A stretch of DNA of 64,000 nucleotides from Candidatus Saccharimonadota bacterium (GTDB lineage Bacteria > Patescibacteriota > Saccharimonadia > Saccharimonadales > Saccharimonadaceae). Below, piece by piece: positions 1 through 64,000 of this stretch. The translations under genes and the position numbers were made by a program. The notes under the pieces were generated by a model. It worked only from the letters and a program-made list of their open reading frames with translations. It made no database searches and was not told the DNA's origin. Location of the stretch: the NCBI GenBank assembly GCA_017545595.1, contig JAFWLO010000005.1, forward strand, positions 22,945-86,944, in the 5' to 3' direction. The stretch's first letter is position 1. Every line of letters starts with the position of its first letter.

Positions 1-28
1 GAGGGTCCGACTCCCTCTACCCGCACCA
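1..28 (+). tRNA. 3' end of a tRNA (cut by window edge)
   Basis: The window opens inside a tRNA. A T-arm is visible (stem gaggg, loop tccgact, stem ccctc), followed by a 7-nt acceptor strand tacccgc, a discriminator A and an encoded CCA. The anticodon lies outside the window, so the amino acid cannot be read. The acceptor strand would fit a tRNA beginning GCGGGTA, as some Leu tRNAs do, but this is a guess. Confidence 0.8.
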
Positions 29-57
29 TTATTTATGTCTTTAATCTTTCATATTAC

Positions 58-133
58 GCCGATGTAGCTCAGCTGGCAGAGCAGCTCATTCGTAACGAGC
101 AGGTCACAGGTTCGATCCCTGCCATCGGCTCCA
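58..133 (+). tRNA. tRNA-Thr (anticodon CGT)
   Basis: A complete 76-nt cloverleaf with encoded CCA. The acceptor stem is GCCGATG/CATCGGC. The D-arm is GCTC/GAGC. The anticodon loop reads ttCGTaa, giving anticodon CGT, which decodes ACG threonine. The T-arm is of standard form (acagg, ttcgatc, cctgc type). The last anticodon-stem pair (A31-C39) is mismatched. It follows the partial tRNA by about 30 nt, so both probably belong to one tRNA transcript. Confidence 0.93.
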
Positions 134-229
134 TAAATCTCTCGGAGTTTTATATATCTACTTTCCATAACTGACACACTTCGAAACTACCCCCTACTTT
201 CCACACAATCACTCCGCCCCCGCGGTTTT

Positions 230-1258
230 TTACTCTTCGGTCTCAACCAACTTTATATATTCTTTAACTCTCCCATTATCTCTAACTTCTTCAAGCCTTT
301 TATCAAACTCCGTAAACTTCACAAACAAAGATTCATAATTCACCCTATCTTCAGTTTTTTCAATCAGCTTTACAAAATAATACCCATCTCCATTACTCGA
401 TAGAAACTTCTCGCTAATCTGCCCAGGGTTCAATTTCATCGCCACTCCCGCTCTTCCCCCATCGACATTCTTGCTATCAACCAACCCTCCTGTCGTTTCG
501 AACTGTACTCTCTCTCCAAGCTCTTCCCTAGTCTTCGCAAAATCCCCTCCGTTTTGTCCTAACTTCACTCTCACTTCTTCCGCGACTTTCTTCGCATCTA
601 TATCTATTTCTTCCTCAACTTTTACTTTCATTAGCGCAAGATAAAGCATTCTCTCATATTCAGTCTTATTTAGCCCAAAATTCGTGCTGAGTACCTTCAA
701 AAAACTTTCTTCACTTCTTTCTGTTCCTCCGACTTTTCTATGTTCATCAAACGATTGTGCAACTTCCTCCTTAGAAACCTCAATCCCATTTTCTTCTCCA
801 AGCTTCAACGCATAAGTCAAATCTTCCGCCTGTGTCAACGCTGTCCTCTTATACCTATTTATCATCGCTTTTTCATCTTCAGAATTATTCTCCACTCCTG
901 ATTGCTGCCTAAGCGTCGTCAAACTACTCCTTGCCGTCATTAAATAGTCAAAAAACCTTACTTTCTTTCCGTCAATCTCAGCAACAGGAATTCTCGTTAC
1001 ATAAGATATTCTATACATAATATCTCTCATGTCTTGGAATTTATATAACGCCGCCCAGCCCGCAACGACCAGCCCAACGACCAACAAAACCGCAATAATA
1101 ATCGTATTGACGACTAATTTATGCTTCGCATACTGAAGGGGATACTTAAACTTCCTTCCTCTTGCGAGGATTTCCTCGCGCCGTTCCTCGACTCTCTCTC
1201 TTTCACTTTTTCTAGAACTATTATTTTCTGCTTGCTTCTTTGGAAGTTTCAGTTTCAT
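230..1258 (-). CDS. Membrane-anchored SurA/PrsA-like peptidyl-prolyl isomerase
   Basis: 342 aa. A basic cytoplasmic N-terminus (residues 1-48) is followed by one membrane helix (about 50-70) and an extracytoplasmic part. Residues 90-230 resemble the helical SurA N-terminal chaperone module (AEIDGKKVRFFDYL). Residues 235-305 read like a degenerate parvulin domain, with the family's GG...LNPGQISE...GYYFVKLIEK layout. The likely role is folding of secreted or cell-surface proteins. The ATG follows a TATAAT box (1265-1270 on the complement) by 6 nt, so the mRNA is probably leaderless. This promoter is back to back with that of tRNA-Arg. The foldase call rests on weak sequence patterns, and isomerase activity is not certain. 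Confidence 0.72.
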   Translation of the reverse strand: MKLKLPKKQAENNSSRKSERERVEERREEILARGRKFKYPLQYAKHKLVVNTIIIAVLLVVGLVVAGWAALYKFQDMRDIMYRISYVTRIPVAEIDGKKVRFFDYLMTARSSLTTLRQQSGVENNSEDEKAMINRYKRTALTQAEDLTYALKLGEENGIEVSKEEVAQSFDEHRKVGGTERSEESFLKVLSTNFGLNKTEYERMLYLALMKVKVEEEIDIDAKKVAEEVRVKLGQNGGDFAKTREELGERVQFETTGGLVDSKNVDGGRAGVAMKLNPGQISEKFLSSNGDGYYFVKLIEKTEDRVNYESLFVKFTEFDKRLEEVRDNGRVKEYIKLVETEE

Positions 1259-1264
1259 AACCTT

Positions 1265-1290
1265 ATTATATCACAATATTGTGATATAAT
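1265..1290. promoter_or_regulatory. Divergent promoter with 20-bp perfect palindrome
   Basis: The sequence atatcacaatattgtgatat (1268-1287) is a perfect inverted repeat. It overlaps two divergent -10 boxes: tataat at 1285-1290 for tRNA-Arg on the plus strand, and its mirror attata at 1265-1270 for the foldase gene on the minus strand. Both carry the TGA extension of an extended -10. The palindrome may simply come from two facing extended -10 elements, or it may be an operator. Confidence 0.65.
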
Positions 1291-1307
1291 ATATATACCG
1301 TTTCTAT

Positions 1308-1384
1308 GGCTTGGTAGCTCAATTGGATAGAGCAGCTCCGTCCTAAGGAGAAGGTTGTGGGTTCGACTCCCGCCCAGGCTACCA
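1308..1384 (+). tRNA. tRNA-Arg (anticodon CCT)
   Basis: A 77-nt cloverleaf. The acceptor stem is GGCTTGG/CCAGGCT with G-U pairs at 1-72 and 4-69. The D-arm is GCTC/GAGC. The anticodon loop gtCCTaa gives anticodon CCT, which reads the AGG arginine codon. The T-arm is GTGGG-TTCGACT-CCCGC. The 3' CCA is encoded. It is transcribed from the extended -10 box at 1285-1290. Confidence 0.92.
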
Positions 1385-1474
1385 TTTTTTGTCTAAATCT
1401 CAAGCCACCACTTTTATTCGCCTTTCTCCGCCTTTTCTATCTAAAAGATTTTATATTCCTCACACCACCATCAC

Positions 1475-1501
1475 AAAAAAGAGCCCGAAGGCTCCTTTTT
1501 T
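1475..1501 (-). terminator. Rho-independent terminator of ndk
   Basis: A GAGCC...GGCTC hairpin with a CGAA-type loop is flanked by A6 and T6 runs. It lies just past the ndk stop codon. The flanking runs would let it work in either direction. Confidence 0.85.
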
Positions 1502-1504
1502 AAC

Positions 1505-2020
1505 TTATCTCGTATATTTTTCGTTCAAATCCGAATAATCATACAGTTCATCATCATTAAACCAAAGTTTTATTTCTTTCTTCGCTTCATCAACGCTTCC
1601 CGACGCATGGACAAGGTTCGGAACGCCAATCCCCTTCGCATCCGAATAACCAAAACTCATATGAGAAAAATCTCCACGAATTGTCCCCATCTCCGCAGAT
1701 TTCGGTTCAGTCGGTCCAACAATTTTTCTCACGAGCGGAACCGCCTCAACCCCCTCAAGTACCATCGCAATAACCGGCCCAGTCATCATGTACGCCACAT
1801 TATACCTAAACGCTTGTTCCCCCCTCCTCGTAATCATCTGACCAATATCTTCATAGTGCGCACGATATTGATCTTCATCCGGCATCACCATCTTCATTCC
1901 AACAATTTTCAGCCCGACTCTTTCAAATCTTTGTAAAATCTCCCCAACAATTCCTCGCTGAACCGCGTCAGGCTTGCAAACAACTAAACTTCGTTGAATC
2001 AAATCTTTTTCTTTTCCCAT
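1505..2020 (-). CDS. ndk: Nucleoside diphosphate kinase
   Basis: 171 aa, slightly longer than the usual 140-150. It transfers the gamma-phosphate from ATP to NDPs to balance nucleotide pools. The family pattern is clear throughout: an N-terminal SLVVCKPDAVQRG, the conserved RGDFSH segment near 115-120, and the active-site loop NLVHASGS with His138 as the phospho-acceptor. Extra residues between about 55 and 75 and at the C-terminus account for the length. There is a Shine-Dalgarno-like aaggag about 8 nt before the ATG and a -10 box (tggtataat on the complement) further upstream. This is one of the few genes here with a normal leader. It is monocistronic, with its own terminator. Confidence 0.95.
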   Translation of the reverse strand: MGKEKDLIQRSLVVCKPDAVQRGIVGEILQRFERVGLKIVGMKMVMPDEDQYRAHYEDIGQMITRRGEQAFRYNVAYMMTGPVIAMVLEGVEAVPLVRKIVGPTEPKSAEMGTIRGDFSHMSFGYSDAKGIGVPNLVHASGSVDEAKKEIKLWFNDDELYDYSDLNEKYTR

Positions 2021-2142
2021 TATTATCTCCTTTTCTCAAATTATACCATATCTAAATTTTTCCGCCACCCAGTCCCACCTGAACCTACTTTTTCCTTTCT
2101 CATGATAATATCTTCAAAATAGACATAACCTCATTAAAGTTG

Positions 2143-2148
2143 TATAAT
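2143..2148 (+). promoter_or_regulatory. -10 box for a leaderless xer mRNA
   Basis: TATAAT ends 7 nt before the ATG at 2156, so transcription would start at or next to the start codon. No Shine-Dalgarno sequence lies between them. Confidence 0.7.
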
Positions 2149-2155
2149 AATACTT

Positions 2156-3094
2156 ATGGATATTAACGAACTGATCGATGATTTTCTCGAACATCTCGAA
2201 GTTGAACGTGGTCGTTCGAAACGCACTATCGAAAACTATCGTCTCTATCTTTATCGTTTTTACGAAATCTGCACTGAAATTCTCGGAAAAGAAAATATCC
2301 TCCCCTCAGAAATCACTCCCGAACTTCTCCGAAAATATCGCCTCAAACTTAATCGTTACGAAAACGCCATCCGCCATGAAGGTCTAAAGGCCATCACTCA
2401 AGCATACCACCTCATTGCCCTTCGCGGCTTCCTCAAATACCTCGCCCGTCGCGGGATAAAATCCCTCGACCCTTCACTCGTCGATCTTCCCCGCGCCGTC
2501 AAAAAACAAGTTACCTTTCTCCACTTTGACGAAGTCGAAGATCTTCTTTCTGCCATCCCGACCGACACCGAATCTGGCCTCCGCGATCGCGCAATCGTCG
2601 AACTCCTCTTCTCCGGAGGCCTTCGTGTTTCTGAACTTATCAACCTAAACCGCGATTCTATCAACCTCGATCGTCGCGAATTTCTCGTCCGCGGAAAGGG
2701 CCAAAAAGACCGTCCAATCTTTATCTCTGAAGCTGCCGCCGACCGCGTCCGTGAATATCTTGCCGTCAGGAGCGACTCTCTCCCCGCTCTTTTTCTCAAC
2801 AACTCCAGAAATCTTAACGCCGTTGATAACTCCGGAAATTTCCGACGCCTCACTCCTCGCTCTGTCCAGCGCATCATAGAAAAATACGCCCTCGCCGCCG
2901 GCATTACAAAACACGTTACTCCCCACACTCTTCGCCATTCTTTTGCAACTGACCTCCTTATGAACGGCGCCGATCTCCGCTCCGTTCAAGCTCTTCTCGG
3001 TCACGCCAACATTTCTACAACCCAAATCTACACTCACATTACCGACCCTCATCTCCGAGAAATACACGAAAAATTCCACTCAGAAACAGCCTAG
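2156..3094 (+). CDS. xerC: Xer-family tyrosine recombinase
   Basis: 312 aa, the normal length for XerC/XerD. An N-terminal SAM-like core-binding domain (about 1-105) is followed by the catalytic domain. The catalytic residues are visible: Arg157 (GLRVSEL), Lys181 (RGKGQKDR), His257 and Arg260 (HTLRH), His283 (LGHANIS) and nucleophile Tyr292 (IYTH). The likely role is resolving chromosome dimers at dif together with FtsK, encoded at 14.3-16.7 kb, although an integrase role cannot be excluded. It is read against the local leading-strand bias, and its codons are strongly C-rich and G-poor like the rest of the left half, so it is a long-term resident. No mobile-element borders are visible. Confidence 0.88.
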   Translation: MDINELIDDFLEHLEVERGRSKRTIENYRLYLYRFYEICTEILGKENILPSEITPELLRKYRLKLNRYENAIRHEGLKAITQAYHLIALRGFLKYLARRGIKSLDPSLVDLPRAVKKQVTFLHFDEVEDLLSAIPTDTESGLRDRAIVELLFSGGLRVSELINLNRDSINLDRREFLVRGKGQKDRPIFISEAAADRVREYLAVRSDSLPALFLNNSRNLNAVDNSGNFRRLTPRSVQRIIEKYALAAGITKHVTPHTLRHSFATDLLMNGADLRSVQALLGHANISTTQIYTHITDPHLREIHEKFHSETA

Positions 3095-3111
3095 CTCTAC
3101 TTTCTATCACA

Positions 3112-3131
3112 ATATATATATATATATATAT
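3112..3131. repeat. AT dinucleotide tract
   Basis: About ten tandem AT units lie between the ends of the converging xer and pilD genes. It is non-coding. It could vary in length by slippage but lies in no obvious promoter. Confidence 0.8.
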
Positions 3132-3961
3132 TATCTCAAGCTTAAAATAACCTCAGAAAAACTCAATACAACTACAAATGCTCCAACTAAAAATGGCCCA
3201 AATGCTATCTTTTTCTTTTTCATCGGAATCATCACTAACGCCCCTACAAAATTCGCTAAAAAGAGCGTCCAAACCGCAAGCCACCAATCTCCGAGCGCAA
3301 ACGCAATTCCGAGTCCAAGCATCCAATCTCCTCCCCCAACCAGCTTTTCCTTTGAGAAAAAATACAGCAAATAATATACTCCCGCTAAAATCCCCACCGC
3401 ACCCAAAAGATTTATGACAATATTTCCCACTTCCTTAGTAAAACCCGAACTTACCACAATTTCAAACAATCTTATCCCCCATATTGCTCCGCCTAAAACA
3501 ATCAAAGAAATAAGTAGTCCAGTCGGAAGCTCTCTCCACCTCGCATCATAAATCGCTAAAATGAGCGCAATTGTAAAAAACGCCACCAAAAACACAAACA
3601 TTACTATTCCTATAACCGAATAGCTCCCACTTCTTCCCAAAATCCATCCTTCAGAAACAACTTTCCACCCCAAAAGCCCAAACATTACAGCCCCTACTAG
3701 CTCGCTCAAAATCTCCGCCACCCCAATCTTAGCTCCACACTTTCTACACTTTCCTCTCTGCATCACCCAACTCACAATGGGAATATTCTCAAACCACTTC
3801 AACTGCTTTCCACAACTCAGACACACACTTCTCTTCCCCAGTTCTCTCTTTTCTTTTTCCCTGTATCGTATTCTCCAAGCTTGACAACAGGAAAACGAGC
3901 CAAGTACGGCCCCCAAGAGCATACTCACTACGACAAACATAATTTTACTCATCTCTACCAT
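3131..3961 (-). CDS. pilD: Prepilin peptidase / N-methyltransferase (type IV pilus)
   Basis: 276 aa, an integral membrane aspartyl protease with about eight hydrophobic segments. It cleaves the leader of type IV prepilins and methylates the new N-terminus. The zinc-type tetracysteine loop is intact (CxxC at 47-50 and CxxC at 72-75). The two catalytic aspartates are Asp139 (YDARWRELP) and Asp212 in the GGGD motif. GGAG is spaced about 8 nt before the first ATG, supporting the longer start, although an ATG three codons later is possible. It is the last gene of the pil operon. Its likely substrate in this window is the prepilin-like protein at 17.2-19.1 kb. Confidence 0.93.
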   Translation of the reverse strand: MVEMSKIMFVVVSMLLGAVLGSFSCCQAWRIRYREKEKRELGKRSVCLSCGKQLKWFENIPIVSWVMQRGKCRKCGAKIGVAEILSELVGAVMFGLLGWKVVSEGWILGRSGSYSVIGIVMFVFLVAFFTIALILAIYDARWRELPTGLLISLIVLGGAIWGIRLFEIVVSSGFTKEVGNIVINLLGAVGILAGVYYLLYFFSKEKLVGGGDWMLGLGIAFALGDWWLAVWTLFLANFVGALVMIPMKKKKIAFGPFLVGAFVVVLSFSEVILSLR

Positions 3962-4017
3962 CTTATCTTCTCCATCCCAAAACTTTGCTACTTCGCTTCT
4001 ATTCTATCATGTTTAGG

Positions 4018-5220
4018 CTAGATCGAGCTAACAAGCGAATATATCGGAAGAAGAGTCCCCGCAATCACTACCCCAATAAGTCCCGCCATAACCACCATCA
4101 AAACTGGCTCAATCATCGTGGAAATATTCGCAATTTTCTCATCAAGCTCGTTCTCATAGACTTCTGCTGCCTTCCCTAACATCTCATCAATTTTACCCGA
4201 CTGTTCCCCAATAGAAATCATCTGCGGAACGAGGGGCAAAATATAATCAAGATCGGAAATACTTTCAGAAAGTGGCTTCCCGGCCTTCACTTTCTCCGAC
4301 GCCGCCATAAACTGTTCTTCCATATAAAAATTACTCGTCGCCCTAGCAGATATTTTTAACGCATCGAGCATAGATACACCCGTCCCCAGCAACATCTCCA
4401 TCGTTCTCGCAAACCTCGTCATATAAAGCCTTTGGAACAACGTATTAAACATCGGCACATTTAACTTAATAAGCGCAAAAGTCCTCTTCCCTGCGTCTGT
4501 TTTTCTATACGCATTTATTCCATAAACAATCGCCCCAATCACCAATACAAGAATCCACCACTGATTTACAAAAAAGTCAGAAACATTCACTAAGAAGTTC
4601 GTAATCCCCGGCAAAGGCTTGTTCATGTCTTCATAAAGCTTTCTAACTTCTGGAACAACCTCAATAAGCATAAATCCTAGAACAACAAGAATAACCACAA
4701 AAATAATCGCCGGATAAACCATCGCGCCTCTAATCTTAGAAATCATCGACGCATCTTTTTCATCCTGCGCTGCAAGCCTCGCAAGTGCCACATCAAGCGT
4801 ACCGGAAACTTCGCCAGCCGCAACCAGAGAAAGATAAACATCACCAAACACATCCGGATGCATCGCAAGTGAATCAGAAAGCGACTTGCCCGCTTCGACA
4901 TTTGCTCTAACATCATCAACAACCGCCTGCATAGGCTTAGAGTTAGATTGTTCCGCTGCTGTTTTAAGTGACCTTGCCATCGGAAGTCCCGCCCCAATCA
5001 AAGTCGCAAACTGCCTCGTAAACAAAATTCTATCTTTCGACGTTACTTTACTCGAAAGTTTCGACAAAATTCCTTCCCCACCCTCCTCAATAATACTATC
5101 AGGAATATATCCTTGTTCAACAAGAAGTTTCCCTGCAGCTCGCTCATTCTCCGCTTGGATACTTCCAGAAATGACTTTCTTTGAGCCTTTTTCTATTGCC
5201 TTATATTTAAACCTCTTCAT
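4018..5220 (-). CDS. pilC: Type IV pilus inner-membrane platform protein PilC
   Basis: 400 aa, the family's usual length. It contains two tandem T2SSF domains (about 65-190 and 265-390), each beginning with the FxRxxxxLLGxGxxMxxxL-type pattern (FTRQFATLIGAGLPM and FARTMEMLLGTGVSM). Three membrane helices lie near 166-190, 215-235 and 372-395. It links the cytoplasmic ATPases PilB and PilT to the growing pilus. Its ATG lies 1 nt beyond the pilT stop, which implies translational coupling. Confidence 0.95.
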   Translation of the reverse strand: MKRFKYKAIEKGSKKVISGSIQAENERAAGKLLVEQGYIPDSIIEEGGEGILSKLSSKVTSKDRILFTRQFATLIGAGLPMARSLKTAAEQSNSKPMQAVVDDVRANVEAGKSLSDSLAMHPDVFGDVYLSLVAAGEVSGTLDVALARLAAQDEKDASMISKIRGAMVYPAIIFVVILVVLGFMLIEVVPEVRKLYEDMNKPLPGITNFLVNVSDFFVNQWWILVLVIGAIVYGINAYRKTDAGKRTFALIKLNVPMFNTLFQRLYMTRFARTMEMLLGTGVSMLDALKISARATSNFYMEEQFMAASEKVKAGKPLSESISDLDYILPLVPQMISIGEQSGKIDEMLGKAAEVYENELDEKIANISTMIEPVLMVVMAGLIGVVIAGTLLPIYSLVSSI

Positions 5221-5221
5221 C

Positions 5222-6292
5222 CTACCCTCTCGCTAGCCTATCAAAATCATCCGGATTCACAGCATAATCTCTCGCATCATTATAAGTAATAACCCCGCCT
5301 CTAACCATCTTCGCAAGTGTCGCATCCATTGTCTGCATCCCTGCGCTCGCCCCCGTCTGAATCATAGAATCAATCTGATGCGTCTTCCCATCACGAATAA
5401 GTGACCTAATCGCCGAATTCGCTATCATTATTTCTGCCGCCGCAACTCTCCCCCCTCCAATCGCCGGAACAAGTCTCTGTGCACAAATTGCCATAAGAAT
5501 ATTAGAAAGCTGCGAACGAACTTGCGGTTGTTGATGTGAAGGAAAAACGTCAATCATTCTGTCAATTGATTGCGCCGCCGAATTTGTATGCAACGTCGCA
5601 AGAACAAGATGTCCCGTCTCGGCAATCGTAATCGCAGAAGAAATCGTCTCAAGATCTCTCATCTCGCCAAGAAGGACGACATCCGGATCTTCCCTAAGTG
5701 CCGAACGGAGCGCCGCGGAAAAAGAAAACGTATCGTAATGAACTTCTCTCTGAACAACAACCGACTTTTCCGACTTGTGTGTAAACTCAATCGGATCCTC
5801 AATCGTAAGAATATGAAGCGCTTTTTCTCGATTAATCTTATCAATAATCGCCGCAAGCGTCGTCGATTTTCCCGAACCAGTCGGCCCCGTAATAAGAACC
5901 AATCCTCTCGGATAATCAGCAAAAGATTCAACAACGGAAGGAAGCCCTAGCTCTGGCACAGTTAAAATTTTCGTCGGAATCAACCTAAACGCGCAAGCTA
6001 AATTTCCTCTTTCGTGAAACGCATTCGCCCTAAACCTTCCAAGCTCTCCAAACGCAAATGAATAATCAAATTCCTTATCTCTAAGAAGAATTTTTTGTTG
6101 CCCTTCATCAAGCGTAGAAAAAATCATCTCCTCAACATCTTTTTCCGACAAAACCGGAGCACCAGCAACTTTTATCAATTCCCCATCAAGCCTTAAAATC
6201 GGAGGCAACCCAACTTGAATATGTAAATCCGAAGCATTCCTCTTTATACATTCCTCAAGCAAAGTTTCTATTCTAATCCCACGATTTTCCAT
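5222..6292 (-). CDS. pilT: Type IV pilus retraction ATPase PilT
   Basis: 356 aa. It is a hexameric cytoplasmic motor that depolymerises pili and powers twitching and DNA uptake. Visible motifs are a PAS-like N-terminal region, Walker A GPTGSGKST (136-144), the Asp box (TIEDPIEF), Walker B (DPDVVLLGEMRD) and the His box (TGHLVLATLHTNSA). The C-terminal AIRSLIRDGKTHQIDSMIQTG segment is typical of PilT rather than PilB. A TAAAAT box 6 nt before the ATG suggests an internal leaderless promoter in addition to the operon promoter. Confidence 0.95.
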   Translation of the reverse strand: MENRGIRIETLLEECIKRNASDLHIQVGLPPILRLDGELIKVAGAPVLSEKDVEEMIFSTLDEGQQKILLRDKEFDYSFAFGELGRFRANAFHERGNLACAFRLIPTKILTVPELGLPSVVESFADYPRGLVLITGPTGSGKSTTLAAIIDKINREKALHILTIEDPIEFTHKSEKSVVVQREVHYDTFSFSAALRSALREDPDVVLLGEMRDLETISSAITIAETGHLVLATLHTNSAAQSIDRMIDVFPSHQQPQVRSQLSNILMAICAQRLVPAIGGGRVAAAEIMIANSAIRSLIRDGKTHQIDSMIQTGASAGMQTMDATLAKMVRGGVITYNDARDYAVNPDDFDRLARG

Positions 6293-6333
6293 AATCCAAT
6301 TTTACCACAAGCCTTATAAATTCGTAAAGTTTT

Positions 6334-8106
6334 TTATGCCAAATCAGACGCCACTCTATTAACCTCTTTTATCGTCGTAATCCCAGAAAGCGCCTTTAAC
6401 ATCCCGTCCTGCCTCATCGTCACCGTTCCCTTCGCCTTCGCAACTTTCATAATATCCCCCGCAGTCGCACACGCAACAATCAACTTCTGAATATCCTCAT
6501 CCACTTCGATCGCTTCATAAAGCCCCGCCCTTCCCGAATATCCTCCAGGATTCTCTCGCGTCTCAATCCCCTTCGCAAGCATATAACCCTTCGGATTCAC
6601 GACTGGAAGCCCCGGATACCCCAAATCTTCCGACAAACTCGGCACTTCATTGGAATTCTTCGGCAACAAATCTCCAAGCACATCATTTATTTCTCTCGTC
6701 TCCATCTCTGTCGAAGGCAAAACTTCCCTTTTCTCTGAGACCCGTCGAACAAGCCTCTGTCCAATAACTGTGTTCAGCGTCGACGCAATCAAAAACGGCT
6801 CAATACCCATATCAAGAAGCCTCGGCAAAATCCCTGCCGCTGAATTCGTGTGGAGTGTAGAAAACACCAAATGCCCCGTAAGCGCTGCCTGAACCGCCAA
6901 ATTTGCCGTTTCCGAGTCACGAATCTCCCCAACCATCACCACATCCGGGTCCTGACGCAAAATCGATCTGAGCCCCGACGCAAACGTAAGCCCAGCATCC
7001 ACATTCACCTGAATCTGATTCACGCCGTCCATTTTATATTCGACCGGATCTTCAAGTGTAACGATATTTATAGCTTCGCTTTTAATCTTTTTAATCAACG
7101 CATAAAGAGTCGTAGATTTACCCGAACCAGTCGGCCCAGAAGTTAAAATCATCCCGTTTGGTTCTTCAATCCCTTTAAGAACCGCTTTGAGTGCCCTTCC
7201 TGTCATCCCCATCGACTCAACATCCATCGAAGTTCCCGTCTTATCGAGCAAACGAATAACAACCTGCTCCCCCCAAACAACTGGCGAAATTGCAATACGA
7301 AGATCAATTTCTTTATCATCAACCACAACCGTGAATTGTCCATCCTGCGGGACACGATGCTCATCTATTTTAAGATTAGACAAAATCTTAATCCTAGAAA
7401 CAAGCGCTGGCTCAATCGCCTTCGGCAATTCCATCACCTGCCTTAAAACTCCATCAATCCTACATCTAATCACGAGTGAATTCTCTAAAGGCTCAATATG
7501 AATATCCGAAGCCTTCGATTTTGCCGCATAGTCAAGAATCGTCGTAAGCGCCTTAGAAATTGGAGAATCCTGCGTAATTGTTTTTACATTTGCGCTTCTC
7601 TGTTGTTTCTGCGCTTGCTCTTGCTCCGAAGTTTTCGCTGCCTTCGCAACACTAGAAAAATCACTTCGATATTGGTCAAGAATCGCGCGAATCCCTTCCT
7701 CGCTAGCCATAACCGTTCTAATCGGTTTTTTGACAAGTGTCGCAAGATAATCCGTCGCCTGAATATTTGTCACGTCAAGCATCGCAACGGTTAATCTTCC
7801 ATCTGTCGTTACACAAACCGGAACAGCCATGCTTCTTTCCGCCACATCTTGCGGAATATTAAGCAACATTTCCTGCTCCATTTTCACATTTTTAAGATTC
7901 ACAAACGGGACATTCATCACCGCTGCCGTTGCATGAGATATCGTTTCGCTCGTTGTCAACTTCCCCGCTATCATTGCGGACAGAATAGGCTGTTTAGTCG
8001 TCTGAACCGTCTTTTTTAAGTTCTCAACCGCCACTCCATCAACAAGACCCTCATCAACGAGGGTTGTAACAACTCTTGCCTGCATTTCTCTTGTTAATAA
8101 AGCCAT
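6334..8106 (-). CDS. pilB: Type IV pilus assembly ATPase PilB (GspE family)
   Basis: 590 aa. It has an MshEN-type N-terminal domain (about 1-150), then the ATPase with the SDIHIEP segment (about 200), Walker A GPTGSGKST (324-332), DPDVVMVGEIRD and GHLVFSTLHTNSA. It drives pilus extension. In most PilB/GspE proteins a CxxC...CxxC zinc loop follows the LVRR sequence. Here that stretch (about 460-530) has no paired cysteines and is replaced by an acidic linker, so the zinc knuckle has been lost. It lies between the EF-hand protein gene and pilT in the pilus operon. Confidence 0.95.
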   Translation of the reverse strand: MALLTREMQARVVTTLVDEGLVDGVAVENLKKTVQTTKQPILSAMIAGKLTTSETISHATAAVMNVPFVNLKNVKMEQEMLLNIPQDVAERSMAVPVCVTTDGRLTVAMLDVTNIQATDYLATLVKKPIRTVMASEEGIRAILDQYRSDFSSVAKAAKTSEQEQAQKQQRSANVKTITQDSPISKALTTILDYAAKSKASDIHIEPLENSLVIRCRIDGVLRQVMELPKAIEPALVSRIKILSNLKIDEHRVPQDGQFTVVVDDKEIDLRIAISPVVWGEQVVIRLLDKTGTSMDVESMGMTGRALKAVLKGIEEPNGMILTSGPTGSGKSTTLYALIKKIKSEAINIVTLEDPVEYKMDGVNQIQVNVDAGLTFASGLRSILRQDPDVVMVGEIRDSETANLAVQAALTGHLVFSTLHTNSAAGILPRLLDMGIEPFLIASTLNTVIGQRLVRRVSEKREVLPSTEMETREINDVLGDLLPKNSNEVPSLSEDLGYPGLPVVNPKGYMLAKGIETRENPGGYSGRAGLYEAIEVDEDIQKLIVACATAGDIMKVAKAKGTVTMRQDGMLKALSGITTIKEVNRVASDLA

Positions 8107-8186
8107 AATTTTCTACTGTACTTTATGTTTTAGATAATTTCTATTATTCTCTTCTTTCTAAATTATTTATCTGCTACTTATTTTAG

Positions 8187-8600
8187 TTATCTCTGCGCAT
8201 TCGTTGTACTCGTCCCTGTACCACTCGTCACCGCCCCTCCACTTGTCGATGAGCTACTACTATTCAAGTTCTCAATCACTTCATCTTCGCTGGTATCATC
8301 TTCGCCTTCAGCCGACTCCGGCGTCGCTTGTCCACAATTTATTAACTCCGCCTGATCAATAAACCCATCTTGATTCTCGTCAACGCACGACCCAACATAA
8401 ACCTCAACTGTCGGATTAATCGCTCCAGAGTTAAACACCTCACTGTCCGGCTCAACCAAATCCGCCCCAATTGTTTCGATATATTCAAAACTCACAGTCT
8501 TATCCAGCGGATCACCAAGTATTTGATTCCCAAGAAAATACGCCAAGATAGTCCCAGCAATCGCAAGTGTTATTACACTAACATAATCTGATAATTTCAC
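8187..8600 (-). CDS. Pilus-operon membrane protein with one EF-hand calcium loop
   Basis: 137 aa and not assignable to a named pil family. A single N-terminal membrane helix (about 7-28) anchors an extracytoplasmic domain. Residues 74-85 (DENQDGFIDQAE) match a canonical EF-hand loop, with D, N, D, backbone F, D and E at positions 1, 3, 5, 7, 9 and 12. Cys72 and Cys89 bracket the loop and could form a disulfide. The C-terminus is a Ser/Thr/acidic-rich tail. It sits between the PilO-like gene and pilB and overlaps the former by 1 nt, in the slot where pilP occurs in other bacteria. A calcium-dependent role in pilus alignment or adhesion is inferred. Confidence 0.65.
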   Translation of the reverse strand: MKLSDYVSVITLAIAGTILAYFLGNQILGDPLDKTVSFEYIETIGADLVEPDSEVFNSGAINPTVEVYVGSCVDENQDGFIDQAELINCGQATPESAEGEDDTSEDEVIENLNSSSSSTSGGAVTSGTGTSTTNAQR

Positions 8601-9493
8601 TAGTTACTCCCTCCTGTTGATAAAGACCTCGTCACTCTTCCGTCTCCTCTCACCGTAACAATTCCCTCGCTAATCTCAACTGGCTCAGTATAATAGGCCT
8701 TTGCTTTCGCGCTCAAATTCAACCTTCCTCCCGACCATTCCAAGCTCAATCCCTCAACATCAATATCTCTAATACTCTTCTCCAAATTCCTCAACACTCT
8801 AATTGCCGTTTCCGAAGAAGTCTGCATCGAAATAGAAATACTCGTCGCACCCAACCCCCCAAACGCGCTTTCCGCATCTCCTCCAGGCGTAATATTATCC
8901 GGCTCCCATCCAGAAACCTTAAATATCTTATCTATACTTGCCATAAGTGCAAGCTCATTCTTCGCCGCCGGAAGCGCATCCGGAATCGCCCTAAGCGCCG
9001 AACACATCGTATATATCTGATAATATTTTAACCTATCCTCCTCAGAAGTCGAATTTTCGTATCTTCGCATAAGCCTCTCATAACTTAACTTCTCTCCGGT
9101 CGACGAATCAACACAAACCGAAAGTCCATTTCTCGCAACCGACTCCAAATTCTCATTTTGTGCCATATTAATAAGTACATTCGCCCTTAAACTTCCGGAA
9201 ACGTCATCAACCGACACCTCGTCCGGCACACACCTCTCAAGTTCCTTCGCAGAATAAGTCTTTCCTCTTGGCTTTGTACATATTCCTATGTTCTTAATGG
9301 TATCATTATACCCATCAATTGCTTTATCCTTTTCGCTAATAATCGCCGCGTCAAACCTAATATACTTCAAAAAGTAAACAGCAATAACTAAACAAATACC
9401 AAGAACAAACGACGCAACAGCAACCGCCCCAAGCATCGTCTGCTGCGCCTTCCCAATTTTTAACTTCTTTAGCATATCATTTCCGTTTTTCAT
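8600..9493 (-). CDS. PilO-like pilus alignment protein
   Basis: 297 aa. It has a short cytoplasmic N-terminus, one membrane helix (about 20-43) and an extracytoplasmic domain whose C-terminal half (about 215-290) has the alternating pattern of a PilO/GspM ferredoxin-like fold. PilO assignment rests mainly on topology and on its place directly downstream of the PilN-like gene. Several cysteines (about 57, 69, 127 and 164) suggest a disulfide-stabilised surface domain. It overlaps the next gene by 1 nt. Confidence 0.6.
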   Translation of the reverse strand: MKNGNDMLKKLKIGKAQQTMLGAVAVASFVLGICLVIAVYFLKYIRFDAAIISEKDKAIDGYNDTIKNIGICTKPRGKTYSAKELERCVPDEVSVDDVSGSLRANVLINMAQNENLESVARNGLSVCVDSSTGEKLSYERLMRRYENSTSEEDRLKYYQIYTMCSALRAIPDALPAAKNELALMASIDKIFKVSGWEPDNITPGGDAESAFGGLGATSISISMQTSSETAIRVLRNLEKSIRDIDVEGLSLEWSGGRLNLSAKAKAYYTEPVEISEGIVTVRGDGRVTRSLSTGGSN

Positions 9494-9505
9494 ACTTCTC
9501 TCCTT

Positions 9506-10729
9506 TTATCTCCCCGAAGAACAAGCTGCATCCGATGGGTCGCAATCTTCTGCACGCTCTCCAAATATACTTTCGACCTGCAACAACGAATCCGTAACAT
9601 TTACCCTCCCCGAAGGCGCAATAGCAATCATATGTTTATTATTAAAATTAAATATCTCCGGATCGAAATAAATCCTTCCCGCAAACCTCAGCACCAAATC
9701 TCCCCCCTCTTGCCTACCGTTACTACTCTCCGTAACTTCAAAACCCTCTTCTGTCACATCGCAACTGTTATTAGTCACCCATTTCACAACATCTCTATTA
9801 TTACTCTCAGCCTGCACTCCAGAATACTCAATACATTCACTCACAAAATGCGGAATTCCTGTTATCGTCCCATCCAAATCCATCTTCGCTTGCTTATACC
9901 ACTCATCAAACTTCGGAGTTCGATAAATCTTAACGGTCTCACTACTTTGATTTTGACCTTCGCTTTGCTGTTCACCTTCACCCTGCTCCTCGCTACCTTC
10001 ATCCTGCTGTTCATCACTTGTACCTTCTTCGGCCTCATTTACAGCCTCTTCAACCTCTTCCTCACTAACACTTTCCTCGCTCTCCCCTCCACTCGGATCA
10101 CATCCCTTCACCCCCTTTGTCCAAATCGCATAAATAAGTTGCTCTCCATTCTTCCCCGATTCAGCATAAGGCACCCCCAAAGAATCCGTCTCGCTTATGC
10201 ACATCGTCGGAATTTCCTCCCCGTTCGAATCCACATATCTCCCATAATCATATTTTGTAAGTCCAATCTGTTTCACGAAAGATTCAAGCACGCGATAATC
10301 AATTCCGTCCGTCCCCGCTCCAGCGTTCGCCTGCCCTTCAATCCCCATTCTCGCCTCCGCCAAATCAAGCGTCGCCGAAGAAATCGTCACTGTATCCGCT
10401 CCAGTCGGAACAATCGACGCTAAAATAGTAAAAATTCTCGAAGAGAGCAACTTATCCGAAGAAAGCTCACTCACTCCAGAAAGCTGTCTTTTTATTGTCA
10501 AAAGCTCGTCAAGACTACTATATTCCCCAATCTTTTTCTCCATTAGCTCAAGACGATTATTCTGTGATGCAATCGTAATTTCCTGCCCCGCTCGAATCGC
10601 CCCAAGAAAAATCACAATCCCAATAGAAATCGCAGAAACAACAAAACACCCAAACAAAACAAAGTTCCTTTTTCTCTGCGCTTTAATAGTCTCAGCTTTT
10701 ACATCCGGAACAAGGTTAATCTCAAACAT
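9506..10729 (-). CDS. pilN: PilN-like pilus alignment protein
   Basis: 407 aa, about twice the usual PilN. It starts with the PilM-binding motif INLVP (residues 4-8), followed by one membrane helix (about 24-46) and a coiled-coil/ferredoxin-like segment with the typical LLTIKRQLSGV region. The rest is a long extracytoplasmic extension containing a low-complexity Glu/Gln/Ser stretch (about 215-270). It should bind cytoplasmic PilM through INLVP and PilO in the envelope. Its start overlaps the pilM stop by 1 nt. The extension is unlike standard PilN and may be a lineage-specific fusion. Confidence 0.8.
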   Translation of the reverse strand: MFEINLVPDVKAETIKAQRKRNFVLFGCFVVSAISIGIVIFLGAIRAGQEITIASQNNRLELMEKKIGEYSSLDELLTIKRQLSGVSELSSDKLLSSRIFTILASIVPTGADTVTISSATLDLAEARMGIEGQANAGAGTDGIDYRVLESFVKQIGLTKYDYGRYVDSNGEEIPTMCISETDSLGVPYAESGKNGEQLIYAIWTKGVKGCDPSGGESEESVSEEEVEEAVNEAEEGTSDEQQDEGSEEQGEGEQQSEGQNQSSETVKIYRTPKFDEWYKQAKMDLDGTITGIPHFVSECIEYSGVQAESNNRDVVKWVTNNSCDVTEEGFEVTESSNGRQEGGDLVLRFAGRIYFDPEIFNFNNKHMIAIAPSGRVNVTDSLLQVESIFGERAEDCDPSDAACSSGR

Positions 10730-11775
10730 TATTCATTACTCCTCTCCGCAAGCCCAATTGCAACCGCAAATTCATTCGCCACGCTAACAAGTTGATTTTG
10801 TTGCTCCGGAGAAACCCTAACCATCTGCCAAGGATTCCCTTGCATCGTCGGAACTTCAGTCTTCGCCTCAATATACTCCGCAATAAACGGAATAATTTCC
10901 GCAAAACCCGACAAGACAATCCCGCCAACCTTGACATTCGAATACTTCCCCTGGAAGAAAAGCGTAGATTTAGAAAGCTCACCCGCAAACGACTCAAGCG
11001 TCGCATCAAGCGCCCTAAAAACTTGCCCCTCAACCTTATCCTGCGCAAGCCCAAACTTCAAAATAAACTGTCTCGCCTGGTCTTCCCTAACAGAAAGCGA
11101 CGTAGAAACAGCTTTCACAAGCGACGTGAATCCTCCAGGAATCGAGCGCACAAGCCTCGGTGCTCCCCCATAAACAACCACCAAATCTGTTGCTCTCTCT
11201 CCAAGATCAACAATCATTCTCGCATCAACCGCCCCTACCGGGGTCAACGCTCTCGCCATCGCAAGCGGCTCCGGTTCCATCGCAATCACATTAAACCCCA
11301 TCGATTCATACAAAGACAAAGTCCTCTCCGCATACTGGTTCGAAGTCGAAGAAATCAAAACTTCCATCTTGTTCGGGTCGTTCGGACTCACCCCAAGCAA
11401 TCTATAATCTGCCTTCGCTTCATCAATCGCCATCGGAATATACTGCTCAAGAGAGTATTTAATTGTCTTCTCTAACTCTTTCGGATCCTGCGCATCAACT
11501 TCAACAATCGCCGTGAAAGTATTCCCCGCCGGAAGCCCAATCGCAACATTCTTCGTCTTAATCTGCGCTTTCGAAACAGCATCTTTCACAATATCCTGGA
11601 ATTTTTTCCTCCCAAGCTCCGAAGAATCTTGTATCGTCTTCTCATCAACAGAAACATACGCATATCTCTGAAGGCTCCAACCTTTCTGCGAATCCCCAGA
11701 AAGCTGCACAATCCTCACCGAGGTCGTTCCTACATCCATAGCGAAGAAATCGCCCACTCCTTTAAGCAGTTTCAT
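10729..11775 (-). CDS. pilM: Type IV pilus actin-like ATPase PilM
   Basis: 348 aa from the start preferred here. It has an actin/FtsA-like fold, with the phosphate-1 loop FFAMDVGTTSVRIVQL near the N-terminus, the phosphate-2 region MIVDLGERATDLVVVYGG and an adenosine motif IVLSGFAEIIP. In the cytoplasm it recruits PilN and coordinates the motors. An in-frame GTG/ATG lies 12 codons upstream, but a TATAAT box at 11783-11788 (complement) ends exactly 7 nt before the ATG at 11775. Family members also begin MKLLKG-like, so the shorter start is preferred. It is the first gene of the pilM-N-O-x-B-T-C-D operon. Confidence 0.93.
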   Translation of the reverse strand: MKLLKGVGDFFAMDVGTTSVRIVQLSGDSQKGWSLQRYAYVSVDEKTIQDSSELGRKKFQDIVKDAVSKAQIKTKNVAIGLPAGNTFTAIVEVDAQDPKELEKTIKYSLEQYIPMAIDEAKADYRLLGVSPNDPNKMEVLISSTSNQYAERTLSLYESMGFNVIAMEPEPLAMARALTPVGAVDARMIVDLGERATDLVVVYGGAPRLVRSIPGGFTSLVKAVSTSLSVREDQARQFILKFGLAQDKVEGQVFRALDATLESFAGELSKSTLFFQGKYSNVKVGGIVLSGFAEIIPFIAEYIEAKTEVPTMQGNPWQMVRVSPEQQNQLVSVANEFAVAIGLAERSNE

Positions 11776-11782
11776 ACGTCTA

Positions 11783-11788
11783 ATTATA
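11783..11788 (-). promoter_or_regulatory. -10 box of the pil operon
   Basis: TATAAT on the minus strand lies 7 nt before the pilM ATG. This implies a leaderless pil operon mRNA and sets the pilM start. Confidence 0.7.
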
Positions 11789-11891
11789 AACGCAAGCTTT
11801 TCAATTTGCAAGACTTAAAACCCAAATCGCCCGCCAAATCCCCTCCCTTAAACCCTAAATCAACCACCAAAAAAATCCCCCGACCATTTCC

Positions 11892-12584
11892 CTACCCCTC
11901 ATTTCTCAAACAATAAAACCTCTCCAAATTTCCCGTCTTTCCTCTGAGCGTATTATCCCTCTTCCCCTTAACAACAAACCCATTTTCCCTTAGCCATCGC
12001 TCGAACCTCTTTATAATTTCCCTCCTCACTTTTTCATTCTTCACCACCCCATTGTTTAGCTCATACTCCTCCGCTTCAAACTGAGGTTTGAGCATAACAA
12101 GATAGTCCGTATCTCTACGCGCTAGCCTCATTTTAGCATAAGCGAGAACTTTTGTCAAGCTTAAAAACGACACGTCAGCCAGAATAACGTCAAAACTCTC
12201 GTCCGTGCTAAACTCAAATATATCCGTCTTTTCATGTAGCTCCACTCTTTCATCAAACCTAAGTGGCGCCTTCATCTGTCTCGTCCCTTTTTCGACTGCA
12301 ACGACTTTCTTCGCTCCTCTTTCAAGCGCATATTCCGTAAATCCCCCCGTACTCGACCCTATATCAAGCACCGTCTTCCCCTTAAAATCAAAAGAGAAAG
12401 CTCGCGCCGCCCCCGCAAGCTTTTCCTCCGCTCTAGAAACAGGCACAAACCCCCGTCTCAGGCCCCTACGGGCTGTGTTGGCTCTGTTCGGCAAAACTCT
12501 AGAAACAGGCACAAACCCCCGTCTCAGGCTCCCGAAACGCCCCTTCCGCGTATCGCCTCCTAGATTGTGCCTACTTCTCGGCAT
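11892..12584 (-). CDS. TlyA/FtsJ-like rRNA methyltransferase lacking its S4 domain
   Basis: 230 aa. The methyltransferase core is clear: VSRAEEKLAGA (normally VSRGGxKL), the SAM loop VLDIGSSTGGFTEYALERGA, DVSFLSLTKVL and MLKPQFEAE. TlyA enzymes make 2'-O-methyl groups on rRNA. Normal TlyA begins with an S4 RNA-binding domain of about 60 aa. Here the first 50 residues contain no S4 motif but a duplicated RRGFVPVSR segment, caused by a 66-bp DNA tandem duplication. The ATG immediately follows the efp stop, so translation is coupled. The odd N-terminus suggests that a repeat insertion replaced the original one. Confidence 0.75.
   Translation of the reverse strand: MPRSRHNLGGDTRKGRFGSLRRGFVPVSRVLPNRANTARRGLRRGFVPVSRAEEKLAGAARAFSFDFKGKTVLDIGSSTGGFTEYALERGAKKVVAVEKGTRQMKAPLRFDERVELHEKTDIFEFSTDESFDVILADVSFLSLTKVLAYAKMRLARRDTDYLVMLKPQFEAEEYELNNGVVKNEKVRREIIKRFERWLRENGFVVKGKRDNTLRGKTGNLERFYCLRNEG
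12431..12529. repeat. 33-bp direct repeat, offset 66 bp, inside the tlyA-like gene
   Basis: Positions 12431-12463 and 12497-12529 are identical. The 66-bp offset equals 22 codons, so reading frame is kept and the protein segment GFVPVSR appears twice. Confidence 0.9.
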
Positions 12585-13145
12585 CTATTTTTTTCGCTCC
12601 CTATACGCATAAGTTTCCGTATCTATAGAAACGACATCCCCCTCTTTGATAAACGCCGGAACTTTCACAACGACCCCTGTCTCAAGCGTCGCATCCTTCA
12701 TGACCGAAGTTGACGTGTCTCCCTTGACAGCAGTCTCCGTATATGTTACTTTAAGCCAAATATTCTTCGGAAGCGTAAGATTGATTGGAGTTCCGTTATA
12801 AAACTGAATCTCCATCTCATCCCCATCTTTCATAAAATCTTTCATGTCCCCAACCATATCTGCGAGCAATTCGTATTGCTCGAAGCTTTCCGGGTCCATA
12901 AAATAGAATTTCTCATCATCCTTATAGAGATACTGAACCTTCCGCGTCGTCACCTCCGCCGGTTCAATTTTCTCCTGCCCTTTAAAGGTCTTCGGAAGAA
13001 GCGCCCCCGTAATCAAATTTTTAACCTTCACGTTAACAATCGACCCGCCTCTTCCCATAACCTTCTGAGAATATTCAACAACCTTATACGGCTGCCCGTC
13101 GAGCGTAATCAAAACATTTTTTTTCAAATCCGTCGGACCGTACAT
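12585..13145 (-). CDS. efp: Translation elongation factor P
   Basis: 186 aa, three beta-barrel domains, the standard length. It rescues ribosomes stalled on polyproline stretches. Family patterns include TFKGQEKIEPAEV and the C-terminal KVPAFIKEGDVVSIDTETYAYRER. The domain-I loop that reaches the peptidyl-transferase centre reads VMGRGGS, so the tip residue is Arg32 in place of the usual modified Lys34 (PGKG), and the loop is one residue shorter. It lies in the order rpsF-ssb-rpsR-efp-tlyA on the minus strand and is probably co-transcribed with those genes. Confidence 0.95.
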   Translation of the reverse strand: MYGPTDLKKNVLITLDGQPYKVVEYSQKVMGRGGSIVNVKVKNLITGALLPKTFKGQEKIEPAEVTTRKVQYLYKDDEKFYFMDPESFEQYELLADMVGDMKDFMKDGDEMEIQFYNGTPINLTLPKNIWLKVTYTETAVKGDTSTSVMKDATLETGVVVKVPAFIKEGDVVSIDTETYAYRERKK

Positions 13146-13155
13146 AGTTTCTCCT

Positions 13156-13353
13156 CTAGTTATTAGATATAAATGGCAGCAACGCTAGATGTCTCGCTCT
13201 TTTCACTGCCACCGCGAGTTGCCTCTGTTGCTTCGCGGACAATCCAGTCCTCGCGCCAGATTCAATTCTTCCATACGAATCTAAGAATTTTTGCAAGGTC
13301 TTGACGTCGCGATAATCAAAATACAAGTTCGCATCAACTTTGACTCTTCTCAT
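13156..13353 (-). CDS. rpsR: 30S ribosomal protein bS18
   Basis: 65 aa. The family signature is visible: [47 protein letters not shown]. It forms a heterodimer with bS6 on the 30S platform. It is the third gene of the rpsF-ssb-rpsR cluster and lies 22 nt from ssb. The N-terminus is short compared with the 75-aa E. coli protein. Confidence 0.97.
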
Positions 13354-13375
13354 ATTTTTCCTTTTTTAACTTTAA

Positions 13376-13855
13376 TTAAAACGGAATCTCCGACAAATCA
13401 ATCGGTTCATCCCCCATATCATCTCCCGATTCCTGAGGAGCGTCGCCACCCTTACTTCCAGAATCATCTCCCGAGAATCCTCCCCCGTCATAACTCGAGC
13501 GATTCCCCCCATTTCTGTCATTCGCAGCCGACGTAAAGTTAAAATCTTCCACAACAATCTCAACCCGAGATCTCTTCTGTCCGCTGTTTTTATCTTCCCA
13601 AGTCCTCTGATCAAGTCGCCCAGAAACAAGCACCCCTGCTCCTTTCTTTGCATATTGCCCAATCATCTCCCCTAGCTTTCCCCAAGCTGAACAGTCGATG
13701 AAAGAAACAGATTCTTGCTGAGTTCCGCTAGAATCTCTAAACACCCTATTGACCGCAACCGAGAAAGAACAAACCGTCGCCCCGTTAGGAGTCGTTCGAA
13801 CTTCTGGATCTCTTGTTAAGTTTCCTGTGATAATAGCTTTACTAAAGCCACGCAT
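13376..13855 (-). CDS. ssb: Single-stranded DNA-binding protein
   Basis: 159 aa. An N-terminal OB-fold (about 1-105; GNLTRDPEVRTTPNGATVCSF begins the fold) is followed by a Gly/Ser/Asp-rich linker and an acidic tip ending DLSEIPF, the docking peptide for partner proteins. It coats ssDNA in replication and repair. It sits between rpsF and rpsR, the usual bacterial order. No second ssb is visible in the window. Confidence 0.96.
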   Translation of the reverse strand: MRGFSKAIITGNLTRDPEVRTTPNGATVCSFSVAVNRVFRDSSGTQQESVSFIDCSAWGKLGEMIGQYAKKGAGVLVSGRLDQRTWEDKNSGQKRSRVEIVVEDFNFTSAANDRNGGNRSSYDGGGFSGDDSGSKGGDAPQESGDDMGDEPIDLSEIPF

Positions 13856-13858
13856 TTT

Positions 13859-14230
13859 TTATTCCTCCTCTTGTGTTTCCGATTTTTCAGCAGCCGCTGC
13901 TCTGTTTGCTCGATATTCGCGCTTCTTTTCTTCCATCTTAATTCTGCGCTCATCTGTAACAACCAGAAGATAGCGGAGCACTTCGTCGGTGATGTTCATC
14001 ACGCTGGAAATTTTCGCAGGCGCAGTCGCCGGAAGCTCAACTTCCATATAATAATAAACAGCATATTCTTGACCTTTGATGGCATAAGCGAGTCTCTTCT
14101 TTCCCTCGTTTACTTCTTTCGTAACCTTGCCATCGTTTGTGCTGATAAGTTTTTTAACTTTCTCAACAACTTCGTCGAGATTCATCTCATAATCCGGATG
14201 AACCAAGAATGTGAGTTCGTAATTTTTCAT
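13859..14230 (-). CDS. rpsF: 30S ribosomal protein bS6
   Basis: 123 aa. It has the family core MKNYELTFLVHPDYE, the central VNEGKKRLAYAIKGQEYAVYYYMEVELPA and VMNITDEVLRYLLVV. The C-terminus is an Ala/Glu-rich tail. It binds bS18 and h23 of 16S rRNA. It is the first gene of the ribosomal cluster and lies 3 nt before ssb. A GC-rich hairpin just upstream may serve autoregulation. Confidence 0.97.
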   Translation of the reverse strand: MKNYELTFLVHPDYEMNLDEVVEKVKKLISTNDGKVTKEVNEGKKRLAYAIKGQEYAVYYYMEVELPATAPAKISSVMNITDEVLRYLLVVTDERRIKMEEKKREYRANRAAAAEKSETQEEE

Positions 14231-14254
14231 ACGCTCCTTTCTCCATTGGTTAAC

Positions 14255-14278
14255 GGGAACGCGGCTAATCCCGTTCCC
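14255..14278 (-). promoter_or_regulatory. Hairpin in the rpsF leader
   Basis: GGGAACG...CGTTCCC forms a 7-bp stem about 25-50 nt before the rpsF start, between the ftsK stop and rpsF. It is not followed by a T-run, so it is not a typical terminator. A leader structure, for instance for S6:S18 feedback, is a plausible inference. The diagnostic bulge of that motif is not obvious. Confidence 0.45.
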
Positions 14279-14302
14279 TGAGTTGATATCCCCTAAATTT
14301 TA

Positions 14303-16675
14303 TCACGTATTCGCCAGTTCGTCAAACTCCTCCAGGGATTTAATCAACATATCTCTCGGCCTATTCCCGTTCTGTGGCCCAATCACTCCAATCTCCTCAA
14401 ACCAAATCGCTAGTCCGCTCACAAACCCATGCCCCTTCCCGAGATAAGTCTGGAGCATCGCCGTAGAAAACTTCCCCTTACTGAGGCTAATTTCGACTGC
14501 CTTCCTCACCACCGGATCATTCGGGTCATATTTCCTCCCAAGATCCCCAATGCTTCCTCCGTCGCTCGGTCCCATTCCTTTAATCTGCACTGGCTGTGCC
14601 ACAACTTCCGGATTATACTCCGGCGCTCTCTGCGCTCTCAAATAATCCGTCAAATTCTTCACGTCCCCATTTCCCTTACTATCTTCATACGCCCACGCCC
14701 CCTGAATCCTCCTCGGCTTCCCCATCATCTGTGTCGTAAGCATCAGCATATCCCCCTTCCCAAGCAACTTTTCTGCCCCTCCCTGATCAAGCATAATCCT
14801 CGAGTCAATTTGACTCCCGACCGCAAAAGCAATCCTCCCCGGAACATTCGCCTTAATCAACCCCGTAATAACCTTAACTTCCGGCCTCTGCGTCGCAAGC
14901 ACAAGATGTATCCCGCTTGCCCTTCCTTTCTGCGCAATCCTCACGATGAGCATTTCGAGGTCTTTTCCCGCCATCATCATAAGATCCGCCATCTCGTCAA
15001 TCACTACAACAATATACGGCATCTTCCCTGCCGGTTCTACTTCCTCTCCGTCTTTCTTTTCCGTTACTTCGCTCGCGACCTTCTCATTGTAATCAACAAT
15101 ATTTTTCACCCTCTTCTCAGCCATAAGCGTATATCTCTTCTCCATCTCATTCACCGCCCATTTCATCGCCGAAAGCGCCTTTTCCGTATTAGAAATAATC
15201 GGCGTCAAAAGATGCGGAATTCCGTCATAAAGCGCCATCTCGACCTGCTTCGGATCCACAATAATCAACTTCAAATCACTCGGACTGTTTCTATAAAGTA
15301 GCGAACTAATCAGCGTATTCGTCATAACCGACTTCCCCGAACCAGTCGTCCCAGCGATAAGAAGATGTGGCATCTTCGCAAGGTCCGCAACGACCGCCTT
15401 CCCTGATATATCCTTCCCGACCGCAAATGTCAAAGGCTCTTTCGCCTTCTTCCATTCTTGACTCTCAATAATCCCTCTCATCATCACGCTCGCCGACTTC
15501 ACATTCGGAATTTCCACCCCAACACTCCTCGTCCCAGGGATCGGTGCCTCAATCCTAATCTTATCGACCGCCAGATTCAGCGCCAACTCCTTATCTCTCG
15601 CAAGAATTTTCGACAAATTAACTCCCGAAGGCGGTCTCATGGTATATTGCGTAACTCTCGGCCCAATGTTCGCCCCCTCCATCTCAACATCAATCCCAAA
15701 CTCTCCGAGTGTACTCTTAATAATAACGGCATTCTGCTGAATATTTCCCGCATCCGCCGGACTCTGTTTTTTCTCGAACAATTCAATTCCAGGAAACTTC
15801 CAATCGTCGTCTCGGGTACTAACCAGCGCCCCCTTGCTCTCTATTTTAATCTCAGTCCCCTTTGGCATTTCCGCCTTAACTTCAGATATTTTCCCGCTTA
15901 CTGCCGTCCCGTCTTTAATCGCTCCTCTCCTGAACAGCCCCAACTTCTTCTTCGGTTCTTCCTTCGATTTAACCCCCTCGTCCTCAATCGCGACCCCCTT
16001 GTTCACCTTAAATATCGACTTCTTCCCCTCCGTCTCTTCTTCTTTATCTTCATCAACCTCGCTAGCTCGCTCTTTCTTCCCAAGAGCATTCCTCATCCCG
16101 CTCACCATCGCAACCGGCGTCATCTGCAAAATAAACATCACACACACAAAAATTAAGACTATATAAACAAATATCGCCCCCTTCGCTCCAAACATCGGCA
16201 AAAATATCTCGTTCACCCACTCCCCAATCGCCCCTCCATGCGCCCCCTGCTGGCCATAAGTGGACACTCCGCTCATCCCCGACACAAACAAAATCAAAAA
16301 CACAGAAATCGCCCATAAAAACGGCGATAATCTGTTCCCCTCGCTCCTAAATATCTTAATCGCAAGATAAACAAACAAAAACGGCACAACATACATCGCA
16401 TTCCCGATAAGCGAGAACAAAATCTTATAAATCTCAGTCTTTTCCCCAGAAAAATTAGAAACAAGTGTAACGACCGTAACGACCCCGAGCCCTAAAAGAA
16501 GCACAGCAAAAATCTGCTGAGAAAAACCTCCAGGAAGTTCTTGCTTCTGAGTTTTTCTGCTTGTCGTCCTGCGCCTAGTCGTCGAGCTCTTTCCTCTGCT
16601 CGAACTTCTGCTCGAGCTTCTCCCTCCCGAACTTCTGCTCCCACTTCTAGAACTAGATTTCTTCTTCGTCACCAT
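14303..16675 (-). CDS. ftsK: DNA translocase FtsK/SpoIIIE
   Basis: 790 aa. A Ser/Arg/Lys-rich N-terminus (1-45) is followed by four membrane helices (about 50-190), a variable linker (200-300) and the RecA-like motor, with Walker A GTTGSGKS, YIVVVIDEMADLMM and LATQRPEVKVITGLIKANVP. The C-terminal winged-helix gamma domain (from about 725) reads KFSTAMLQTYLGKG. It pumps chromosomes through the septum and activates Xer recombination. The start is set by a TATAAT box (16683-16688, complement) exactly 7 nt before the ATG of MVTKKKS. An upstream in-frame start would overlap this box. Confidence 0.95.
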   Translation of the reverse strand: MVTKKKSSSRSGSRSSGGRSSSRSSSRGKSSTTRRRTTSRKTQKQELPGGFSQQIFAVLLLGLGVVTVVTLVSNFSGEKTEIYKILFSLIGNAMYVVPFLFVYLAIKIFRSEGNRLSPFLWAISVFLILFVSGMSGVSTYGQQGAHGGAIGEWVNEIFLPMFGAKGAIFVYIVLIFVCVMFILQMTPVAMVSGMRNALGKKERASEVDEDKEEETEGKKSIFKVNKGVAIEDEGVKSKEEPKKKLGLFRRGAIKDGTAVSGKISEVKAEMPKGTEIKIESKGALVSTRDDDWKFPGIELFEKKQSPADAGNIQQNAVIIKSTLGEFGIDVEMEGANIGPRVTQYTMRPPSGVNLSKILARDKELALNLAVDKIRIEAPIPGTRSVGVEIPNVKSASVMMRGIIESQEWKKAKEPLTFAVGKDISGKAVVADLAKMPHLLIAGTTGSGKSVMTNTLISSLLYRNSPSDLKLIIVDPKQVEMALYDGIPHLLTPIISNTEKALSAMKWAVNEMEKRYTLMAEKRVKNIVDYNEKVASEVTEKKDGEEVEPAGKMPYIVVVIDEMADLMMMAGKDLEMLIVRIAQKGRASGIHLVLATQRPEVKVITGLIKANVPGRIAFAVGSQIDSRIMLDQGGAEKLLGKGDMLMLTTQMMGKPRRIQGAWAYEDSKGNGDVKNLTDYLRAQRAPEYNPEVVAQPVQIKGMGPSDGGSIGDLGRKYDPNDPVVRKAVEISLSKGKFSTAMLQTYLGKGHGFVSGLAIWFEEIGVIGPQNGNRPRDMLIKSLEEFDELANT

Positions 16676-16748
16676 AAAAATTATTATAACCATAAAAATA
16701 AAAATTGCAAGCTTTTAGGGGTATTTTTCCGCCCTTCCCTGTAGAAAA

Positions 16749-16773
16749 AGAAAAAGGCCGCAATATTGCGGCC
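16749..16773 (-). terminator. Strong terminator of the 57-aa peptide gene
   Basis: The perfect inverted repeat GGCCGCAATATTGCGGCC (16756-16773) is followed on the minus strand by a T5-C-T5 run. It would end transcripts from the small gene at 16862-17035. Confidence 0.8.
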
Positions 16774-16861
16774 AAAAAATGCAAGGCTCTCGATGTTTGG
16801 ATTTTTGATTGTAGATGATTCTATTTACTAGTTTCGACTAACCGGTCTATCCACCGATATT

Positions 16862-17035
16862 TCACATCAAAAGATGGTTGTTAGTAATTACATATTTTGC
16901 TTCTACGCTCCTCCTTGCCTCTTCCGAGGTAAATGTCTCGCTGTTATAGCCTTCATCTTTGACTTTTCTAACCCCCTCTACGACCAAGACTAAACCCCAG
17001 ATTATAAAGATACCAAGAGAAACCAATCCGAACAT
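16862..17035 (-). CDS. 57-aa single-pass membrane peptide, unknown function
   Basis: A small gene I cannot assign to a family. It encodes an N-terminal hydrophobic helix (MFGLVSLGIFIIWGLVLVV) followed by a charged tail of about 38 residues (EGVRKVKDEGYNSET...). Support for a real gene is contextual. An extended -10 box (tgtgatataat on the complement, 17084-17089) lies upstream, a GGGAGGG Shine-Dalgarno sequence about 6 nt before the ATG, and a strong terminator about 90 nt after the stop. It lies between ftsK and the prepilin-like gene, all on the same strand. Confidence 0.65.
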   Translation of the reverse strand: MFGLVSLGIFIIWGLVLVVEGVRKVKDEGYNSETFTSEEARRSVEAKYVITNNHLLM

Positions 17036-17196
17036 ATATTCCCTCCCATGTCCAAATGTTAAACAACGACAGCCTATCTTCTCATTATATCACACTTTTG
17101 CTTTTTTGTAAAGCTTTTTCTTATTTTTCCCAATTCTACCTCCGTAAAATCAAGTATGAGATTTGCTCCTTTACCCCACCATTTCTCTGTTCTGCC

Positions 17197-19101
17197 CTAG
17201 CTATCATAATTTGTCACAACTTGACACTGCGTCACCTCTCCCGTCTGTCCCTGCTGTTCGTGCGTTTCCTCTTCCACAATTATTTCAGGTTTCTCTTCTA
17301 ATGATGCAGAAGAATCTACTTGCTTCGCATATATAACCGGCGCAGTTCCTACCAAGTCCTCATGCATCAAGGAAATCCAAACGGCAGGATGATTATCTCC
17401 ATTATAAGTTACCTTCTTTTTCATACAAAAACCATCGCCAGATGTGCTATCTGTGTCTACACAAACCTCAATTCTGCTATTGCTCGCCCCTTCTCTAACA
17501 TACCTCCAATTAAGCCTCACGCTCGAATCGTTAAAATCAAATGTTTCGTACGTTTCACTCGCATGCTCAGTGTCCAGCCAATCATAACTCCCCTCATTAC
17601 CACAATAAAACCCTGTACTATCAATATACTGATACGAAGAAGTACTATAGCTACAGTTCCTAAAAGCGCTTCCAGAAACATCCGTCCTACCTTTCGCCTC
17701 AAGAATGGTCTGTAAATTATACTGATATTCATTCTCTAGCCAAAAATGCCCCCCATGATGTGCACTGCTATCAATATTACCCCAAAATACACCATTAAAA
17801 TAATCATTTACTGTGTGCCCTCCGCTCGTATCGTATTGCGTCCGGCGTTTCAACCCCTGTGTAATATTATTAATGCCAGACCAAAATTCAGGCGTAACTC
17901 CAATCCTCGCAAGCTCACCTCCTCGATGATTCATCAGAAGAAACATATCACAACTGCTATCATTTTTAGTATATACCCCTTGATTATTTTCAATCCCCGA
18001 AAAGGTCGCATATCCAAAACAAACTCCGATATAACCATGTCCGTCAGTTCCCTGAATACCCGACGCATCCAAAGTAGTCGAGAAATTAGCTGACTGTTCT
18101 CTATTGAACGCTTTCATTATTCCACCGCGCATTCCGTTTGCACCGTATCTCCCGCTAATCGTCAGATCTTGCCCATTCTCACTAACCTGAACGTCATCAT
18201 CCGTATGTCCATACGTATCATCAAACGTGCTAAACCCTAAATACGTCTTCTTCGTCACCGTTTGAGCATGATACTCCCCCGACTCCGTCGAAGCTACCTT
18301 CTCCACCCCAGGATTATAAAGCCTAACCGTCGTAGAAATCGTCGAAGAATTCTTTCCACTCGGCGAATCCCAGCATGTCCTGATATAAAAATCATAATAA
18401 TCTGGCGTAAATTCATCTCCGCACTTCACCCCGCTTCCCGACGTAACCGGCGTGACCCAAATCCCCTGTGCTGCTGTCAAATCTGTCTCCTGCCTCACTC
18501 CACCTTCCGTCGCGTCCGACAGATTTTCACTTTCCTCATTCAGCGAATATAGTAGCCTCGGGAACGTCGGCGTCGCCTCTAACCTCGCTGCGCTCTCTAT
18601 CACTTCCGAACCACTTAAGCTCTTCACCAGTATCTCATCAGTCGAGCTGTTCGCATCCATATTCTCAAGACTCGCTAACGCCTTCGGATTTATCACAAAC
18701 GAATTCCCCTTATAAATAGCCCCTTTCCCGTCTTCGCGTTCGTATAATTCTCCACAAGACCCTATATTTTCATTCACATATTCACTTGTAAATGCCCCGC
18801 TCGCCTCACTCGGCTTGAGCGCAAGCTCCTTTATTTTATCCCAAATCTTCCCATAAATGGTCTCATTCCCTGCCCCCTGCTCGCTACTCGCGTCATGCAA
18901 AAATCTCAGTGCTTCTGCCTGTGTATCAATTTCGCTTCGCGCCATCGTCACCTCAAGCGCCTCCTGCGCAGAATACATCCCCCTGTTCATAATAGAAATC
19001 GCTCCGATAGAAACCGCCCCAAACACCGCAACCGCCATAAGCACCTCAATCAGCGAATCCCCTCTAAGATATTTTTTAATTGCCTCGCCACAATTCTTCA
19101 T
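17197..19101 (-). CDS. Large prepilin-like surface protein
   Basis: 634 aa. The N-terminus carries a class III signal: a basic leader ending RG, then DSLIEVLMAVAVFGAVSIGAI. The peptidase would cut after Gly14, leaving Asp+1 and the conserved Glu+5. The 20-residue hydrophobic helix would pack in the pilus core. The remaining ~580 residues are secreted and rich in Ser, Thr, Gly, Asn and Tyr, with scattered Cys pairs. I see no known domain, but the size suggests a tip or minor-pilin adhesin of the PilV/PilW kind. A TAAAAT box 6 nt before the ATG indicates a leaderless transcript. PilD at 3.1 kb should process it. Confidence 0.8.
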   Translation of the reverse strand: MKNCGEAIKKYLRGDSLIEVLMAVAVFGAVSIGAISIMNRGMYSAQEALEVTMARSEIDTQAEALRFLHDASSEQGAGNETIYGKIWDKIKELALKPSEASGAFTSEYVNENIGSCGELYEREDGKGAIYKGNSFVINPKALASLENMDANSSTDEILVKSLSGSEVIESAARLEATPTFPRLLYSLNEESENLSDATEGGVRQETDLTAAQGIWVTPVTSGSGVKCGDEFTPDYYDFYIRTCWDSPSGKNSSTISTTVRLYNPGVEKVASTESGEYHAQTVTKKTYLGFSTFDDTYGHTDDDVQVSENGQDLTISGRYGANGMRGGIMKAFNREQSANFSTTLDASGIQGTDGHGYIGVCFGYATFSGIENNQGVYTKNDSSCDMFLLMNHRGGELARIGVTPEFWSGINNITQGLKRRTQYDTSGGHTVNDYFNGVFWGNIDSSAHHGGHFWLENEYQYNLQTILEAKGRTDVSGSAFRNCSYSTSSYQYIDSTGFYCGNEGSYDWLDTEHASETYETFDFNDSSVRLNWRYVREGASNSRIEVCVDTDSTSGDGFCMKKKVTYNGDNHPAVWISLMHEDLVGTAPVIYAKQVDSSASLEEKPEIIVEEETHEQQGQTGEVTQCQVVTNYDS

Positions 19102-19141
19102 ACTAAAATTTTACGCCAATCATAACCTTCTTGTCAACCTC

Positions 19142-19372
19142 ACCAGAGCCGATTCCGGTATTCTATCCGAACCGTTTGCGTTTCCTCATAGTGGCGACTA
19201 TCTCTGGCATACTACTGGCCTTAACCATAGAAGTACAGACAGCCGCTACTGGTCTTCGCATACTTTCTCTACCGCAAGCTCTCATCTCCAGGTCTTCTAT
19301 TCTACATTCTTTGACCCTCAGGGCGGGAACATCAAGGGTAGCGGCTTTACAGTTCGTCGTGTCGCGTTTTTT
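19142..19372 (+). pseudogene. DGR variable-repeat cassette A (old, decayed)
   Basis: An in-frame lectin-fold C-terminus begins TRADSGILSEPFAFPHSG, contains RYWSSHTFSTASSH and ends GFTVRRVA. The variable-repeat part is 19172-19359. It aligns end to end with the template repeat at 43939-44126 and is altered mostly at template AAY codons. It also has many other changes (agg to aga, tcg to aca, tgc to cgt), so it is an old copy. There is no start codon, promoter, upstream domain or IMH tract. Confidence 0.75.
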
Positions 19373-19373
19373 C

Positions 19374-19600
19374 ACCAGAGCCGACTCCGGTATTCTATCC
19401 GAACCGTTTGCGTTTCCTCGTAGTGGCGTCTATAACTGGGACTCTACTCTCCTTAGCAATAGAAGTACGCACGGCCGCTACTGGTCTTCGCACACTTACT
19501 TTACTACATACTCTCACTTCCAGTGCTTCTACCCTACGTTCTTCCGTCCTGAGGGTGGGGACAGCAAGGGCGGCGGCTTTTCAATCCGTTGTATTCCTCT
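19374..19600 (+). pseudogene. DGR variable-repeat cassette B (old, decayed)
   Basis: A second tandem copy immediately after cassette A, in another frame: TRADSGILSEPFAFPRSGVYNWDS...GFSIRC. The variable-repeat part is 19404-19591. Most differences from the template are at adenines, with additional drift. The frame runs on into sequence antisense to cassette C, so the end is not a natural C-terminus. It is a promoterless fragment. Confidence 0.75.
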
Positions 19601-19631
19601 ACGAAGGATAACTACTAAGAGACACAGAAAA

Positions 19632-19942
19632 CTACCAAGTAGCACAACGAACTGCAAATCCATAACCTTTATTACCACCGTTTTCTGGATAAAAATCCGT
19701 AAATGAAAAACTTTGATGATTTGCCCCTCTCCGACTAATCGAACAAGAGGACCAATAAGCCCCGTATAAGCTCCTACCGTATAAAACCGCAGAGTTCCAA
19801 TAATATAAACCAGCATCCAGAAATCCTAGCGACTCGGATAGGACTCCTGAGTTTGCATTGTCCTTGCTTCCTACATTCATAGAAAGCGTTGAAATGAAGA
19901 GTTTGGAGAATATTTTTTCTTCAAGGCGCGACGCAGTAGCTC
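19632..19942 (-). pseudogene. Divergent lectin-fold cassette C (minus strand)
   Basis: It reads MNVGSKDNANSGVLSESLGFLDAG...AYWSS...GGNKGYGFAVRC from 19880 to 19632. In-frame similarity to the other cassettes continues upstream (an FSKLFISTLS-like segment) to about 19942. It shares the fold pattern and many positions with the DGR cassettes but is too diverged to be a direct copy of the template. It faces the opposite direction to cassettes A, B and D. Confidence 0.65.
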
Positions 19943-20067
19943 TTGCTCGGGAATGTCCGGAGCTTGCTAGCGAGGATGAAGGTGCCGAAGCCCCGTGAAG
20001 ACGGGCGCGAAGGACACCGGTTCCCGAGAAGAGCTACAAGTGCAAGCCCTGAAGAAAAAATACCATC

Positions 20068-20316
20068 ACCAGAGCCGATTCCGGTATTCTCTCCGAACCG
20101 TTTGCGTTTCCTCGTAGTGGCTACTATATCTGGGGTTTTACTGGCCTTGGCAATAGGAGTTCGTACGGCAACTACTGGTCTTCGCATACTTACTCTACCT
20201 CGCTCTCTTACTACCAGCGCTTCTACTCTACGTACTTCGTTCCTCAGGGTGGGAACGGCAAGGGCAACGGCTTCGCAGTTCGTTGTGTTTCGTATTTAAT
20301 ATTAACAAAATATTAA
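20068..20316 (+). pseudogene. DGR variable-repeat cassette D
   Basis: It encodes TRADSGILSEPFAFPRSGYYIWGF...GFAVRCVSY and then a short tail to a stop at 20314-20316. The variable-repeat part is 20098-20285. I count 26 differences from the template repeat, 21 at template adenines and 5 elsewhere, so it was diversified by the retroelement and then drifted. It is preceded by a shared junction sequence (caagccctgaagaaa) rather than by a coding N-terminus, and lacks an IMH tract. Confidence 0.85.
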
Positions 20317-20334
20317 CATTGTACTAACAATATA

Positions 20335-20363
20335 TTGACAAAATAAATAAAATTTGCTATACT
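20335..20363 (+). promoter_or_regulatory. Consensus sigma70 promoter of the RelB-like gene
   Basis: TTGACA (20335-20340), a 17-bp spacer and TATACT (20358-20363). The spacer end and -10 (aatttgctatact) are identical to those of the AbrB/PIN operon promoter at 35.1 kb. Confidence 0.85.
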
Positions 20364-20384
20364 CTTTTCAAGAAAAGGAAAAAT

Positions 20385-20609
20385 ATGCTAACAACAAATG
20401 ACACAGCAATCACAATCCGAACAAATAAAGAGATAAAAGAGCGCGCTCAACTTCTATTTAACGACCTCGGTCTCGACCTCTCGACCGCTATTAATCTCTT
20501 TTTACGACAGTCCGTTCGCGAAGATCGTATTCCGTTTCTTATTTCCCGCGACGAGCCGAACGAGTCAACATATAAGGCTCTAGAAGATTCTCTTGATGAA
20601 AAAATCTAG
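20385..20609 (+). CDS. Orphan RelB/DinJ-type antitoxin
   Basis: 74 aa. It has the ribbon-helix-helix pattern of RelB/DinJ antitoxins: TAITIRTNKEIKERAQLLFNDLGLDLSTAINLFLRQSV, followed by a short C-terminal toxin-binding tail. It would bind DNA as a dimer and neutralise a RelE/YafQ-type RNase. No toxin gene follows within 1.2 kb, where only DGR-like cassettes and repeats lie, so it is an orphan or its partner is elsewhere. AAGGAAAA before the ATG may be a ribosome site. It sits in the middle of the variable-cassette cluster. Confidence 0.8.
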   Translation: MLTTNDTAITIRTNKEIKERAQLLFNDLGLDLSTAINLFLRQSVREDRIPFLISRDEPNESTYKALEDSLDEKI

Positions 20610-20699
20610 AAGGCCCGTTTGATTCTTGGTCAGATACGCTGGAATCCCTTAATGCTTAAAATTAAATATCTAAAGTCCTTCGGATTTGTTTAAAAAATA

Positions 20700-20860
20700 A
20701 ATTATTTTATCGACTTCTCTCATGTTTTCTGAGAAACCCTTTTCGAACCCCGATTAATTATTACAACTTTCACCTTCGAGAACGAGTAAGCGTAGAGCCC
20801 TTTAGGGCGATTAGCTGATCGAGTTCGAGAAATGGCTGAACGTTGTAATAATTATAGGGC
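20700..20860 (-). repeat. Interspersed repeat, copy 1
   Basis: It contains the family modules gagtaagcgtagagcc, gggcgattagctgatcga and a 5' block beginning cgacttctctcatgttttct. The modules recur at 21476-21745, 39080-39480, 44384-44600 and 44884-45050. It is non-coding and lies between cassettes D and E. Confidence 0.7.
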
Positions 20861-20927
20861 GAGAAGAAAAACGTTCCGAAGAAAATATGAAAGAAGTCGT
20901 AATAAGTACAAGCCCTGAAGAAACATT

Positions 20928-21188
20928 ACCAGAGCCGATTCCGGTATTCTCTCCGAACCGTTTGCGTTTCCTCATAGCGGTTATCATCGCTGGGCTTCCG
21001 CCAATAACGTTTATAGAGGAGCTTATGCTTCTTATGCCGTTTCGCATGTTTATTCTACTACGACGGGCAGACGTATTGATTTTAGTGGCACTCTCTTTAA
21101 CCCTCAACTTGGAAGCAACATGGGCTTTGGCTATGCGATTCGTTATGTCGAAGAGGTTGGAGAAGTCTTTAACAGTCGCTTCGGCAAT
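20928..21188 (+). pseudogene. Divergent lectin-fold cassette E
   Basis: It starts with the shared ITRADSGILSEPFAFPHSGY block, but the core (HRWASANNVYRGAYASYAVSHVYSTTTGRRIDF...GSNMGFGYAIRYV) is unlike the template repeat. The N-terminal part therefore matches the DGR cassettes while the C-terminal part belongs to another lineage. Its end runs directly into cassette F. It is a promoterless fragment after the junction sequence caagccctgaagaaa. Confidence 0.6.
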
Positions 21189-21190
21189 TT

Positions 21191-21454
21191 CCCAGAGCCG
21201 ACTCCGGTATTCTCTCCGAACCGTTTGCGTTTCCTCGTAGTGGCTACTATTACTGGCTCTCTACTGACCTTTACGATAGGAGTTCGTACGGCCTCTACTG
21301 GTCTTCGCATACTTACTCTACCGCGTACTCTCACGTCCAGTACTTCCTCTCTACGCGCTTCGGTCCTCAGGGTGGGTACTACAAGGGCTACGGGTTCGCA
21401 GTCCGTTGTGTCGAAGAGGGTGGAGAAGCTTTTCTTCAAGGTGCGACGCAGTAG
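21191..21454 (+). pseudogene. DGR variable-repeat cassette F (recent)
   Basis: It encodes RADSGILSEPFAFPRSGYYYWLS...KGYGFAVRCVEE to a stop at 21452-21454. The variable-repeat part is 21221-21408. I count 26 differences from the template, 25 of them at template adenines and a single G-to-A elsewhere. It is therefore a fairly recent product of DGR mutagenesis. It lacks the IMH tract after the repeat, which suggests that it can no longer be rewritten, and it has no N-terminal domain. Confidence 0.88.
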
Positions 21455-21475
21455 CTCTTGCTCGGGAATGTCCTC

Positions 21476-21745
21476 ACGACTTCTCTCATGTTTTCTGAGG
21501 AACCCTTTTCAAACCTCGATTAATTATTGCAACTTTCACCTTCGAGAACGAGTAAATAATAAGTTTTCTCGATTCTTCTCCTGAGTGTCATAAAGAAAAA
21601 ACACGTATTTTTGGAGAAGTTCACGGACGACCGCGAGTAAGCGTAGAGCCCGAAGGGCGATTAGCTGATCGAGCGGAAGTCCGCCTGAACGACGAGAAAA
21701 ATTCGCCTGTTTTTCTCCGATATGAGAGAGATGGATTGGAAAACC
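21476..21745 (-). repeat. Interspersed repeat, copy 2
   Basis: The longest copy of the interspersed family. Read on the minus strand it holds a ggagaaaaacaggcgaattt module, the cgttcaggcgg...gctcgatcagctaatcgccc module with a gcccttcgggc hairpin, the ccaaaaatacgtgt module and the gacactcaggagaa module. A chance ORF spans it and recurs in other copies, but the frame shows no protein-like character. Confidence 0.8.
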
Positions 21746-21849
21746 TCTTACGCTACAAGTGTAAGCCCTGAAGAAAAATACTAACACCGACACGAAGAAG
21801 AAGAGAGAAAACTAATAGCTAAAAACTCTAAAGAAAATATAGAGTCCCC

Positions 21850-24024
21850 CTACTCCACCCCTCTCATCGACAACGACAGCCTCCTCTTATCATCAATCGC
21901 AACAAGTTTCACCCTAACTTTTTGCCCAACCTTAAGCACATCAGAAACTTCTTTAATTCTCTTATCAGATATCTGAGAAACGTGCAGCATTCCGTCAATC
22001 CCCGGCAAAATATTCACAAACGCCCCAAAATCCTTAATCGTCACGACCGTTCCGTCATAAACCTTCCCGACTTCCGGCTCCTCAACAAGCGACTTAATCC
22101 ACTCAAACGCCTTCTTTATCGCCTCATTATCATTTCCAGAAACCGTCACAAGCCCATCTTCCTGAATATCCACCATCGCCCCAGTTTCTGAAGTGATTTT
22201 ATTTATCGTTTCCCCGCCCTTCCCAATAATCGCCCCGATTTTATCCGGATTAACCATCATTTTTTCAATTCTCGGTGCATATTTAGAAATCTCTTTCCTC
22301 GGCTCCGGAAGAACCGACAAGAGATGCTCCAAAATAAACATCCTTCCTTCATGCGATTGTTTAATCGCTTTCTCGAGAATCTCAACCGGAAGTCCATGCA
22401 CTTTCATATCCATCTGAAGCGCCGTCACCCCTTCCGTCGTCCCTGTCACCTTAAAATCCATATCTCCCGCAAAGTCTTCCGCATCCATCAAATCCGTCAA
22501 AACATATGCCTTGTCAACATCTTCCTGCGTAATTTCCTGCCCCTTCGGAACATCAACCATCAGCCCCATCGCGACCCCCGACACCGGTCGTTTTAGGGGC
22601 ACTCCCGCATCCATCAGCGCAAGGCAAGACGAACAAGTCGCCGCCATACTCGTTGACCCGTTCTGGGACATAATTTCCGTCACCGAACGAATTGCATACG
22701 GAAACTCCTCTTCCGTCGGAAGAACCGGTTTGAGTGCTCTCTCCGCAAGGTATCCATGCCCAATCTCCCTCCTTCCAGGGCTTCCAATCCTCCCCACTTC
22801 TCCGACAGTATAACTCGGCGCGTTATAGTGATGAATATATCTCCTCACCCCGTCCGTCACCTCCATAGTGTCCACAACTTGTGCGAATGACAGTGGCGCC
22901 AGCGTCACAATATTCATCGCCTGCGTCACCCCTCTTGTAAACAGCGAAGACCCGTGCGTCCTCGGCAAAATCCCAACCTGGCTCGACAACGGTCGGACCT
23001 CCGTTGTTTTTCTTCCGTCCGGCCTTACCCCCTCTTCAACAATCGACCTCCTAACCTCTTTATGAACCGCGAGTTCGAATGCTTGATTATATTTATCCCT
23101 CAAATTCTCATCATACCATTCAACCTTCTCGTTATCCGTCTCTCCCTCCCCGAGCTCAAGCGCAAATTGGTCGTGCATCTGATACTTCATCTCGTCAAGC
23201 ACTCTCGCCCTCTCAAGAACATTCCCCCTAACTCTCTCCCCAAATTTCCCCTCTGTCCATTTATCAACTTTTTCCTGAATCTCCGGATCCGGCAACACGA
23301 GTTCATATTCCTGCTCAACAGGTTTAACGATTTCTCTAAGCTCTCTCTGGAGGTCAAGCACCGGCTGAACGTTCTCAACCGCCCAATGCATCGCCTCGAT
23401 AATAACTTCTTCCGGAACTTCCTTCGCCCCCGCCTCGACCATCATCACTCTCCCGTCTTTACAAGCCACAACAAGATCCAAAGAAGATTTTTCTCTCTCT
23501 TCCGCACTCAAAAACGCCTTAAATTCCCCGTTAAGTCGCCCAATTCTCACCCCCGCGACCGGCCCATCAAACGGCACTCCTGCGTTCATCAGCGCCGAGC
23601 TCGCCGCAATCATCGCAACCATGTCCGGTCTGAACGCCGGATCCATCGAAAGCACCGTCGTCACGACTTGAACTTCTTGCCTATACCCCTTCGGAAAAAG
23701 TGGTCGAATCGGTCTATCAATCAACCTCCCGACTAAAACCGCATCGTCGCTCGGTTTCCCCTCTCTCTTTATAAACTTCGATCCAGATATCTTCCCCGCC
23801 GCATAGAATTTCTCTTCATAATCTATCGAAAGCGGAAAGAAATCCTGAACAACCGGTTTCGTCCCGACAACCACCGACCCTAAAACAACCGTATCTCCAT
23901 ATTTAACCAGCACGCTCGACGTCGTCCTAAACCCTACTCTATTCACCTCTAGCGACAGTTCCCTCCCAAGCCAATTCGTCTTGACCTCTGTCGTTTTTTT
24001 GCCACTCGGATTAATAATATCCAT
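21850..24024 (-). CDS. pnp: Polyribonucleotide nucleotidyltransferase (PNPase)
   Basis: 724 aa, the normal length. It contains two RNase PH domains (about 15-150 and 320-460), a linking alpha domain, a KH domain (about 560-615, IGAIIGKGGETI) and an S1 domain (about 625-695, GTVVTIKDFGAFVNILPGIDGMLHVSQIS). It degrades RNA 3' to 5' by phosphorolysis. The catalytic region FxxExRRE-type patterns are present (SPGRREIGHG). Unlike most genes here it has a long leader of about 110 nt after an extended -10 box, which may allow autoregulation as in other bacteria. Confidence 0.97.
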   Translation of the reverse strand: MDIINPSGKKTTEVKTNWLGRELSLEVNRVGFRTTSSVLVKYGDTVVLGSVVVGTKPVVQDFFPLSIDYEEKFYAAGKISGSKFIKREGKPSDDAVLVGRLIDRPIRPLFPKGYRQEVQVVTTVLSMDPAFRPDMVAMIAASSALMNAGVPFDGPVAGVRIGRLNGEFKAFLSAEEREKSSLDLVVACKDGRVMMVEAGAKEVPEEVIIEAMHWAVENVQPVLDLQRELREIVKPVEQEYELVLPDPEIQEKVDKWTEGKFGERVRGNVLERARVLDEMKYQMHDQFALELGEGETDNEKVEWYDENLRDKYNQAFELAVHKEVRRSIVEEGVRPDGRKTTEVRPLSSQVGILPRTHGSSLFTRGVTQAMNIVTLAPLSFAQVVDTMEVTDGVRRYIHHYNAPSYTVGEVGRIGSPGRREIGHGYLAERALKPVLPTEEEFPYAIRSVTEIMSQNGSTSMAATCSSCLALMDAGVPLKRPVSGVAMGLMVDVPKGQEITQEDVDKAYVLTDLMDAEDFAGDMDFKVTGTTEGVTALQMDMKVHGLPVEILEKAIKQSHEGRMFILEHLLSVLPEPRKEISKYAPRIEKMMVNPDKIGAIIGKGGETINKITSETGAMVDIQEDGLVTVSGNDNEAIKKAFEWIKSLVEEPEVGKVYDGTVVTIKDFGAFVNILPGIDGMLHVSQISDKRIKEVSDVLKVGQKVRVKLVAIDDKRRLSLSMRGVE

Positions 24025-24135
24025 AATTCCTTATGAATTCCTTTCTTGAGAAAACTCCAGAAATCGCCCCCGTTCCCCTCTTTCGACCGCGGTTTCTGCC
24101 GTCTTCTCAATCTTAATTTTCTTATTTCTACCCCT

Positions 24136-24141
24136 ATTATA
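24136..24141 (-). promoter_or_regulatory. Extended -10 promoter of pnp
   Basis: TGGTATAAT on the minus strand. The predicted transcript has a leader of about 105-110 nt that can fold, which is rare in this window. Confidence 0.6.
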
Positions 24142-24175
24142 CCATATCTAAACCCCCTCAAAACCCTAATTTTTA

Positions 24176-24204
24176 TTGACAAATTTTACAATCTGTGATA
24201 TAAT
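24176..24204 (+). promoter_or_regulatory. Perfect consensus sigma70 promoter
   Basis: TTGACA (24176-24181), a 17-bp spacer, an extended TGA and TATAAT (24199-24204). It is the best promoter in the window. A leader of about 50 nt with AAGGAGG before the ATG follows. Confidence 0.92.
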
Positions 24205-24263
24205 AGAACATGCAGGCGTGATTTTGTCCACGCCCAGCTCATTTCTAAGGAGGGCATAAAAAT

Positions 24264-24986
24264 ATGCCAAAAAATAAGGGATTTTCCGCAACTACTAACC
24301 TTTCCAGTATTTCGGATTCGTCCGAAAGCTCAGATACGCCCGCTAATTCTATCGCAATCACAAATCCGGAATTCTTAAAGAAATTCCCACCTTTAGCGCC
24401 GGAAATCTCCCGGGTGACCTTCTCGCCGAATAGGCTTTACGTTACTTGGGACTATTTTCCCGAAGAAGGCGACGGAATCGACCCCTTGGTCGAACTCTTC
24501 CGCCCTGTTCGCGACCGCTATGCGGACGAAAAAGACCTCTATGTAGTCATCCTTCCGACTGGAAAAGACATCACTCTTCCGAACGGACTGACGGAAAGGA
24601 CTTATATTTTCACTTGCTGCCCAAAGGAACGCAAAAACGTTCCCGGGACCGACCTGCGTAACGAATTCGATCGCATCTTCCCCGACCTGATCGAAGCCTA
24701 CCGTGAAGTCTTAGAAAAGTGGATTGTCTCCACGATTGGAATGAAAAAATTCCTCGAAGACAAGAATAAGTCTTCAATCCGAAATTTCCTGATTTCCATC
24801 GACTATCCCGTCCCGACAGAAGAAGTTGCAGAAAAGAAGCCTAAAAAGACTTCGGCTGAGAAACGTGCTGACAGAAAGGCTTACGCCGAGGCTCACCCCG
24901 AAAAGTATCCCAAATACAACAGGGGTCGCTACAACAACTATGCCATGCTCGGGTCTCCCCGTCCTTCGACGGGTCCCGTCTTCTAA
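24264..24986 (+). CDS. Unknown 240-aa protein, probably highly expressed
   Basis: I do not recognise a family. A Ser/Thr-rich N-terminus (about 1-35) is followed by a possible globular domain (about 45-190, with FSPNRLYVTWDYFPEEGDGIDP and YIFTCCPKERKN) and a basic Lys/Arg/Tyr-rich C-terminus. There is no signal peptide or membrane helix, so it should be cytoplasmic and could bind nucleic acid. Expression signals are exceptional for this genome: a perfect sigma70 promoter, a full AAGGAGG Shine-Dalgarno sequence and a strong terminator. Its plus-strand codons are balanced rather than C-rich like the neighbours, consistent with selection for expression or with later acquisition. Confidence 0.75.
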   Translation: MPKNKGFSATTNLSSISDSSESSDTPANSIAITNPEFLKKFPPLAPEISRVTFSPNRLYVTWDYFPEEGDGIDPLVELFRPVRDRYADEKDLYVVILPTGKDITLPNGLTERTYIFTCCPKERKNVPGTDLRNEFDRIFPDLIEAYREVLEKWIVSTIGMKKFLEDKNKSSIRNFLISIDYPVPTEEVAEKKPKKTSAEKRADRKAYAEAHPEKYPKYNRGRYNNYAMLGSPRPSTGPVF

Positions 24987-25008
24987 TCATTTTGTTACCC
25001 TCCTTGTT

Positions 25009-25036
25009 AGCCACCGGTTCGCCGGTGGCTTTTTCT
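25009..25036 (+). terminator. Terminator of the 240-aa gene
   Basis: AGCCACCGG-TTCG-CCGGTGGCT stem with a UUCG tetraloop followed by T5. It lies 23 nt after the stop codon. Confidence 0.93.
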
Positions 25037-25105
25037 CTCCATCAAAAATCCACTTGATTGTTTCTTTATTCTCGACAGTTCAATCGCCGGTGGCTTTTAA
25101 TCCTC

Positions 25106-25140
25106 ATCAAAAATCCCCTCTCTTAAGGGGATTTCTCTTT
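25106..25140 (-). terminator. Terminator of rpsO
   Basis: AAATCCCC...GGGGATTT hairpin with T-rich flanks on both strands, between the plus-strand gene at 24.3 kb and rpsO. On the minus strand it is followed by TTTTTGA. Confidence 0.75.
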
Positions 25141-25203
25141 TTTCTGCGCAATTTCCTTCCGAAACAGCCCGGAAAAAAGTTTTATTTAAGAGAGCTATTA
25201 TCC

Positions 25204-25470
25204 CTATTTCCTAAGCCCGAGCTTAGAAACAGTCGCTTTATACTTCTCAAAATCAGTCTTCTCAAGGAATTTGAGCAAACGTTTGCGTCGCCCAACCATC
25301 TGCATAAGACCTCTTCGAGCCATATAATCATGCTTGTTCTGTTTGACGTGCTCGGTCACTTCTTTAATTCTCTCAGTCAAAATCGAGACCTGAACTTCAG
25401 GAGAACCGACATCTTTCTCAGAACGAGCAAGCTTTTTAATAGCCTCCGCCTTCTTATCTTTACTAATCAT
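25204..25470 (-). CDS. rpsO: 30S ribosomal protein uS15
   Basis: 88 aa, the standard length. Family patterns include DVGSPEVQVSILTERIKEVTEHVKQNKHDYMARRGLMQMVGRRKRLLKFLEK and a basic C-terminus. It binds the central domain of 16S rRNA. In many bacteria it lies next to pnp and truB. Here the truB-rpsO order is kept, and pnp is 1.2 kb further on, separated by the plus-strand gene. Confidence 0.97.
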   Translation of the reverse strand: MISKDKKAEAIKKLARSEKDVGSPEVQVSILTERIKEVTEHVKQNKHDYMARRGLMQMVGRRKRLLKFLEKTDFEKYKATVSKLGLRK

Positions 25471-25511
25471 GCCCCAAATTCTACCACATCTCTCCTAAAT
25501 AATCAAGAAAT

Positions 25512-26204
25512 CTACTCAAAAATCCCAAAATCCTCTAGCTTTTTAGCATCCTGAACAAAAAATTTATCAATTTTCGTTCTTCTGAGTTCCGTCAAATACC
25601 CCCCTGTCCCGAGTCTCTTCCCAATATCCTCTCCAAGTGTCCGAATATAAGTTCCCGAAGAAACTTTTGTTCTAATTTTAAGCATCGGCCATTCATAGTT
25701 AAGAATTTCGATTTCGTACACAAAAATTGTTCGCTCGGGCATTTCTACTTGTACGTCTTTTCTCGCGAGCTCATATGCTTTCCGTCCGTTTATTTTCACC
25801 GCAGAAAAAGCCGGTGTAATCTGTTTCGACTCCCCTAAAAATCCTTGAACAACTTTTTTAACCTCACTCAGTGGAACTGGCTCGCCCGTATAAGTTTTTT
25901 GCACAATTCCTTCCGGGTCGCCCGTCGTCGAAACCTCCCCGAGCTTAATTTCTGCCACATATTCTTTATCAAGTTTAAGATATTCTGAACACTTTTTTGT
26001 CGCCTTCCCGACTAAAACAATCAAAAGCCCTGTCGCGAACGGGTCTAGCGTCCCCGTATGTCCGACTTTAAGTCTTTTCGGAGGGGTCTTCCCTTCTTTT
26101 TTATATTCTTCTCTAATTTTCTCCGTAAACACCCTCCTAAGCCTCGCCACGACCCCAAACGACGTCATTCCCTTCGGTTTATCAATCAAAATAATCTCAT
26201 CCAT
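25512..26204 (-). CDS. truB: tRNA pseudouridine(55) synthase
   Basis: 230 aa from the start preferred here. It makes pseudouridine 55 in the tRNA T-loop. The catalytic Asp lies in the HTGTLDPFATGLLIVLVGKATK motif, and the RKAYELAR and SSGTYIRTLGEDIG patterns are present. The C-terminal PUA domain is absent, as is common in short TruB proteins. A GTG two codons upstream is possible, but a TAAAAT box (26211-26216, complement) lies exactly 6 nt before the ATG at 26204, which fits the leaderless pattern. Confidence 0.95.
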   Translation of the reverse strand: MDEIILIDKPKGMTSFGVVARLRRVFTEKIREEYKKEGKTPPKRLKVGHTGTLDPFATGLLIVLVGKATKKCSEYLKLDKEYVAEIKLGEVSTTGDPEGIVQKTYTGEPVPLSEVKKVVQGFLGESKQITPAFSAVKINGRKAYELARKDVQVEMPERTIFVYEIEILNYEWPMLKIRTKVSSGTYIRTLGEDIGKRLGTGGYLTELRRTKIDKFFVQDAKKLEDFGIFE

Positions 26205-26350
26205 ACCCACATTTTACACCTTTCCCATAAAATCCCCAAAATTGAACAATTTTATTCCAAACCCTAAGCTCACAAGAACAAACTCGTCCCCCGTCCCAAA
26301 CACCCTCAAACACAAAAAATCCCCCCCTACCCCCCCATTGAACAAATTTT

Positions 26351-28846
26351 TTACATTCCAGGAATCTTGAAAGCTCCCGGATTTGGCGCTCCTGAATCTC
26401 CTGTCGTCCCGGGGACTTCCGGCAACACCGGCGCCATTCCACCTTGCGCTCCTCCGACCCCCACAGAAGTCTCCGCTCCTCCAGCTCCTACGGAAGCCCC
26501 AGCCCCAAATCCAGCCCCTCCCTGAACTCCAGCTTCAGGAACTCCCCTGACTGGTGGCAAACTTCCAAAATCCGGCATTGGCGCGATCGGCGGAGGCACA
26601 ATTTCCTGTCCAGGCATAGGCAACCCCGCTCCCATGTCTCCAACTCCTTCAGAAACTCCGCCAGCTATCCCAGCTATCCCAGCTCCGCCGGCAGTTTCAC
26701 CCCCATTAACCCCCGCAGAAACACCAGAAACGTCAGGAACTCCAGATCCCCCAGCAACTTCGCTCCTCTCTGGAACTCCCCCAACAAGCCCAAATCCTCC
26801 CATTCCCGCGTTCCCGTTCGGCGTCCCGAGCGTCTGATCCTCAGAAACTCCTCCCCCAGGTCCAAACGACTGTTGTTCCATCGGCGACTGATAATCTAAC
26901 ATTCCCCCTGTCGGCGTTATTTTCGGAAGCTCGCCCCCATTCGCCCCCTCGAGAAGCGTCCCCGCCATTTCTCCGTTATTCGCCCCCGAAGCCCCAATAA
27001 CCCCTCCGGAAACCCCCGCTCCCGGATTATTCGTCCCAAACCCCATTCCACCCCCAAATCCAGCATTATTATTCATTCCAGTTCCGAACCCAGCGCCTCC
27101 ATTCATCCCCCCGTTCAAATCGTTCCCAACTCCCCCGTTCATTCCGACCCCAGAAACGCCCCCCTCCCCAGGCAACGGCTCCGCAAGCGCCTCATCAATC
27201 ATTTTCCCATAATCCGTCCCGACAGTTCCGATTCCAATCCCCTGACCAGCCCCGCCAGAAACATCATTCCCTCCTCCCCCAAAATTCCCAGCTCCGCCAA
27301 AATCACCGTCAGAACCGGCTCCGCCAGCCCCTCCAGCTCCCCCAAAAGAACCGACCCCTCCAGCTCCAGATGCCCCTCCCTGCAAATTATTCAAAATCTG
27401 ATTCGCAATATCCCCTCCGCTATATCCTCCGTCCGGAACCGAAGAAGTCTGCACTCCCGCAACAGTCATCCCACCAGCTCCGCCCTGTACACCCCCATTA
27501 ACTCCAGCTCCAGTCCCCTCCGAACCGCCTCCGTTCAAACTAGCCCCCGCCATAGTTCCAATCCCCGCCATCTCCGCAGCTTGCGCCTGGAATCCGACCG
27601 GCGCGGGCGGATTAACCGGTTTCGGCTCCTCTGGAACGCTCTGATCCACCTTAAACTCCCCCTCAAATTCCCCGCTCCCCTTCTCTTCCGACAAATTCCC
27701 CGAAGAAACTTCCTTATCCTGCTTTGACTTCCCTTTCTTCGAATCGTCCTTCCCCTCTTCTTTCGAACTCTCGTCAGAAATCTTCTTCTCAGAAAAATCT
27801 TTCCTCTCAGAAAAACTCAAATCTTGAGAAATGTTCTTTATAATGTCCCTCTGATCAGCCCCCGCCTCCATCAACTTCCCCGCCATCTTCATTGTCTCCG
27901 GCGTCGTATCCCCGTTCGAGAATTTATCCGTCGCAGAAACCAGTCCCGCAAGAAGCGCTGTCGCAATCCTCGAATCAACATTTTCATCAATCTTATAAAT
28001 CAGCCTCGCGACCATCTCAGAAATCGAACTTGCACTCGAATCAACCCATTCAACGTCCCCAAACTTCCCCGCCGCTCCGTTCGTAATGTTCACCGAAGTC
28101 GCATCATGCATAATCCGCCCATATTCTTTGAGCGCTCCGTCCAGCTCCGTCGCCGCCGGCACGTTCATAGAAATCACAAGATCAACATTATAATCCCCTC
28201 GGGAAAACTCCAAATCCCCCTCGTCAAGCGTCGTCTTATAAGGCGTAATAAACACCTTAACATAATCCCCATCAACTTTATAGCGCAGATGGTCCGCCTT
28301 ATCTTTATTAAGCGCAATAATAAAGTCCTGCAAACTGTTCGTATTCACCTCGAACGTGTCTTCCGGCTTCAAAAATTCCAAAACATTCGGTGTTTTCCCC
28401 GAATAAATCGCCGTCGCATGCTTTCCATCCCCGTCGAGCGCAATTGTAAGCGCAATCGCCGCCGCCATCTCATCAACCGACGGGTCGTTCGACAGCGCAA
28501 CAAGCACATTCTCCCCCTCATCAATCTTCTCAAGAACCTTCGGCAATAAATCCTCTCCCCCGTTCCCCCCAGGTCTCGACTGTCTTCTCTGGCCCTCGTT
28601 GGAACCACCAGAAACACCCTCGTTGGAACCGCCAGAAACACCCCCATTAGAACCGCCAACACCACCCCCAGAAACACCCTCGCTAGAACCCCCAGCTCCC
28701 CCAGGAACCCCAGAAACACCTCCTCCATCACTCGGCTTCGCCGGCACATTCGGCGCTTGTGTCGCCGCCGGATTAGATGGTAATGGTGGAATAGAACTTT
28801 GATTTTGCATATTTTTGTCGAGGGTTAAATTGCCAATTTTCTCCAT
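26351..28846 (-). CDS. DHH phosphoesterase-like protein with a long Gly/Asn-rich tail
   Basis: 831 aa. A low-complexity Gly/Ser/Val N-terminus includes near-perfect repeats of GVSGGSNEG. A DHH/NrnA-like domain follows (about 100-350; NVLVALSNDPSVDEMAAAIAL, MHDATSVNI and ALLAGLVSATDKF). The usual DHH catalytic motif is not intact: aspartates of the first metal motif are partly replaced by Ser/Val, so activity is doubtful. From about 425 to the end the protein is Gly/Ala/Asn/Val-rich and probably disordered. It lies upstream of truB on the same strand, where related CPR genomes often have a similar gene near the translation-factor cluster. A cytoplasmic nucleotide-binding scaffold is a guess. 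Confidence 0.65.
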   Translation of the reverse strand: MEKIGNLTLDKNMQNQSSIPPLPSNPAATQAPNVPAKPSDGGGVSGVPGGAGGSSEGVSGGGVGGSNGGVSGGSNEGVSGGSNEGQRRQSRPGGNGGEDLLPKVLEKIDEGENVLVALSNDPSVDEMAAAIALTIALDGDGKHATAIYSGKTPNVLEFLKPEDTFEVNTNSLQDFIIALNKDKADHLRYKVDGDYVKVFITPYKTTLDEGDLEFSRGDYNVDLVISMNVPAATELDGALKEYGRIMHDATSVNITNGAAGKFGDVEWVDSSASSISEMVARLIYKIDENVDSRIATALLAGLVSATDKFSNGDTTPETMKMAGKLMEAGADQRDIIKNISQDLSFSERKDFSEKKISDESSKEEGKDDSKKGKSKQDKEVSSGNLSEEKGSGEFEGEFKVDQSVPEEPKPVNPPAPVGFQAQAAEMAGIGTMAGASLNGGGSEGTGAGVNGGVQGGAGGMTVAGVQTSSVPDGGYSGGDIANQILNNLQGGASGAGGVGSFGGAGGAGGAGSDGDFGGAGNFGGGGNDVSGGAGQGIGIGTVGTDYGKMIDEALAEPLPGEGGVSGVGMNGGVGNDLNGGMNGGAGFGTGMNNNAGFGGGMGFGTNNPGAGVSGGVIGASGANNGEMAGTLLEGANGGELPKITPTGGMLDYQSPMEQQSFGPGGGVSEDQTLGTPNGNAGMGGFGLVGGVPERSEVAGGSGVPDVSGVSAGVNGGETAGGAGIAGIAGGVSEGVGDMGAGLPMPGQEIVPPPIAPMPDFGSLPPVRGVPEAGVQGGAGFGAGASVGAGGAETSVGVGGAQGGMAPVLPEVPGTTGDSGAPNPGAFKIPGM

Positions 28847-28887
28847 TTTATCATAATCATTTTATTTTTACAATAATTCCCCGCCCC

Positions 28888-28931
28888 AAAACTTTATAAA
28901 CTTTGACAAACTTTATAAAGTTTTATACAAT
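28888..28931 (+). promoter_or_regulatory. Promoter and palindromic operator of the HTH-Fic gene
   Basis: TTGACA (28903-28908), a 17-bp spacer and TACAAT (28926-28931), then 6 nt to the ATG. The perfect 16-bp palindrome aaactttataaagttt (28908-28923) fills the spacer, and a partial copy (aaactttataaac) lies at 28888-28901. A repressor bound here would block RNA polymerase. Confidence 0.82.
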
Positions 28932-28937
28932 ATCCTT

Positions 28938-29933
28938 ATGGAAAACCCAAACAAACCCGAATCGAACACTCCGAACAAACAGCCGAAAAAACTCCCTTCC
29001 GAACCGAACGCTCCGAGCGTCCAACTCCAAAAAATCCTCTCCGCGACCGGTTGGTCGCAAGAATTTCTCGCCGGAAAGCTCGGCGTCTCTTTTGTTACGC
29101 TTAACAACTGGATCAACGAAAAAGTCCTCCCCCGAGAAAAGGCGAAAGCCTCTATCGACCTCCTCTCCGCAGAAATCCTCGGGGCAGATTCCGTCTCCCC
29201 CGCCGAACTCTCCTCCCTTAAATCCCTCGCCGAAAAGTCCAAATCCTCCGTCAAAAAGATCGTCTCAAACAAACCTCTCCTTAAAAAACTCACAACTTCC
29301 CTAACTTACCACACAAACGGAACCGAAGGCTCGACCATGTCCGAACAAGACGTCTCCGCTGTCGTTTTCGATAACAAAATCCTTAAAAACCGCACCGCGA
29401 CCGAACAACGCGAAGCGATAAACCACCAAACCGCCCTCTATTTTCTCCTCGACGAGCTCTCCGAACAAGGAGGAAACTTCGCCTTCTCCTCTTCTCTCGT
29501 CCAAGCGACCCACCTCCGCCTCATGTCCGGAATCCTTTCCGACGCCGGCGTCTTCCGTTCTCACAACGTCCGCATCCGTGGCGCTTTCGTCCCTCTCGCG
29601 AACTTCCTTAAAGTCCCTGCCCTTGTCGATTCTTGGTGCGCTTCCGCAAACGAAGAAACCTCCGATAAACTCCATACCCTCGCCCGTCTCCACGCCGATT
29701 TCGAAAAAATTCACCCCTTCTCCGACGGAAACGGTCGAACCGGTCGCCTTCTCCTCTTTATCATGGCCCTCCGCTTTGGACTCACCCCTCCTATCATCCG
29801 CAAGGAACGTAAAATCGCTTATTATAAATATCTCGAGCTCGCCCAAACTCGCGACCTGACCGACCCGTTAGAAAAATTCCTCGCCGAAGAAATCCTCGCA
29901 ACCGCCTCCCTAATTGACTCTCTAATTTCTTAG
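28938..29933 (+). CDS. HTH-Fic protein (self-inhibited AMPylase-type)
   Basis: 331 aa. A Pro/Asn-rich N-terminus is followed by a Xre-type helix-turn-helix (about 29-62; WSQEFLAGKLGVSFVTLNNWI) and a Fic domain with an intact active motif HPFSDGNGRTGR (259-270). Upstream of it, TNGTEG (126-131) matches the (S/T)xxxE(G/N) inhibitory motif of class II Fic proteins, so activity should be autoinhibited. Fic enzymes usually AMPylate a protein target. The HTH probably binds the 16-bp palindrome in its own promoter. A leaderless start at 28938 is set by the -10 box. No separate antitoxin gene is visible. Confidence 0.9.
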   Translation: MENPNKPESNTPNKQPKKLPSEPNAPSVQLQKILSATGWSQEFLAGKLGVSFVTLNNWINEKVLPREKAKASIDLLSAEILGADSVSPAELSSLKSLAEKSKSSVKKIVSNKPLLKKLTTSLTYHTNGTEGSTMSEQDVSAVVFDNKILKNRTATEQREAINHQTALYFLLDELSEQGGNFAFSSSLVQATHLRLMSGILSDAGVFRSHNVRIRGAFVPLANFLKVPALVDSWCASANEETSDKLHTLARLHADFEKIHPFSDGNGRTGRLLLFIMALRFGLTPPIIRKERKIAYYKYLELAQTRDLTDPLEKFLAEEILATASLIDSLIS

Positions 29934-29948
29934 TCCTCAATTTCTACC

Positions 29949-30050
29949 CCCAAACTTTATAAACTTTCACCCCTCAATTTCCACCACCATCCCCCCCTTC
30001 ACCCCAATAAAACTTTATAACCTTCAACAAACTTTATAAAGTTTTATCTC
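29949..30050 (+). promoter_or_regulatory. Second cluster of Fic-type operators
   Basis: The perfect palindrome aaactttataaagttt recurs at 30029-30044, with two partial copies at about 29950 and 30010. The arrangement (TTCAAC before it, tttatc after it) looks like a decayed duplicate of the Fic promoter. It now lies just upstream of DGR cassette G. Confidence 0.75.
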
Positions 30051-30489
30051 TATTCTACTCTATTCTACTCTATTCTATTCTCCTTTTCCTCTCCTCTTCT
30101 ACGCCGCCACCGCCGGCTCCACCATAACAAACTGGAGTAATGAGGATGCCGTAGACTCCATCTGCCCTCTCGGTTGGCAATTACCTAGAAACTCCGGCAC
30201 CAACAGTTTCTCCACACTCTTCGACTCAACGCTATCTATGAATGTAGGCAGTGGTTTTACCAGAGCCGATTCCGGTATTCTCTCCGAACCGTTTGCGTTT
30301 CCTCGTAGTGGCTACTATAACTGGAACTCTACTGGCCTTAACAGTAGGAGTTCGAGCGGCTACTACTGGTCTTCGCCTACTTACTCTACCGCGCGCTCTC
30401 GCAACCAGGCCTTCTACTCTACGGTCTTCAATCCTCAGGATGGGGGCCACAAGGGCTACGGGTTCGCAGTCCGTTGTGTCGCTCGGTAG
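30040..30489 (+). pseudogene. DGR target cassette G with clean variable repeat (5'-truncated)
   Basis: Open from 30040 to a stop at 30487-30489, with no start codon before the internal ATG at 30238. The frame opens in a low-complexity tctattctac repeat, then reads ATAGSTITNWSNEDAVDSICPLGWQLP, typical of FISUMP/C-type-lectin surface domains, and ends GYGFAVRCVAR. The variable repeat is 30289-30476. All 19 differences from the template repeat fall on template adenines. The stop is followed by the full IMH-like tract to 30539. The N-terminal part of the target gene, including any signal peptide, is missing. Confidence 0.9.
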
Positions 30490-30539
30490 GCAGCTCTTCC
30501 CCTTCGCGCCTTCTTCTGTCCCCCTCCCCCAGATTTTCT
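30472..30539 (+). repeat. IMH-like tract after cassette G (68-bp direct repeat, copy 1)
   Basis: A pyrimidine-rich tract covering the last bases of the variable repeat and the 3' flank. It is identical to 31062-31129 and, inverted, to about 45149-45210. The template repeat has a related but different version at 43889-43938. This VR/TR difference is what is expected of IMH and IMH* in a DGR. Confidence 0.88.
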
Positions 30540-30540
30540 A

Positions 30541-31061
30541 GGAACGGGTCAGGGTGGACAGGAAGGGGGCTGGAACGGAAAAGATTTCTGGAACGAGGAG
30601 TTGGATGATGAACGATTCGCTGGTGGAAAGTTAAAGTCGAAGATGACTGAGTAGCGGAAATAATCAAAATCAGAAAAAAATACAAAAACAAAAAAATGAA
30701 AATTCCAAGCAAATACAAATATCTTGATCGGAAATCGTAGCTCTAAATCTAATACTAATTCTAGAAATTGATTTGCAGTTTTGACGATAGGGTACGGTTA
30801 CGATAAAATGCAGTACGACAAGTTGCAGTAAACAGCCGAAAGGCTGTTTTTGCATGATAAAGTATTTATGGTATAATGAATGTGTAGTCTTGAACTGGAA
30901 TATCTAGTTTGGCTGTTATGGCTCGACTGGCTAGTTCTAAAATGTTCAGGATCAAAGAAAATCAGAGGCACACTCTACTGATAGTTAGAGTTCAAACCCT
31001 GGGTTCGGGCTATGGTTCGGATCTTTTGTAAGTTGTCTCTTTTAGCGCTTGAGTTTCTAGT
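30541..31061 (+). other. G-rich non-coding segment with promoter and terminator signals
   Basis: 520 bp without a convincing gene, enclosed by the two copies of the 68-bp IMH-like repeat. A hairpin AACAGCC-GAA-GGCTGTT with T5 (30829-30851) is a terminator candidate. TGGTATAAT (tataat at 30872-30877) is an extended -10 that would start a transcript near 30884 into sequence with possible stems, perhaps an ncRNA. The plus strand switches from C-rich to G-rich at the left edge of this segment. Confidence 0.5.
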
Positions 31062-31129
31062 CGTTGTGTCGCTCGGTAGGCAGCTCTTCCCCTTCGCGCC
31101 TTCTTCTGTCCCCCTCCCCCAGATTTTCT
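31062..31129 (+). repeat. Orphan IMH-like tract (copy 2)
   Basis: A perfect copy of 30472-30539 but without a variable repeat in front of it; only the final gttg of the repeat is kept. It is a probable recombination or homing scar. Confidence 0.85.
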
Positions 31130-31231
31130 TTTACGTTTCGCACAAGAAATTGTGCGATTTTTTGATTGGTAGAAGTGAGTAGTTTTAGATATTAAGGACG
31201 AGATGTTGGTGTTTGTTTCGGTTTGTTCTAA

Positions 31232-32551
31232 CTATTGTAGTTCTAAGACAACTAAGTTTTCTATGTGGGGAGTTTTGGGAAAGAAGTTGAAGGGGGTGAT
31301 TGATGTGATTTTGTAAGGGCGAGTTGAGATAGATGTTGAGGTATGGGGTTTGGAGGGGGATAGGGTAGATAATAGAGAAGATGAGCCTGAGGTGGAATTT
31401 TTTGAGGAATCTGAAGAATCTAGTGTCGAGACTAGAAATGATAGGTCGCGGGCTTGAGTCGATGGGTTGCACGAGAGATAGATGATGGATTTTGGACGAA
31501 CTTCTAGAAGTTTTTCTATGAGGCGTTTGTCGCAACCTGCGCGAGGCGGGTCGAGAATGACTGTTTGGTCGGGGGAGATATAGGAGAGGGCTTCTTCGGA
31601 TTTTGCGTGGACGGGGCGGGCGTTTGTTCTTTTCTCGCAATTTTTCTCAAGTTCTTTGAACGCGTCGTTGTTTGTTTCTACAAGTGTTAGATTGTTAGAT
31701 TCTTCGGCGACGGAAAGGCCGATGGTTCCGACGCCAGAATAAAGGTCGAGAATGTTCGAGGTTTTGATATGGGATTTGATTTGTTTTAGGGCTAGTTCAT
31801 AGACGGAGAGGTTGATTTGGAAGAAGCCGTTCGGGGAGTATGAGTATGATCTTTTTAGGAGAGTATCTGTGAGCGGGGTGAAGGAAGGGTGGGGATGGTT
31901 ATTTTCTAGGAGTCCTCCGGAGACAATTCCCTGCTTGTTCGAACGAAGGAGAAGAGACTGGTATTTGTATGCTGGCTCGTGGGATTCATTTAGGCGAGAG
32001 ATAATTTCTTTCGCACGAGCGAGGATTTCTGGGCGTTCGATTGACGAAGATTCTATTGGGACTTTTTTATGGGAACCGCGAGCGTGGAAGGCAAGGGAGA
32101 TAGACTCAGATTCCTTGTCCCAGTAGAGGGCGTATTCCATTTTGTTGCGATAGTTCCATTCGGCGCCGTCTGTGACGACGTTTTTAACCTCTGTTTCTAG
32201 GGGGATTTTTTGTTCGCGGAGGGATTCTTCGACGAGGAGGCGTTTTTGTTCGAGTTCGGAAGAAAATTTAAGAATCTGCCAGGGGGAAGTCGAGAGAAAA
32301 CAGGGGTCTTTAGGGGAGACACGGAGCGGAGAGGGAGAATCTATGACTTCCGCGACGCCTTCGAGGTAGGAAGATTTGGCCTTTGTGATGAGAACACGTG
32401 AAATAATTTCTCCTGGAAGGGCGTTCCAGAGAAAAATCTTCTTGTTGTTTTCGGAAAGAGAGGGGTCGGAAATTTTGCCGAGGGCGAAGCCACCGGGGAC
32501 GAACTTTTCTACGATGATGGAAGTAGTTAGGGATTTAGGCGTTTTGGACAT
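31232..32551 (-). CDS. TrmA/RlmD-family RNA m5U methyltransferase
   Basis: 439 aa. A weak N-terminal TRAM-like beta-barrel (about 10-75) is followed by the RumA/TrmA catalytic core: RNKMEYAL, FFQINLSVYE, ILDLYSGVGTIGLSVA (SAM loop), DPPRAGCDKRLIEKL and YLSCNPSTQARDL (catalytic Cys of the SCNP motif). It methylates C5 of uridine in rRNA or tRNA; the exact site cannot be read. The four iron-sulfur cysteines of RlmD are not present as a set. A Ser/Thr-rich insertion precedes the C-terminus. It has a leader of about 60 nt after an extended -10 (tgctataat). It opposes the local strand bias. Confidence 0.88.
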   Translation of the reverse strand: MSKTPKSLTTSIIVEKFVPGGFALGKISDPSLSENNKKIFLWNALPGEIISRVLITKAKSSYLEGVAEVIDSPSPLRVSPKDPCFLSTSPWQILKFSSELEQKRLLVEESLREQKIPLETEVKNVVTDGAEWNYRNKMEYALYWDKESESISLAFHARGSHKKVPIESSSIERPEILARAKEIISRLNESHEPAYKYQSLLLRSNKQGIVSGGLLENNHPHPSFTPLTDTLLKRSYSYSPNGFFQINLSVYELALKQIKSHIKTSNILDLYSGVGTIGLSVAEESNNLTLVETNNDAFKELEKNCEKRTNARPVHAKSEEALSYISPDQTVILDPPRAGCDKRLIEKLLEVRPKSIIYLSCNPSTQARDLSFLVSTLDSSDSSKNSTSGSSSLLSTLSPSKPHTSTSISTRPYKITSITPFNFFPKTPHIENLVVLELQ

Positions 32552-32625
32552 GAGACTAGATTTTTTGACGGGCAGGAGCGTCGCTTTTGTTTGATATTTT
32601 TATACATTATTTTTTATTATAGCAT

Positions 32626-32734
32626 AAAAATTTATGTAGAGGGAGAGGAGAGTGTTCGGTTTTTGAGTTGTGGTGGGGTGTTTTAGGCTAAAAATTTATG
32701 TAGAGGGAGAGGAGAGTGTTCGGTTTTTGAGTTG
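32626..32734. repeat. 45-bp direct repeat pair
   Basis: Positions 32626-32670 and 32690-32734 are identical, 19 bp apart. The first copy overlaps the promoter region of the RNA methyltransferase gene. No coding content. Confidence 0.9.
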
Positions 32735-32850
32735 GATTGGAGTGCTTTTAGACTTAGGCTGTGGTTTTGTTTTTAGTTTTGAGCTCTGGGTGGTCTTGGC
32801 TGGGACGGAGGTTGACGAGAGGAGGAAAAGGGGTTAAAATAATGGAAGAT

Positions 32851-32925
32851 TGGACCGTCGCCAAGCGGTAAGGCACTGGGTTTTGGTCCCAGCATTCGCA
32901 GGTTCGAATCCTGCCGGTCCAGCCA
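32851..32925 (+). tRNA. tRNA-Gln (anticodon TTG)
   Basis: A 75-nt cloverleaf. The acceptor stem is TGGACCG/CGGTCCA, the anticodon arm CTGGG-TTTTGGT-CCCAG with anticodon TTG, and the T-arm GCAGG-TTCGAAT-CCTGC. CCA is encoded. A DUF4143 ATPase gene with atypical composition follows it, so the 3' end is a candidate integration site. Confidence 0.95.
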
Positions 32926-32975
32926 GAACCGACTACATCTGTAGGTTTGGTTCAGTCAAAATCGACTACAAAAAA

Positions 32976-32999
32976 GAACCTAGGAGGGTTCATTTTTTT
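32976..32999. terminator. Terminator between tRNA-Gln and the DUF4143 gene
   Basis: GAACC-tagga-GGGTTC stem flanked by A-rich and T7 sequence. It could serve the tRNA (plus) and the converging ATPase gene (minus). Confidence 0.75.
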
Positions 33000-33073
33000 A
33001 TGTATTGTTGGGCTAAAGCCCAACAAAGGATTTTCCTTTCCTGCGTATCTAATAGATGTTCTTTCTGCTCATA

Positions 33074-34264
33074 TCATTCCTCTAATAGCCAATCGGCAAT
33101 ATCAACAATACGGATACCTTCATATTGCATCTCGTGTTGTCTTGTACCAGCGATGAGGAGCTTCTGATATCCGCCAGGTATATTAACAAGCGGCGCAACC
33201 TCTCTTTCCATCGTCTCTCGCTCCGTTATCAGATATGAAACCTGGATATACAACTTTTCTCCGTCTTTGATTGCGACAAAATCTATTTCGCCATTTCGCA
33301 TCGCCCCGACGTAAACTTCGTAGCCACGTCGCATCAATTCAATCGCCACGATATTTTCATAAGTATCGCCAAAATTAGGAGTTTTTGTCCCAAGTTTGGC
33401 ATATCTAAAAGTGTGGTCTGAAAGGTAGTATTTATCTGTCGTAGCAAGATATCGCTTACCTTTGATATCGTATCGACGCACCTTATAGAAAGCGTATGCT
33501 TCACAGAGATATTTCATATATGCACCGATGGTTTTGTCGGTCGCTTCAAGATGGTTAGACTTGAGAACATTAGTAATGTTGCGAGCGGAGGTTGGTTTCG
33601 AGATATTATCCATCAAAAAATCAGAAACACCATCCATCACGGCTGGGTTTTTCACTCCGTGCTTATCTTCGATATCTCGCACAATCATCGTATCATAGAC
33701 TTCTTTGATGTAATTATATTTCTTTTTAGGAGTATCGTATTCATACGAGCCTGCAATGCCTCCCTCCTCTACATATTTCTCTAGGGCTTCATATTTGTCC
33801 TTGTAGCCAAAATACTCGACAAATTCGGCAAAAGAGAACGGATAAACCTCGATGGTATAGGTTCGCCCAACGAAGAGCGTGGCAAGGTCGCTTCCTGCAA
33901 GAAAGGCGTTAGACCCAGTGATATAGATATCGTACTTGTGGGAGGCGTGGAGACTATTTAGGGCTAGTTCAAAGCCTTCACACATCTGTACCTCGTCTAT
34001 TAGGAGAAAATTCTTTACTCCGTCAACAAAATGCTCTTCAACATAATCATTCAGGGCGTGATACTCTCGTAACTTCTCGTATTTTAGAGAAGAAAGGTCG
34101 AAACTGATAATGTTGGCATCATCAATGTTCTTCTTGACGTATTTCTTGAGGTTATCAAGCAGAATGGACTTACCGCTTCGCCTTACACCAGTGATAACCT
34201 TAATATCTTCTGTGCCCATCACGCCGATAATCTCGTCTAGGTATTTTCGTTTAATTCTTGCCAT
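33074..34264 (-). CDS. AAA ATPase with DUF4143 domain (copy 1)
   Basis: 396 aa. The N-terminal AAA_14 domain has Walker A GVRRSGKS (about 26-33), Walker B FLLIDEVQ and sensor ITGSNAFL. The C-terminal DUF4143 domain ends in a PD-(D/E)xK-like segment (GEIDFVAIKDGEKLYIQVS). The cellular role of this widespread family is unclear; a restriction- or toxin-like function is often suspected. Composition is unlike the neighbours: there is little strand skew, and it uses a leader with a Shine-Dalgarno site (aaagga) rather than a leaderless start. Together with its position after tRNA-Gln, this suggests horizontal acquisition. Confidence 0.88.
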   Translation of the reverse strand: MARIKRKYLDEIIGVMGTEDIKVITGVRRSGKSILLDNLKKYVKKNIDDANIISFDLSSLKYEKLREYHALNDYVEEHFVDGVKNFLLIDEVQMCEGFELALNSLHASHKYDIYITGSNAFLAGSDLATLFVGRTYTIEVYPFSFAEFVEYFGYKDKYEALEKYVEEGGIAGSYEYDTPKKKYNYIKEVYDTMIVRDIEDKHGVKNPAVMDGVSDFLMDNISKPTSARNITNVLKSNHLEATDKTIGAYMKYLCEAYAFYKVRRYDIKGKRYLATTDKYYLSDHTFRYAKLGTKTPNFGDTYENIVAIELMRRGYEVYVGAMRNGEIDFVAIKDGEKLYIQVSYLITERETMEREVAPLVNIPGGYQKLLIAGTRQHEMQYEGIRIVDIADWLLEE

Positions 34265-34341
34265 AGTTTATCCTTTTCTCAAGTATAGCATCTATTACGC
34301 AAAATTGCAATTTTTGCAAAAATGCGTAATGCAATGTTGGG

Positions 34342-34749
34342 CTAGTCGAGGAGTTTGGCGGAGAGGGACTGGGAGGAAAGTTTTTTGTCAAAAGTTAGGA
34401 GGGGCTCCTTTTTTAAGGACTCGGAGAGGAAAGCGGAATAGCAATCTACGAAGGAGAGAGAGGGGTGGTCGATGTAAAAATCGAGGAGTTCTAAGAGGAA
34501 GGGAGACTGAAAGGAGAGGTTTTTAAGTTTAAACAGGACAGAGAGGAGAGCACGGACTTCGGGGCGAGAAAAAGCTAGGACATTAGAGAGAACATGGACG
34601 AGTTCGACGAAAATAACGTCGGAGACGAAAAAGAGGCAGTCTTCGCGCGAGAGGAGGGCGACGACCTTTTCTGTCTGGGCTGGAACGTCGCCTAAGAGGA
34701 AGCGAAGGAGGAGATTTGTGTCTAGGGAGGATTCGGAATTATAAACCAT
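34342..34749 (-). CDS. PIN-domain toxin (VapC-like)
   Basis: 135 aa. PIN-domain acidic residues are visible: Asp10 in LDTNLLLRFL, Glu near 49 in FVELVHVL, Asp in SFVDCYSAFL and Asp in LLTFDKKL. Such proteins are RNases, often cleaving tRNA or mRNA. The gene overlaps the upstream AbrB-like antitoxin gene by 11 nt in the usual antitoxin-toxin order, supporting a type II toxin-antitoxin unit. Expression should be repressed by the antitoxin-toxin complex at the shared promoter. Confidence 0.87.
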   Translation of the reverse strand: MVYNSESSLDTNLLLRFLLGDVPAQTEKVVALLSREDCLFFVSDVIFVELVHVLSNVLAFSRPEVRALLSVLFKLKNLSFQSPFLLELLDFYIDHPSLSFVDCYSAFLSESLKKEPLLTFDKKLSSQSLSAKLLD

Positions 34750-35047
34750 AACGACCTCCGTAGAAGCTCTTCCCTTCGGGGGAGGCGGACCAGTTTTCGC
34801 GGAGTTCTTGGGCGGACTTCCCGGCGTTTTTCTCGAGGCGGAGTTTGGTTTTCTCGCTAGCGTTCTCGCGAATTTCTTCTAGTTCGGCGACAAGCTCTTC
34901 GACGGATTGGGCGCGTTTAAGGACAAGAGAGTCGCCTTTAAGAGAGAGGACGACACTTTGGCCCGGGAGGAGATTGAGGGCAGAACGGACAGCCTTCGGC
35001 AGGAAGACCTGGCCGGTTTTTGTCAAAGTCGAAGAGTAAATAGGCAT
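34739..35047 (-). CDS. AbrB/SpoVT-type antitoxin
   Basis: 102 aa. The first 45 residues form a swapped-hairpin AbrB DNA-binding fold (STLTKTGQVFLPKAVRSALNLLPGQSVVLSLKGDSLVLKRA). The C-terminal part is charged and probably helical and would wrap the PIN toxin. It is the first gene of the pair and is driven by a consensus promoter (35075-35103). It probably autorepresses. Codon use follows the local strand bias, so the pair is not a very recent arrival. Confidence 0.87.
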   Translation of the reverse strand: MPIYSSTLTKTGQVFLPKAVRSALNLLPGQSVVLSLKGDSLVLKRAQSVEELVAELEEIRENASEKTKLRLEKNAGKSAQELRENWSASPEGKSFYGGRYGL

Positions 35048-35074
35048 TTTATAAAAATTTCCTTTCTTATAGAG

Positions 35075-35103
35075 AGTATAGCAAATTTTGTTAAAAATGT
35101 CAA
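35075..35103 (-). promoter_or_regulatory. Consensus sigma70 promoter of the AbrB/PIN operon
   Basis: On the minus strand: TTGACA (35098-35103), a 17-bp spacer and TATACT (35075-35080). It is followed by a leader with aaaggaa before the antitoxin ATG. Confidence 0.88.
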
Positions 35104-35334
35104 GAGCGTAATAAAAATTGAAGAAAAATAATAAAAAACTGGGATTTTGTTATTTTTGGGTGTTTGGGAGGGTTTTGAGGGGGTTGGAAAGGTTAGAAGG
35201 GTTTGGTTTTGAGGGGATGGAGGGTTGAATTCGAGGGGATGGAGGGTTTGGCTTCGAGGGGATGGGGGTTTAGAGAATTTTATTGGGTTCTGATGAGGTT
35301 GGGGACTTAAGTTGCTTTCTGGGCGGAAATGTGG
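35104..35334. other. G-rich spacer with short repeats
   Basis: No gene seen. It contains three spaced copies of gaggggatgg(a/g)ggg, about 24 bp apart (35210-35275), and the promoter for the next gene at its right end (TATAAT 35335-35340). Confidence 0.6.
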
Positions 35335-35396
35335 TATAATTGTTGTATCCTAAGATAGCCGCAGGCTGTTTAGAGAAAATAAGGGGGTGTTCTTTA

Positions 35397-36077
35397 ATGT
35401 TTATGATTAAGTATTTCGAGGAGTTGGATGAGATGTGGAGCAGAGGAATAACAGAGGACGACGAGAAGAATTTTGGATTTTTGGTTGCGCCGGAGGATTA
35501 TGTGGATACGACGAACGGGGTTGCGCTGATTGATTGGTATCAGGCGGTTCTGCTCGAGAAGGAGGGGATGGTTCCGCAGAAGTGGAGGTTGCCGAAGGTT
35601 GCAGAGTGGCAGAAGATTTTGGAGTATTATAGCGAGAAAGGCCCGGAAGAATTGAGAAATGGAAAAAGTAACTTTGGCTCCCTGCTGATGATGAAAGAGA
35701 TGAGGCTGAATCCGTCTTCGGTTGTTACGCCGAGAAATTGGCGACTGAAGTTTTCTGAAGAGAAGAGTAAAGGAGTCAGTTTTGGGTATCGGCGCGAAGA
35801 AAGAAGTGCGGAGACTGGGAAAGATGGAGGCTCTAAAAGCTTTAAGAATGTAGAAGAAAGTAGAAACGCCGGAAGATTTGAGGGGCTTCAGAAAGCTGAA
35901 AAAGTCGAGAAGACCGAGAAAGATGAGCGCCTGAAGGAGCTTTTTGCGTATTGGACGGCTGACACGATTGGGGCGGGGCACGCGTTTGCGCTGGAGATGT
36001 CGGGAGATGGCGATTTGAAGTTTCTTGTTGAAAACAGATGGAGTAGATGTCGAGTTCGACTCATTCGGGATATTTAA
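35397..36077 (+). CDS. Cytoplasmic C-type-lectin/FISUMP-like protein
   Basis: 226 aa. The pattern DWYQAVLLEKEGMVPQKWRLPKVAEWQKIL, later FAYWTADTIGAGHAFALEM and the end RCRVRLIRDI follow the order of FISUMP/DUF1566-type lectin-fold domains (CPxGWRLPxxxEW...YWSS...AVRCV). There is no signal peptide. A Lys/Glu/Ser-rich linker (about 135-205) interrupts the fold. A TTG start 19 codons upstream is possible, but AAGGGGG lies 9 nt before the ATG at 35397 and the -10 box is at 35335-35340, giving a normal leader. Unlike the DGR cassettes it shows no AAY-derived variability. Confidence 0.6.
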   Translation: MFMIKYFEELDEMWSRGITEDDEKNFGFLVAPEDYVDTTNGVALIDWYQAVLLEKEGMVPQKWRLPKVAEWQKILEYYSEKGPEELRNGKSNFGSLLMMKEMRLNPSSVVTPRNWRLKFSEEKSKGVSFGYRREERSAETGKDGGSKSFKNVEESRNAGRFEGLQKAEKVEKTEKDERLKELFAYWTADTIGAGHAFALEMSGDGDLKFLVENRWSRCRVRLIRDI

Positions 36078-36084
36078 AACGCTT

Positions 36085-36108
36085 AAAAGCCCCTTTCGGG
36101 GCTTTTTT
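36085..36108 (+). terminator. Terminator of the lectin-like gene
   Basis: AAAAGCCCC-tttc-GGGGCTTTT stem followed by T-rich sequence, 8 nt after the stop codon. Confidence 0.93.
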
Positions 36109-36256
36109 CTTGGGGGTAATGAGAAATATATGGGGTTTCGAGGATTTGGCTACTACGGACGCTCGGGGCGAGAGTTTAAGTTTTGTTCAGGAGAAGAGGC
36201 GAATTTTGAGCAGGGAGAACGAAATGTTGTTCGGAGGAAGAGAAAAATTTGTTCAG

Positions 36257-38947
36257 TTAGATGACTGTGAGCTCTTGTTTGAGACGAGAAATGAGGGCGG
36301 TTTTTTCTTCGATTCCCTTTCGGGTTTCTTCGACAAGGTGGGCGGGGGCTTTGTCGACGTAGTTCGGGTTGCGCATTCGGGCTTCGAGAGCGTCTAGTTC
36401 GCGACCGACGGAAAGGATGCGATCTTCGAGGGTTTCTCGATAAGAATCGGAAATTTCCGAAGATACGTCGAGATAGATTTCTCGGCCAGAGAGGGCGAGA
36501 CGGATGCCACGGGGAGAGCCTTCGCAGGAAGAAACGGAGGGGCAACGAGTTAAGAATTTAACGAGGTTGGCGTTGTCGGAGATGAGGCTGTCGTCGCCGT
36601 AGAGAATGGGCGGGACGGATTTTAGGGCGTGTTTTTGGGTTTTTAGGGCAGAGAGAACGCGACGGACTTCTCCGACGGCGGACATGAGACGTTCGAATTC
36701 TTCGGCGGAGATTGGGTCGAACTCGAGAGGAGCGGGCCAAGGTTGGGAGATTAACATTCCGGAGGTCCAGGAAAGAGTTTGCCAGATGGTTTCTGTGACA
36801 AAAGGCATGAATGGATGGGCGATTATAAGGAGGGATTCGAGAGTTTTCTGGAGGAGGGGGAGGTTTTTGAAGAGTTTTTCGCTTTCGAGGAACCAGTCGG
36901 CGTATTTGTCCCAAATCGTGGAGTAGATTTCTTCGACGGCTTCGGCGAAGCGGTAAGAAGACATACATTTCTCGACCTTTTTTCTCAAGGCGTCTATTTC
37001 TCGGCAGATCCAGTCTTCGGACATGTTAGAAGTTGAGAGAACGTCATTTTTATTTTCTGCTTCGTCGACCCAAGTTTGGATGAGGCGGGAGACGTTCCAG
37101 AGTTTGTTACAGAGGTTGCGGCCGGAGATGACGGATTCTTCGGAGAAGGCTTGGGACATTCCGGCGGAGCGGCCGCGAAGAATGCCGAGGCGGAAGGCAT
37201 CGGAGCCGTATTTGTCGACGAGCTCCATGGGGTTTATGACGTTCCCTTTCGACTTCGACATCTTCTTCCCCTTGCTGTCGAGGACGAGGCCATGGAGATA
37301 AACGTCTTTGAAGGGGACTTCGCCTGTTATGTAGAGACCCATCATTATCATGCGGGCAACCCAGGCAAAGAGGATGTCGGCGCCGGTTTCCATGACGTTT
37401 AAGGGGTAGAACGGGGAGCCGGATTCTTCGGTCCAATCCGTGCAGACGATGGGCCAGTGGGAGGAGGAGAACCAAGTGTCGAAGGTGTCTTCGTCGCGAG
37501 CATAGAGAACGCCACCGATTTCTATTTCTTTAAGGTTTGTTCGGGTGTCGAAGATCCATTCGGGGGCGGAATCGAAGTTTTCTTTCCCTGTCGCGCTAGA
37601 GGCTGTGCCGATTTTTTTGAACATCGGGATAGGAATTCCCCAGGGGATTTGGCGGGAGATGTTCCAATCTTTTAGACCTTCGAGATAGTTGATGAGAACC
37701 TTCTGTTTGGACGCGGGGTGGAAGGAGATTTCGTTCTTTTTGAGGTGAGAAATGGCGGTTTTAGCGAGTTTTTCGGTGTCGATGAACCATTGTTCCTTTA
37801 GGGTCGGTTCGATGACGGTTCCGCATTTGTAGCAGTGAGCGACAGAGTGGGTGATTTTATGAGAATCGAGAAGAATTCCCTGTTCTTTGAGGTCTTTAAG
37901 GACGAGGGCGCGACATTCTTCGGTTGTGAGGTCGGAATAGCGGTCGCCACAGACGGGGAGCATATGACCGTTGTCGGAGATGACGCGGAGGTTTTCTAGG
38001 TTGTGGCGTTTCCCTACTTCGAAATCGTCAAAATCGTGGGCTGGGGTGATTTTTACGGCGCCTGAGCCGTATTCGGGGTCGGCGTGTTCGTCGGGGATGA
38101 TAGGGATGGTGCGGGAGGTTAAGGGGAGTTTTACTCGTTTTCCGACGAGGGATTTGTAACGGGGGTCGGAAGGGTTGACAGCAACGGCTTGGTCGCCGAA
38201 GAGGGTTTCGGGGCGGGTGGTGGAGACGACAATGTATTCTTTATGACACTCAGGAGAAGAATCGAGAAAACCGTCTGAATCTTCATTGACTAATTCGTAC
38301 TTCAAATCCCAGAGGAAGCCGGGTTCGTCGATATGTTCGACTTCGATGTCGGCGAAGGCGGTTTCGTGCTTTGGGCAGTAGTTGACGAGCTTTTCACCTC
38401 TGTAAATGTAGCCGTCGTTCCACATTTTTTCGAAAGTTTTATACACGCGAGAGACGACGTTTTCGTCGAGCGTGAAGGTGAGGTCGTTCCAGGCGCAAGA
38501 GGCGCCGAGAGCGCGGACTTGGAGCTCCATGTTCCCTCTCTGTTCTTGGACGAAGTCCCAGACGCGGGCATAGAGCTCGTCGCGGGAATATTCGAAGCGA
38601 GAATGGCCGACGGCTTCGAGGGCGCGCTCGTAAACGACCCAGGTTTCGAAACCGGCGTGGTCGGCACCTGGGACATACCAGGTTGACTTTCCGAGAAGAC
38701 GATAAAATCTAGTTAGAGAATCTTCTAGGGCAATTGTCAAGCCATGACCGATGTGGAGATTTCCGTTCGCGTTCGGGGGAGGCATGACAATAGAGTAAAA
38801 TGGGCGGTTTTTAAGGGAGGATTCTTTGGAAAATGTCGCGGGATTAACAGAGGTCAGAGGCTTAGGGTTGAAGGCGGGAGAGGATTCCCAGCCTTGGTAG
38901 ATTTCTGATTCGAAGGATTTTGGCTCGTAAGAAGAAGTGAATTTCAT
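36257..38947 (-). CDS. valS: Valyl-tRNA synthetase
   Basis: 896 aa, a class I synthetase. HIGH motif in PPPNANGNLHIGHGL (about 56-70), KMSKSKGN late in the catalytic core, a CP1 editing domain between them (TTRPETLFGDQAVAVNP, GSGAVKITPAHDFDDFE), an anticodon-binding helical domain and a C-terminal coiled coil. It charges tRNA-Val and edits mischarged Thr. The -10 box (38954-38959, complement; extended tgctataat) lies 6 nt before the ATG, so the mRNA is leaderless. It lies on the lagging strand, and its codons are C-rich and G-poor as a result. Confidence 0.97.
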   Translation of the reverse strand: MKFTSSYEPKSFESEIYQGWESSPAFNPKPLTSVNPATFSKESSLKNRPFYSIVMPPPNANGNLHIGHGLTIALEDSLTRFYRLLGKSTWYVPGADHAGFETWVVYERALEAVGHSRFEYSRDELYARVWDFVQEQRGNMELQVRALGASCAWNDLTFTLDENVVSRVYKTFEKMWNDGYIYRGEKLVNYCPKHETAFADIEVEHIDEPGFLWDLKYELVNEDSDGFLDSSPECHKEYIVVSTTRPETLFGDQAVAVNPSDPRYKSLVGKRVKLPLTSRTIPIIPDEHADPEYGSGAVKITPAHDFDDFEVGKRHNLENLRVISDNGHMLPVCGDRYSDLTTEECRALVLKDLKEQGILLDSHKITHSVAHCYKCGTVIEPTLKEQWFIDTEKLAKTAISHLKKNEISFHPASKQKVLINYLEGLKDWNISRQIPWGIPIPMFKKIGTASSATGKENFDSAPEWIFDTRTNLKEIEIGGVLYARDEDTFDTWFSSSHWPIVCTDWTEESGSPFYPLNVMETGADILFAWVARMIMMGLYITGEVPFKDVYLHGLVLDSKGKKMSKSKGNVINPMELVDKYGSDAFRLGILRGRSAGMSQAFSEESVISGRNLCNKLWNVSRLIQTWVDEAENKNDVLSTSNMSEDWICREIDALRKKVEKCMSSYRFAEAVEEIYSTIWDKYADWFLESEKLFKNLPLLQKTLESLLIIAHPFMPFVTETIWQTLSWTSGMLISQPWPAPLEFDPISAEEFERLMSAVGEVRRVLSALKTQKHALKSVPPILYGDDSLISDNANLVKFLTRCPSVSSCEGSPRGIRLALSGREIYLDVSSEISDSYRETLEDRILSVGRELDALEARMRNPNYVDKAPAHLVEETRKGIEEKTALISRLKQELTVI

Positions 38948-38984
38948 AAGGATATTATAGCATAGAAGAAGGAAATGTTCTATG

Positions 38985-39480
38985 GCTCGCTTGCGGTCGT
39001 TTCAGTTTTTTATTCTTCTATCGATTTCTTCCATATTTTCTTCGGAACGTTTTGATGTGCTTATTTGTTTTCTAATTCTCTCTTTTATAGGAGGCTCGCT
39101 TGCGGTCGTTTCCATTTTGCGCGACCGGAGTTCCGCCAGCCCGCCGTCGCGGGTGTCGGCCTCCTTATCCTCGGTCGTAACCTGCGGACGTCGCTCAAAG
39201 CTGGAAACTCCCCGCTCGCCAACATTATTACAATAATTTTCCAAAGTTTGTCCGTGAACTTCTCCAAAAATACGTGTTTTTTCTTTATGACACTCAGGAG
39301 AAGAATCGAGAAAACTTATTATTTACTCGTTCTCGAAGGTGAAAGTTGTAATAATTAATCGGGGTTTGAAAAGGGTTCCTTAGAAAACATGAGAGAAGTC
39401 GATAAAACCTTTTCCAAAAATACGTGTTTTTTCTTTATGACACTTATGATAAGAATTGAGAAAGCACAATAATTCCCTGG
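38985..39480 (+). repeat. Composite interspersed repeat, copy 3
   Basis: Non-coding. 39075-39220 is a GC-rich module (ggctcgcttgcggtcg, cgaccggagttc, gcctccttatcctcgg, ctgcggacgtcg) that recurs as an in-frame insertion inside polA at about 56375-56540. 39250-39480 holds the ccaaaaatacgtgt and gacactcaggagaa modules of the repeat family flanking the DGR loci, present twice here. Confidence 0.78.
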
Positions 39481-39900
39481 TTTTTCACACGGATTTTTTT
39501 GACATAAATACAATTCCCTTTTATTTTATTTGACAAAAGAGATTTCCGACGGAGGAAGTCATTTTCCGCCTGTGTAATTTCCAGAGATGTCGCTATTTTT
39601 GTTTTTGTCTGCCCCAAAAGTTCGGACTTAAGGATTTTCGCAGTTTCTAGCGCTGTGACCTTTTGGATAGTTTTATTATATAGGGTTGGGGTTGCTAAGT
39701 CAAGTGGTTGCTAATAAAAGGGGAGAGGAAAAATCGATTTGGTCGGTTTTTGTGGAAAAGCTAGGAAACGGTTTAGACTCGGAATGAGGAAGATGGAAGG
39801 AGGAGTTAGGAAGAATGAACTCGGGTTTAGGGAATTATTGATAAGTAGCGAGGAATCGGGAAACGCGAACTAGAATGGAATCGAGGATTAAATGGAGAAA
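39481..39900. other. Spacer without recognisable gene
   Basis: A/T- and G-rich sequence. No ORF with protein-like character, RNA gene or strong promoter was seen. Confidence 0.5.
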
Positions 39901-39908
39901 AATTGAGG

Positions 39909-40085
39909 TCGAAAAAAGTGGATATACCCCTTGGGCGCTCGCTTCGCTCGCGCCCACGTTCCGCATATATCTTAGGTTCCAGTAGTAAATTCTTAGAAGA
40001 GGGAAGAAAGGGGAGGAAAGATTTGATTTTTCGAGGTCTAAAAAAGTGGATATACCCCGAGGCGCTCGCTTCGCTCGCGCCTATG
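39909..40085 (+). repeat. Two 40-bp repeats with GC hairpin
   Basis: The block gtggatatacccc followed by a GCGCTCGCTTCGCTCGCGC hairpin occurs at about 39918-39956 and 40046-40083. The second copy ends just upstream of the small gene at 40116. Confidence 0.75.
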
Positions 40086-40115
40086 TACATTAAGGCTTTG
40101 TGGTATTATATTTGT

Positions 40116-40349
40116 ATGGCTTTTATTAGGAAGTTTGAAACTGGATCGGGAAAGACTGGCGTTCAAGTTTGTTATAAGAGGTATGGGAAAGTCGTTAAGA
40201 CTGTTCATATCGGAAGCGCCGAGACAGAGCAGGGAATTGAGAAACTAGTTAAGAAAGCGCAAGAAGTCATAGACAAGGGGAAGAGACCGCTTTTTGACTT
40301 GAGTGCGTTTGATATGAAGAAATCCTTGGGGGATGAAACAGATGATTAA
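40116..40349 (+). CDS. Small conserved-looking protein next to DUF3800 gene
   Basis: 77 aa and not recognised. MAFIRKFETGSGKTGVQVCYKRYGKVVKTVHIGSAETEQGIEKLVKKAQEVI has the look of a small alpha/beta protein. The segment resembles N-terminal regions found in some transposase or DDE-like proteins (GKTGVQV...RKVKHIGSA), so it may be a remnant or a partner. The start is chosen from a TATTAT box about 6 nt upstream; an ATG much further upstream would translate the hairpin repeats. It overlaps the DUF3800 gene by 8 nt, so the two are probably one unit. Confidence 0.65.
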   Translation: MAFIRKFETGSGKTGVQVCYKRYGKVVKTVHIGSAETEQGIEKLVKKAQEVIDKGKRPLFDLSAFDMKKSLGDETDD

Positions 40350-41055
40350 GGTTTATGTTGATGAATCGGGAAATATGGGGAAGAGTGGGAAGTATTTTGT
40401 TATTGCGGGGTTGGTTTTTAGAGATGATAAGGCGGAAACGAAAGTCAGAAGGCTTATTAAAAAAGAACAGATGCTTGACGCGACAGGGAAACAACTTGCG
40501 AAAAAGAAGGAAGAGATTAAGTTTTCGAGAATGAAGTTTTCTCAGCGTCAGAGGATAGTGAATAAGATTGCGAAAGTCGAGGGGGCGGACGTGTTTTATT
40601 TTGTTGCGTATAAACCGATGGTGACGTTGCTTCTTGAGGGAAAGGCGAAAAATTTGGTTTATAATTATTTTTCTAAACTGCTGATGGCGAAGATTTTTAG
40701 GAGGTATGTGGATGATTTTGAGATTATTTTTGACCAGAGGTCAACAGCGGTTAAGTCGATGAATTCTCTGACAGATTATATTGAGATTTCTGCGTATGAG
40801 GAGTTTCCGAGGCTGGGAGGGAAGAGAATTGTTGTTTCCCAGGCGGATTCGAGGACGAATTTGCTACTCCAGGGGGCGGATGTGGTTGCGGGGGCGGCCG
40901 CGCAGGCTTATACGCTCAATAACCTTCATTTTCTCGAGATTTTAGGGGGGAAGATTATGAGCGTGGTCGAATATCCAAAGAGGGGGTTCCAGGGGTCGCT
41001 GAAATTGATGATAGGGAAGAGGAAGCTGATTGATAAGCTGAGAGGGTATAGTTAG
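40342..41055 (+). CDS. DUF3800 protein
   Basis: 237 aa. The N-terminal motif MIKVYVDESGNMGKSGKYFVIAG is the hallmark of DUF3800 (YVDESG). Further conserved acidic and basic residues follow (FEIIFDQRSTAVKSM, QADSRTNLLLQGADVVAG), giving an RNase H-like fold with likely metal-binding Asp residues. The function is unknown; DUF3800 genes often occur with mobile or defence genes. The first ATG of the frame is at 40333, but the one at 40342 gives the family N-terminus and has GGGGG 9 nt upstream. It overlaps the small upstream gene. Confidence 0.83.
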   Translation: MIKVYVDESGNMGKSGKYFVIAGLVFRDDKAETKVRRLIKKEQMLDATGKQLAKKKEEIKFSRMKFSQRQRIVNKIAKVEGADVFYFVAYKPMVTLLLEGKAKNLVYNYFSKLLMAKIFRRYVDDFEIIFDQRSTAVKSMNSLTDYIEISAYEEFPRLGGKRIVVSQADSRTNLLLQGADVVAGAAAQAYTLNNLHFLEILGGKIMSVVEYPKRGFQGSLKLMIGKRKLIDKLRGYS

Positions 41056-41139
41056 GAAACAGGGAAGAGCTCTTGAGAGAAGGCTCGGTTTTAATGGTTT
41101 TTCGGGAGTTTTGAGGGGCGTTTTTGGCGGAAAAGTTGG

Positions 41140-41168
41140 TTGACAAAGGGGCGGAACGTCGATAGAAT
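41140..41168 (+). promoter_or_regulatory. Sigma70 promoter of the ncRNA at 41175
   Basis: TTGACA (41140-41145), a 17-bp spacer and TAGAAT (41163-41168). No coding region follows, only a structured transcript with a terminator. Confidence 0.85.
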
Positions 41169-41174
41169 TTAGGT

Positions 41175-41290
41175 ATGCGTAAGCCTTCTGGTGAGCTTTT
41201 TGATTAAGAAGTTAGCGCGTGAGCGCCGACCCAGAAGCAGCGGGGCATTAAAAAAGCCCCAGGAAAATGTCCTTCGGGGCATTTTTTTTG
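41175..41290 (+). ncRNA. Putative structured small RNA of unknown type
   Basis: A consensus promoter and a strong terminator delimit a transcript of about 110 nt without an ORF. The RNA can form a long-range stem CTTCTGG...CCCAGAAG, an internal GCGC-gtga-GCGC hairpin, a GGGGC...GCCCC hairpin and a terminator AAAATGTCC-ttcg-GGGCATTTT with T8. I cannot match it to tmRNA, RNase P, 6S or SRP RNA. It lies between convergent DUF3800 and FemAB genes. Confidence 0.65.
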
Positions 41291-41301
41291 GGGCTTAGGG
41301 C

Positions 41302-42279
41302 TTAGGACTTGAGTTTTCTGAGGCGGAGGTTTAGGGAGCGGAGGGATTTATAGAGAGCGTATTTTTTCTTATCTAGGGCTAAGTCGAAGGTTCCGGAATA
41401 ATCACGGGCGAAGCCACCGAAGGATTTTTTGAAGGCGGTAAAACCGACCCAAGGGTGGGTCGGAGGAGCGTTCTCGGGGGCGATTCCCCAGAAATCGAAG
41501 AATTTTAGGCCTTTTTCTTTTGCGTCGAAAATTGAGGCCGTTAAGAGGCCGACGGTTGCGGGGAGCTTTTTATAATCGGAGTCGGTTGCGGATTGCATAT
41601 AGAAGCGGGTTTTGTTTTCGAGGTCGTCGAAAAACAGGGAAGCGGAGATGACTTTCGAGGAAGTTGAAGAGGTTTTTTGAGGGTTTTCGGAAACAGGGGT
41701 GTAGCGGACGAGATAAAGGGAAGCGAAAGGCTGGGCGAGCTCGTTTTTAAGATAAGAATCGGAGAAGGTGTTTATGCCCTTTTCGTGGGCGAGTTTGTGT
41801 TGGAGACGGATGAGGTGGGAGATGTCAGAGGGGTCTTTAGAAACTTCGACGGAGAGGCCCTTTTTAGAAAATTGGTTATGGCGAGTGCGGGTCCCTTGGG
41901 ACATCCCAGAGAGAAGTTCTTCTTTCGACGGGGAGAGGTCGAGGAGCCATGTTCGGGCGGGATTGAGTTCTTTAGAGGGGGAGAGGCCGAGAGACTTCAA
42001 AAAATCGGCAGAGAAGGAAACTGTCGGCTCGATTCGGACGAAAAAGCAGTTTTTCGAGGAGGCGAGGGATTTTAGGGCCGTTAGAGCGTGTTTTAAGGCG
42101 ATTTTAGGGGCCTTTTCGGCGAGAGACGGGCCGTAAGGCACATAAAGATAATCGCCGATTTTAGCGTGCTCTAGAACAGCCAGGAAGGAAAAGTCGGTTT
42201 CGGAGACTTCGAAAACTTGCTTTCCTTCGGATTCTTGGAAGGCTTTCCAGGCGGAAGATTGGAGAAAGTGTTTATACAT
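41302..42279 (-). CDS. FemAB-family peptidoglycan aminoacyltransferase
   Basis: 325 aa, formed of two GNAT-like subdomains. Family features are the N-terminal QSSAWKAFQE, DYLYVPYGP, the GMSQGTRTRHNQFSKKGLSVEV hinge (normally GTRYNIN-like) and the C-terminal FDFWGIAPENAP...HPWVGFTAFKKSFGG. These enzymes add amino acids from aminoacyl-tRNA to the stem peptide of lipid II, building peptidoglycan cross-bridges at the inner face of the membrane. The -10 box (42286-42291, complement; extended tgctataat) is 6 nt before the ATG, so the mRNA is leaderless. Confidence 0.9.
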   Translation of the reverse strand: MYKHFLQSSAWKAFQESEGKQVFEVSETDFSFLAVLEHAKIGDYLYVPYGPSLAEKAPKIALKHALTALKSLASSKNCFFVRIEPTVSFSADFLKSLGLSPSKELNPARTWLLDLSPSKEELLSGMSQGTRTRHNQFSKKGLSVEVSKDPSDISHLIRLQHKLAHEKGINTFSDSYLKNELAQPFASLYLVRYTPVSENPQKTSSTSSKVISASLFFDDLENKTRFYMQSATDSDYKKLPATVGLLTASIFDAKEKGLKFFDFWGIAPENAPPTHPWVGFTAFKKSFGGFARDYSGTFDLALDKKKYALYKSLRSLNLRLRKLKS

Positions 42280-42297
42280 GAGGAAATTATAGCATAT

Positions 42298-43584
42298 TTA
42301 GGGTTTTAAGCAGCCGATAGGGACGACATAAAGCCCGTCTTCGCGACGATAAGCGACGTTGTTTGCGCCAGTTAGAACCATGTGGAAGGAGGGTTTTTTC
42401 TGGCGAGGGTTGAGTTTTTTCTCGAGGGCGCGCATATTTTCGGCGGATTGTTCGATTTCTTCGGGGCTTCCGCCGAGTTTTATTTCGACGAGACCATAAT
42501 CTCCTCCGTAGAGGTGGATGACGGCATCACATTCGAGACCGCTGGCGTCGTGATAGTGGGAGACTTTCCCGCCGGAAGGTTCGACATAAGCGCGGAGGTC
42601 GCGCATACAGAGGGTTTCGAAGATAAAGCCGAAAGTTTGAAGGTCTTTTAGGAGACCTTCGGGACTGGTTTCTAAGGCGGCGACGGCAATTGAGGGGTCG
42701 ACGAAATAGCGAGTGTCGGAGGTTCTGAGGGCGGATTTCGAGCGGAGATTGGGGTTCCAGGCGGAAATATCGTCGACTACGAAGATTTTTTTGAGGGCGT
42801 TGATGTATTCGGCGATGGTGTTGACGTTCGGGGAGGAGCCTTCGGAGGCGGAAATATCGTTTGCGATTCGGGTCAGAGGAGCTTGTTCGCCTTGGAGACG
42901 GGCGTAGGAGCGCATAATTCGGGAGATATAAGAGGGGTCGCGGCGGATTCCGTCAACACGAGAGAGGTCGGAATTTATGATGCCGTCGAGGTAATCTCGG
43001 GCGACGGCGAGGGAAGCTTCTTTGTCTTTTATTTTTAGGGAGTTTGGGAAGCCTCCTCGGGAAGCAAGATAGGCAAGATCGGGGACAGAGAGGGAACTAA
43101 CACCGCTAATGGGCTTTTTTTCGAAGAGGGATTTTAAGCTGACGGAGCCGTTTGACTCGCCAGATTCGAAAAGAGACATGGTTCTCATGCGAAGCCAGGC
43201 GAAACGACCGGTTCCGGAATGTTGGATTTCGTCGGAATTTGGAGGGGTGGCGGAGCCGGTTAAGATGAAGTTTCCGAAGCTGGATCTTCGGTCGACCTCG
43301 GAGCGGACGGCGTCCCAGAGGCGGGGGATAGTTTGCCATTCGTCGAGAAGACGAGGAGTTTTTCCTTCGAGGAGGGAATTTATCTGGTTAAGGGCGAGGA
43401 GTTTAGAACGGGAGAGCTCGTCTGGGTCGCCGAGGGATAGCTTAGAGCGGGAAAATTGTTCGGCGGTTGTCGTTTTTCCGCACCATTTCGGGCCTTCTAT
43501 AAGAAGAGCGCCGGAGGATTTTAGGCGGGATTTTATGACGGAGTCGATGATTCGGGGGCGATATTCGATTTTTGAATTAGACAT
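42298..43584 (-). CDS. AAA ATPase with DUF4143 domain (copy 2)
   Basis: 428 aa. Walker A EGPKWCGKTTTAEQF (about 30-44), Walker B RLLDEWQ, sensor ILTGSATPP and an arginine-rich segment (RFAWLRMRTMSLFESGES), followed by a helical linker and a C-terminal DUF4143 domain ending DAVIHLYGGDYGLVEIKLGG, a PD-(D/E)xK-like motif. It is a different subfamily from copy 1 (WCGKTTTA type). The start has an AGGAAT Shine-Dalgarno sequence and a leader. It is the nearest gene downstream of the DGR template repeat on the same strand but is not a reverse transcriptase. Confidence 0.88.
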   Translation of the reverse strand: MSNSKIEYRPRIIDSVIKSRLKSSGALLIEGPKWCGKTTTAEQFSRSKLSLGDPDELSRSKLLALNQINSLLEGKTPRLLDEWQTIPRLWDAVRSEVDRRSSFGNFILTGSATPPNSDEIQHSGTGRFAWLRMRTMSLFESGESNGSVSLKSLFEKKPISGVSSLSVPDLAYLASRGGFPNSLKIKDKEASLAVARDYLDGIINSDLSRVDGIRRDPSYISRIMRSYARLQGEQAPLTRIANDISASEGSSPNVNTIAEYINALKKIFVVDDISAWNPNLRSKSALRTSDTRYFVDPSIAVAALETSPEGLLKDLQTFGFIFETLCMRDLRAYVEPSGGKVSHYHDASGLECDAVIHLYGGDYGLVEIKLGGSPEEIEQSAENMRALEKKLNPRQKKPSFHMVLTGANNVAYRREDGLYVVPIGCLKP

Positions 43585-43660
43585 AGGCGATTCCTGTTTA
43601 TGTATTTGATTTTATCATAAATTCTGAGGTTTTTCAAGAGGGTTGTTCAAGGGGCGGGTG

Positions 43661-43752
43661 GTGGATTGTGAGGTTTTTGACTAGTGGATTGTGAGGTTTT
43701 TGACTGGTGAAATGTGTGGGGTTTAACTGGTGGATTGTGAGGGTTTTGACTG
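43661..43752. repeat. Four 23-bp tandem repeats
   Basis: Units begin at 43661, 43684, 43707 and 43730 with consensus gtggattgtgaggttttt plus gactg. The third unit is degenerate. They lie between the DUF4143 gene and the template repeat. Confidence 0.9.
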
Positions 43753-43888
43753 AGGATTTATAAAATAACAGGGGCGTAAAGAAAATCGTGCGTGAGATTT
43801 GAGCGTGAAAAAGAGTGTGCTAGGGGAGCTAAAATATGAAAAATTGAGTACGAAATTATGGTGTATCGATCATAAAGAAACGCTGGGG

Positions 43889-44126
43889 GAGGGGGACAGA
43901 AGCGAAGGGCAAAGAGGAAGCCCTGCTAGCGAGCCACGCAACGGACTGCGAACCCGTTGCCCTTGTTGTTCCCATTCTGAGGATTGAAGTTCGTAGAGTT
44001 GAAGTTCTGGTTGTGAGAGTTCGTGGTAGAGTAAGTATGCGAAGACCAGTAGTTGCCGTTCGAACTCCTATTGTTAAGGCCAGTAGAGTTCCAGTTATAG
44101 TTGCCACTACGAGGAAACGCAAACGG
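43889..44126 (-). repeat. DGR template repeat (TR) with IMH*-like 3' flank
   Basis: Core 43939-44126 (188 bp). Read on the minus strand in the cassette frame it contains 17 AAC/AAT codons (GNYNWNS...NNRSSNGNYW...SHNQNFNSTNFNPQNGNNKGNG), exactly at the positions that vary in the cassettes. All 24 differences in cassette I and all 19 in cassette G are at template adenines. After the core the sequence differs from the variable repeats (tgcgtggctcgc against tgtgtcgctcgg) and keeps a related pyrimidine tract to 43889, as expected for IMH*. It has no start codon or upstream coding domain, so it is a template, not a gene. Confidence 0.95.
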
Positions 44127-44196
44127 AGGAACAAGGCGGACGGTCTGCTGAAGAAACAGCTTACAAAAGATAGTTCCCGTAGGAAATACCCAGATT

Positions 44197-44225
44197 TTTG
44201 AACTCTTGGTTCAAATTGTATTATA
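44197..44225 (-). promoter_or_regulatory. Possible template-RNA promoter and 5' hairpin
   Basis: On the minus strand TATAAT (44220-44225) is followed by a TTGAAC...GTTCAA hairpin (44197-44215), 70 nt before the template repeat. No good -35 or TG extension is seen. This is only a candidate for the start of the template RNA. Confidence 0.35.
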
Positions 44226-44383
44226 AGAACCTTCAGAGTGTGTTTCTGATTTTCTTTGTTCCCGGAAGAAGAATTAGCTATTCGAAAATAGATGTTCCAT
44301 TCCGTGATCGATACATAAGTATTTTAGCGCGGATGAGAGGAAAGTGCAAGAAGTGGAAAGGTTTTCTGATTCATCTCTCTCAT

Positions 44384-44600
44384 ATCGGAGAAAAACAGGC
44401 GAATTTTTCTCGTCGTTCAGGCGGGCTCCCACTCGATCAGCTAATCGCCCTTCGGGCTCTACGCTTACTCGCGGTCGTCCGTGAACTTCTCCAAAAATAC
44501 GTGTTTTTTCTTTATGACACTCAGGAGAATAATCGAGAAAACTTAATATTTACTCAAACATGAGAGAAGTCGCTAAAACCTTTTCCAAAAATTCGTGTTT
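44384..44600 (+). repeat. Interspersed repeat, copy 4
   Basis: It contains the ggagaaaaacaggcgaattt, cgatcagctaatcgccc, ccaaaaatacgtgt and gacactcaggagaa modules in the same order as copy 2, inverted. It starts about 260 bp from the template repeat. Confidence 0.8.
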
Positions 44601-44696
44601 TTCTTTTATGATATTCGAGAGAGAATTAGAAAACCATAATAAAGTCTAAAAAATGTCAAATTTTAAGGCATCAGGGAAAAAATAGGGTAGAGGGGG

Positions 44697-44725
44697 TTGA
44701 CGTGATTTTTGTTATAGAGTAGAAT
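44697..44725 (+). promoter_or_regulatory. Isolated sigma70-like promoter
   Basis: TTGACG (44697-44702), a 17-bp spacer and TAGAAT (44720-44725). Only a 17-codon ORF follows. A transcript would run through repeat copy 5 and could become antisense to cassette I. Confidence 0.5.
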
Positions 44726-44883
44726 AGATGCCGTTGCGTTTATATGCTTGTGCTTTTATTTTTCTTTGTTTTATGGTGTAATATGTAGTAAAAATTTCCG
44801 CGGTGTTATAAAAGTACTCTAAAACAGTAAAAGTGTTCGTTTCTATAAATCTTGTTATTTTTTTGTTTTCTCTCTTCTTCCCC

Positions 44884-45050
44884 TTCATATCGGAGAAAAA
44901 CAGGCGAATTTTTCTCGTCGTTCAGGCGGACTTCCGCTCGATCAGCTAATCGCCCTTCGGGCTCTACGCTTACTCGCGGTCGTCCGTGAACTTCTCCAAA
45001 AATACGTGTTTTTCTTTTATGATATTCAGGGAAAGAAAGCGAGAAAACAA
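44884..45050 (+). repeat. Interspersed repeat, copy 5
   Basis: It has the same modules as copy 4 but stops before the gacactcagg module is complete. It lies about 100 bp from the 3' end of cassette I. Confidence 0.8.
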
Positions 45051-45148
45051 GTAATGGTGGCAATAAGAACGCGTTCTTATTGTTTATTTATCTTTTCTCG
45101 TTTTTTGTTCTTTTCTCTCTTTTTTCTCTTTTTCTCAGGATGCTAAAC

Positions 45149-45512
45149 ATCTGGGGGAGGGGGACAGAAGAAGGCGCGAAGGGGAAGAGCTGCCTACCGA
45201 GCGACACAACGGACTGCGAACCCGTAGCCCTTGACGTCCCCACCCTGAGGATGGAAGAGCGTAGAGAGGAAGCCCTGGCGGTGAGAGGACGCGGTAGAGT
45301 AAGTATGCGAAGACCAGTAGTAGCCGTACGAACTCCTATTGTTAAGGCCAGTAGAGTACCAGTGATAGAGGCCACTACGAGGAAACGCAAACGGTTCGGA
45401 GAGAATACTGGAATCGGCTCTGGTTAAGTTGCTTCCTACATTCATAGAAAGCGTTGAGTCGAAGAGGTTGGAGAAACTGTTGGTGCCGCGACCTGCATAG
45501 GACTTTCGTCGC
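45149..45512 (-). pseudogene. DGR target cassette I with clean variable repeat and IMH
   Basis: On the minus strand, MNVGSNLTRADSSILSEPFAFPRSGLYHWYS...KGYGFAVRCVAR (45445 to 45194). Similarity extends upstream (GTNSFSNLFDSTLS) to about 45512, beyond which the frame is broken. The variable repeat is 45207-45394. All 24 differences from the template are at template adenines. The IMH-like tract (45149-45206) is identical to that of cassette G. A TATAAT box at 45560-45565 could produce an RNA, but the expected CPxGWxLP part of the domain is degraded. A full target protein cannot be made from this copy, although the 83-aa ORF could. Confidence 0.92.
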
Positions 45513-45672
45513 TATGCCGCAGGGGTAAACCAACTACTTACCAGCCGTAGCTTTGTTATATTATAACACTAAAATTGAATATTTGTAATGGATTTTTGGG
45601 CGTTTTATGTTTTGTTAAGGATGTTTATGATTTGTAGAAGAAGCAAACGAGATGAGAAATTGAGAGATATGA

Positions 45673-45678
45673 TATAAT
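45673..45678 (+). promoter_or_regulatory. Extended -10 box of argS
   Basis: TGATATAAT, with the hexamer ending 7 nt before the argS ATG, giving a leaderless mRNA. Confidence 0.75.
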
Positions 45679-45685
45679 TAAAGGA

Positions 45686-47374
45686 ATGGACTATATAAAG
45701 AATCTTTTAAGAGAAGCGATAGGAAATGAACTCGAGATTGAGGTTTCGGAAGCGCCGGAGTTTTCTGGGGCGGATTATGCGACGAACGTCGCGATGAAAC
45801 TTGCGAAGAAAATCGGAAAAAATCCGAGGGAGGTTGCTGAGGAGATTAAGGGTAAGATTCTTGAGAAACACGCGGAGGTAGGAATTGAGGTCGCGGGGCC
45901 GGGATTTTTGAATTTTATACTACCAGATGAATATTTTAAGGAGAATTTACAAAAATTTGGCGGAGAAGAGGCGGTTTTTCTTAAAAATATATCACAGGAC
46001 GCATATTCTCAGAAGACGGTCGTGACGGAGTTTTCTGATCCGAATCCGTTTAAGGTGCTTCATATCGGACATCTTTATACCTCGGTTGTTGGGGAAGCGA
46101 TTTCTAGACTTTATGAATTTTCTGGGGCGAAAGTTATAAGGGCGAATTTTGGAGGGGACGTTGGGCTTCATGTTGCGAAAAATATTTTCGCCGTCAGGAA
46201 ACACAGGGGAGAATTTGAGGAGATTGTTCGGAGGGGCGTCGAGAGGGGGCGAGGGGCGAGAGAAATTGTTGAATTTTTGGGGAAGTGCTATGTCGAGGGG
46301 ACGAGGGCGTATGAGGACAGCGAGGAGGCGAAGGCGGAAATTACGAAGCTGAATAAAGAGATTTTTGAGATTGTTGAGAAAAATATCAGAGAGGGGGAGG
46401 TTGCGGAGATTTATTGGACGGGAAGGAGGGCGAGCTATGAGTATTTTAAGGAATTTTATAAAGAAATAGGGGTGAAGTTTGATAAATTTTATCCAGAGTC
46501 GAGCGTCGCGCAGAGGGGACTTGAGGAAGTAAAAAAACACACTCCGGAGGTTTATCAGGAGAGCGAGGGGGCTGTGGTGTTTAGAGGGGAGGAGTTTGGG
46601 CTTCATACGAGAGTGTTTATCAATAGGGAGGGGCTTCCGACGTATGAGACGAAGGACGTTGGGCTGTTGTTTACGAAATATGAGGATTTTAAGTTTGATG
46701 AGTCGGTCGTCGTGACGGGGAACGAACAGAGTGAGTATATGAAAGTAGTCTTCAAGAGCGTCGAGCAGTATGCGCCGGAGCTTGTCGAGAAGACGAGGCA
46801 TTTGACGCATGGGATGGTGAAGCTTCCTGGGGCGGTTAAGATGTCGAGCAGGAAGGGGAACTTCGTGCGGGCAGTGGATGTTCTCGAGGAAGTGTTTGAG
46901 GCTTCTGGAAGAAATAAGATTGTTGCGCTCGGGGCGATTAAGTATGCGTTTTTGAAATATCGGATTGGAGGGGATATTGAGTTTGATGTCGAGGAGTCGG
47001 TTTCTATGACGGGGAACAGCGGGCCGTATCTTCTCTATTCGGCGGTTAGGGCGGAGAAGATTCTCCGAGGGAGGGAGTTTCACGAGAAATTGAAAATTAG
47101 AGAGGAATGGAAACTGAACCAGTTTGAGAAGAGGATTTTGAAGGCGATTGGGAAGTTTCCGGAGGTTGTCTCAGAGGCGACAAGAGAAAATGCGCCACAT
47201 ATTGTTTGTAATTATTTGTTCGAGACGGCGCAGGAGTTTTCTAGGTTTTATGAGAACTGCGTTGTGAACGGGAGCGAATTTGAGAGCGAGAGGAGGGGGA
47301 TTGTCCGAGCGTTTGAAAGAGTAATGAAGACGGGACTTGGGATTCTCGGAATTGAAGTTCCGGAGGAGATGTAG
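45686..47374 (+). CDS. argS: Arginyl-tRNA synthetase
   Basis: 562 aa. An N-terminal additional domain (about 1-100) is followed by the class I core with HIGH motif PFKVLHIGHLYTSVVGE (about 120-136), the YETKDVGL segment, and KMSSRKGN as the KMSKS motif. The C-terminal DALR anticodon-binding domain begins near 450 (YLLYSAVRAEKIL). It charges tRNA-Arg, including the tRNA-Arg(CCT) at 1.3 kb. Its G-rich codons fit the leading strand of the right half. orn follows after 2 nt and a YjbR-like gene after that, forming a three-gene unit. Confidence 0.96.
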   Translation: MDYIKNLLREAIGNELEIEVSEAPEFSGADYATNVAMKLAKKIGKNPREVAEEIKGKILEKHAEVGIEVAGPGFLNFILPDEYFKENLQKFGGEEAVFLKNISQDAYSQKTVVTEFSDPNPFKVLHIGHLYTSVVGEAISRLYEFSGAKVIRANFGGDVGLHVAKNIFAVRKHRGEFEEIVRRGVERGRGAREIVEFLGKCYVEGTRAYEDSEEAKAEITKLNKEIFEIVEKNIREGEVAEIYWTGRRASYEYFKEFYKEIGVKFDKFYPESSVAQRGLEEVKKHTPEVYQESEGAVVFRGEEFGLHTRVFINREGLPTYETKDVGLLFTKYEDFKFDESVVVTGNEQSEYMKVVFKSVEQYAPELVEKTRHLTHGMVKLPGAVKMSSRKGNFVRAVDVLEEVFEASGRNKIVALGAIKYAFLKYRIGGDIEFDVEESVSMTGNSGPYLLYSAVRAEKILRGREFHEKLKIREEWKLNQFEKRILKAIGKFPEVVSEATRENAPHIVCNYLFETAQEFSRFYENCVVNGSEFESERRGIVRAFERVMKTGLGILGIEVPEEM

Positions 47375-47376
47375 AG

Positions 47377-48012
47377 ATGATTCCGGAAATTATTTCTGCG
47401 GTTAAAAAGGGGAAGACGATTGTCGAGGGGGCGGAGAAAGTTAAGGAAGTTTTTCTTGAGATGAAAGGAGAGGACGAGGAGATGAAAAAAGCGAAACTGC
47501 TTTGGGTTGACCTCGAGATGACGGGGCTTGAGCCGGAGAAAGACAGGATTTTAGAGGTTGCGGCGATTGTGACGGGGTGGAATTTAGAGCCGATGGGGGA
47601 GTATCAGGGGATTGTGAAAGTTGATGAAGAACTAATTAGAGAGAGGATGGTCGGGGAATTTTGGGAGAAAAATAAGGAGTCGAGGGACGGATTGATAAAT
47701 CAGAACAGGGAAGGGAAACCGGTCGAGGAAATCGAAAAGGAGATTTTGGAGTTTCTCGACGGGTTTAAGTTTGAAGAGAAAGTTTTGCTTGCGGGGAATT
47801 CGATTCATCAGGACAGAAAATTTATTGACAGGGAATTGCCGAGGCTATCGGAGAGATTAAACTATCGGATGCTTGACGTGAGCGCGTGGAAAGTGTATTT
47901 CGAGGGGGCGCTTAGGAAGAAATTTGTGAAACCGGAGGCGCATAGGGCGCTTAGCGATATAAAGGGGTCGATTGAGGAACTTAAATTCTATTTAGGGTTT
48001 TTAAGGAAATAG
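47377..48012 (+). CDS. orn: Oligoribonuclease (DEDDh 3'-5' exonuclease)
   Basis: 211 aa. It degrades 2-5-nt RNAs left by other RNases. All DEDDh motifs are present: LLWVDLEMTGL (Exo I), LAGNSIHQDRKFI (Exo II) and HRALSDIKGSIEEL (Exo III with the catalytic His and Asp). The first 36 residues precede the family's usual start. An internal ATG at Met36 (47482) would give the normal N-terminus, but translational coupling to argS supports the first ATG. It sits between argS and the YjbR-like gene. Confidence 0.93.
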   Translation: MIPEIISAVKKGKTIVEGAEKVKEVFLEMKGEDEEMKKAKLLWVDLEMTGLEPEKDRILEVAAIVTGWNLEPMGEYQGIVKVDEELIRERMVGEFWEKNKESRDGLINQNREGKPVEEIEKEILEFLDGFKFEEKVLLAGNSIHQDRKFIDRELPRLSERLNYRMLDVSAWKVYFEGALRKKFVKPEAHRALSDIKGSIEELKFYLGFLRK

Positions 48013-48014
48013 AT

Positions 48015-48422
48015 ATGATGATTGAGATTTCTGAAGTTTCTGGGATTGGGGAGTTTGAGAGGGAAGTGCAGGAGAAAAAGGAAGGGGAGTTTGTCCGGGT
48101 TTCTGAGGATTTTGGGGAATCTTTTGAGGTTTTTGGAGATTCTGAGAGGGCTTCGAGAGATGAGGGGAGTAGAGGAGTTTTCGAGAGGAGGGAAGTTTTT
48201 CGAAGGAAGGGAGGGAAGGTGTTTTTTGTTCGGAACAAAAATACGATTGAAGTCAGGACGGACGAGAAATTGAGGAAATTGCTCACAGAGAAATATGAGA
48301 GCGTGATGGAGAGTAGGTATTTTGGGCGAGGGGGGATTGAGATTGTCTCGAGGGGCGGGCAACTCGAAAAAGAGGAGATTGAGGACCTCGTTAGGCTTTC
48401 GTATAATCTCAGTAAAGCTTAA
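48015..48422 (+). CDS. MmcQ/YjbR-like protein
   Basis: 135 aa. The C-terminal two thirds follow the MmcQ/YjbR (CyaY-like) pattern: KVFFVRNKNTIEVRTDEKLRKLLTEKYESVM, then IEIVSRGGQLEKEEIEDLVRLSYNLS, in which the final SY-L helix is typical. The N-terminus is Glu/Arg-rich. Small proteins of this fold are thought to bind DNA, but the role is not known. It is the last gene of the argS-orn unit. The last codons overlap the 37-bp direct repeat that flanks the next gene. Confidence 0.6.
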   Translation: MMIEISEVSGIGEFEREVQEKKEGEFVRVSEDFGESFEVFGDSERASRDEGSRGVFERREVFRRKGGKVFFVRNKNTIEVRTDEKLRKLLTEKYESVMESRYFGRGGIEIVSRGGQLEKEEIEDLVRLSYNLSKA

Positions 48423-48447
48423 ACAAAGCTACCTTTAGGATAGGGAA
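48411..48447. repeat. 37-bp direct repeat flanking DUF4143 copy 3 (left)
   Basis: agtaaagcttaaacaaagct followed by acctttaggatagggaa. It is identical to 49686-49722 and covers the 3' end of the YjbR-like gene. It contains a small AGCTT...AAGCT hairpin. Confidence 0.9.
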
Positions 48448-49580
48448 TTGTTATTTTGGAGGGTTTCGATGTAGTTCTCGGAATTTATGAGGGAGAAGGA
48501 TTTCGGGGAGTAGGTTTTTTCGAAAGAAGCGGGGAGTTTAGCGGATTTTTTAGGGTTGTATTTTACTTCGAAAGCTCGGAGCTCGCCGTCGGTTCGGACG
48601 AGAAAGTCGATTTCGGCGCCGTCGAAGGTGCGCCAGAAATAAAGCTCGTCTTTAGGGAATTTTTTCTTGAGCTCAGAGGCGATGTAGTTTTCGAAAAGTT
48701 GGCCTGAGTCGGAGCGTAAGGATAGAGGACGGAAGTCGTTTATGAGACCATTGCGGATGCCGTTGTCGTAAAAGTAGATTTTTTGGGAGAATTTTAACTC
48801 GTTTCGGAGGTTTTTACTGAAGGAGGGGAGGCGGAAAATGATGTAGGATTCCTCGAGGAGGGTAATGTATTTGTCGATGGTTTTTCGGTCGAGGTTTACG
48901 AGGCTGGCGAGTTCGGAAGGGTTGACTTGACTGCCTACTTGGAAGGCGAGAGCTTGGAGGATTTTTCGGAGATAATCGGTTTTTATGATGCCGGTTAAAT
49001 TGAGGACGTCTTTATAAAGACTTTCTTCTGTTAGTTCGCGGAGGAGGTCCTTTTTTTGTTCGGAGGTTTCGCTTTCGACGACTGCGGGGTATGAGCCGAA
49101 GAGAAGACGGGTTTCGAGGAGGGATTTTTCTTTAGGGTATTTGTTTTTAGAGACGAGCTCGTTCAAGCTTGGAGGATAGAGCCAGAAGGTGAACTTTCGG
49201 CCCGTCAGAGGTTCGTTGACTTTAGTGAGAAGATCGAAAGAGGAGCTTCCGGTCGCAATGAATTGGATTTTTTCCCCATAATTGTCGTAGAGGATTTTAA
49301 GTTTGAGACCGATGTTTTCGATTTTTTGGGCTTCGTCGATTATGACGGTTTTGTAGCCACGGACGACGTTTCCGAGAGAGACGGCGGAGGGGTCGGAGAG
49401 GAGGTTGTTCGAGAGGGAATCGTCGCCGTTCAGCCAGAGAATGTCGGGGGAGGAATTTGGTTCGCCAAAAAGGGTTTTCAAAAGAGTGGTTTTTCCGACT
49501 TGGCGGGCGCCGAAGATGATTATTACCTTTTTTTCGGGCAATTTTGAGCGGATTGTTTCTTCGAGGTCGCGAGTTATCAT
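48435..49580 (-). CDS. AAA ATPase with DUF4143 domain (copy 3)
   Basis: 381 aa. Walker A FGARQVGKTTLLKTL (about 24-38), Walker B TVIIDEAQ, sensor FIATGSSSFDL, then LTGRKFTFWLYPPSLNEL. The C-terminal DUF4143 domain includes YFYDNGIRNGLINDF and the PD-(D/E)xK-like FDGAEIDFLVRTDGELRAFEVKYN. It is the third member of this family in 16 kb and the most canonical. A TAATAT box lies 6 nt before the ATG. A 37-bp direct repeat bounds the gene on both sides, suggesting that it was inserted as a unit of about 1.2 kb into the argS-mscL interval. Confidence 0.9.
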   Translation of the reverse strand: MITRDLEETIRSKLPEKKVIIIFGARQVGKTTLLKTLFGEPNSSPDILWLNGDDSLSNNLLSDPSAVSLGNVVRGYKTVIIDEAQKIENIGLKLKILYDNYGEKIQFIATGSSSFDLLTKVNEPLTGRKFTFWLYPPSLNELVSKNKYPKEKSLLETRLLFGSYPAVVESETSEQKKDLLRELTEESLYKDVLNLTGIIKTDYLRKILQALAFQVGSQVNPSELASLVNLDRKTIDKYITLLEESYIIFRLPSFSKNLRNELKFSQKIYFYDNGIRNGLINDFRPLSLRSDSGQLFENYIASELKKKFPKDELYFWRTFDGAEIDFLVRTDGELRAFEVKYNPKKSAKLPASFEKTYSPKSFSLINSENYIETLQNNNSLS

Positions 49581-49685
49581 AGGGCTATATTAGCACAAAC
49601 TTAATAAAAAGTCAAGAGAAAATCCCGAAATTAAGCCAAATTCTGGGATTCAAATCCCGAAATTAAGCCTAATTCTAGGATTTTG

Positions 49686-49722
49686 AGTAAAGCTTAAACA
49701 AAGCTACCTTTAGGATAGGGAA
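49686..49722. repeat. 37-bp direct repeat flanking DUF4143 copy 3 (right)
   Basis: Identical to 48411-48447. A third, imperfect and inverted copy lies at about 49804-49838, over the 3' end of mscL. Just before it, two copies of aatcccgaaattaagcc (about 49620 and 49655) form another short repeat. Confidence 0.88.
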
Positions 49723-49754
49723 CCTTAGGCATATTTTTAAAAAAGTTCAGTCAA

Positions 49755-49807
49755 AAAAGTGCAAAAGCCGTTCCGTCCATGAGCGGGCCACGTTTTTGCA
49801 CTTTTAA
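49755..49807 (-). terminator. Long-stem terminator of mscL
   Basis: AAAAGTGCAAAA...TTTTGCACTTTT with an inner GC-rich loop, followed on the minus strand by T6. It lies 25 nt past the mscL stop. Confidence 0.8.
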
Positions 49808-49831
49808 ATTCTAAAGGTAGTTTTGTTTAAG

Positions 49832-50344
49832 CTACTTTTTGGAAGGCTTGGATTGGGCCTTTAAGAGGTCGCGGATTTCTTTAAGAAGAGCGGTTTGGTC
49901 GTCGGCGGATTCTTGGGCTTCTTTCGCGGCTTTTTCGGCCTTTTTATCTTCAACAGGGGCAGGGATGGCGGCCTTTTTAGCGTTGTTTAAGAAGCGGACG
50001 ATAAGGAAAATTACGAAGCCGATGATGAGGAAGTTGATGACGGCTTGGATGAAGTTTCCGTAGTTTATCGTGGCGGGTTCGATCCCTGGGACGTAAGCTG
50101 GGATGGTGATTTTGAGGTTTGTGAAATCGAAACCACCGATAATCATGGAGATGACGGGCATGATGACGTCATTCACGAGAGAAGTGACGATAGAGGTGAA
50201 AGCGCCACCGACGATGATACCGACAGCGAGGTCGACGACGGAGCCTTTGTTGATGAATTCTTTGAATTCTTTAAGGATTTTTGGTTCTTTTTTGGCGAGA
50301 TTTTTAGAAAGTTCACCAGCTTTCTTCGATATATCGTTTTTCAT
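49832..50344 (-). CDS. mscL: Large-conductance mechanosensitive channel
   Basis: 170 aa. The signature KEFKEFINKGSVVDLAVGIIVGGAFTSIVTSLVNDVIMPVI covers TM1. A periplasmic loop follows, then TM2 (FIQAVINFLIIGFVIFLIVRFLN) and a charged C-terminal helical bundle. It opens on membrane tension to release solutes under osmotic downshock. The N-terminus is about 20 residues longer than in E. coli. A TATAAT box 9 nt before the ATG drives it. It has its own terminator and is probably monocistronic. Confidence 0.95.
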   Translation of the reverse strand: MKNDISKKAGELSKNLAKKEPKILKEFKEFINKGSVVDLAVGIIVGGAFTSIVTSLVNDVIMPVISMIIGGFDFTNLKITIPAYVPGIEPATINYGNFIQAVINFLIIGFVIFLIVRFLNNAKKAAIPAPVEDKKAEKAAKEAQESADDQTALLKEIRDLLKAQSKPSKK

Positions 50345-50466
50345 GATGAGTTAATTATAACATGAAGGGCAGGGAAAAGCGAGATTCGAGATTTAAGGAT
50401 TTTTGATGATTTTTAAGGATTTTGGGGATTTTTAGGGGGATTAGAGGGATTTTGAGTTATTTCGAG

Positions 50467-51090
50467 TTATTTTGAGGAGGAATAGGAGTCGAAGGTCTCT
50501 TTAAGTTGAGTCAAAGACGAGATGGAAGATTCGAGATAATCGGAAATTTCGGGACTAGAGGACTGGGAGAGGACGAGATTTTCGACGATGAGGAGGTTTT
50601 CGAGGCGATAGGAAACTTCGGGGGCGAAATAGCGGTCGAGAATGCCGTTTTGGAGGGCGTGAGTGAGGGTTTCTTCGGAGGAGGAGAAGAGGGCGGATTC
50701 TTCGGCGGGGAGAACTTCGCTAGAGGGGGCGGGGAGGCCATAAACAGAAGAGAGAGTCGAGGAGACGTTAGTTTCGAGTTCGGCGAGGACGACTTCGAGA
50801 GAAGAACTCGAGGCGCGGAGAGCGGAGGACTTCACTCGGGGGGAATAAGAGGAGAGAAGGGCGTTGAGGTCGGAAGCGTGAAGATAGAGGCGGGAGAGCT
50901 CGGAGTCGAGGGCGACTTCGGCAGGGGTCATGGAGGTGACGACGGCGAGACCGACGACGCTCAAGAGAACGAGACCAATCACAGCGGCGAGAATCTTAAA
51001 GAAGGTGGACGAAAAGAAAGAAGAGAGGAAGGACTCGGGCTTTTCGGGAGGATGGTATGAGATTTGATTGAGATATTCTAAATCGTTCAT
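50467..51090 (-). CDS. Single-pass membrane protein of unknown function
   Basis: 207 aa. A short cytoplasmic N-terminus (1-28) is followed by one membrane helix (about 31-52) and an extracytoplasmic Ser/Leu/Glu-rich, helical domain with coiled-coil character. I recognise no family. A TATACT box (51097-51102, complement) 6 nt before the ATG gives a leaderless mRNA and is divergent with the dnaG promoter only about 20 bp away. The divergent arrangement may couple expression with dnaG-rpoD. Confidence 0.7.
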   Translation of the reverse strand: MNDLEYLNQISYHPPEKPESFLSSFFSSTFFKILAAVIGLVLLSVVGLAVVTSMTPAEVALDSELSRLYLHASDLNALLSSYSPRVKSSALRASSSSLEVVLAELETNVSSTLSSVYGLPAPSSEVLPAEESALFSSSEETLTHALQNGILDRYFAPEVSYRLENLLIVENLVLSQSSSPEISDYLESSISSLTQLKETFDSYSSSK

Positions 51091-51136
51091 GGTTTTAGTA
51101 TAACATAAAAAGAGAGAAAAGTGATATACTTAGGGT

Positions 51137-52765
51137 ATGCAAGACGCAAAGGAGGAAATTAAGGCGCGGCTTCCGGTCGAGGACGTGGTTTCTCAGTATG
51201 TTGAATTGAAGCGGGCGGGGAGGACGCTTAAGGGAAGATCGCCTTGGGGGGTGGATAAGACGCCGTCGTTTATGGTCAGCCCAGAGAAAGGGATTTGGCA
51301 TGATTTTTCTGCGAATAAGGGAGGGGACATTTTTACCTTTGTGATGGAAGTTGAGGGGATTACGTTCAAGGAGGCGTTTGAGAAATTAGCGCAACAGGCG
51401 GGGGTTGAGGTTAGTAAATATGCGGGAGGAAGCGCTGAGCTATCAAAAAGGAGGGCTCGCGGGCGCGAAGCGCTCGAGCTTACAACTAAATATTATCAGT
51501 TTTGTCTTTCGAAGTCAAAAAAAGTTTGTGAATACGTTTTTTATAAAAGAAATATGAACAGGGGGACGGTTGAGGAGTTTAGGATTGGGTATTCTCCGGC
51601 GAACGGGAAGGCGCTCAAGGAATTTTTGACGAGTAGGGGGTTTTCTGTGAAGGAAATGGAAGATGCGGGGCTACTCAACAGGTTTGGAGGGGATATGTTT
51701 AGGGGGAGGATGATGGTGCCGTTTATTGATACGACGGGGAATGTGATTGGATTTACGGCGAGAGTGCTTGATAAAAGTGAACCAAAATATTTGAACACGC
51801 AAGAAACTTTGTTGTTCAACAAGGGGAGGTTTGTGTTTGGACTTGCGCAGGCGAAGGAAGCAATAAGAAAAAATGGGTTTGTGGTTATTGTCGAGGGGAA
51901 TATGGACGTGATTTCTAGCCATCAAGCGGGGGTGAAGGAGGCGGTCGCGACGAGCGGAACGGCGATGACGGAGAATCATCTCAAGATGCTTTCGAGACTG
52001 ACGAATGATATTCGGCTGGCGTATGACGGGGACGAGGCGGGGGTGAAGGCAACAGAGAGGGCGATTATGCTCGCAGGGGACCTCGGGATAAATTTGACGG
52101 TGATTTCTGATTATCAGGGGGCGAAGGATCCGGATGAACTGATTCAGAAGGGGGCGGAACTTTGGCAGAAGGCGGTTCAGGAGAGGCGGCCGGCGGTGGA
52201 ATGGCTGCTTGATAAATATGAAGAGAAAGTTGATATGAGCTCCGTGTTCGGGAAGAAAGAATATTCGGACATTGCGTTGAAACTGCTTAAATATGTTACG
52301 GATGAAGTCGAGAGGGCGCAATATGAGGAGCTGGTCGCGAGAAGATTGGGGGTGACGAGAGAGGACCTCAGGAATAAGGGAAGGAGCCTGGAAGAAAAAC
52401 TTGAGAAAAAGGGGAAGAGGAGGCTCAAGGAGGCGAAAACGGTCGCGGGGAACGGGAAGCTGAATCAACTTGAGGATAATTTGCTTGCGATTGCGCTGTT
52501 TGGAGGGGTGGAAGTTCCGAGCGAGATTGAGATTCCAGAGGACGAGACAAGGAGGGCGGAACTTGAGATGGTGTTTGAGAACCAATATAAGGGGCGGGCG
52601 AGGGAAGAACTCGAGGCGGAGATGAAGGAACTTTATAGAGGACTCAGGGAGGAAATGGCGAAGGCGGAAATTGAGAAACTTCAGGCGAGGCTCGAGGAAG
52701 AGGGACTAGGCGAGGAGGAAGAGAAGGAGATTTTGAGGAAGATTACGGAGCTTCAGAGGGGGTAG
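51137..52765 (+). CDS. dnaG: DNA primase with a metal-free zinc-finger domain
   Basis: 542 aa. The CHC2 zinc-binding domain fold is recognisable ([36 protein letters not shown]), but every ligand is replaced: Ser35 and Gly38 for CxxH, and Asp56 and Ala59 for CxxC. The TOPRIM catalytic domain is intact ([22 protein letters not shown]). The C-terminal helicase-binding part is short and Glu-rich. It makes RNA primers at the replication fork. The TATACT box (51125-51130) is 6 nt before the ATG. rpoD follows 54 nt after the stop, as in many bacteria. Confidence 0.95.
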
Positions 52766-52805
52766 AGGAAGGGAATTTAAGCTTGATTTTTGAGGGGGAT
52801 GTAGA

Positions 52806-52811
52806 TATAAT
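52806..52811 (+). promoter_or_regulatory. -10 box of rpoD
   Basis: TATAAT ends 7 nt before the ATG at 52819 and overlaps the earlier ATG at 52810, so it sets the rpoD start. Confidence 0.7.
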
Positions 52812-52818
52812 GGGAACA

Positions 52819-53775
52819 ATGGATCAAGAAAAAGAAGAGATGGTTCTCGAGCCGCTTGAGCCGAACGCAGTGGACTTGGCGGACGAGGAAGAGCTTTCTG
52901 ATGAAGACCTTGAAATAACGGTTGATAATGTTGATGCTTTTGCGGACGATTCGGTCCGACTTTATCTCAGGGAGATAGGAAAAATCCCGTTGCTTTCGCC
53001 AGAAGAAGAGCAAGAACTTGCGAAGAAGATTGTTGAGGGGGATAAGAAGGCGAAGGACAAGATGGTTGAGGCGAACATGAGGCTCGTCGTTTCTATCGCG
53101 AAGAGATATTCGGGGAGGGGGCTAGATTTTTTGGATTTAATTCAAGAGGGGAATACGGGGCTTCTTAGAGCCGTGGAGAAATTTGACCCGGAGAAAGGGT
53201 TTAAGTTTTCTACGTATGCGACTTGGTGGATTAGGCAGGCGATTACGAGGGCGATTGCGGACCAGGCAAGGACGATTAGGATTCCGGTGCATATGGTTGA
53301 GACAATCAACAAGGTTCTTAGGACGACGAGGAAGCTTACACAGGAGTTGAACAGGGAACCGACGAATGAGGAAATCGCCAAGGAACTCGACATGGATGTC
53401 GATAAAATTGAGTATGTGATGAGAATTAAGCAGGATATTGCGTCGCTCGACGCTAGCGTCGGAAGGGACGGGGACGACGAAGATTCTGTGCTTGGGGACT
53501 TTGTTGAGGATGAGGAGAGGGCTTCGCCGGAGGATTCGGCAGCAACGCAGATTCTCAAGGAGCAACTTGCTTCGATTATCGCGACGCTTTCGGACAGGGA
53601 ACAGAAGATTATAAAGATGAGATTTGGAATTGGGGGAGAAAGACCACACACGCTCGAAGAGGTCGGCGCGGAATTTTCTGTTACTAGGGAAAGGATTCGC
53701 CAGATTGAGGCGAAGGCGCTTTCTAAGCTTAGGAAACATAAAGACACCAAAAAGCTTCACGAGTATTTGAAGTAG
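52819..53775 (+). CDS. rpoD: Primary sigma factor, compact form
   Basis: 318 aa from the preferred start. It lacks region 1.1 and the non-conserved insert and keeps an acidic N-terminus (1-40), region 1.2 ([21 protein letters not shown]), region 2 ([36 protein letters not shown]...[13 protein letters not shown] for -10 recognition), region 3 and region 4 ([24 protein letters not shown] for -35). Earlier in-frame ATGs at 52783 and 52810 overlap the -10 box, so the leaderless start at 52819 is preferred. The intact region 2.4/3.0 fits the many extended TGnTATAAT promoters in this window. Confidence 0.95.
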
Positions 53776-53789
53776 AAAAAGGAGGAAAA

Positions 53790-54269
53790 ATGCTCAAAAA
53801 ACTAGGATTTTCTGGAGGGATTCGTGAGATTTTTTCTGGGGTTTTTGGGCAGTTTAGGGGCGGGATTTTGAGGCTTGAGAGCAAAAATTTTGAGAAAATT
53901 GGGATTTTTTCGATTTTGAGCGTGTTTTTGATGGTGTTCGGAGTGGCTTTTTCGCCGGCGCCGGCGTTTGCGGAGAAATGTGCGGGGGTCGAAACAAGCT
54001 TGATAAACTGTGACGTTGCGGAGGACGATAAGGAAGGAGGAGGGATATTTTATATACTTTCTATCGTTTTGAATATTTTGACGTTTGGGGTCGGAGCGGC
54101 GGGGGTGCTCGGGATTGTGATTTCTGGGGTGCAGTATATGTCTGCGAGCGGGAATGAAGTTCAGATGACGAAAGCGAAAAATAGGATAGTTCAAGTTGTG
54201 ATTGGGCTCGTGGCGTATGGGCTGTTTTGGGCAGTCCTAGAATGGCTGATTCCTGGAGGAATACTGTAA
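53790..54269 (+). CDS. T4SS-pilin-like (VirB2/TrbC-type) membrane protein
   Basis: 159 aa. An N-terminal region and a signal-peptide-like helix (about 40-62, ending AFA before EKC) are followed by two Cys (about 64 and 74) and two hydrophobic helices (about 88-112 and 132-152) with the intervening GVQYMSASGNEVQMTKAKNRIVQVVIGL. This matches the T4SS_pilin family frequent in CPR genomes. The function is not settled; an extracellular pilin or pore role is inferred. AAAAGGAGG lies 7 nt before the ATG. It follows rpoD by 14 nt and may be co-transcribed. Confidence 0.8.
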   Translation: MLKKLGFSGGIREIFSGVFGQFRGGILRLESKNFEKIGIFSILSVFLMVFGVAFSPAPAFAEKCAGVETSLINCDVAEDDKEGGGIFYILSIVLNILTFGVGAAGVLGIVISGVQYMSASGNEVQMTKAKNRIVQVVIGLVAYGLFWAVLEWLIPGGIL

Positions 54270-54358
54270 GGGGTGCAACATGGCGAGCGAGGCGAGCCGT
54301 GGCACGAGCGCGGGGAGCGTGAAAAGTTTATAAAGTTTATGAGGGGTAGCGAGAGGTA

Positions 54359-55300
54359 ATGAAGAGGCTAATCATCGTTTATAATCCGAGGAGCACGCGA
54401 GCGGAGGAAGTTCAGAGGAAGGTTATTGAGGAGGCGAGGAAACTTAGGGGATGGATGTTCGGGAGGTTCGAGATAAGGAACGCGAGCGTGAGGGAAAATG
54501 CGAAGGAACTTGCGCAAATAATAAGGAAAGATGACCTCGTTGTGTCGGCAGGAGGGGACGGGACAGCTTCGGCTGTGATTAATGCGATTGTTTTGTCGGG
54601 AAAGAAAGCAACCATGGCGGGGATGGGGTTTGGGAATTTTAACGACTTTTCTGGGACTTTCGGGGAGATGAGCCTAACGGAAATTGTGCGGAAATATGAA
54701 GAAGGGAGACAAGAAGAGTTTTATCCGCTCGAGATAGAGGTGAATGGAAAACATTTTTTGTATGCGGGGCTGTATTTTACGATGGGGATGTTCGCAGAAT
54801 CGACGAGAGTTTTCCAGAGAAAAAGCGTCAGGAGGGGGCTTGCGAGAGCGAAAAATAGGCTGTTTTTTTCGGCGAGAAAGCTGTTTTTTTGGTATTTGAA
54901 GAATAAATGGCGAAAAAACCTGCTTCCGGAGGCGATTATTGATAAAACTCAAGAGGGAAATGTTGTAAAATTTACAACACCTAGATATACGACGGATTAT
55001 GTAGCACTGAATGGGGAGAGCCTCGCGGGGGTCGTCGGAGCGAAAGGCTGGACGAGGCAAGAGAAGAAGTTTTGGAGTGGGGAGATGAGGAATAGAAGCC
55101 TGTTTAGGATGGTTCGGGCGTTTATAAAATCTGCGGAGGAGGGGGAACTGCCCGGAACGGAGACAGAGGGGGATACGATTTTGTTTAGAGAGCCGAGTAA
55201 AATATTTGTTCACGCAGAGGGGGAAGCGGAGGTGTTTTATAATGTGAGCGAGGTTAGAGTGAGAAAAACAGGGGAGAAATTTAGGGTGATAAGAAAATAG
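54359..55300 (+). CDS. Diacylglycerol kinase-like (LCB5/YegS) enzyme
   Basis: 313 aa. The DAGK catalytic domain shows RLIIVYNPRSTRAEE (normally NPxSG), the nucleotide loop VVSAGGDGTASAVINAI and GNFNDFSGTF (normally GTxNDFA). The C-terminal beta domain is present. These enzymes phosphorylate lipids such as diacylglycerol or long-chain bases at the membrane. The first phosphate-loop residues are atypical, so the substrate is uncertain. It starts 89 nt after the T4SS-pilin gene on the same strand. Confidence 0.82.
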   Translation: MKRLIIVYNPRSTRAEEVQRKVIEEARKLRGWMFGRFEIRNASVRENAKELAQIIRKDDLVVSAGGDGTASAVINAIVLSGKKATMAGMGFGNFNDFSGTFGEMSLTEIVRKYEEGRQEEFYPLEIEVNGKHFLYAGLYFTMGMFAESTRVFQRKSVRRGLARAKNRLFFSARKLFFWYLKNKWRKNLLPEAIIDKTQEGNVVKFTTPRYTTDYVALNGESLAGVVGAKGWTRQEKKFWSGEMRNRSLFRMVRAFIKSAEEGELPGTETEGDTILFREPSKIFVHAEGEAEVFYNVSEVRVRKTGEKFRVIRK

Positions 55301-55424
55301 GGGGGATTTTTTGATTTTGGGGCTTAGTTTGGAGTTTTGAAGGTTTTAGAGATTTAGAGAGTTAAAGATTTGGAGTTTTTTAGGGGAGGGAAATAAGGTA
55401 TAATGGTAGAAAATAGGAGGAGAA

Positions 55425-55997
55425 ATGAGAGATAGAGATGTGAAGATTTTGGCGTTTGTGGGGATGAGCGGAAGCGGAAAGTCGGTCGCGGTGGATTTTT
55501 TGACGGAAAAAGGGATTCCGAAGGTGTATTTCGGGGGGATGATTTATAAAGAGATGGAGAGGAGAGGAATAGAGAGAACAGAGGACGGAGAGAGCGAAAA
55601 AAAGTTTCGTGAGGAGATTCGAAGAACGGAGGGGAAATATTGGGTAGTTCGACAGGTAATTGAGGAGACAAAGAAGTTGGTTGAGGCGGGACAGAGAAGA
55701 ATTGTGCTTGACGGGGTTTATTCTTGGACGGAATATAAGGCACTAAAAGAGGAATTTCCGGGGGAGATGATATTCGTTGCTATCGTCGTTCCGAAAAAAC
55801 TGAGGTATAAAAGGGTCGCCGAGAGGCCGGAGAGGCCGTTTAGACGAAACGAGATTATTGAGAGAGACAGGAGTGAGATAGAGAACTTAGAGAAAGGCGG
55901 GCCGATCGCGGCGGCGGATTATTACGTGCTTAACGAGGGGTCGGTCAAAGAGATGCATGAGCAAATTGAGAAAATTTTAGAGGAAAGCGAGTTTTAG
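55425..55997 (+). CDS. P-loop kinase of dephospho-CoA-kinase/UPF0200 type
   Basis: 190 aa. Walker A FVGMSGSGKSVAVDFL (about 11-26), an NMP-binding region (VYFGGMIYKEMERRG), IVLDGVYSWTEY and a lid-like RVAERPERPFRRNE segment. It belongs to the adenylate-kinase-like group related to dephospho-CoA kinase. A CoA role is possible but not shown by the sequence. The -10 box (tataat near 55399) and a full AGGAGG give it a normal leader. Its stop abuts the polA GTG start, so polA is translationally coupled. Confidence 0.75.
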   Translation: MRDRDVKILAFVGMSGSGKSVAVDFLTEKGIPKVYFGGMIYKEMERRGIERTEDGESEKKFREEIRRTEGKYWVVRQVIEETKKLVEAGQRRIVLDGVYSWTEYKALKEEFPGEMIFVAIVVPKKLRYKRVAERPERPFRRNEIIERDRSEIENLEKGGPIAAADYYVLNEGSVKEMHEQIEKILEESEF

Positions 55998-58676
55998 GTG
56001 AAGAGACTGGTTGTTATTGACGGAAAAAGTGTGTTTTATCGGGGGTATTATGCTATGGGGGCGCTTGCTAAAAGCGACGGAACGCCGACAGGGGGAGTTT
56101 ATGGGTTTGCGGCGATTGCGATGGAGCTTGTGAAGAGGTTTAAGCCGGATAAGGTGGCGGTCGCTTGGGATAAGGCGGGGACTTCGACAGCGAAAAGGAC
56201 GAAGATTTTTAAGGATTATAAAGCAGGGAGGGTGAAGCCGCCGGAGGATTTTTTTGCGCAGATTCCGGCGCTAAGGGAGCTTATCGAAGCGCTCGGATGG
56301 GGGTTTTTAGAGGCGGATGAATATGAGGCGGACGATATAATCGGGACGCTTGCGAGGCAGGTAGCTAGCTTCGCTTCGGGGCTTTCGCTCCTAGTTCCTT
56401 TCGACGACCGGAGTTCTTCCGGCCCGTCGTTACGGGCGGAAGCCTCCTTATCCTCGGGTCGTTACCCTGCGGACGTCGTCGAGAAGAAACTAGATCGCCG
56501 CGCCCGAAGCGAAGATCTGTCTCCCCGCTCGCTTAACAATGACCAATGTGTGCCTTATGAGATGTTTATCATCTCAAGTGATTTAGATATGTTGCAGGTT
56601 GTTAGCGAAAATGTGAAAATGGTTAGGCTTCTTAAGGGATTCACTGAGCTTGAGGAGATTGATGTGAAGGCGATTGAGGAGAAGTATGGGATAGAGAAGT
56701 CGCAGTTTCTTGACCTCAAGGCACTTAAAGGGGATAATTCGGACAATATTCCGGGGGTGCCGGGGATTGGGGAGAAGGGGGCGGTTAAACTGCTTAACCA
56801 ATTCGGAACGCTTGAGGGGGTTTATGAACATATTGAGGAGATAACAGGGGCGACGAAGAAAAAACTCATTGAGGGGAAAGAATCGGCGTTTATGTCGAAG
56901 GAACTTGCGACGATTATGACGGATGCGCCGGTTTCTCTTGAGGAAATTCCGGAGCTGGAGATAGATACGACGAGGATTTTGGAAGAATTGAGGAAATTGG
57001 AGTTTAAGAGCCTGGAGAGGAAGTTCTTAAAATGGAAAAAAGAAGGGTTTTTAGATAAGGTTAAAGAGGAAAATGCCACTTGGGACGCGGAGAACGCTCA
57101 GGAGGGGCTAGAGGGGCAAAGGGGGATAGGAGCAAGGGTCGGGGCGAGAGGAGGCTTAGAAAACGATTTAGAGGGTTCTGGGGGAGAAACAGGGGGATTT
57201 CGGGGTTTTAGGGGCGAAAATTTGCCGGAACTTCCGAAAGATACGATTTTTTCCTTTGATGTTAAGGGGTTGATGCATAAGAGTAAGGCGGTTGCAAAGA
57301 AAATCCTCGGGGGAGCGAAGTTTTACGACCTCGGACAAGGGAGGTTTCTCCTCGACCCACTCGCAAGAAAAACAGAGGACAGCCCGTTACTTTTAGAGGA
57401 TGAGGAAGAGATGAGGCGGGAATATTGGAGGCAACAGAGGGAATTTGAGAAATATCCAAAGCTGAAACGAGTTTTCTTGCAACTTGACTTGCCGATGATC
57501 CCGGTGCTTTATAAGATTGAGAAAAAGGGGATGAAGATTGATTTTGGGTATTTTAAGGAGCTTGAGAAGGGATATGAGGCGCAACTGGCGGAGCTTACGA
57601 CGGAGATTTATAAACTTGCGGGGATGGATTTTAATGTAAATTCGACGATTCAGCTGTCTTATGTGCTGTTTCGGCAACTTGAATTGCCGACGAAGGGGAT
57701 AAAAAAGACTCAAAAAGGGTTTTCAACAGGGGCGAAAGAGCTTGAGAAACTAAAAGACTTGCACCCGATTGTGCCAAAAATTATAGAGTATAGGGAACTA
57801 GCGAAGCTCGTAAACACTTATGTCGTTCCGCTACCGAATTTGGCGGATATTGAGGGGAGGGTGCATACGACGTTTACGCAAGATGTGACGGCAACAGGGA
57901 GACTTTCTTCGCTGAATCCTAATCTTCAAAACATCCCGACGAGGACAGAGGAGGGGAAGAAAATTAGGGGAGGGTTTATTGTTGACCCTGGGAAAGTGAT
58001 GATTTCTGCGGATTATGCGCAGTTTGAACTGAGGCTTGCGGCGGCGCTTTCTGGGGACGAGGCGCTCGTTGAAGATTTTAACTCGGGGACGGATATTCAT
58101 ACGAAAACTGCGGCGGAAGTGTATGGAATAGAGATGAAAGAGGTGACGAAGGCGCAGAGACGACTTGCGAAGGTGGTGAACTTTGGGATTATTTATGGGA
58201 TGAGCGCAAAGGGACTTGCGGATGCGACGGGAATGACGGTCGGAGAGGCGAAAGAATTTGTTGATCATTATTTTGAACTGAGGAAGCCGATTAGAGAGCA
58301 GTTGAACAAATATCTTGAACAGGCGAGAAAAGAAGGGTTCGTTGAGACGTATTTTGGGAGAAGGAGACCGACGCCAGACGTGAGGAGTGCGAACTTTGTC
58401 GTCCGACTCGGAGCGGAGAGAGCGGCGCAGAATATGCCAATTCAGGGAACAGAGGCGGATCTTGTTAAATTGGCGATGATAAGGCTTGACAAAGAGCTTC
58501 CAGAGGGGGCGGAGATGATTATGCAGGTGCACGACTCGATTATGGTCGAGGTTTCTCCGGAGAAAGCGGAGGAGACGAAGGAAGTTATGAAGAGGGTCAT
58601 GGAGGGGGTCGCTCCGGAGTTTAAGGTTAAATTGGAGGTTGATGTCAAGGAAGGGAAGAATTGGGGGGAGGTTTAG
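55998..58676 (+). CDS. polA: DNA polymerase I with an in-frame repeat-derived insertion
   Basis: 892 aa, GTG start. The 5'-nuclease domain comprises residues 1-350 (GGVYGFAAI, EYEADDIIGTLA, ISSDLDMLQ, GVPGIGEKGAVKLL). A degenerate, short 3'-5' exonuclease-like region lacks clear DEDD residues. The polymerase domain has motif A ADYAQFELRLAA, motif B RRLAKVVNFGIIYGMS and motif C MQVHDSIMVE. It fills gaps and removes primers. Residues about 122-188 interrupt the nuclease fold between EADDIIGTLARQ and MFIISSDLDM. Their DNA matches the intergenic repeat module at 39.1 kb, so a mobile repeat has entered the gene without breaking the frame. Confidence 0.95.
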   Translation: MKRLVVIDGKSVFYRGYYAMGALAKSDGTPTGGVYGFAAIAMELVKRFKPDKVAVAWDKAGTSTAKRTKIFKDYKAGRVKPPEDFFAQIPALRELIEALGWGFLEADEYEADDIIGTLARQVASFASGLSLLVPFDDRSSSGPSLRAEASLSSGRYPADVVEKKLDRRARSEDLSPRSLNNDQCVPYEMFIISSDLDMLQVVSENVKMVRLLKGFTELEEIDVKAIEEKYGIEKSQFLDLKALKGDNSDNIPGVPGIGEKGAVKLLNQFGTLEGVYEHIEEITGATKKKLIEGKESAFMSKELATIMTDAPVSLEEIPELEIDTTRILEELRKLEFKSLERKFLKWKKEGFLDKVKEENATWDAENAQEGLEGQRGIGARVGARGGLENDLEGSGGETGGFRGFRGENLPELPKDTIFSFDVKGLMHKSKAVAKKILGGAKFYDLGQGRFLLDPLARKTEDSPLLLEDEEEMRREYWRQQREFEKYPKLKRVFLQLDLPMIPVLYKIEKKGMKIDFGYFKELEKGYEAQLAELTTEIYKLAGMDFNVNSTIQLSYVLFRQLELPTKGIKKTQKGFSTGAKELEKLKDLHPIVPKIIEYRELAKLVNTYVVPLPNLADIEGRVHTTFTQDVTATGRLSSLNPNLQNIPTRTEEGKKIRGGFIVDPGKVMISADYAQFELRLAAALSGDEALVEDFNSGTDIHTKTAAEVYGIEMKEVTKAQRRLAKVVNFGIIYGMSAKGLADATGMTVGEAKEFVDHYFELRKPIREQLNKYLEQARKEGFVETYFGRRRPTPDVRSANFVVRLGAERAAQNMPIQGTEADLVKLAMIRLDKELPEGAEMIMQVHDSIMVEVSPEKAEETKEVMKRVMEGVAPEFKVKLEVDVKEGKNWGEV
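56362..56561 (+). repeat. Repeat module inserted in polA
   Basis: It shares the blocks cgaccggagttc, gcctccttatcctcgg and ctgcggacgtcg, in the same order, with the intergenic repeat at 39.1 kb. It adds about 66 codons without stops. Several inverted sub-segments (ccggagttcttccgg, cccgtcgttacggg) would fold as hairpins. Confidence 0.85.
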
Positions 58677-58681
58677 GAAGT

Positions 58682-58782
58682 TGTGCATTTTTTGCAAGTG
58701 TTGGATTGTAGGAGAAGAATGAATTTGTGTAGAATTTGCATATGTTGGGGTTTCAAGTTGTGTAAAAATTGCACTTGTTGGA
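58682..58782 (+). promoter_or_regulatory. Three 24-bp operator-like repeats before the RhuM-like gene
   Basis: Imperfect copies at 58682-58705, 58726-58749 and 58759-58782, of form tgtg(t/c)a, A/T-rich core, ttgca, n3, gttgg. Units 1 and 3 contain an inverted GTG...CAC-like element. They lie directly upstream of a gene with an N-terminal HTH. Confidence 0.65.
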
Positions 58783-58811
58783 AATTAACAGGGGTGGAGA
58801 GGTAGAAAAAG

Positions 58812-59786
58812 ATGGATGAGATTGTGAAATATGAAGGGGAAGAGGGGGAGGTTGTTTTTGACCTCGACAGAGAGAAGGAGACGGTTTGGGCGACACAAGA
58901 GGAGATTGCGAAGATTTTTGGGGTGGATAGGACGGTTGTTTCTAGGCATATTCGGAATATTTATAGGGACGGGGAGCTCGAGGAGGAGGGGACGGTCGAG
59001 AAAAATACGGTAGTTCAGACAGAGGGGAGCAGGCGGGTGAAGAGGACGGTGAAGTTTTATAATCTCGACGCGATTATTTCTGTCGGATATAGGGTGAATT
59101 CGAAGAAGGCAACGAGGTTTAGGGTTTGGGCAACAGGGGTGCTTAAAAAATATATTGTTGACGGGGCGGCGATAAACCAGAGGAGGCTCGAGGGGGCTTC
59201 GGAGGAGAAATTGAGGGAACTTGAGGCGACGATTGGGCTCGTGAGGAAGTTGATAGGGAAGGCGGAGCTTGAGGAGGGGGAGGCGAAAGGGATTTTAGAG
59301 GTGATTTCTAGGTATGAGAACTCGGTTGAGACGATTGAGGAGTTTTCTTCGGGGCAGATTCCGGCGTTTTTAGGAAAAAATAGGAGAATGAGACGGAATT
59401 TGACGATTGGGGATGTGAGGAATTTGGCGGAGAATCTTAGAGAACAGAGAGGAGAAGAGGAAGGGTTTGGGGAGATTCAGAAAGAAGAGGAGCTTTCTGA
59501 GTTTCTCGAGGCGCTCGGGACAGAAAAAACAGGGAAGACAGTCGCGGAGAAGGCGGCGAGGTTGCTTTATTTTATCGTGAACGGGGAGCCGTTTTTTAAG
59601 GGAAATAATCAGATTGGGGCGCTGATTTTTATCTATTTTCTTACGATAAACGATTTTCATCTGGCGGAGAACGGGGAAACGAAAATTTCCGACAGGGCGC
59701 TTACGGCAATTGTGCTTCTTATGGCGGAGAGCGGAGAGGAGGAGAAAGAGCTGATTGTGGGGGTGGTGAGGAAATTGCTCGAATAG
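58812..59786 (+). CDS. RhuM-like virulence-type protein with a degenerate Fic/Doc domain
   Basis: 324 aa. The N-terminal HTH-like RhuM region (about 24-118) reads TVWATQEEIAKIFGVDRTVVSRHIRNIYRDGEL...YNLDAIISVGYRVNSKKATRFRVWATGVLKKYI. A helical linker follows. The C-terminal Fic/Doc fold has the active loop EPFFKGNNQIGA (259-270) in place of HPFxxGNxRxxA, so the catalytic His is Glu and the Arg is Gln, and AMPylation is unlikely. It may act as a DNA-binding regulator, perhaps on the three repeats in its own upstream region. A weak GGAGAGG ribosome site is present. Confidence 0.85.
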   Translation: MDEIVKYEGEEGEVVFDLDREKETVWATQEEIAKIFGVDRTVVSRHIRNIYRDGELEEEGTVEKNTVVQTEGSRRVKRTVKFYNLDAIISVGYRVNSKKATRFRVWATGVLKKYIVDGAAINQRRLEGASEEKLRELEATIGLVRKLIGKAELEEGEAKGILEVISRYENSVETIEEFSSGQIPAFLGKNRRMRRNLTIGDVRNLAENLREQRGEEEGFGEIQKEEELSEFLEALGTEKTGKTVAEKAARLLYFIVNGEPFFKGNNQIGALIFIYFLTINDFHLAENGETKISDRALTAIVLLMAESGEEEKELIVGVVRKLLE

Positions 59787-59828
59787 GGGAGTTTTAAGGT
59801 TTTTAAGGTTAAAATCGTTGGTTTGAGA

Positions 59829-59903
59829 TTTTTTGAAGTTTTTGTGGTTTTGTGATTTTTGTGATTTTTGCGATTTTTGTGGTTTTTGTGGTTTTTGTGA
59901 TTT
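59829..59903. repeat. Array of about eight 9-bp repeats
   Basis: Consensus tttttgtgg/tttttgtga, consecutive. Non-coding, between the RhuM-like gene and the next promoter. Confidence 0.8.
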
Positions 59904-59941
59904 GAAGGCTCAGAAAGGTTGGCTCGGGGGAGAAAAGTTGG

Positions 59942-59947
59942 TATAAT
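59942..59947 (+). promoter_or_regulatory. -10 box of the 341-aa membrane protein gene
   Basis: TATAAT ends 7 nt before the ATG at 59955, marking that ATG as the start of a leaderless mRNA. Confidence 0.7.
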
Positions 59948-59954
59948 GGGGGTT

Positions 59955-60980
59955 ATGAGTAAAAAAGTGGAGGAAAAGAAGGGGGAGAAGTCGGCTCAAA
60001 AAACAGAGAAGGCTGAGAAAACTGCAGAGACTCGAAAATCCGAAAAAAAGAGGGGGTTTAAGAAAATTTGGATTGTTCTCGGAGTAATTTTAGTTGCTTT
60101 AGGAGGGGGGATATTCTTAAATATTCAGCTTAAAAAACCGAAACTTGAGACAGAGGTAGTTGAGATTCCTGAGGCGGGGGAGGAGTTTTTTGAGGTTTTT
60201 AGGGGGTATTTAATTAGCAGACTCAGATATACGAAGCTTACGGAAGATGGATTTAGGAAAATGACAGGGGAGGAGATAAGCGCAGAACTGGCGGAGATTA
60301 GAGAAGGGTTTTCGAAGGCAGGAAAGGAAGCGGGGAAGTTTGAAAACACGGAGTTTTCACGGCTTTCGGACGTGGTTTTGAACGATTCGACGATATTTTT
60401 GAGAATTATAAAAGAAATTCGGAGCGAGATTTCTGGGGAATTTTCGGATGAGGCGGATAGGCAATTGAAATTTATACAGACAGTTCAAGAAAAGGCGAGC
60501 GAGGCGAGAAGCGGAGTTTATCTTTCGGGGGGAGCGTATCAGGAAGACGCTTCGGGGGTTTCGACGGATGGGATTTTGATTGGGAAATTTGAGGCGATGA
60601 TTGAGGTCGGAGAAGGAGTGATGAATATCTTTGTTGGGAATGCGGAAACTGGGGTCGTTGGGCTTTCTAGTGCGAGATTTTCTTCGATAAAGAGAGTCGA
60701 AGGGAAGGGGCTTTATGTGCTGATAGAGAGCGGGGAGCTTATAAAAATCGGAGAGGGAACGAGAGAAGAAATTGAGATTGGAAAACTGAAAGAGATAGAG
60801 ATTGTCGAGGGGACGGAGGGGAAGATGACCGTAAATAAAAACAAGAGAGGGATTATTGGAGAGAGTACAGGGAGTCTTTCTGCGAAGCTTGAGGATTGGG
60901 CGAGAGCTGGGGTGGTTTATAGAGAAAGTGCGGATGAGGGGCTCGGAAAGGCGACTCAAAAGCTCGAGAAGGGGGTTTAG
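59955..60980 (+). CDS. Single-pass membrane protein, unknown function
   Basis: 341 aa from the preferred start. A Lys/Glu-rich cytoplasmic N-terminus (1-37) is followed by one membrane helix (about 39-58, WIVLGVILVALGGGIFL) and an extracytoplasmic domain of about 280 residues with alternating helical and beta character. I recognise no family. An in-frame ATG 12 codons upstream lies before the -10 box and is rejected. It precedes mutM by 55 nt with no terminator between, so the two may share a transcript. Confidence 0.72.
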   Translation: MSKKVEEKKGEKSAQKTEKAEKTAETRKSEKKRGFKKIWIVLGVILVALGGGIFLNIQLKKPKLETEVVEIPEAGEEFFEVFRGYLISRLRYTKLTEDGFRKMTGEEISAELAEIREGFSKAGKEAGKFENTEFSRLSDVVLNDSTIFLRIIKEIRSEISGEFSDEADRQLKFIQTVQEKASEARSGVYLSGGAYQEDASGVSTDGILIGKFEAMIEVGEGVMNIFVGNAETGVVGLSSARFSSIKRVEGKGLYVLIESGELIKIGEGTREEIEIGKLKEIEIVEGTEGKMTVNKNKRGIIGESTGSLSAKLEDWARAGVVYRESADEGLGKATQKLEKGV

Positions 60981-61035
60981 ACTCGGAAAGCGAGGTTAAG
61001 AGGTAAAGGAGCGGGAGATTTAGGAGGTAAGAGAG

Positions 61036-62112
61036 ATGCCAGAACTGCCAGAAGTTGAAACAATACGAAGGGGGCTTGAGGAGCGAGTCCCGCGGAAGGC
61101 GGGGAAGATTCTCGAGGTGAAAGTTTTCGAGAAGAAATGTTTTATCGGAGAACCTGAGGGGATAATTGGGACGGAAGTCGAAAAAATCGAGAGGAGGGGG
61201 AAGGCACTTTTAATTCATTTTTTGAATAAAAAGACGGCGATTGTGCATTTGAGGATGACTGGACAGCTGATTTGGAGGGGAAATTATGCGTCTGGTGATA
61301 TAAAAACTGAAGACGAGGGATTTTTGGAGAAGTCGGGAGGTGTTTTTGAAGGGACGAAGAAGGGGGCTTATGAAGGAGAGAAGAGTCTTATTGAAAACTC
61401 TTTTGCGGGAGGGCATCCGAGCGAGAACTTTTTAGCGGAGCTTCCGAACAGACAGACGAGAGCCGTTGTTAGATTTGAGGGAGGGACGTTGTTTTTTAAT
61501 GATCAGAGGAAATTTGGGTTTTTTAAGGTTGTCGAGACGGAGAGGGTCGGAGAAGACAAGTTTTTAGCGGGACTCGGGAAAGAACCTTGGGAAATGACAG
61601 TGGAGGAGTTTTTCGAGAAATTACAGAGACACAGGGGAGCGCCAATAAAGGCGGTGATTTTAGACCAGAAAAATGTTGCGGGGTTGGGGAATATTTATGC
61701 GGATGAGGCGCTTTTTTATGCGAAAATTTTCCCTGGGAGGAAGGCGGGGGAGATTTCTCGAGAAGAAGCGGAGAAACTGCTCGAGGGGGCGAGAGTTGTT
61801 ATGGAGAGAAGTTTAGAGGCTGGAGGCTCGACGATTAGGAATTATGTCAAGAGCGACGGGACGAGAGGAGATTATTTAGAGCTTTTTGCGGAGGTGTTTA
61901 ACAGGGAAGGGAAGGAGTGCGTGAGATGCGGAGAGAAGATTAAGAAAATTCGGGTCGCGGGGAGGGGGACGCATTATTGTCCGAGGTGTCAGGAGTTAAA
62001 GGGGGCTGGGGATTTGGAGGGGGTTCGGAGTTCTCAGGGTTCTCAGGGCTCTCGGGGTTCTCAGGGCTCTCAGGGTTTTCATGCGGAGGTTAAGAGGAAG
62101 GAGGAGAAATGA
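61036..62112 (+). CDS. mutM: Formamidopyrimidine-DNA glycosylase with insertions
   Basis: 358 aa, against about 270 normally. It removes 8-oxoguanine and cuts the DNA. PELPEVE after Met1 (catalytic Pro and Glu), Lys in RRGKALLIHF, HLRMTGQLIW, NDQRKFGFF, KNVAGLGNIYADEALF and the zinc finger CxxC...CxxC (CVRCGEKIKKIRVAGRGTHYCPRC) are all intact. Two additions explain the size: about 50 residues (84-135) between the N-terminal strands, rich in Gly, Glu and Lys, and a C-terminal tail after the zinc finger with a SQGSQGSRGSQGSQG repeat encoded by 9-bp units. It overlaps holA by 4 nt. Confidence 0.95.
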   Translation: MPELPEVETIRRGLEERVPRKAGKILEVKVFEKKCFIGEPEGIIGTEVEKIERRGKALLIHFLNKKTAIVHLRMTGQLIWRGNYASGDIKTEDEGFLEKSGGVFEGTKKGAYEGEKSLIENSFAGGHPSENFLAELPNRQTRAVVRFEGGTLFFNDQRKFGFFKVVETERVGEDKFLAGLGKEPWEMTVEEFFEKLQRHRGAPIKAVILDQKNVAGLGNIYADEALFYAKIFPGRKAGEISREEAEKLLEGARVVMERSLEAGGSTIRNYVKSDGTRGDYLELFAEVFNREGKECVRCGEKIKKIRVAGRGTHYCPRCQELKGAGDLEGVRSSQGSQGSRGSQGSQGFHAEVKRKEEK

Positions 62113-62735
62113 TAAAAATTTTGTTCGGGGAGGATAGGGGGAAGTTAGGGGAGAAAATTAAGGCGGAGCTGGGGGAAGATTATGAGGTGTTTGAAGGGGA
62201 AAACCTAGAAAAAACTGACCTGCCGGGGATATTTTTTGGGGAAACGCTGTTTTCTTCGGGGGCGAGGAGGATTCTTATAAAGGAACTCGGGGAGAATAAA
62301 GAGGTGTTTGGGGAGTTTTGTGAGAAAATTGAGGAGTTTGTGAAGACTGAGGCGAAGGTTGTTCTCGCGGAGATGAAGGTTGATAAGAGGCTTTCTGGGG
62401 TGAAGAAGGTCGCGAAGGCTGGGGTGGAGATTTTAGAATTTAAGAAGGCGGAAACGTTCGACAGTAGGGCTGTGTTTGGGATTTTTGACCTTGCGCTCAG
62501 GGACGGAGAGGGAGCGGTTAGGGAACTGAAGAAAATTGAGGAAAAACAGGACCCGTATATGTTTTTTGGGTTGATGGTTTCTCAGGCGCTCAAGAAGCTG
62601 GAATGGAGACCGAACGGGGCACGAGAAAAAAGAATAGTTAGGGAGCTTTCTAGAGTCGATATGGAGATGAAATCGACAGGGGTGGAACCTTGGGTGCTTG
62701 TTGAGGGGTTTTTGCTTAGGATGAAGGGGATTTAG
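62109..62735 (+). CDS. holA: Short DNA polymerase III delta subunit-like protein
   Basis: 208 aa, against about 330 normally. It has the HolA layout: MIKILFGEDRGKLGEKIK at the start (normally LYGExxxL), an ARRILIKEL segment, KVVLAEMKVDKR and a C-terminal helical collar-like part (DPYMFFGLMVSQALKKL). Delta opens the beta clamp in the loader. Assignment is supported by position: holA is the usual neighbour of rpsT, which converges on it here. The ATG overlaps the mutM stop (ATGA), so translation is coupled. Confidence 0.8.
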   Translation: MIKILFGEDRGKLGEKIKAELGEDYEVFEGENLEKTDLPGIFFGETLFSSGARRILIKELGENKEVFGEFCEKIEEFVKTEAKVVLAEMKVDKRLSGVKKVAKAGVEILEFKKAETFDSRAVFGIFDLALRDGEGAVRELKKIEEKQDPYMFFGLMVSQALKKLEWRPNGAREKRIVRELSRVDMEMKSTGVEPWVLVEGFLLRMKGI

Positions 62736-62764
62736 AAAAAATCAGCCGAGGTGGCTGATTTTAG
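62736..62764 (+). terminator. Terminator of the mutM-holA unit
   Basis: AAAATCAGCC-gaggt-GGCTGATTTT stem directly after the holA stop codon. It is bidirectional in form and can also end rpsT transcripts. Confidence 0.9.
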
Positions 62765-62796
62765 GGGTATTTTCGCTAGAATTTTGAAGAAAAAGG

Positions 62797-63096
62797 CTAT
62801 TTTTCGGACTTTTTAGCGGGTTTTGTGGTCTTTTTGGACTTTTTTGTGGATTTTTTGGAAAGATCTTTTGCGAGGCGAGCAACGGCGGACTTTCTTCGGG
62901 AAGCGGTGTTTTTCTTCAAAAGGCCCTTTTTAGCGGCTTTGTCGTATTCGCTTTGGATTTTTTTCATGTTCTCGGCAGAAGGGTCGGCCTTGAAGGCTTT
63001 AAGGGCGAGTTTGATGTTTTTCTTGATTTCGCGGTTTTTAAGAGTGCGTTTTTCGGCCTGGCGGGCGGCTTTTTTGGCGGATTTGATAATCGGCAT
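62797..63096 (-). CDS. rpsT: 30S ribosomal protein bS20
   Basis: 99 aa. The family start MPIIKSAKKAARQAEKRTLKNREIKKNIK and the later KKGLLKKNTASRRKSAVARLAK are clear. A Lys/Ser/Thr-rich tail extends the C-terminus. It binds the bottom of 16S rRNA. Transcription comes from its own promoter at 63138-63166 and gives a leader of about 35 nt. It converges with holA. Confidence 0.97.
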   Translation of the reverse strand: MPIIKSAKKAARQAEKRTLKNREIKKNIKLALKAFKADPSAENMKKIQSEYDKAAKKGLLKKNTASRRKSAVARLAKDLSKKSTKKSKKTTKPAKKSEK

Positions 63097-63137
63097 TAGA
63101 GTAGAGTTCCTGTTAGGTTAATTATGTAATTTTTCTT

Positions 63138-63166
63138 ATTATACCTCAAAAGAGAGGAAAGTGCAA
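63138..63166 (-). promoter_or_regulatory. Promoter of rpsT
   Basis: On the minus strand: TTGCAC (63161-63166), a 17-bp spacer and TATAAT (63138-63143). Confidence 0.82.
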
Positions 63167-63184
63167 GAAAAATGCTAGATAAAC

Positions 63185-63240
63185 AAAAAAGCGGGTCCAT
63201 CTTAGGTATTTCTCCGTTCGATTCGCCCGCGTCGGGATGG
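63185..63240 (-). terminator. Structured terminator, possible pseudoknot, after the NYN gene
   Basis: On the minus strand CCATC...GCGGGC...GATGG...CCCGC then T6. The two stems are interleaved, so either a simple GCGGG/CCCGC terminator or an H-type pseudoknot can form. It lies between the NYN gene and the rpsT promoter. Confidence 0.55.
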
Positions 63241-63289
63241 TTTTATTTTATCAGATGCTAATGTAAAAGTCAAGTTTAGAAAATAGGTT

Positions 63290-63781
63290 CTATATTTTAA
63301 TTTTTCGCTTTATGCCTGGAGTGTCTAGAAAATCTACGTATTTTGGAGTAAAGCGTTTGTAAAGCGAGGAAGTGGAATTGCGGTTTGGGGCGAGAAGTTT
63401 TGCGAAGCGATTTTTTTCGATTAGATATTTTACAGTTTTGAAGTAATCTCCGTCGCCGGAGACTAAAACGACTTTTTCAAAATCTTCTTTGTCGATGATT
63501 CTCGAAAGGATAGAGAAGACGATGTCAGTATCTACGTTGCCTTTCTTTTTTCCTAGCATTTTTTGGTTATGTTCTCTAAAAATAAGTATGTATCCGGCTT
63601 TTTGAATGGATTCGTAGAGTTGTTGGTTATCTTCGGTCATGTATCCTATGAAGTAATATGCATTTTCTACTTTATATTTTTCTTTAAGATAGACGCGAAA
63701 TTTCTTTAGGTCGATTTTCCAGTTGTTTGATTTGGTGTTGTTATAGAGGTTTTGACCGTCGATGAAGGCTTGGTTGCTCAT
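63290..63781 (-). CDS. NYN-domain (LabA/DUF88-like) nuclease
   Basis: 163 aa. NYN/PIN-like fold: AFIDGQNLYNN at the start (first catalytic Asp), GNVDTDIVFSIL (central Asp pair), VVLVSGDGDYFKTVKYLIEK (SGDGDF motif) and a final LLAPNRNSTSSLYKRFTPKYVDF. Such proteins are probable metal-dependent RNases. A TATAGT box with a TG extension lies 6 nt before the ATG, so the mRNA is likely leaderless. It is monocistronic, with a structured terminator downstream. Confidence 0.88.
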   Translation of the reverse strand: MSNQAFIDGQNLYNNTKSNNWKIDLKKFRVYLKEKYKVENAYYFIGYMTEDNQQLYESIQKAGYILIFREHNQKMLGKKKGNVDTDIVFSILSRIIDKEDFEKVVLVSGDGDYFKTVKYLIEKNRFAKLLAPNRNSTSSLYKRFTPKYVDFLDTPGIKRKIKI

Positions 63782-64000
63782 GATTTAACTATATCATAAT
63801 AATGCTTTGTCATGAATAAAAAATTGCGGGAAAGAATCGAGAAAACACCTTATAACATGAGATAGAGGAAATTATTTGGAGTACTTAGGGTTGAAAGAGA
63901 AGGGAAAGTGTGAGAAAATGGGAGATTTGGAGAAAATTATAGGGGTGGAGGGGAGAAAAAGAGGGAGTGTGCCATATAGTCGAAAAGGGTAGTGCTTTTA
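63782..64000. other. Right end of the window, no gene recognised
   Basis: A/G-rich non-coding sequence. A fragment at about 63828 (agaatcgagaaaaca) resembles the end module of the interspersed repeat family. Confidence 0.4.

Follow-up and report, generated by a model that had tools for sequence, protein, structure and literature searches.

A template repeat of a diversity-generating retroelement and a possible library of headless variant cassettes in a Saccharibacterium genome

What is the role of a short minus-strand segment, rich in AAC and AAT codons, which recurs in altered form several times within the same stretch of DNA, and what becomes of the variants? The stretch analyzed here, referred to as the window, comprises 64,000 nucleotides of contig C2. 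The genome, which is 98.79% complete, totals 744,770 bases on 15 contigs. The window's organism is likely a gut-living Saccharibacterium; relatives of the same genus, all of them Candidatus Saccharibacteria, come from goat duodenum (G136), sheep ileum (G030) and roe deer rumen (G033). The reading which we favor, with a probability of roughly two in three (0.68), is that a split diversity-generating retroelement (DGR) writes variants of a lectin-like protein ending, that headless cassettes store these variants, and that they would be swapped back into a full-length surface-protein gene.

The template repeat and its copies in the window

The segment at 43939..44126 (minus strand) is 188 bp long, with 52 adenines among its 188 bases and 17 AAC or AAT (AAY) codons in a frame that reads PFAFPRSGNYNW...GFAVR. 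The initial annotation took it for the template repeat of a DGR from which related copies vary at adenines, and we are close to certain that this assignment is right. The copies at 45207, 30289, 21221 and 20098 contain 2, 5, 0 and 4 AAY codons, respectively, and their mismatches, when tabulated by template base from program alignments, are indeed concentrated at template adenines: 24 of 24 at 45207-45394, 19 of 19 at 30289-30476, 25 of 26 at 21221-21408 and 21 of 26 at 20098-20285, followed by 23 of 37 at 19404-19591 and 23 of 43 at 19172-19359. Pooling of the three copies with a full 3' flank, namely the headless variable copies V45 (45207..45394, minus strand) and V30 (30289..30476, plus strand) and the C5 copy, places 66 of 66 mismatches at template adenines, the chance of which is 1.5e-37 under random placement of mismatches. 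When the reference was swapped, 77% of the differences lay at reference adenines with the template in this role, as against 14 to 33% with each of six window copies.

The contrast between template and variable copies in their 3' flanks, which the initial annotation had likened to that of IMH* and IMH, holds in part. The IMH-like flanks of V45 (45149..45206, minus strand) and V30 (30477..30534, plus strand), both of which match the profile to model position 360, depart from the flank of the template at 28 out of 70 positions and have only its C-rich end in common. The C5 copy, however, carries the template's own flank (43883..43938, minus strand, ending in CTTCTGTCCCCCTCCCCCAG), with which it is identical for 56 bases, to CCCCCTCCCCCAG, before continuing into V45-like sequence. 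This switch lies at the shared C-rich tract, where it would be expected if a cDNA running past the repeat had been joined there, and the C5 flank is likely a trace of cDNA transfer, as judged from the sequence. A further 3' flank, recognized by profile match at 31058..31124 (plus strand), stands alone without a variable repeat.

The remaining copies of the window lie within silent cassettes on the plus strand, namely V21 (21187..21414, ends set by profile; without 3' flank), V20 (20058..20288), V19b (19370..19598) and V19a (19136..19365). Two cassettes of a second, divergent family were located at 19631..19911 (minus strand; 75 bits by profile, 74 mismatches to the template) and 20917..21150 (plus strand; 79 bits, 67 mismatches); no template of this family was found.

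The template itself is enclosed in a span with inverted-repeat borders (43853..44324), the arms of which, at 43853-43872 and 44305-44324, are 20 nt long and 80% complementary. A dispersed intergenic repeat occurs in the window at 44370-44532, 44875-45037, 39250-39478, 20711-20789 and 21477-21746; two of its copies separate the template from V45 and others adjoin cassettes. It has no match in Rfam, which at the gathering threshold reports tRNAs only for the window. Furthermore, AAA_14/DUF4143 ATPase-like genes adjoin the template, cassettes or DGR loci: they were identified by Pfam at window 42301-43584 and L063:13955-15226, and by eye at L071:1070-2341 and in the relatives' loci L074 and L076, with Pfam also run on window 33077-34264. 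At window 32617-32744, a 64-bp unit is present twice in tandem (89% identical).

A reverse transcriptase on another contig

A DGR-type reverse transcriptase (RT), for which the initial annotation had suggested searching the rest of the genome, is present and intact on contig C8 (C8:106495-107598), where it is matched by a profile of five RTs of the genus with 623 bits (E 3.1e-188), and RTs of this type are present in 85 of the 147 genomes of the genus searched. Neither condition that would have refuted the initial annotation therefore holds, be it a scatter of substitutions away from template adenines or the lack of a DGR RT. An accessory open reading frame (ORF) at C8:107631-108368 scores 234.5 bits with a profile of the RT-neighboring ORF in relatives, and both frames are open, with 374 aa for the RT and 272 aa for the accessory gene. 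The RT motifs IGNLSSQ and YVDD fit the DGR-type IGxxxSQ and YxDD. Among solved structures it is matched best by 8ub7_A (E 1.9e-24), which has IGSLTSQ at the corresponding place; this entry, labeled 'Reverse transcriptase' in the table of matches, is presumably the RT of the Bordetella phage BPP-1 DGR. Searches of the C8 accessory ORF against PHROG and NCBIfam, and of the accessory ORFs of three relatives against Pfam, gave no match.

The general Pfam profile RVT_1 missed the C8 RT at E 0.001, its sole match in the genome being on contig C9. This second RT (L001:980-2340) has an HTH gene just upstream and, according to PADLOC, likely belongs to a type VI retron. It was rejected as the DGR RT, its best matches being those of retron type VI (RT_VI 71 bits, HTH_VI 52 bits). 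A loss of the DGR RT from the genome was dismissed once the relatives' profile had found the gene on C8.

The template and the RT are thus on different contigs, C2 and C8, and the usual closeness of the two is not seen. No template-like sequence was detected in the 16.3 kb around the C8 RT (blastn, words of 7), and other matches on this contig are at 54-55 kb and 93 kb. Among 44 related RT loci with at least 2 kb on either side, out of 80 RT loci kept, 40 have an AAY-rich copy 42-404 bp away from the RT, the four exceptions being L150 (a contig of G136), L161, L180 and L192. The RT is on C14 and the AAY-rich copy on C4 in G136; both are on C60 in G120, at a distance of 27.5 kb, and in G011 they are neighbors. 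Since one DGR RT was found and this RT does not lie beside the template, a split element acting in trans is likely. The C8 RT would then copy the C2 template from a distance, and the mutated cDNA would replace copies that have the full 3' flank.

Headless cassettes, coding constraint and copying

The related cassettes to which the initial annotation referred belong to a genome-wide set. A protein query of the genome gave 58 matches. Four of these are the template, a gene on contig C4 and a pair of paralogous domains on C14, which leaves 54; the genome holds about 54 copies of the protein ending, nearly all of which are headless cassettes. A nucleotide profile built from V30, V45 and C5 and run on stretches of the genome gave 56 matches, the template and the solo 3' flank included. 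Their starts are clustered, with 21 of them within model positions 79-83, another 10 within 68-75 and another 14 within 29-36, as are their ends, 42 of which fall at 301-316, where the variable repeat itself stops at 302. The long flank is complete in V30, V45, C5 and the solo copy. The copy at C8:54783 reaches position 343 and thus has a partial 3' flank, yet 15 of its 35 mismatches are at non-A sites, which speaks against a simple rule by which flank-bearing copies vary at adenines only. Twenty pairs of neighboring matches lie at most 30 nt apart (7 head-to-head, 5 tail-to-tail and 8 tandem), and main-family and divergent cassettes often stand head-to-head, with few bases between them, at L063 (C7:16.8-26.8 kb).

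These borders bear on the origin of the cassettes. Direct insertion of cDNA was set aside, since most starts lie about 32-46 or 79-86 nt upstream of the 5' edge of the template, and the cassette parts upstream of this edge consist of gene sequence without a counterpart in the template. Displacement of old strands during retrohoming, as another possible origin of the cassettes, would agree with their 3' ends. It is most improbable that the cassettes are each expressed on their own, as genes of small proteins which the DGR would diversify directly. Open frames of 80-100 aa do occur in many cassettes, and some include an internal ATG, but the cassettes start within a longer domain and at common points, most of them continue into unrelated sequence past GFAVRC, and the 3' flank is absent from nearly all.

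Changes in the cassettes were counted on 35 full-length copies, after exclusion of those exceeding 45 mismatches or 3 gaps. Changes at AAY sites are alike in both groups, with 60 of 102 in the three full-flank copies and 630 of 1087 in the 32 silent copies. Non-A cells, in contrast, are changed in 0 of 408 and 332 of 4349 cases, respectively (Fisher 8.6e-14, for cells that are not independent). The 328 classified non-A changes of the silent copies comprise 171 synonymous and 157 non-synonymous changes and no stop, as compared with means of 122, 191 and 14.6 under random placement, where the fewest stops in 500 simulations were 4. When each distinct change is counted once, 59 synonymous and 80 non-synonymous changes and no stop stand against an expectation of 50, 81 and 7.3; of 1000 such simulations, none was free of stops and 15 were as high in synonymous changes. 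Internal insertions or deletions are limited to two, with lengths of 9 and 3 nt.

These counts are of specific importance for the question of whether the headless cassettes are merely functionless leftovers of duplication and decay, next to an ordinary DGR that diversifies the full-length gene. The richness of the silent copies in non-A changes would suit such a graveyard, as would several copies that are nearly beyond recognition, with more than 60 mismatches, and a scan for promoters and terminators around the template and V45, which gave sites no more numerous than in shuffled sequences. Decay does not, however, readily account for a lack of stops where 14.6 are expected, for insertions or deletions of 9 and 3 nt only, or for sharp cassette ends. 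The lack of stops could stem from the gene before copying.

Copying among cassettes is evident from two pairs whose common runs of AAY states score 15.0 and 8.0, as against a maximum of 7.03 in 200 shuffles. V20 (C2:43002) and the cassette C11:1080-851 are nearly the same variant, being identical at 17 of 17 AAY codons and different at 5 of 188 bases, and C8:54783 and C7:25497 have 9 identical AAY codons in a row. By such copying, variants may get to the flankless cassettes. At position 173, a C stands in 22 of the 32 silent copies, whereas the template has a G, as do V30, V45 and C5. Since the template of G030 also has a C at this position, the silent copies with C are likely older than a change in the template. 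These shared differences from the present template may therefore record earlier template versions and make the history of the DGR readable.

Relatives, the full-length gene and known systems

Nine relatives were inspected, which were picked for kinship or counts and are thus a non-random sample, with whole match lists for six and partial lists for three. Cassettes were judged by frame length, since matches like the variable repeat (VR) occur in 143 of the 147 genomes and their numbers alone do not prove cassettes, the domain also being found within ordinary long proteins. By this measure, six of the nine have cassette libraries. Frames of less than 250 aa contain 29 of 29 matches in G011, 29 of 32 in G136 and 44 of 46 in G120, and short frames prevail among the matches listed for G029 (of 133), G070 (of 90, where some frames of about 300 aa have several copies each) and G039 (of 59). 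G030 and G033 have 4 matches apiece. In G094 (L077), the design is the opposite, with 14 of 19 VR-like matches in frames of at least 250 aa, which might be many full-length, remote targets of one DGR.

Adenine-directed change recurs when the best copies of these relatives are compared with their own AAY-rich copy, with mismatches at A of 30 of 30, 26 of 26 and 18 of 18 in G011, 24 of 24 and 15 of 15 in G120, and 20 of 22 in the best copy of G136. After short or distant copies had been dropped, the comparisons among copies covered 21, 22 and 18 of them in these three genomes. In G120, three pairs agree at every one of the 17 AAY codons and another two exceed 100 shuffles; no pair of G136 or G011 has runs beyond shuffles. 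G136 has 0 stops (7.6 expected, range 1-16), and the counts in G011 (1; 4.2 expected, range 0-11) and G120 (0; 3.1 expected, range 0-9) lie inside the simulated range.

G029 offers the case of a library for which no RT was found, either by RVT_1 or by the RT profiles, even at E up to 10. No clear template stands out among its 133 copies either, the 126 extracted ones having at most 11 AAY codons. In the 120 copies that measure 186 nt or more, codons 1-60 are free of stops, and many variable codons change at positions 1-2 with position 3 conserved. Between the complete gene, of 780 aa, and a silent cassette located where contig C12 ends, 170 of 173 bases are the same, whichever way the copying went; with all other copies, the gene shares at most 17 bases in a row, and the 99th percentile for all pairs is 35. 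After the match, the C12 cassette ends as other cassettes do and is followed by another cassette. The matching cassette touches the contig end, and one mismatch 53 bases from that end argues against a plain overlap of contigs. A 141-nt match of two G029 contig starts, which looks like an assembly overlap, was left out.

Both this variant common to a full-length gene and a cassette and the large libraries, which six of the nine relatives have, add to the points against a graveyard, which we regard as unlikely. The 133 copies of G029 might instead be taken as a sign that gene conversion alone is at work, with recombination shuffling old variants while the DGR of the window's genome is dead or idle, and the separation of template and RT would agree with this. 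The intact RT and accessory frames argue against it, as do the three copies that depart from the present template at adenines only and the 22 of 32 silent copies with the other base at position 173, so that this explanation has a very small share of our belief.

In the favored reading, in which a DGR writes and cassettes store, a full-length gene is needed as recipient. The only full-length frame of this family found in the genome is that on C4, and its variable end is off the contig: the contig begins inside this minus-strand gene, of which 935 aa are present up to ...PRNSG, with the cut approximately where the repeated part starts. The gene has a hydrophobic stretch near its N-terminus, and this N-terminus looks by eye like the one of the G030 target, a protein of 1104 aa whose gene shares its locus with the template, the RT and the accessory gene. 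Its FISUMP match (26.5 bits) is under the cut-off of 41.65, and with PF09603 the G030 target is above the cut-off of 33.9 (39.9 bits) and the C5 copy below it (29.2 bits). The target ending of a relative was also modeled by AlphaFold, and the model, with a mean pLDDT of 44.9, was discarded as too poor. Cassettes might be moved into the expressed gene by gene conversion. Taken together, the coding constraint, the clustered ends, the copying and the G029 match lead us to infer, at the level of sequence, that the cassettes may serve as a working library. More tentatively, and with somewhat less than even confidence, we propose an archive written by a retroelement, in which the split DGR would write, the cassettes would file and gene conversion would read back, and which, as G029 might illustrate, could outlive its RT.

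DGRs and silent-cassette systems are known as separate routes to surface-protein variation. If the proposal is true, a cell with a genome of only 0.74 Mb would combine a source of new variants with a heritable memory of past ones. We found no report of a silent-cassette library fed by a DGR in those parts of the open PMC literature that were consulted. In the survey by Roux et al. (2021; PMC8144416), the DGRs of Patescibacteria/CPR (clade 2) resemble the present one in the IGxxxSQ RT, the adenine-directed pairs and, probably, the lectin-like ending; unlike those, the template and RT are here on different contigs and the copies are mostly headless cassettes. The approach of that survey, as set out there, would miss remote targets. 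For the trans-acting DGR loci of Thiohalocapsa PB-PSB1, with 15 target genes reported, the authors' inference is similar, in that the RT and/or template acting on some of the targets would be encoded elsewhere; unlike in the present genome, no silent headless cassette library is described in the relevant portions of that report (PMC10907252). Surveys in which the parts are expected to be adjacent would also miss a template apart from its RT, and systems of this kind may hence be more numerous than counted.

In the DGR of Bordetella phage BPP-1, target, Avd, template and RT are in one locus. The best solved match of the C8 RT, 8ub7_A, is presumably the RT of this phage element, and the present element is unlike it in having an accessory ORF without a family match. 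The vls system of Borrelia and the pilS/pilE system of Neisseria achieve antigenic variation from silent cassettes, with many truncated copies, few full-length genes and shared tracts. The library described here is like both in having many truncated copies, few full-length genes and tracts in common. It differs from them in that its variants bear the adenine-directed marks of a DGR, the template and RT of which are present, and in that the transfer into the expressed gene is a step that we infer.
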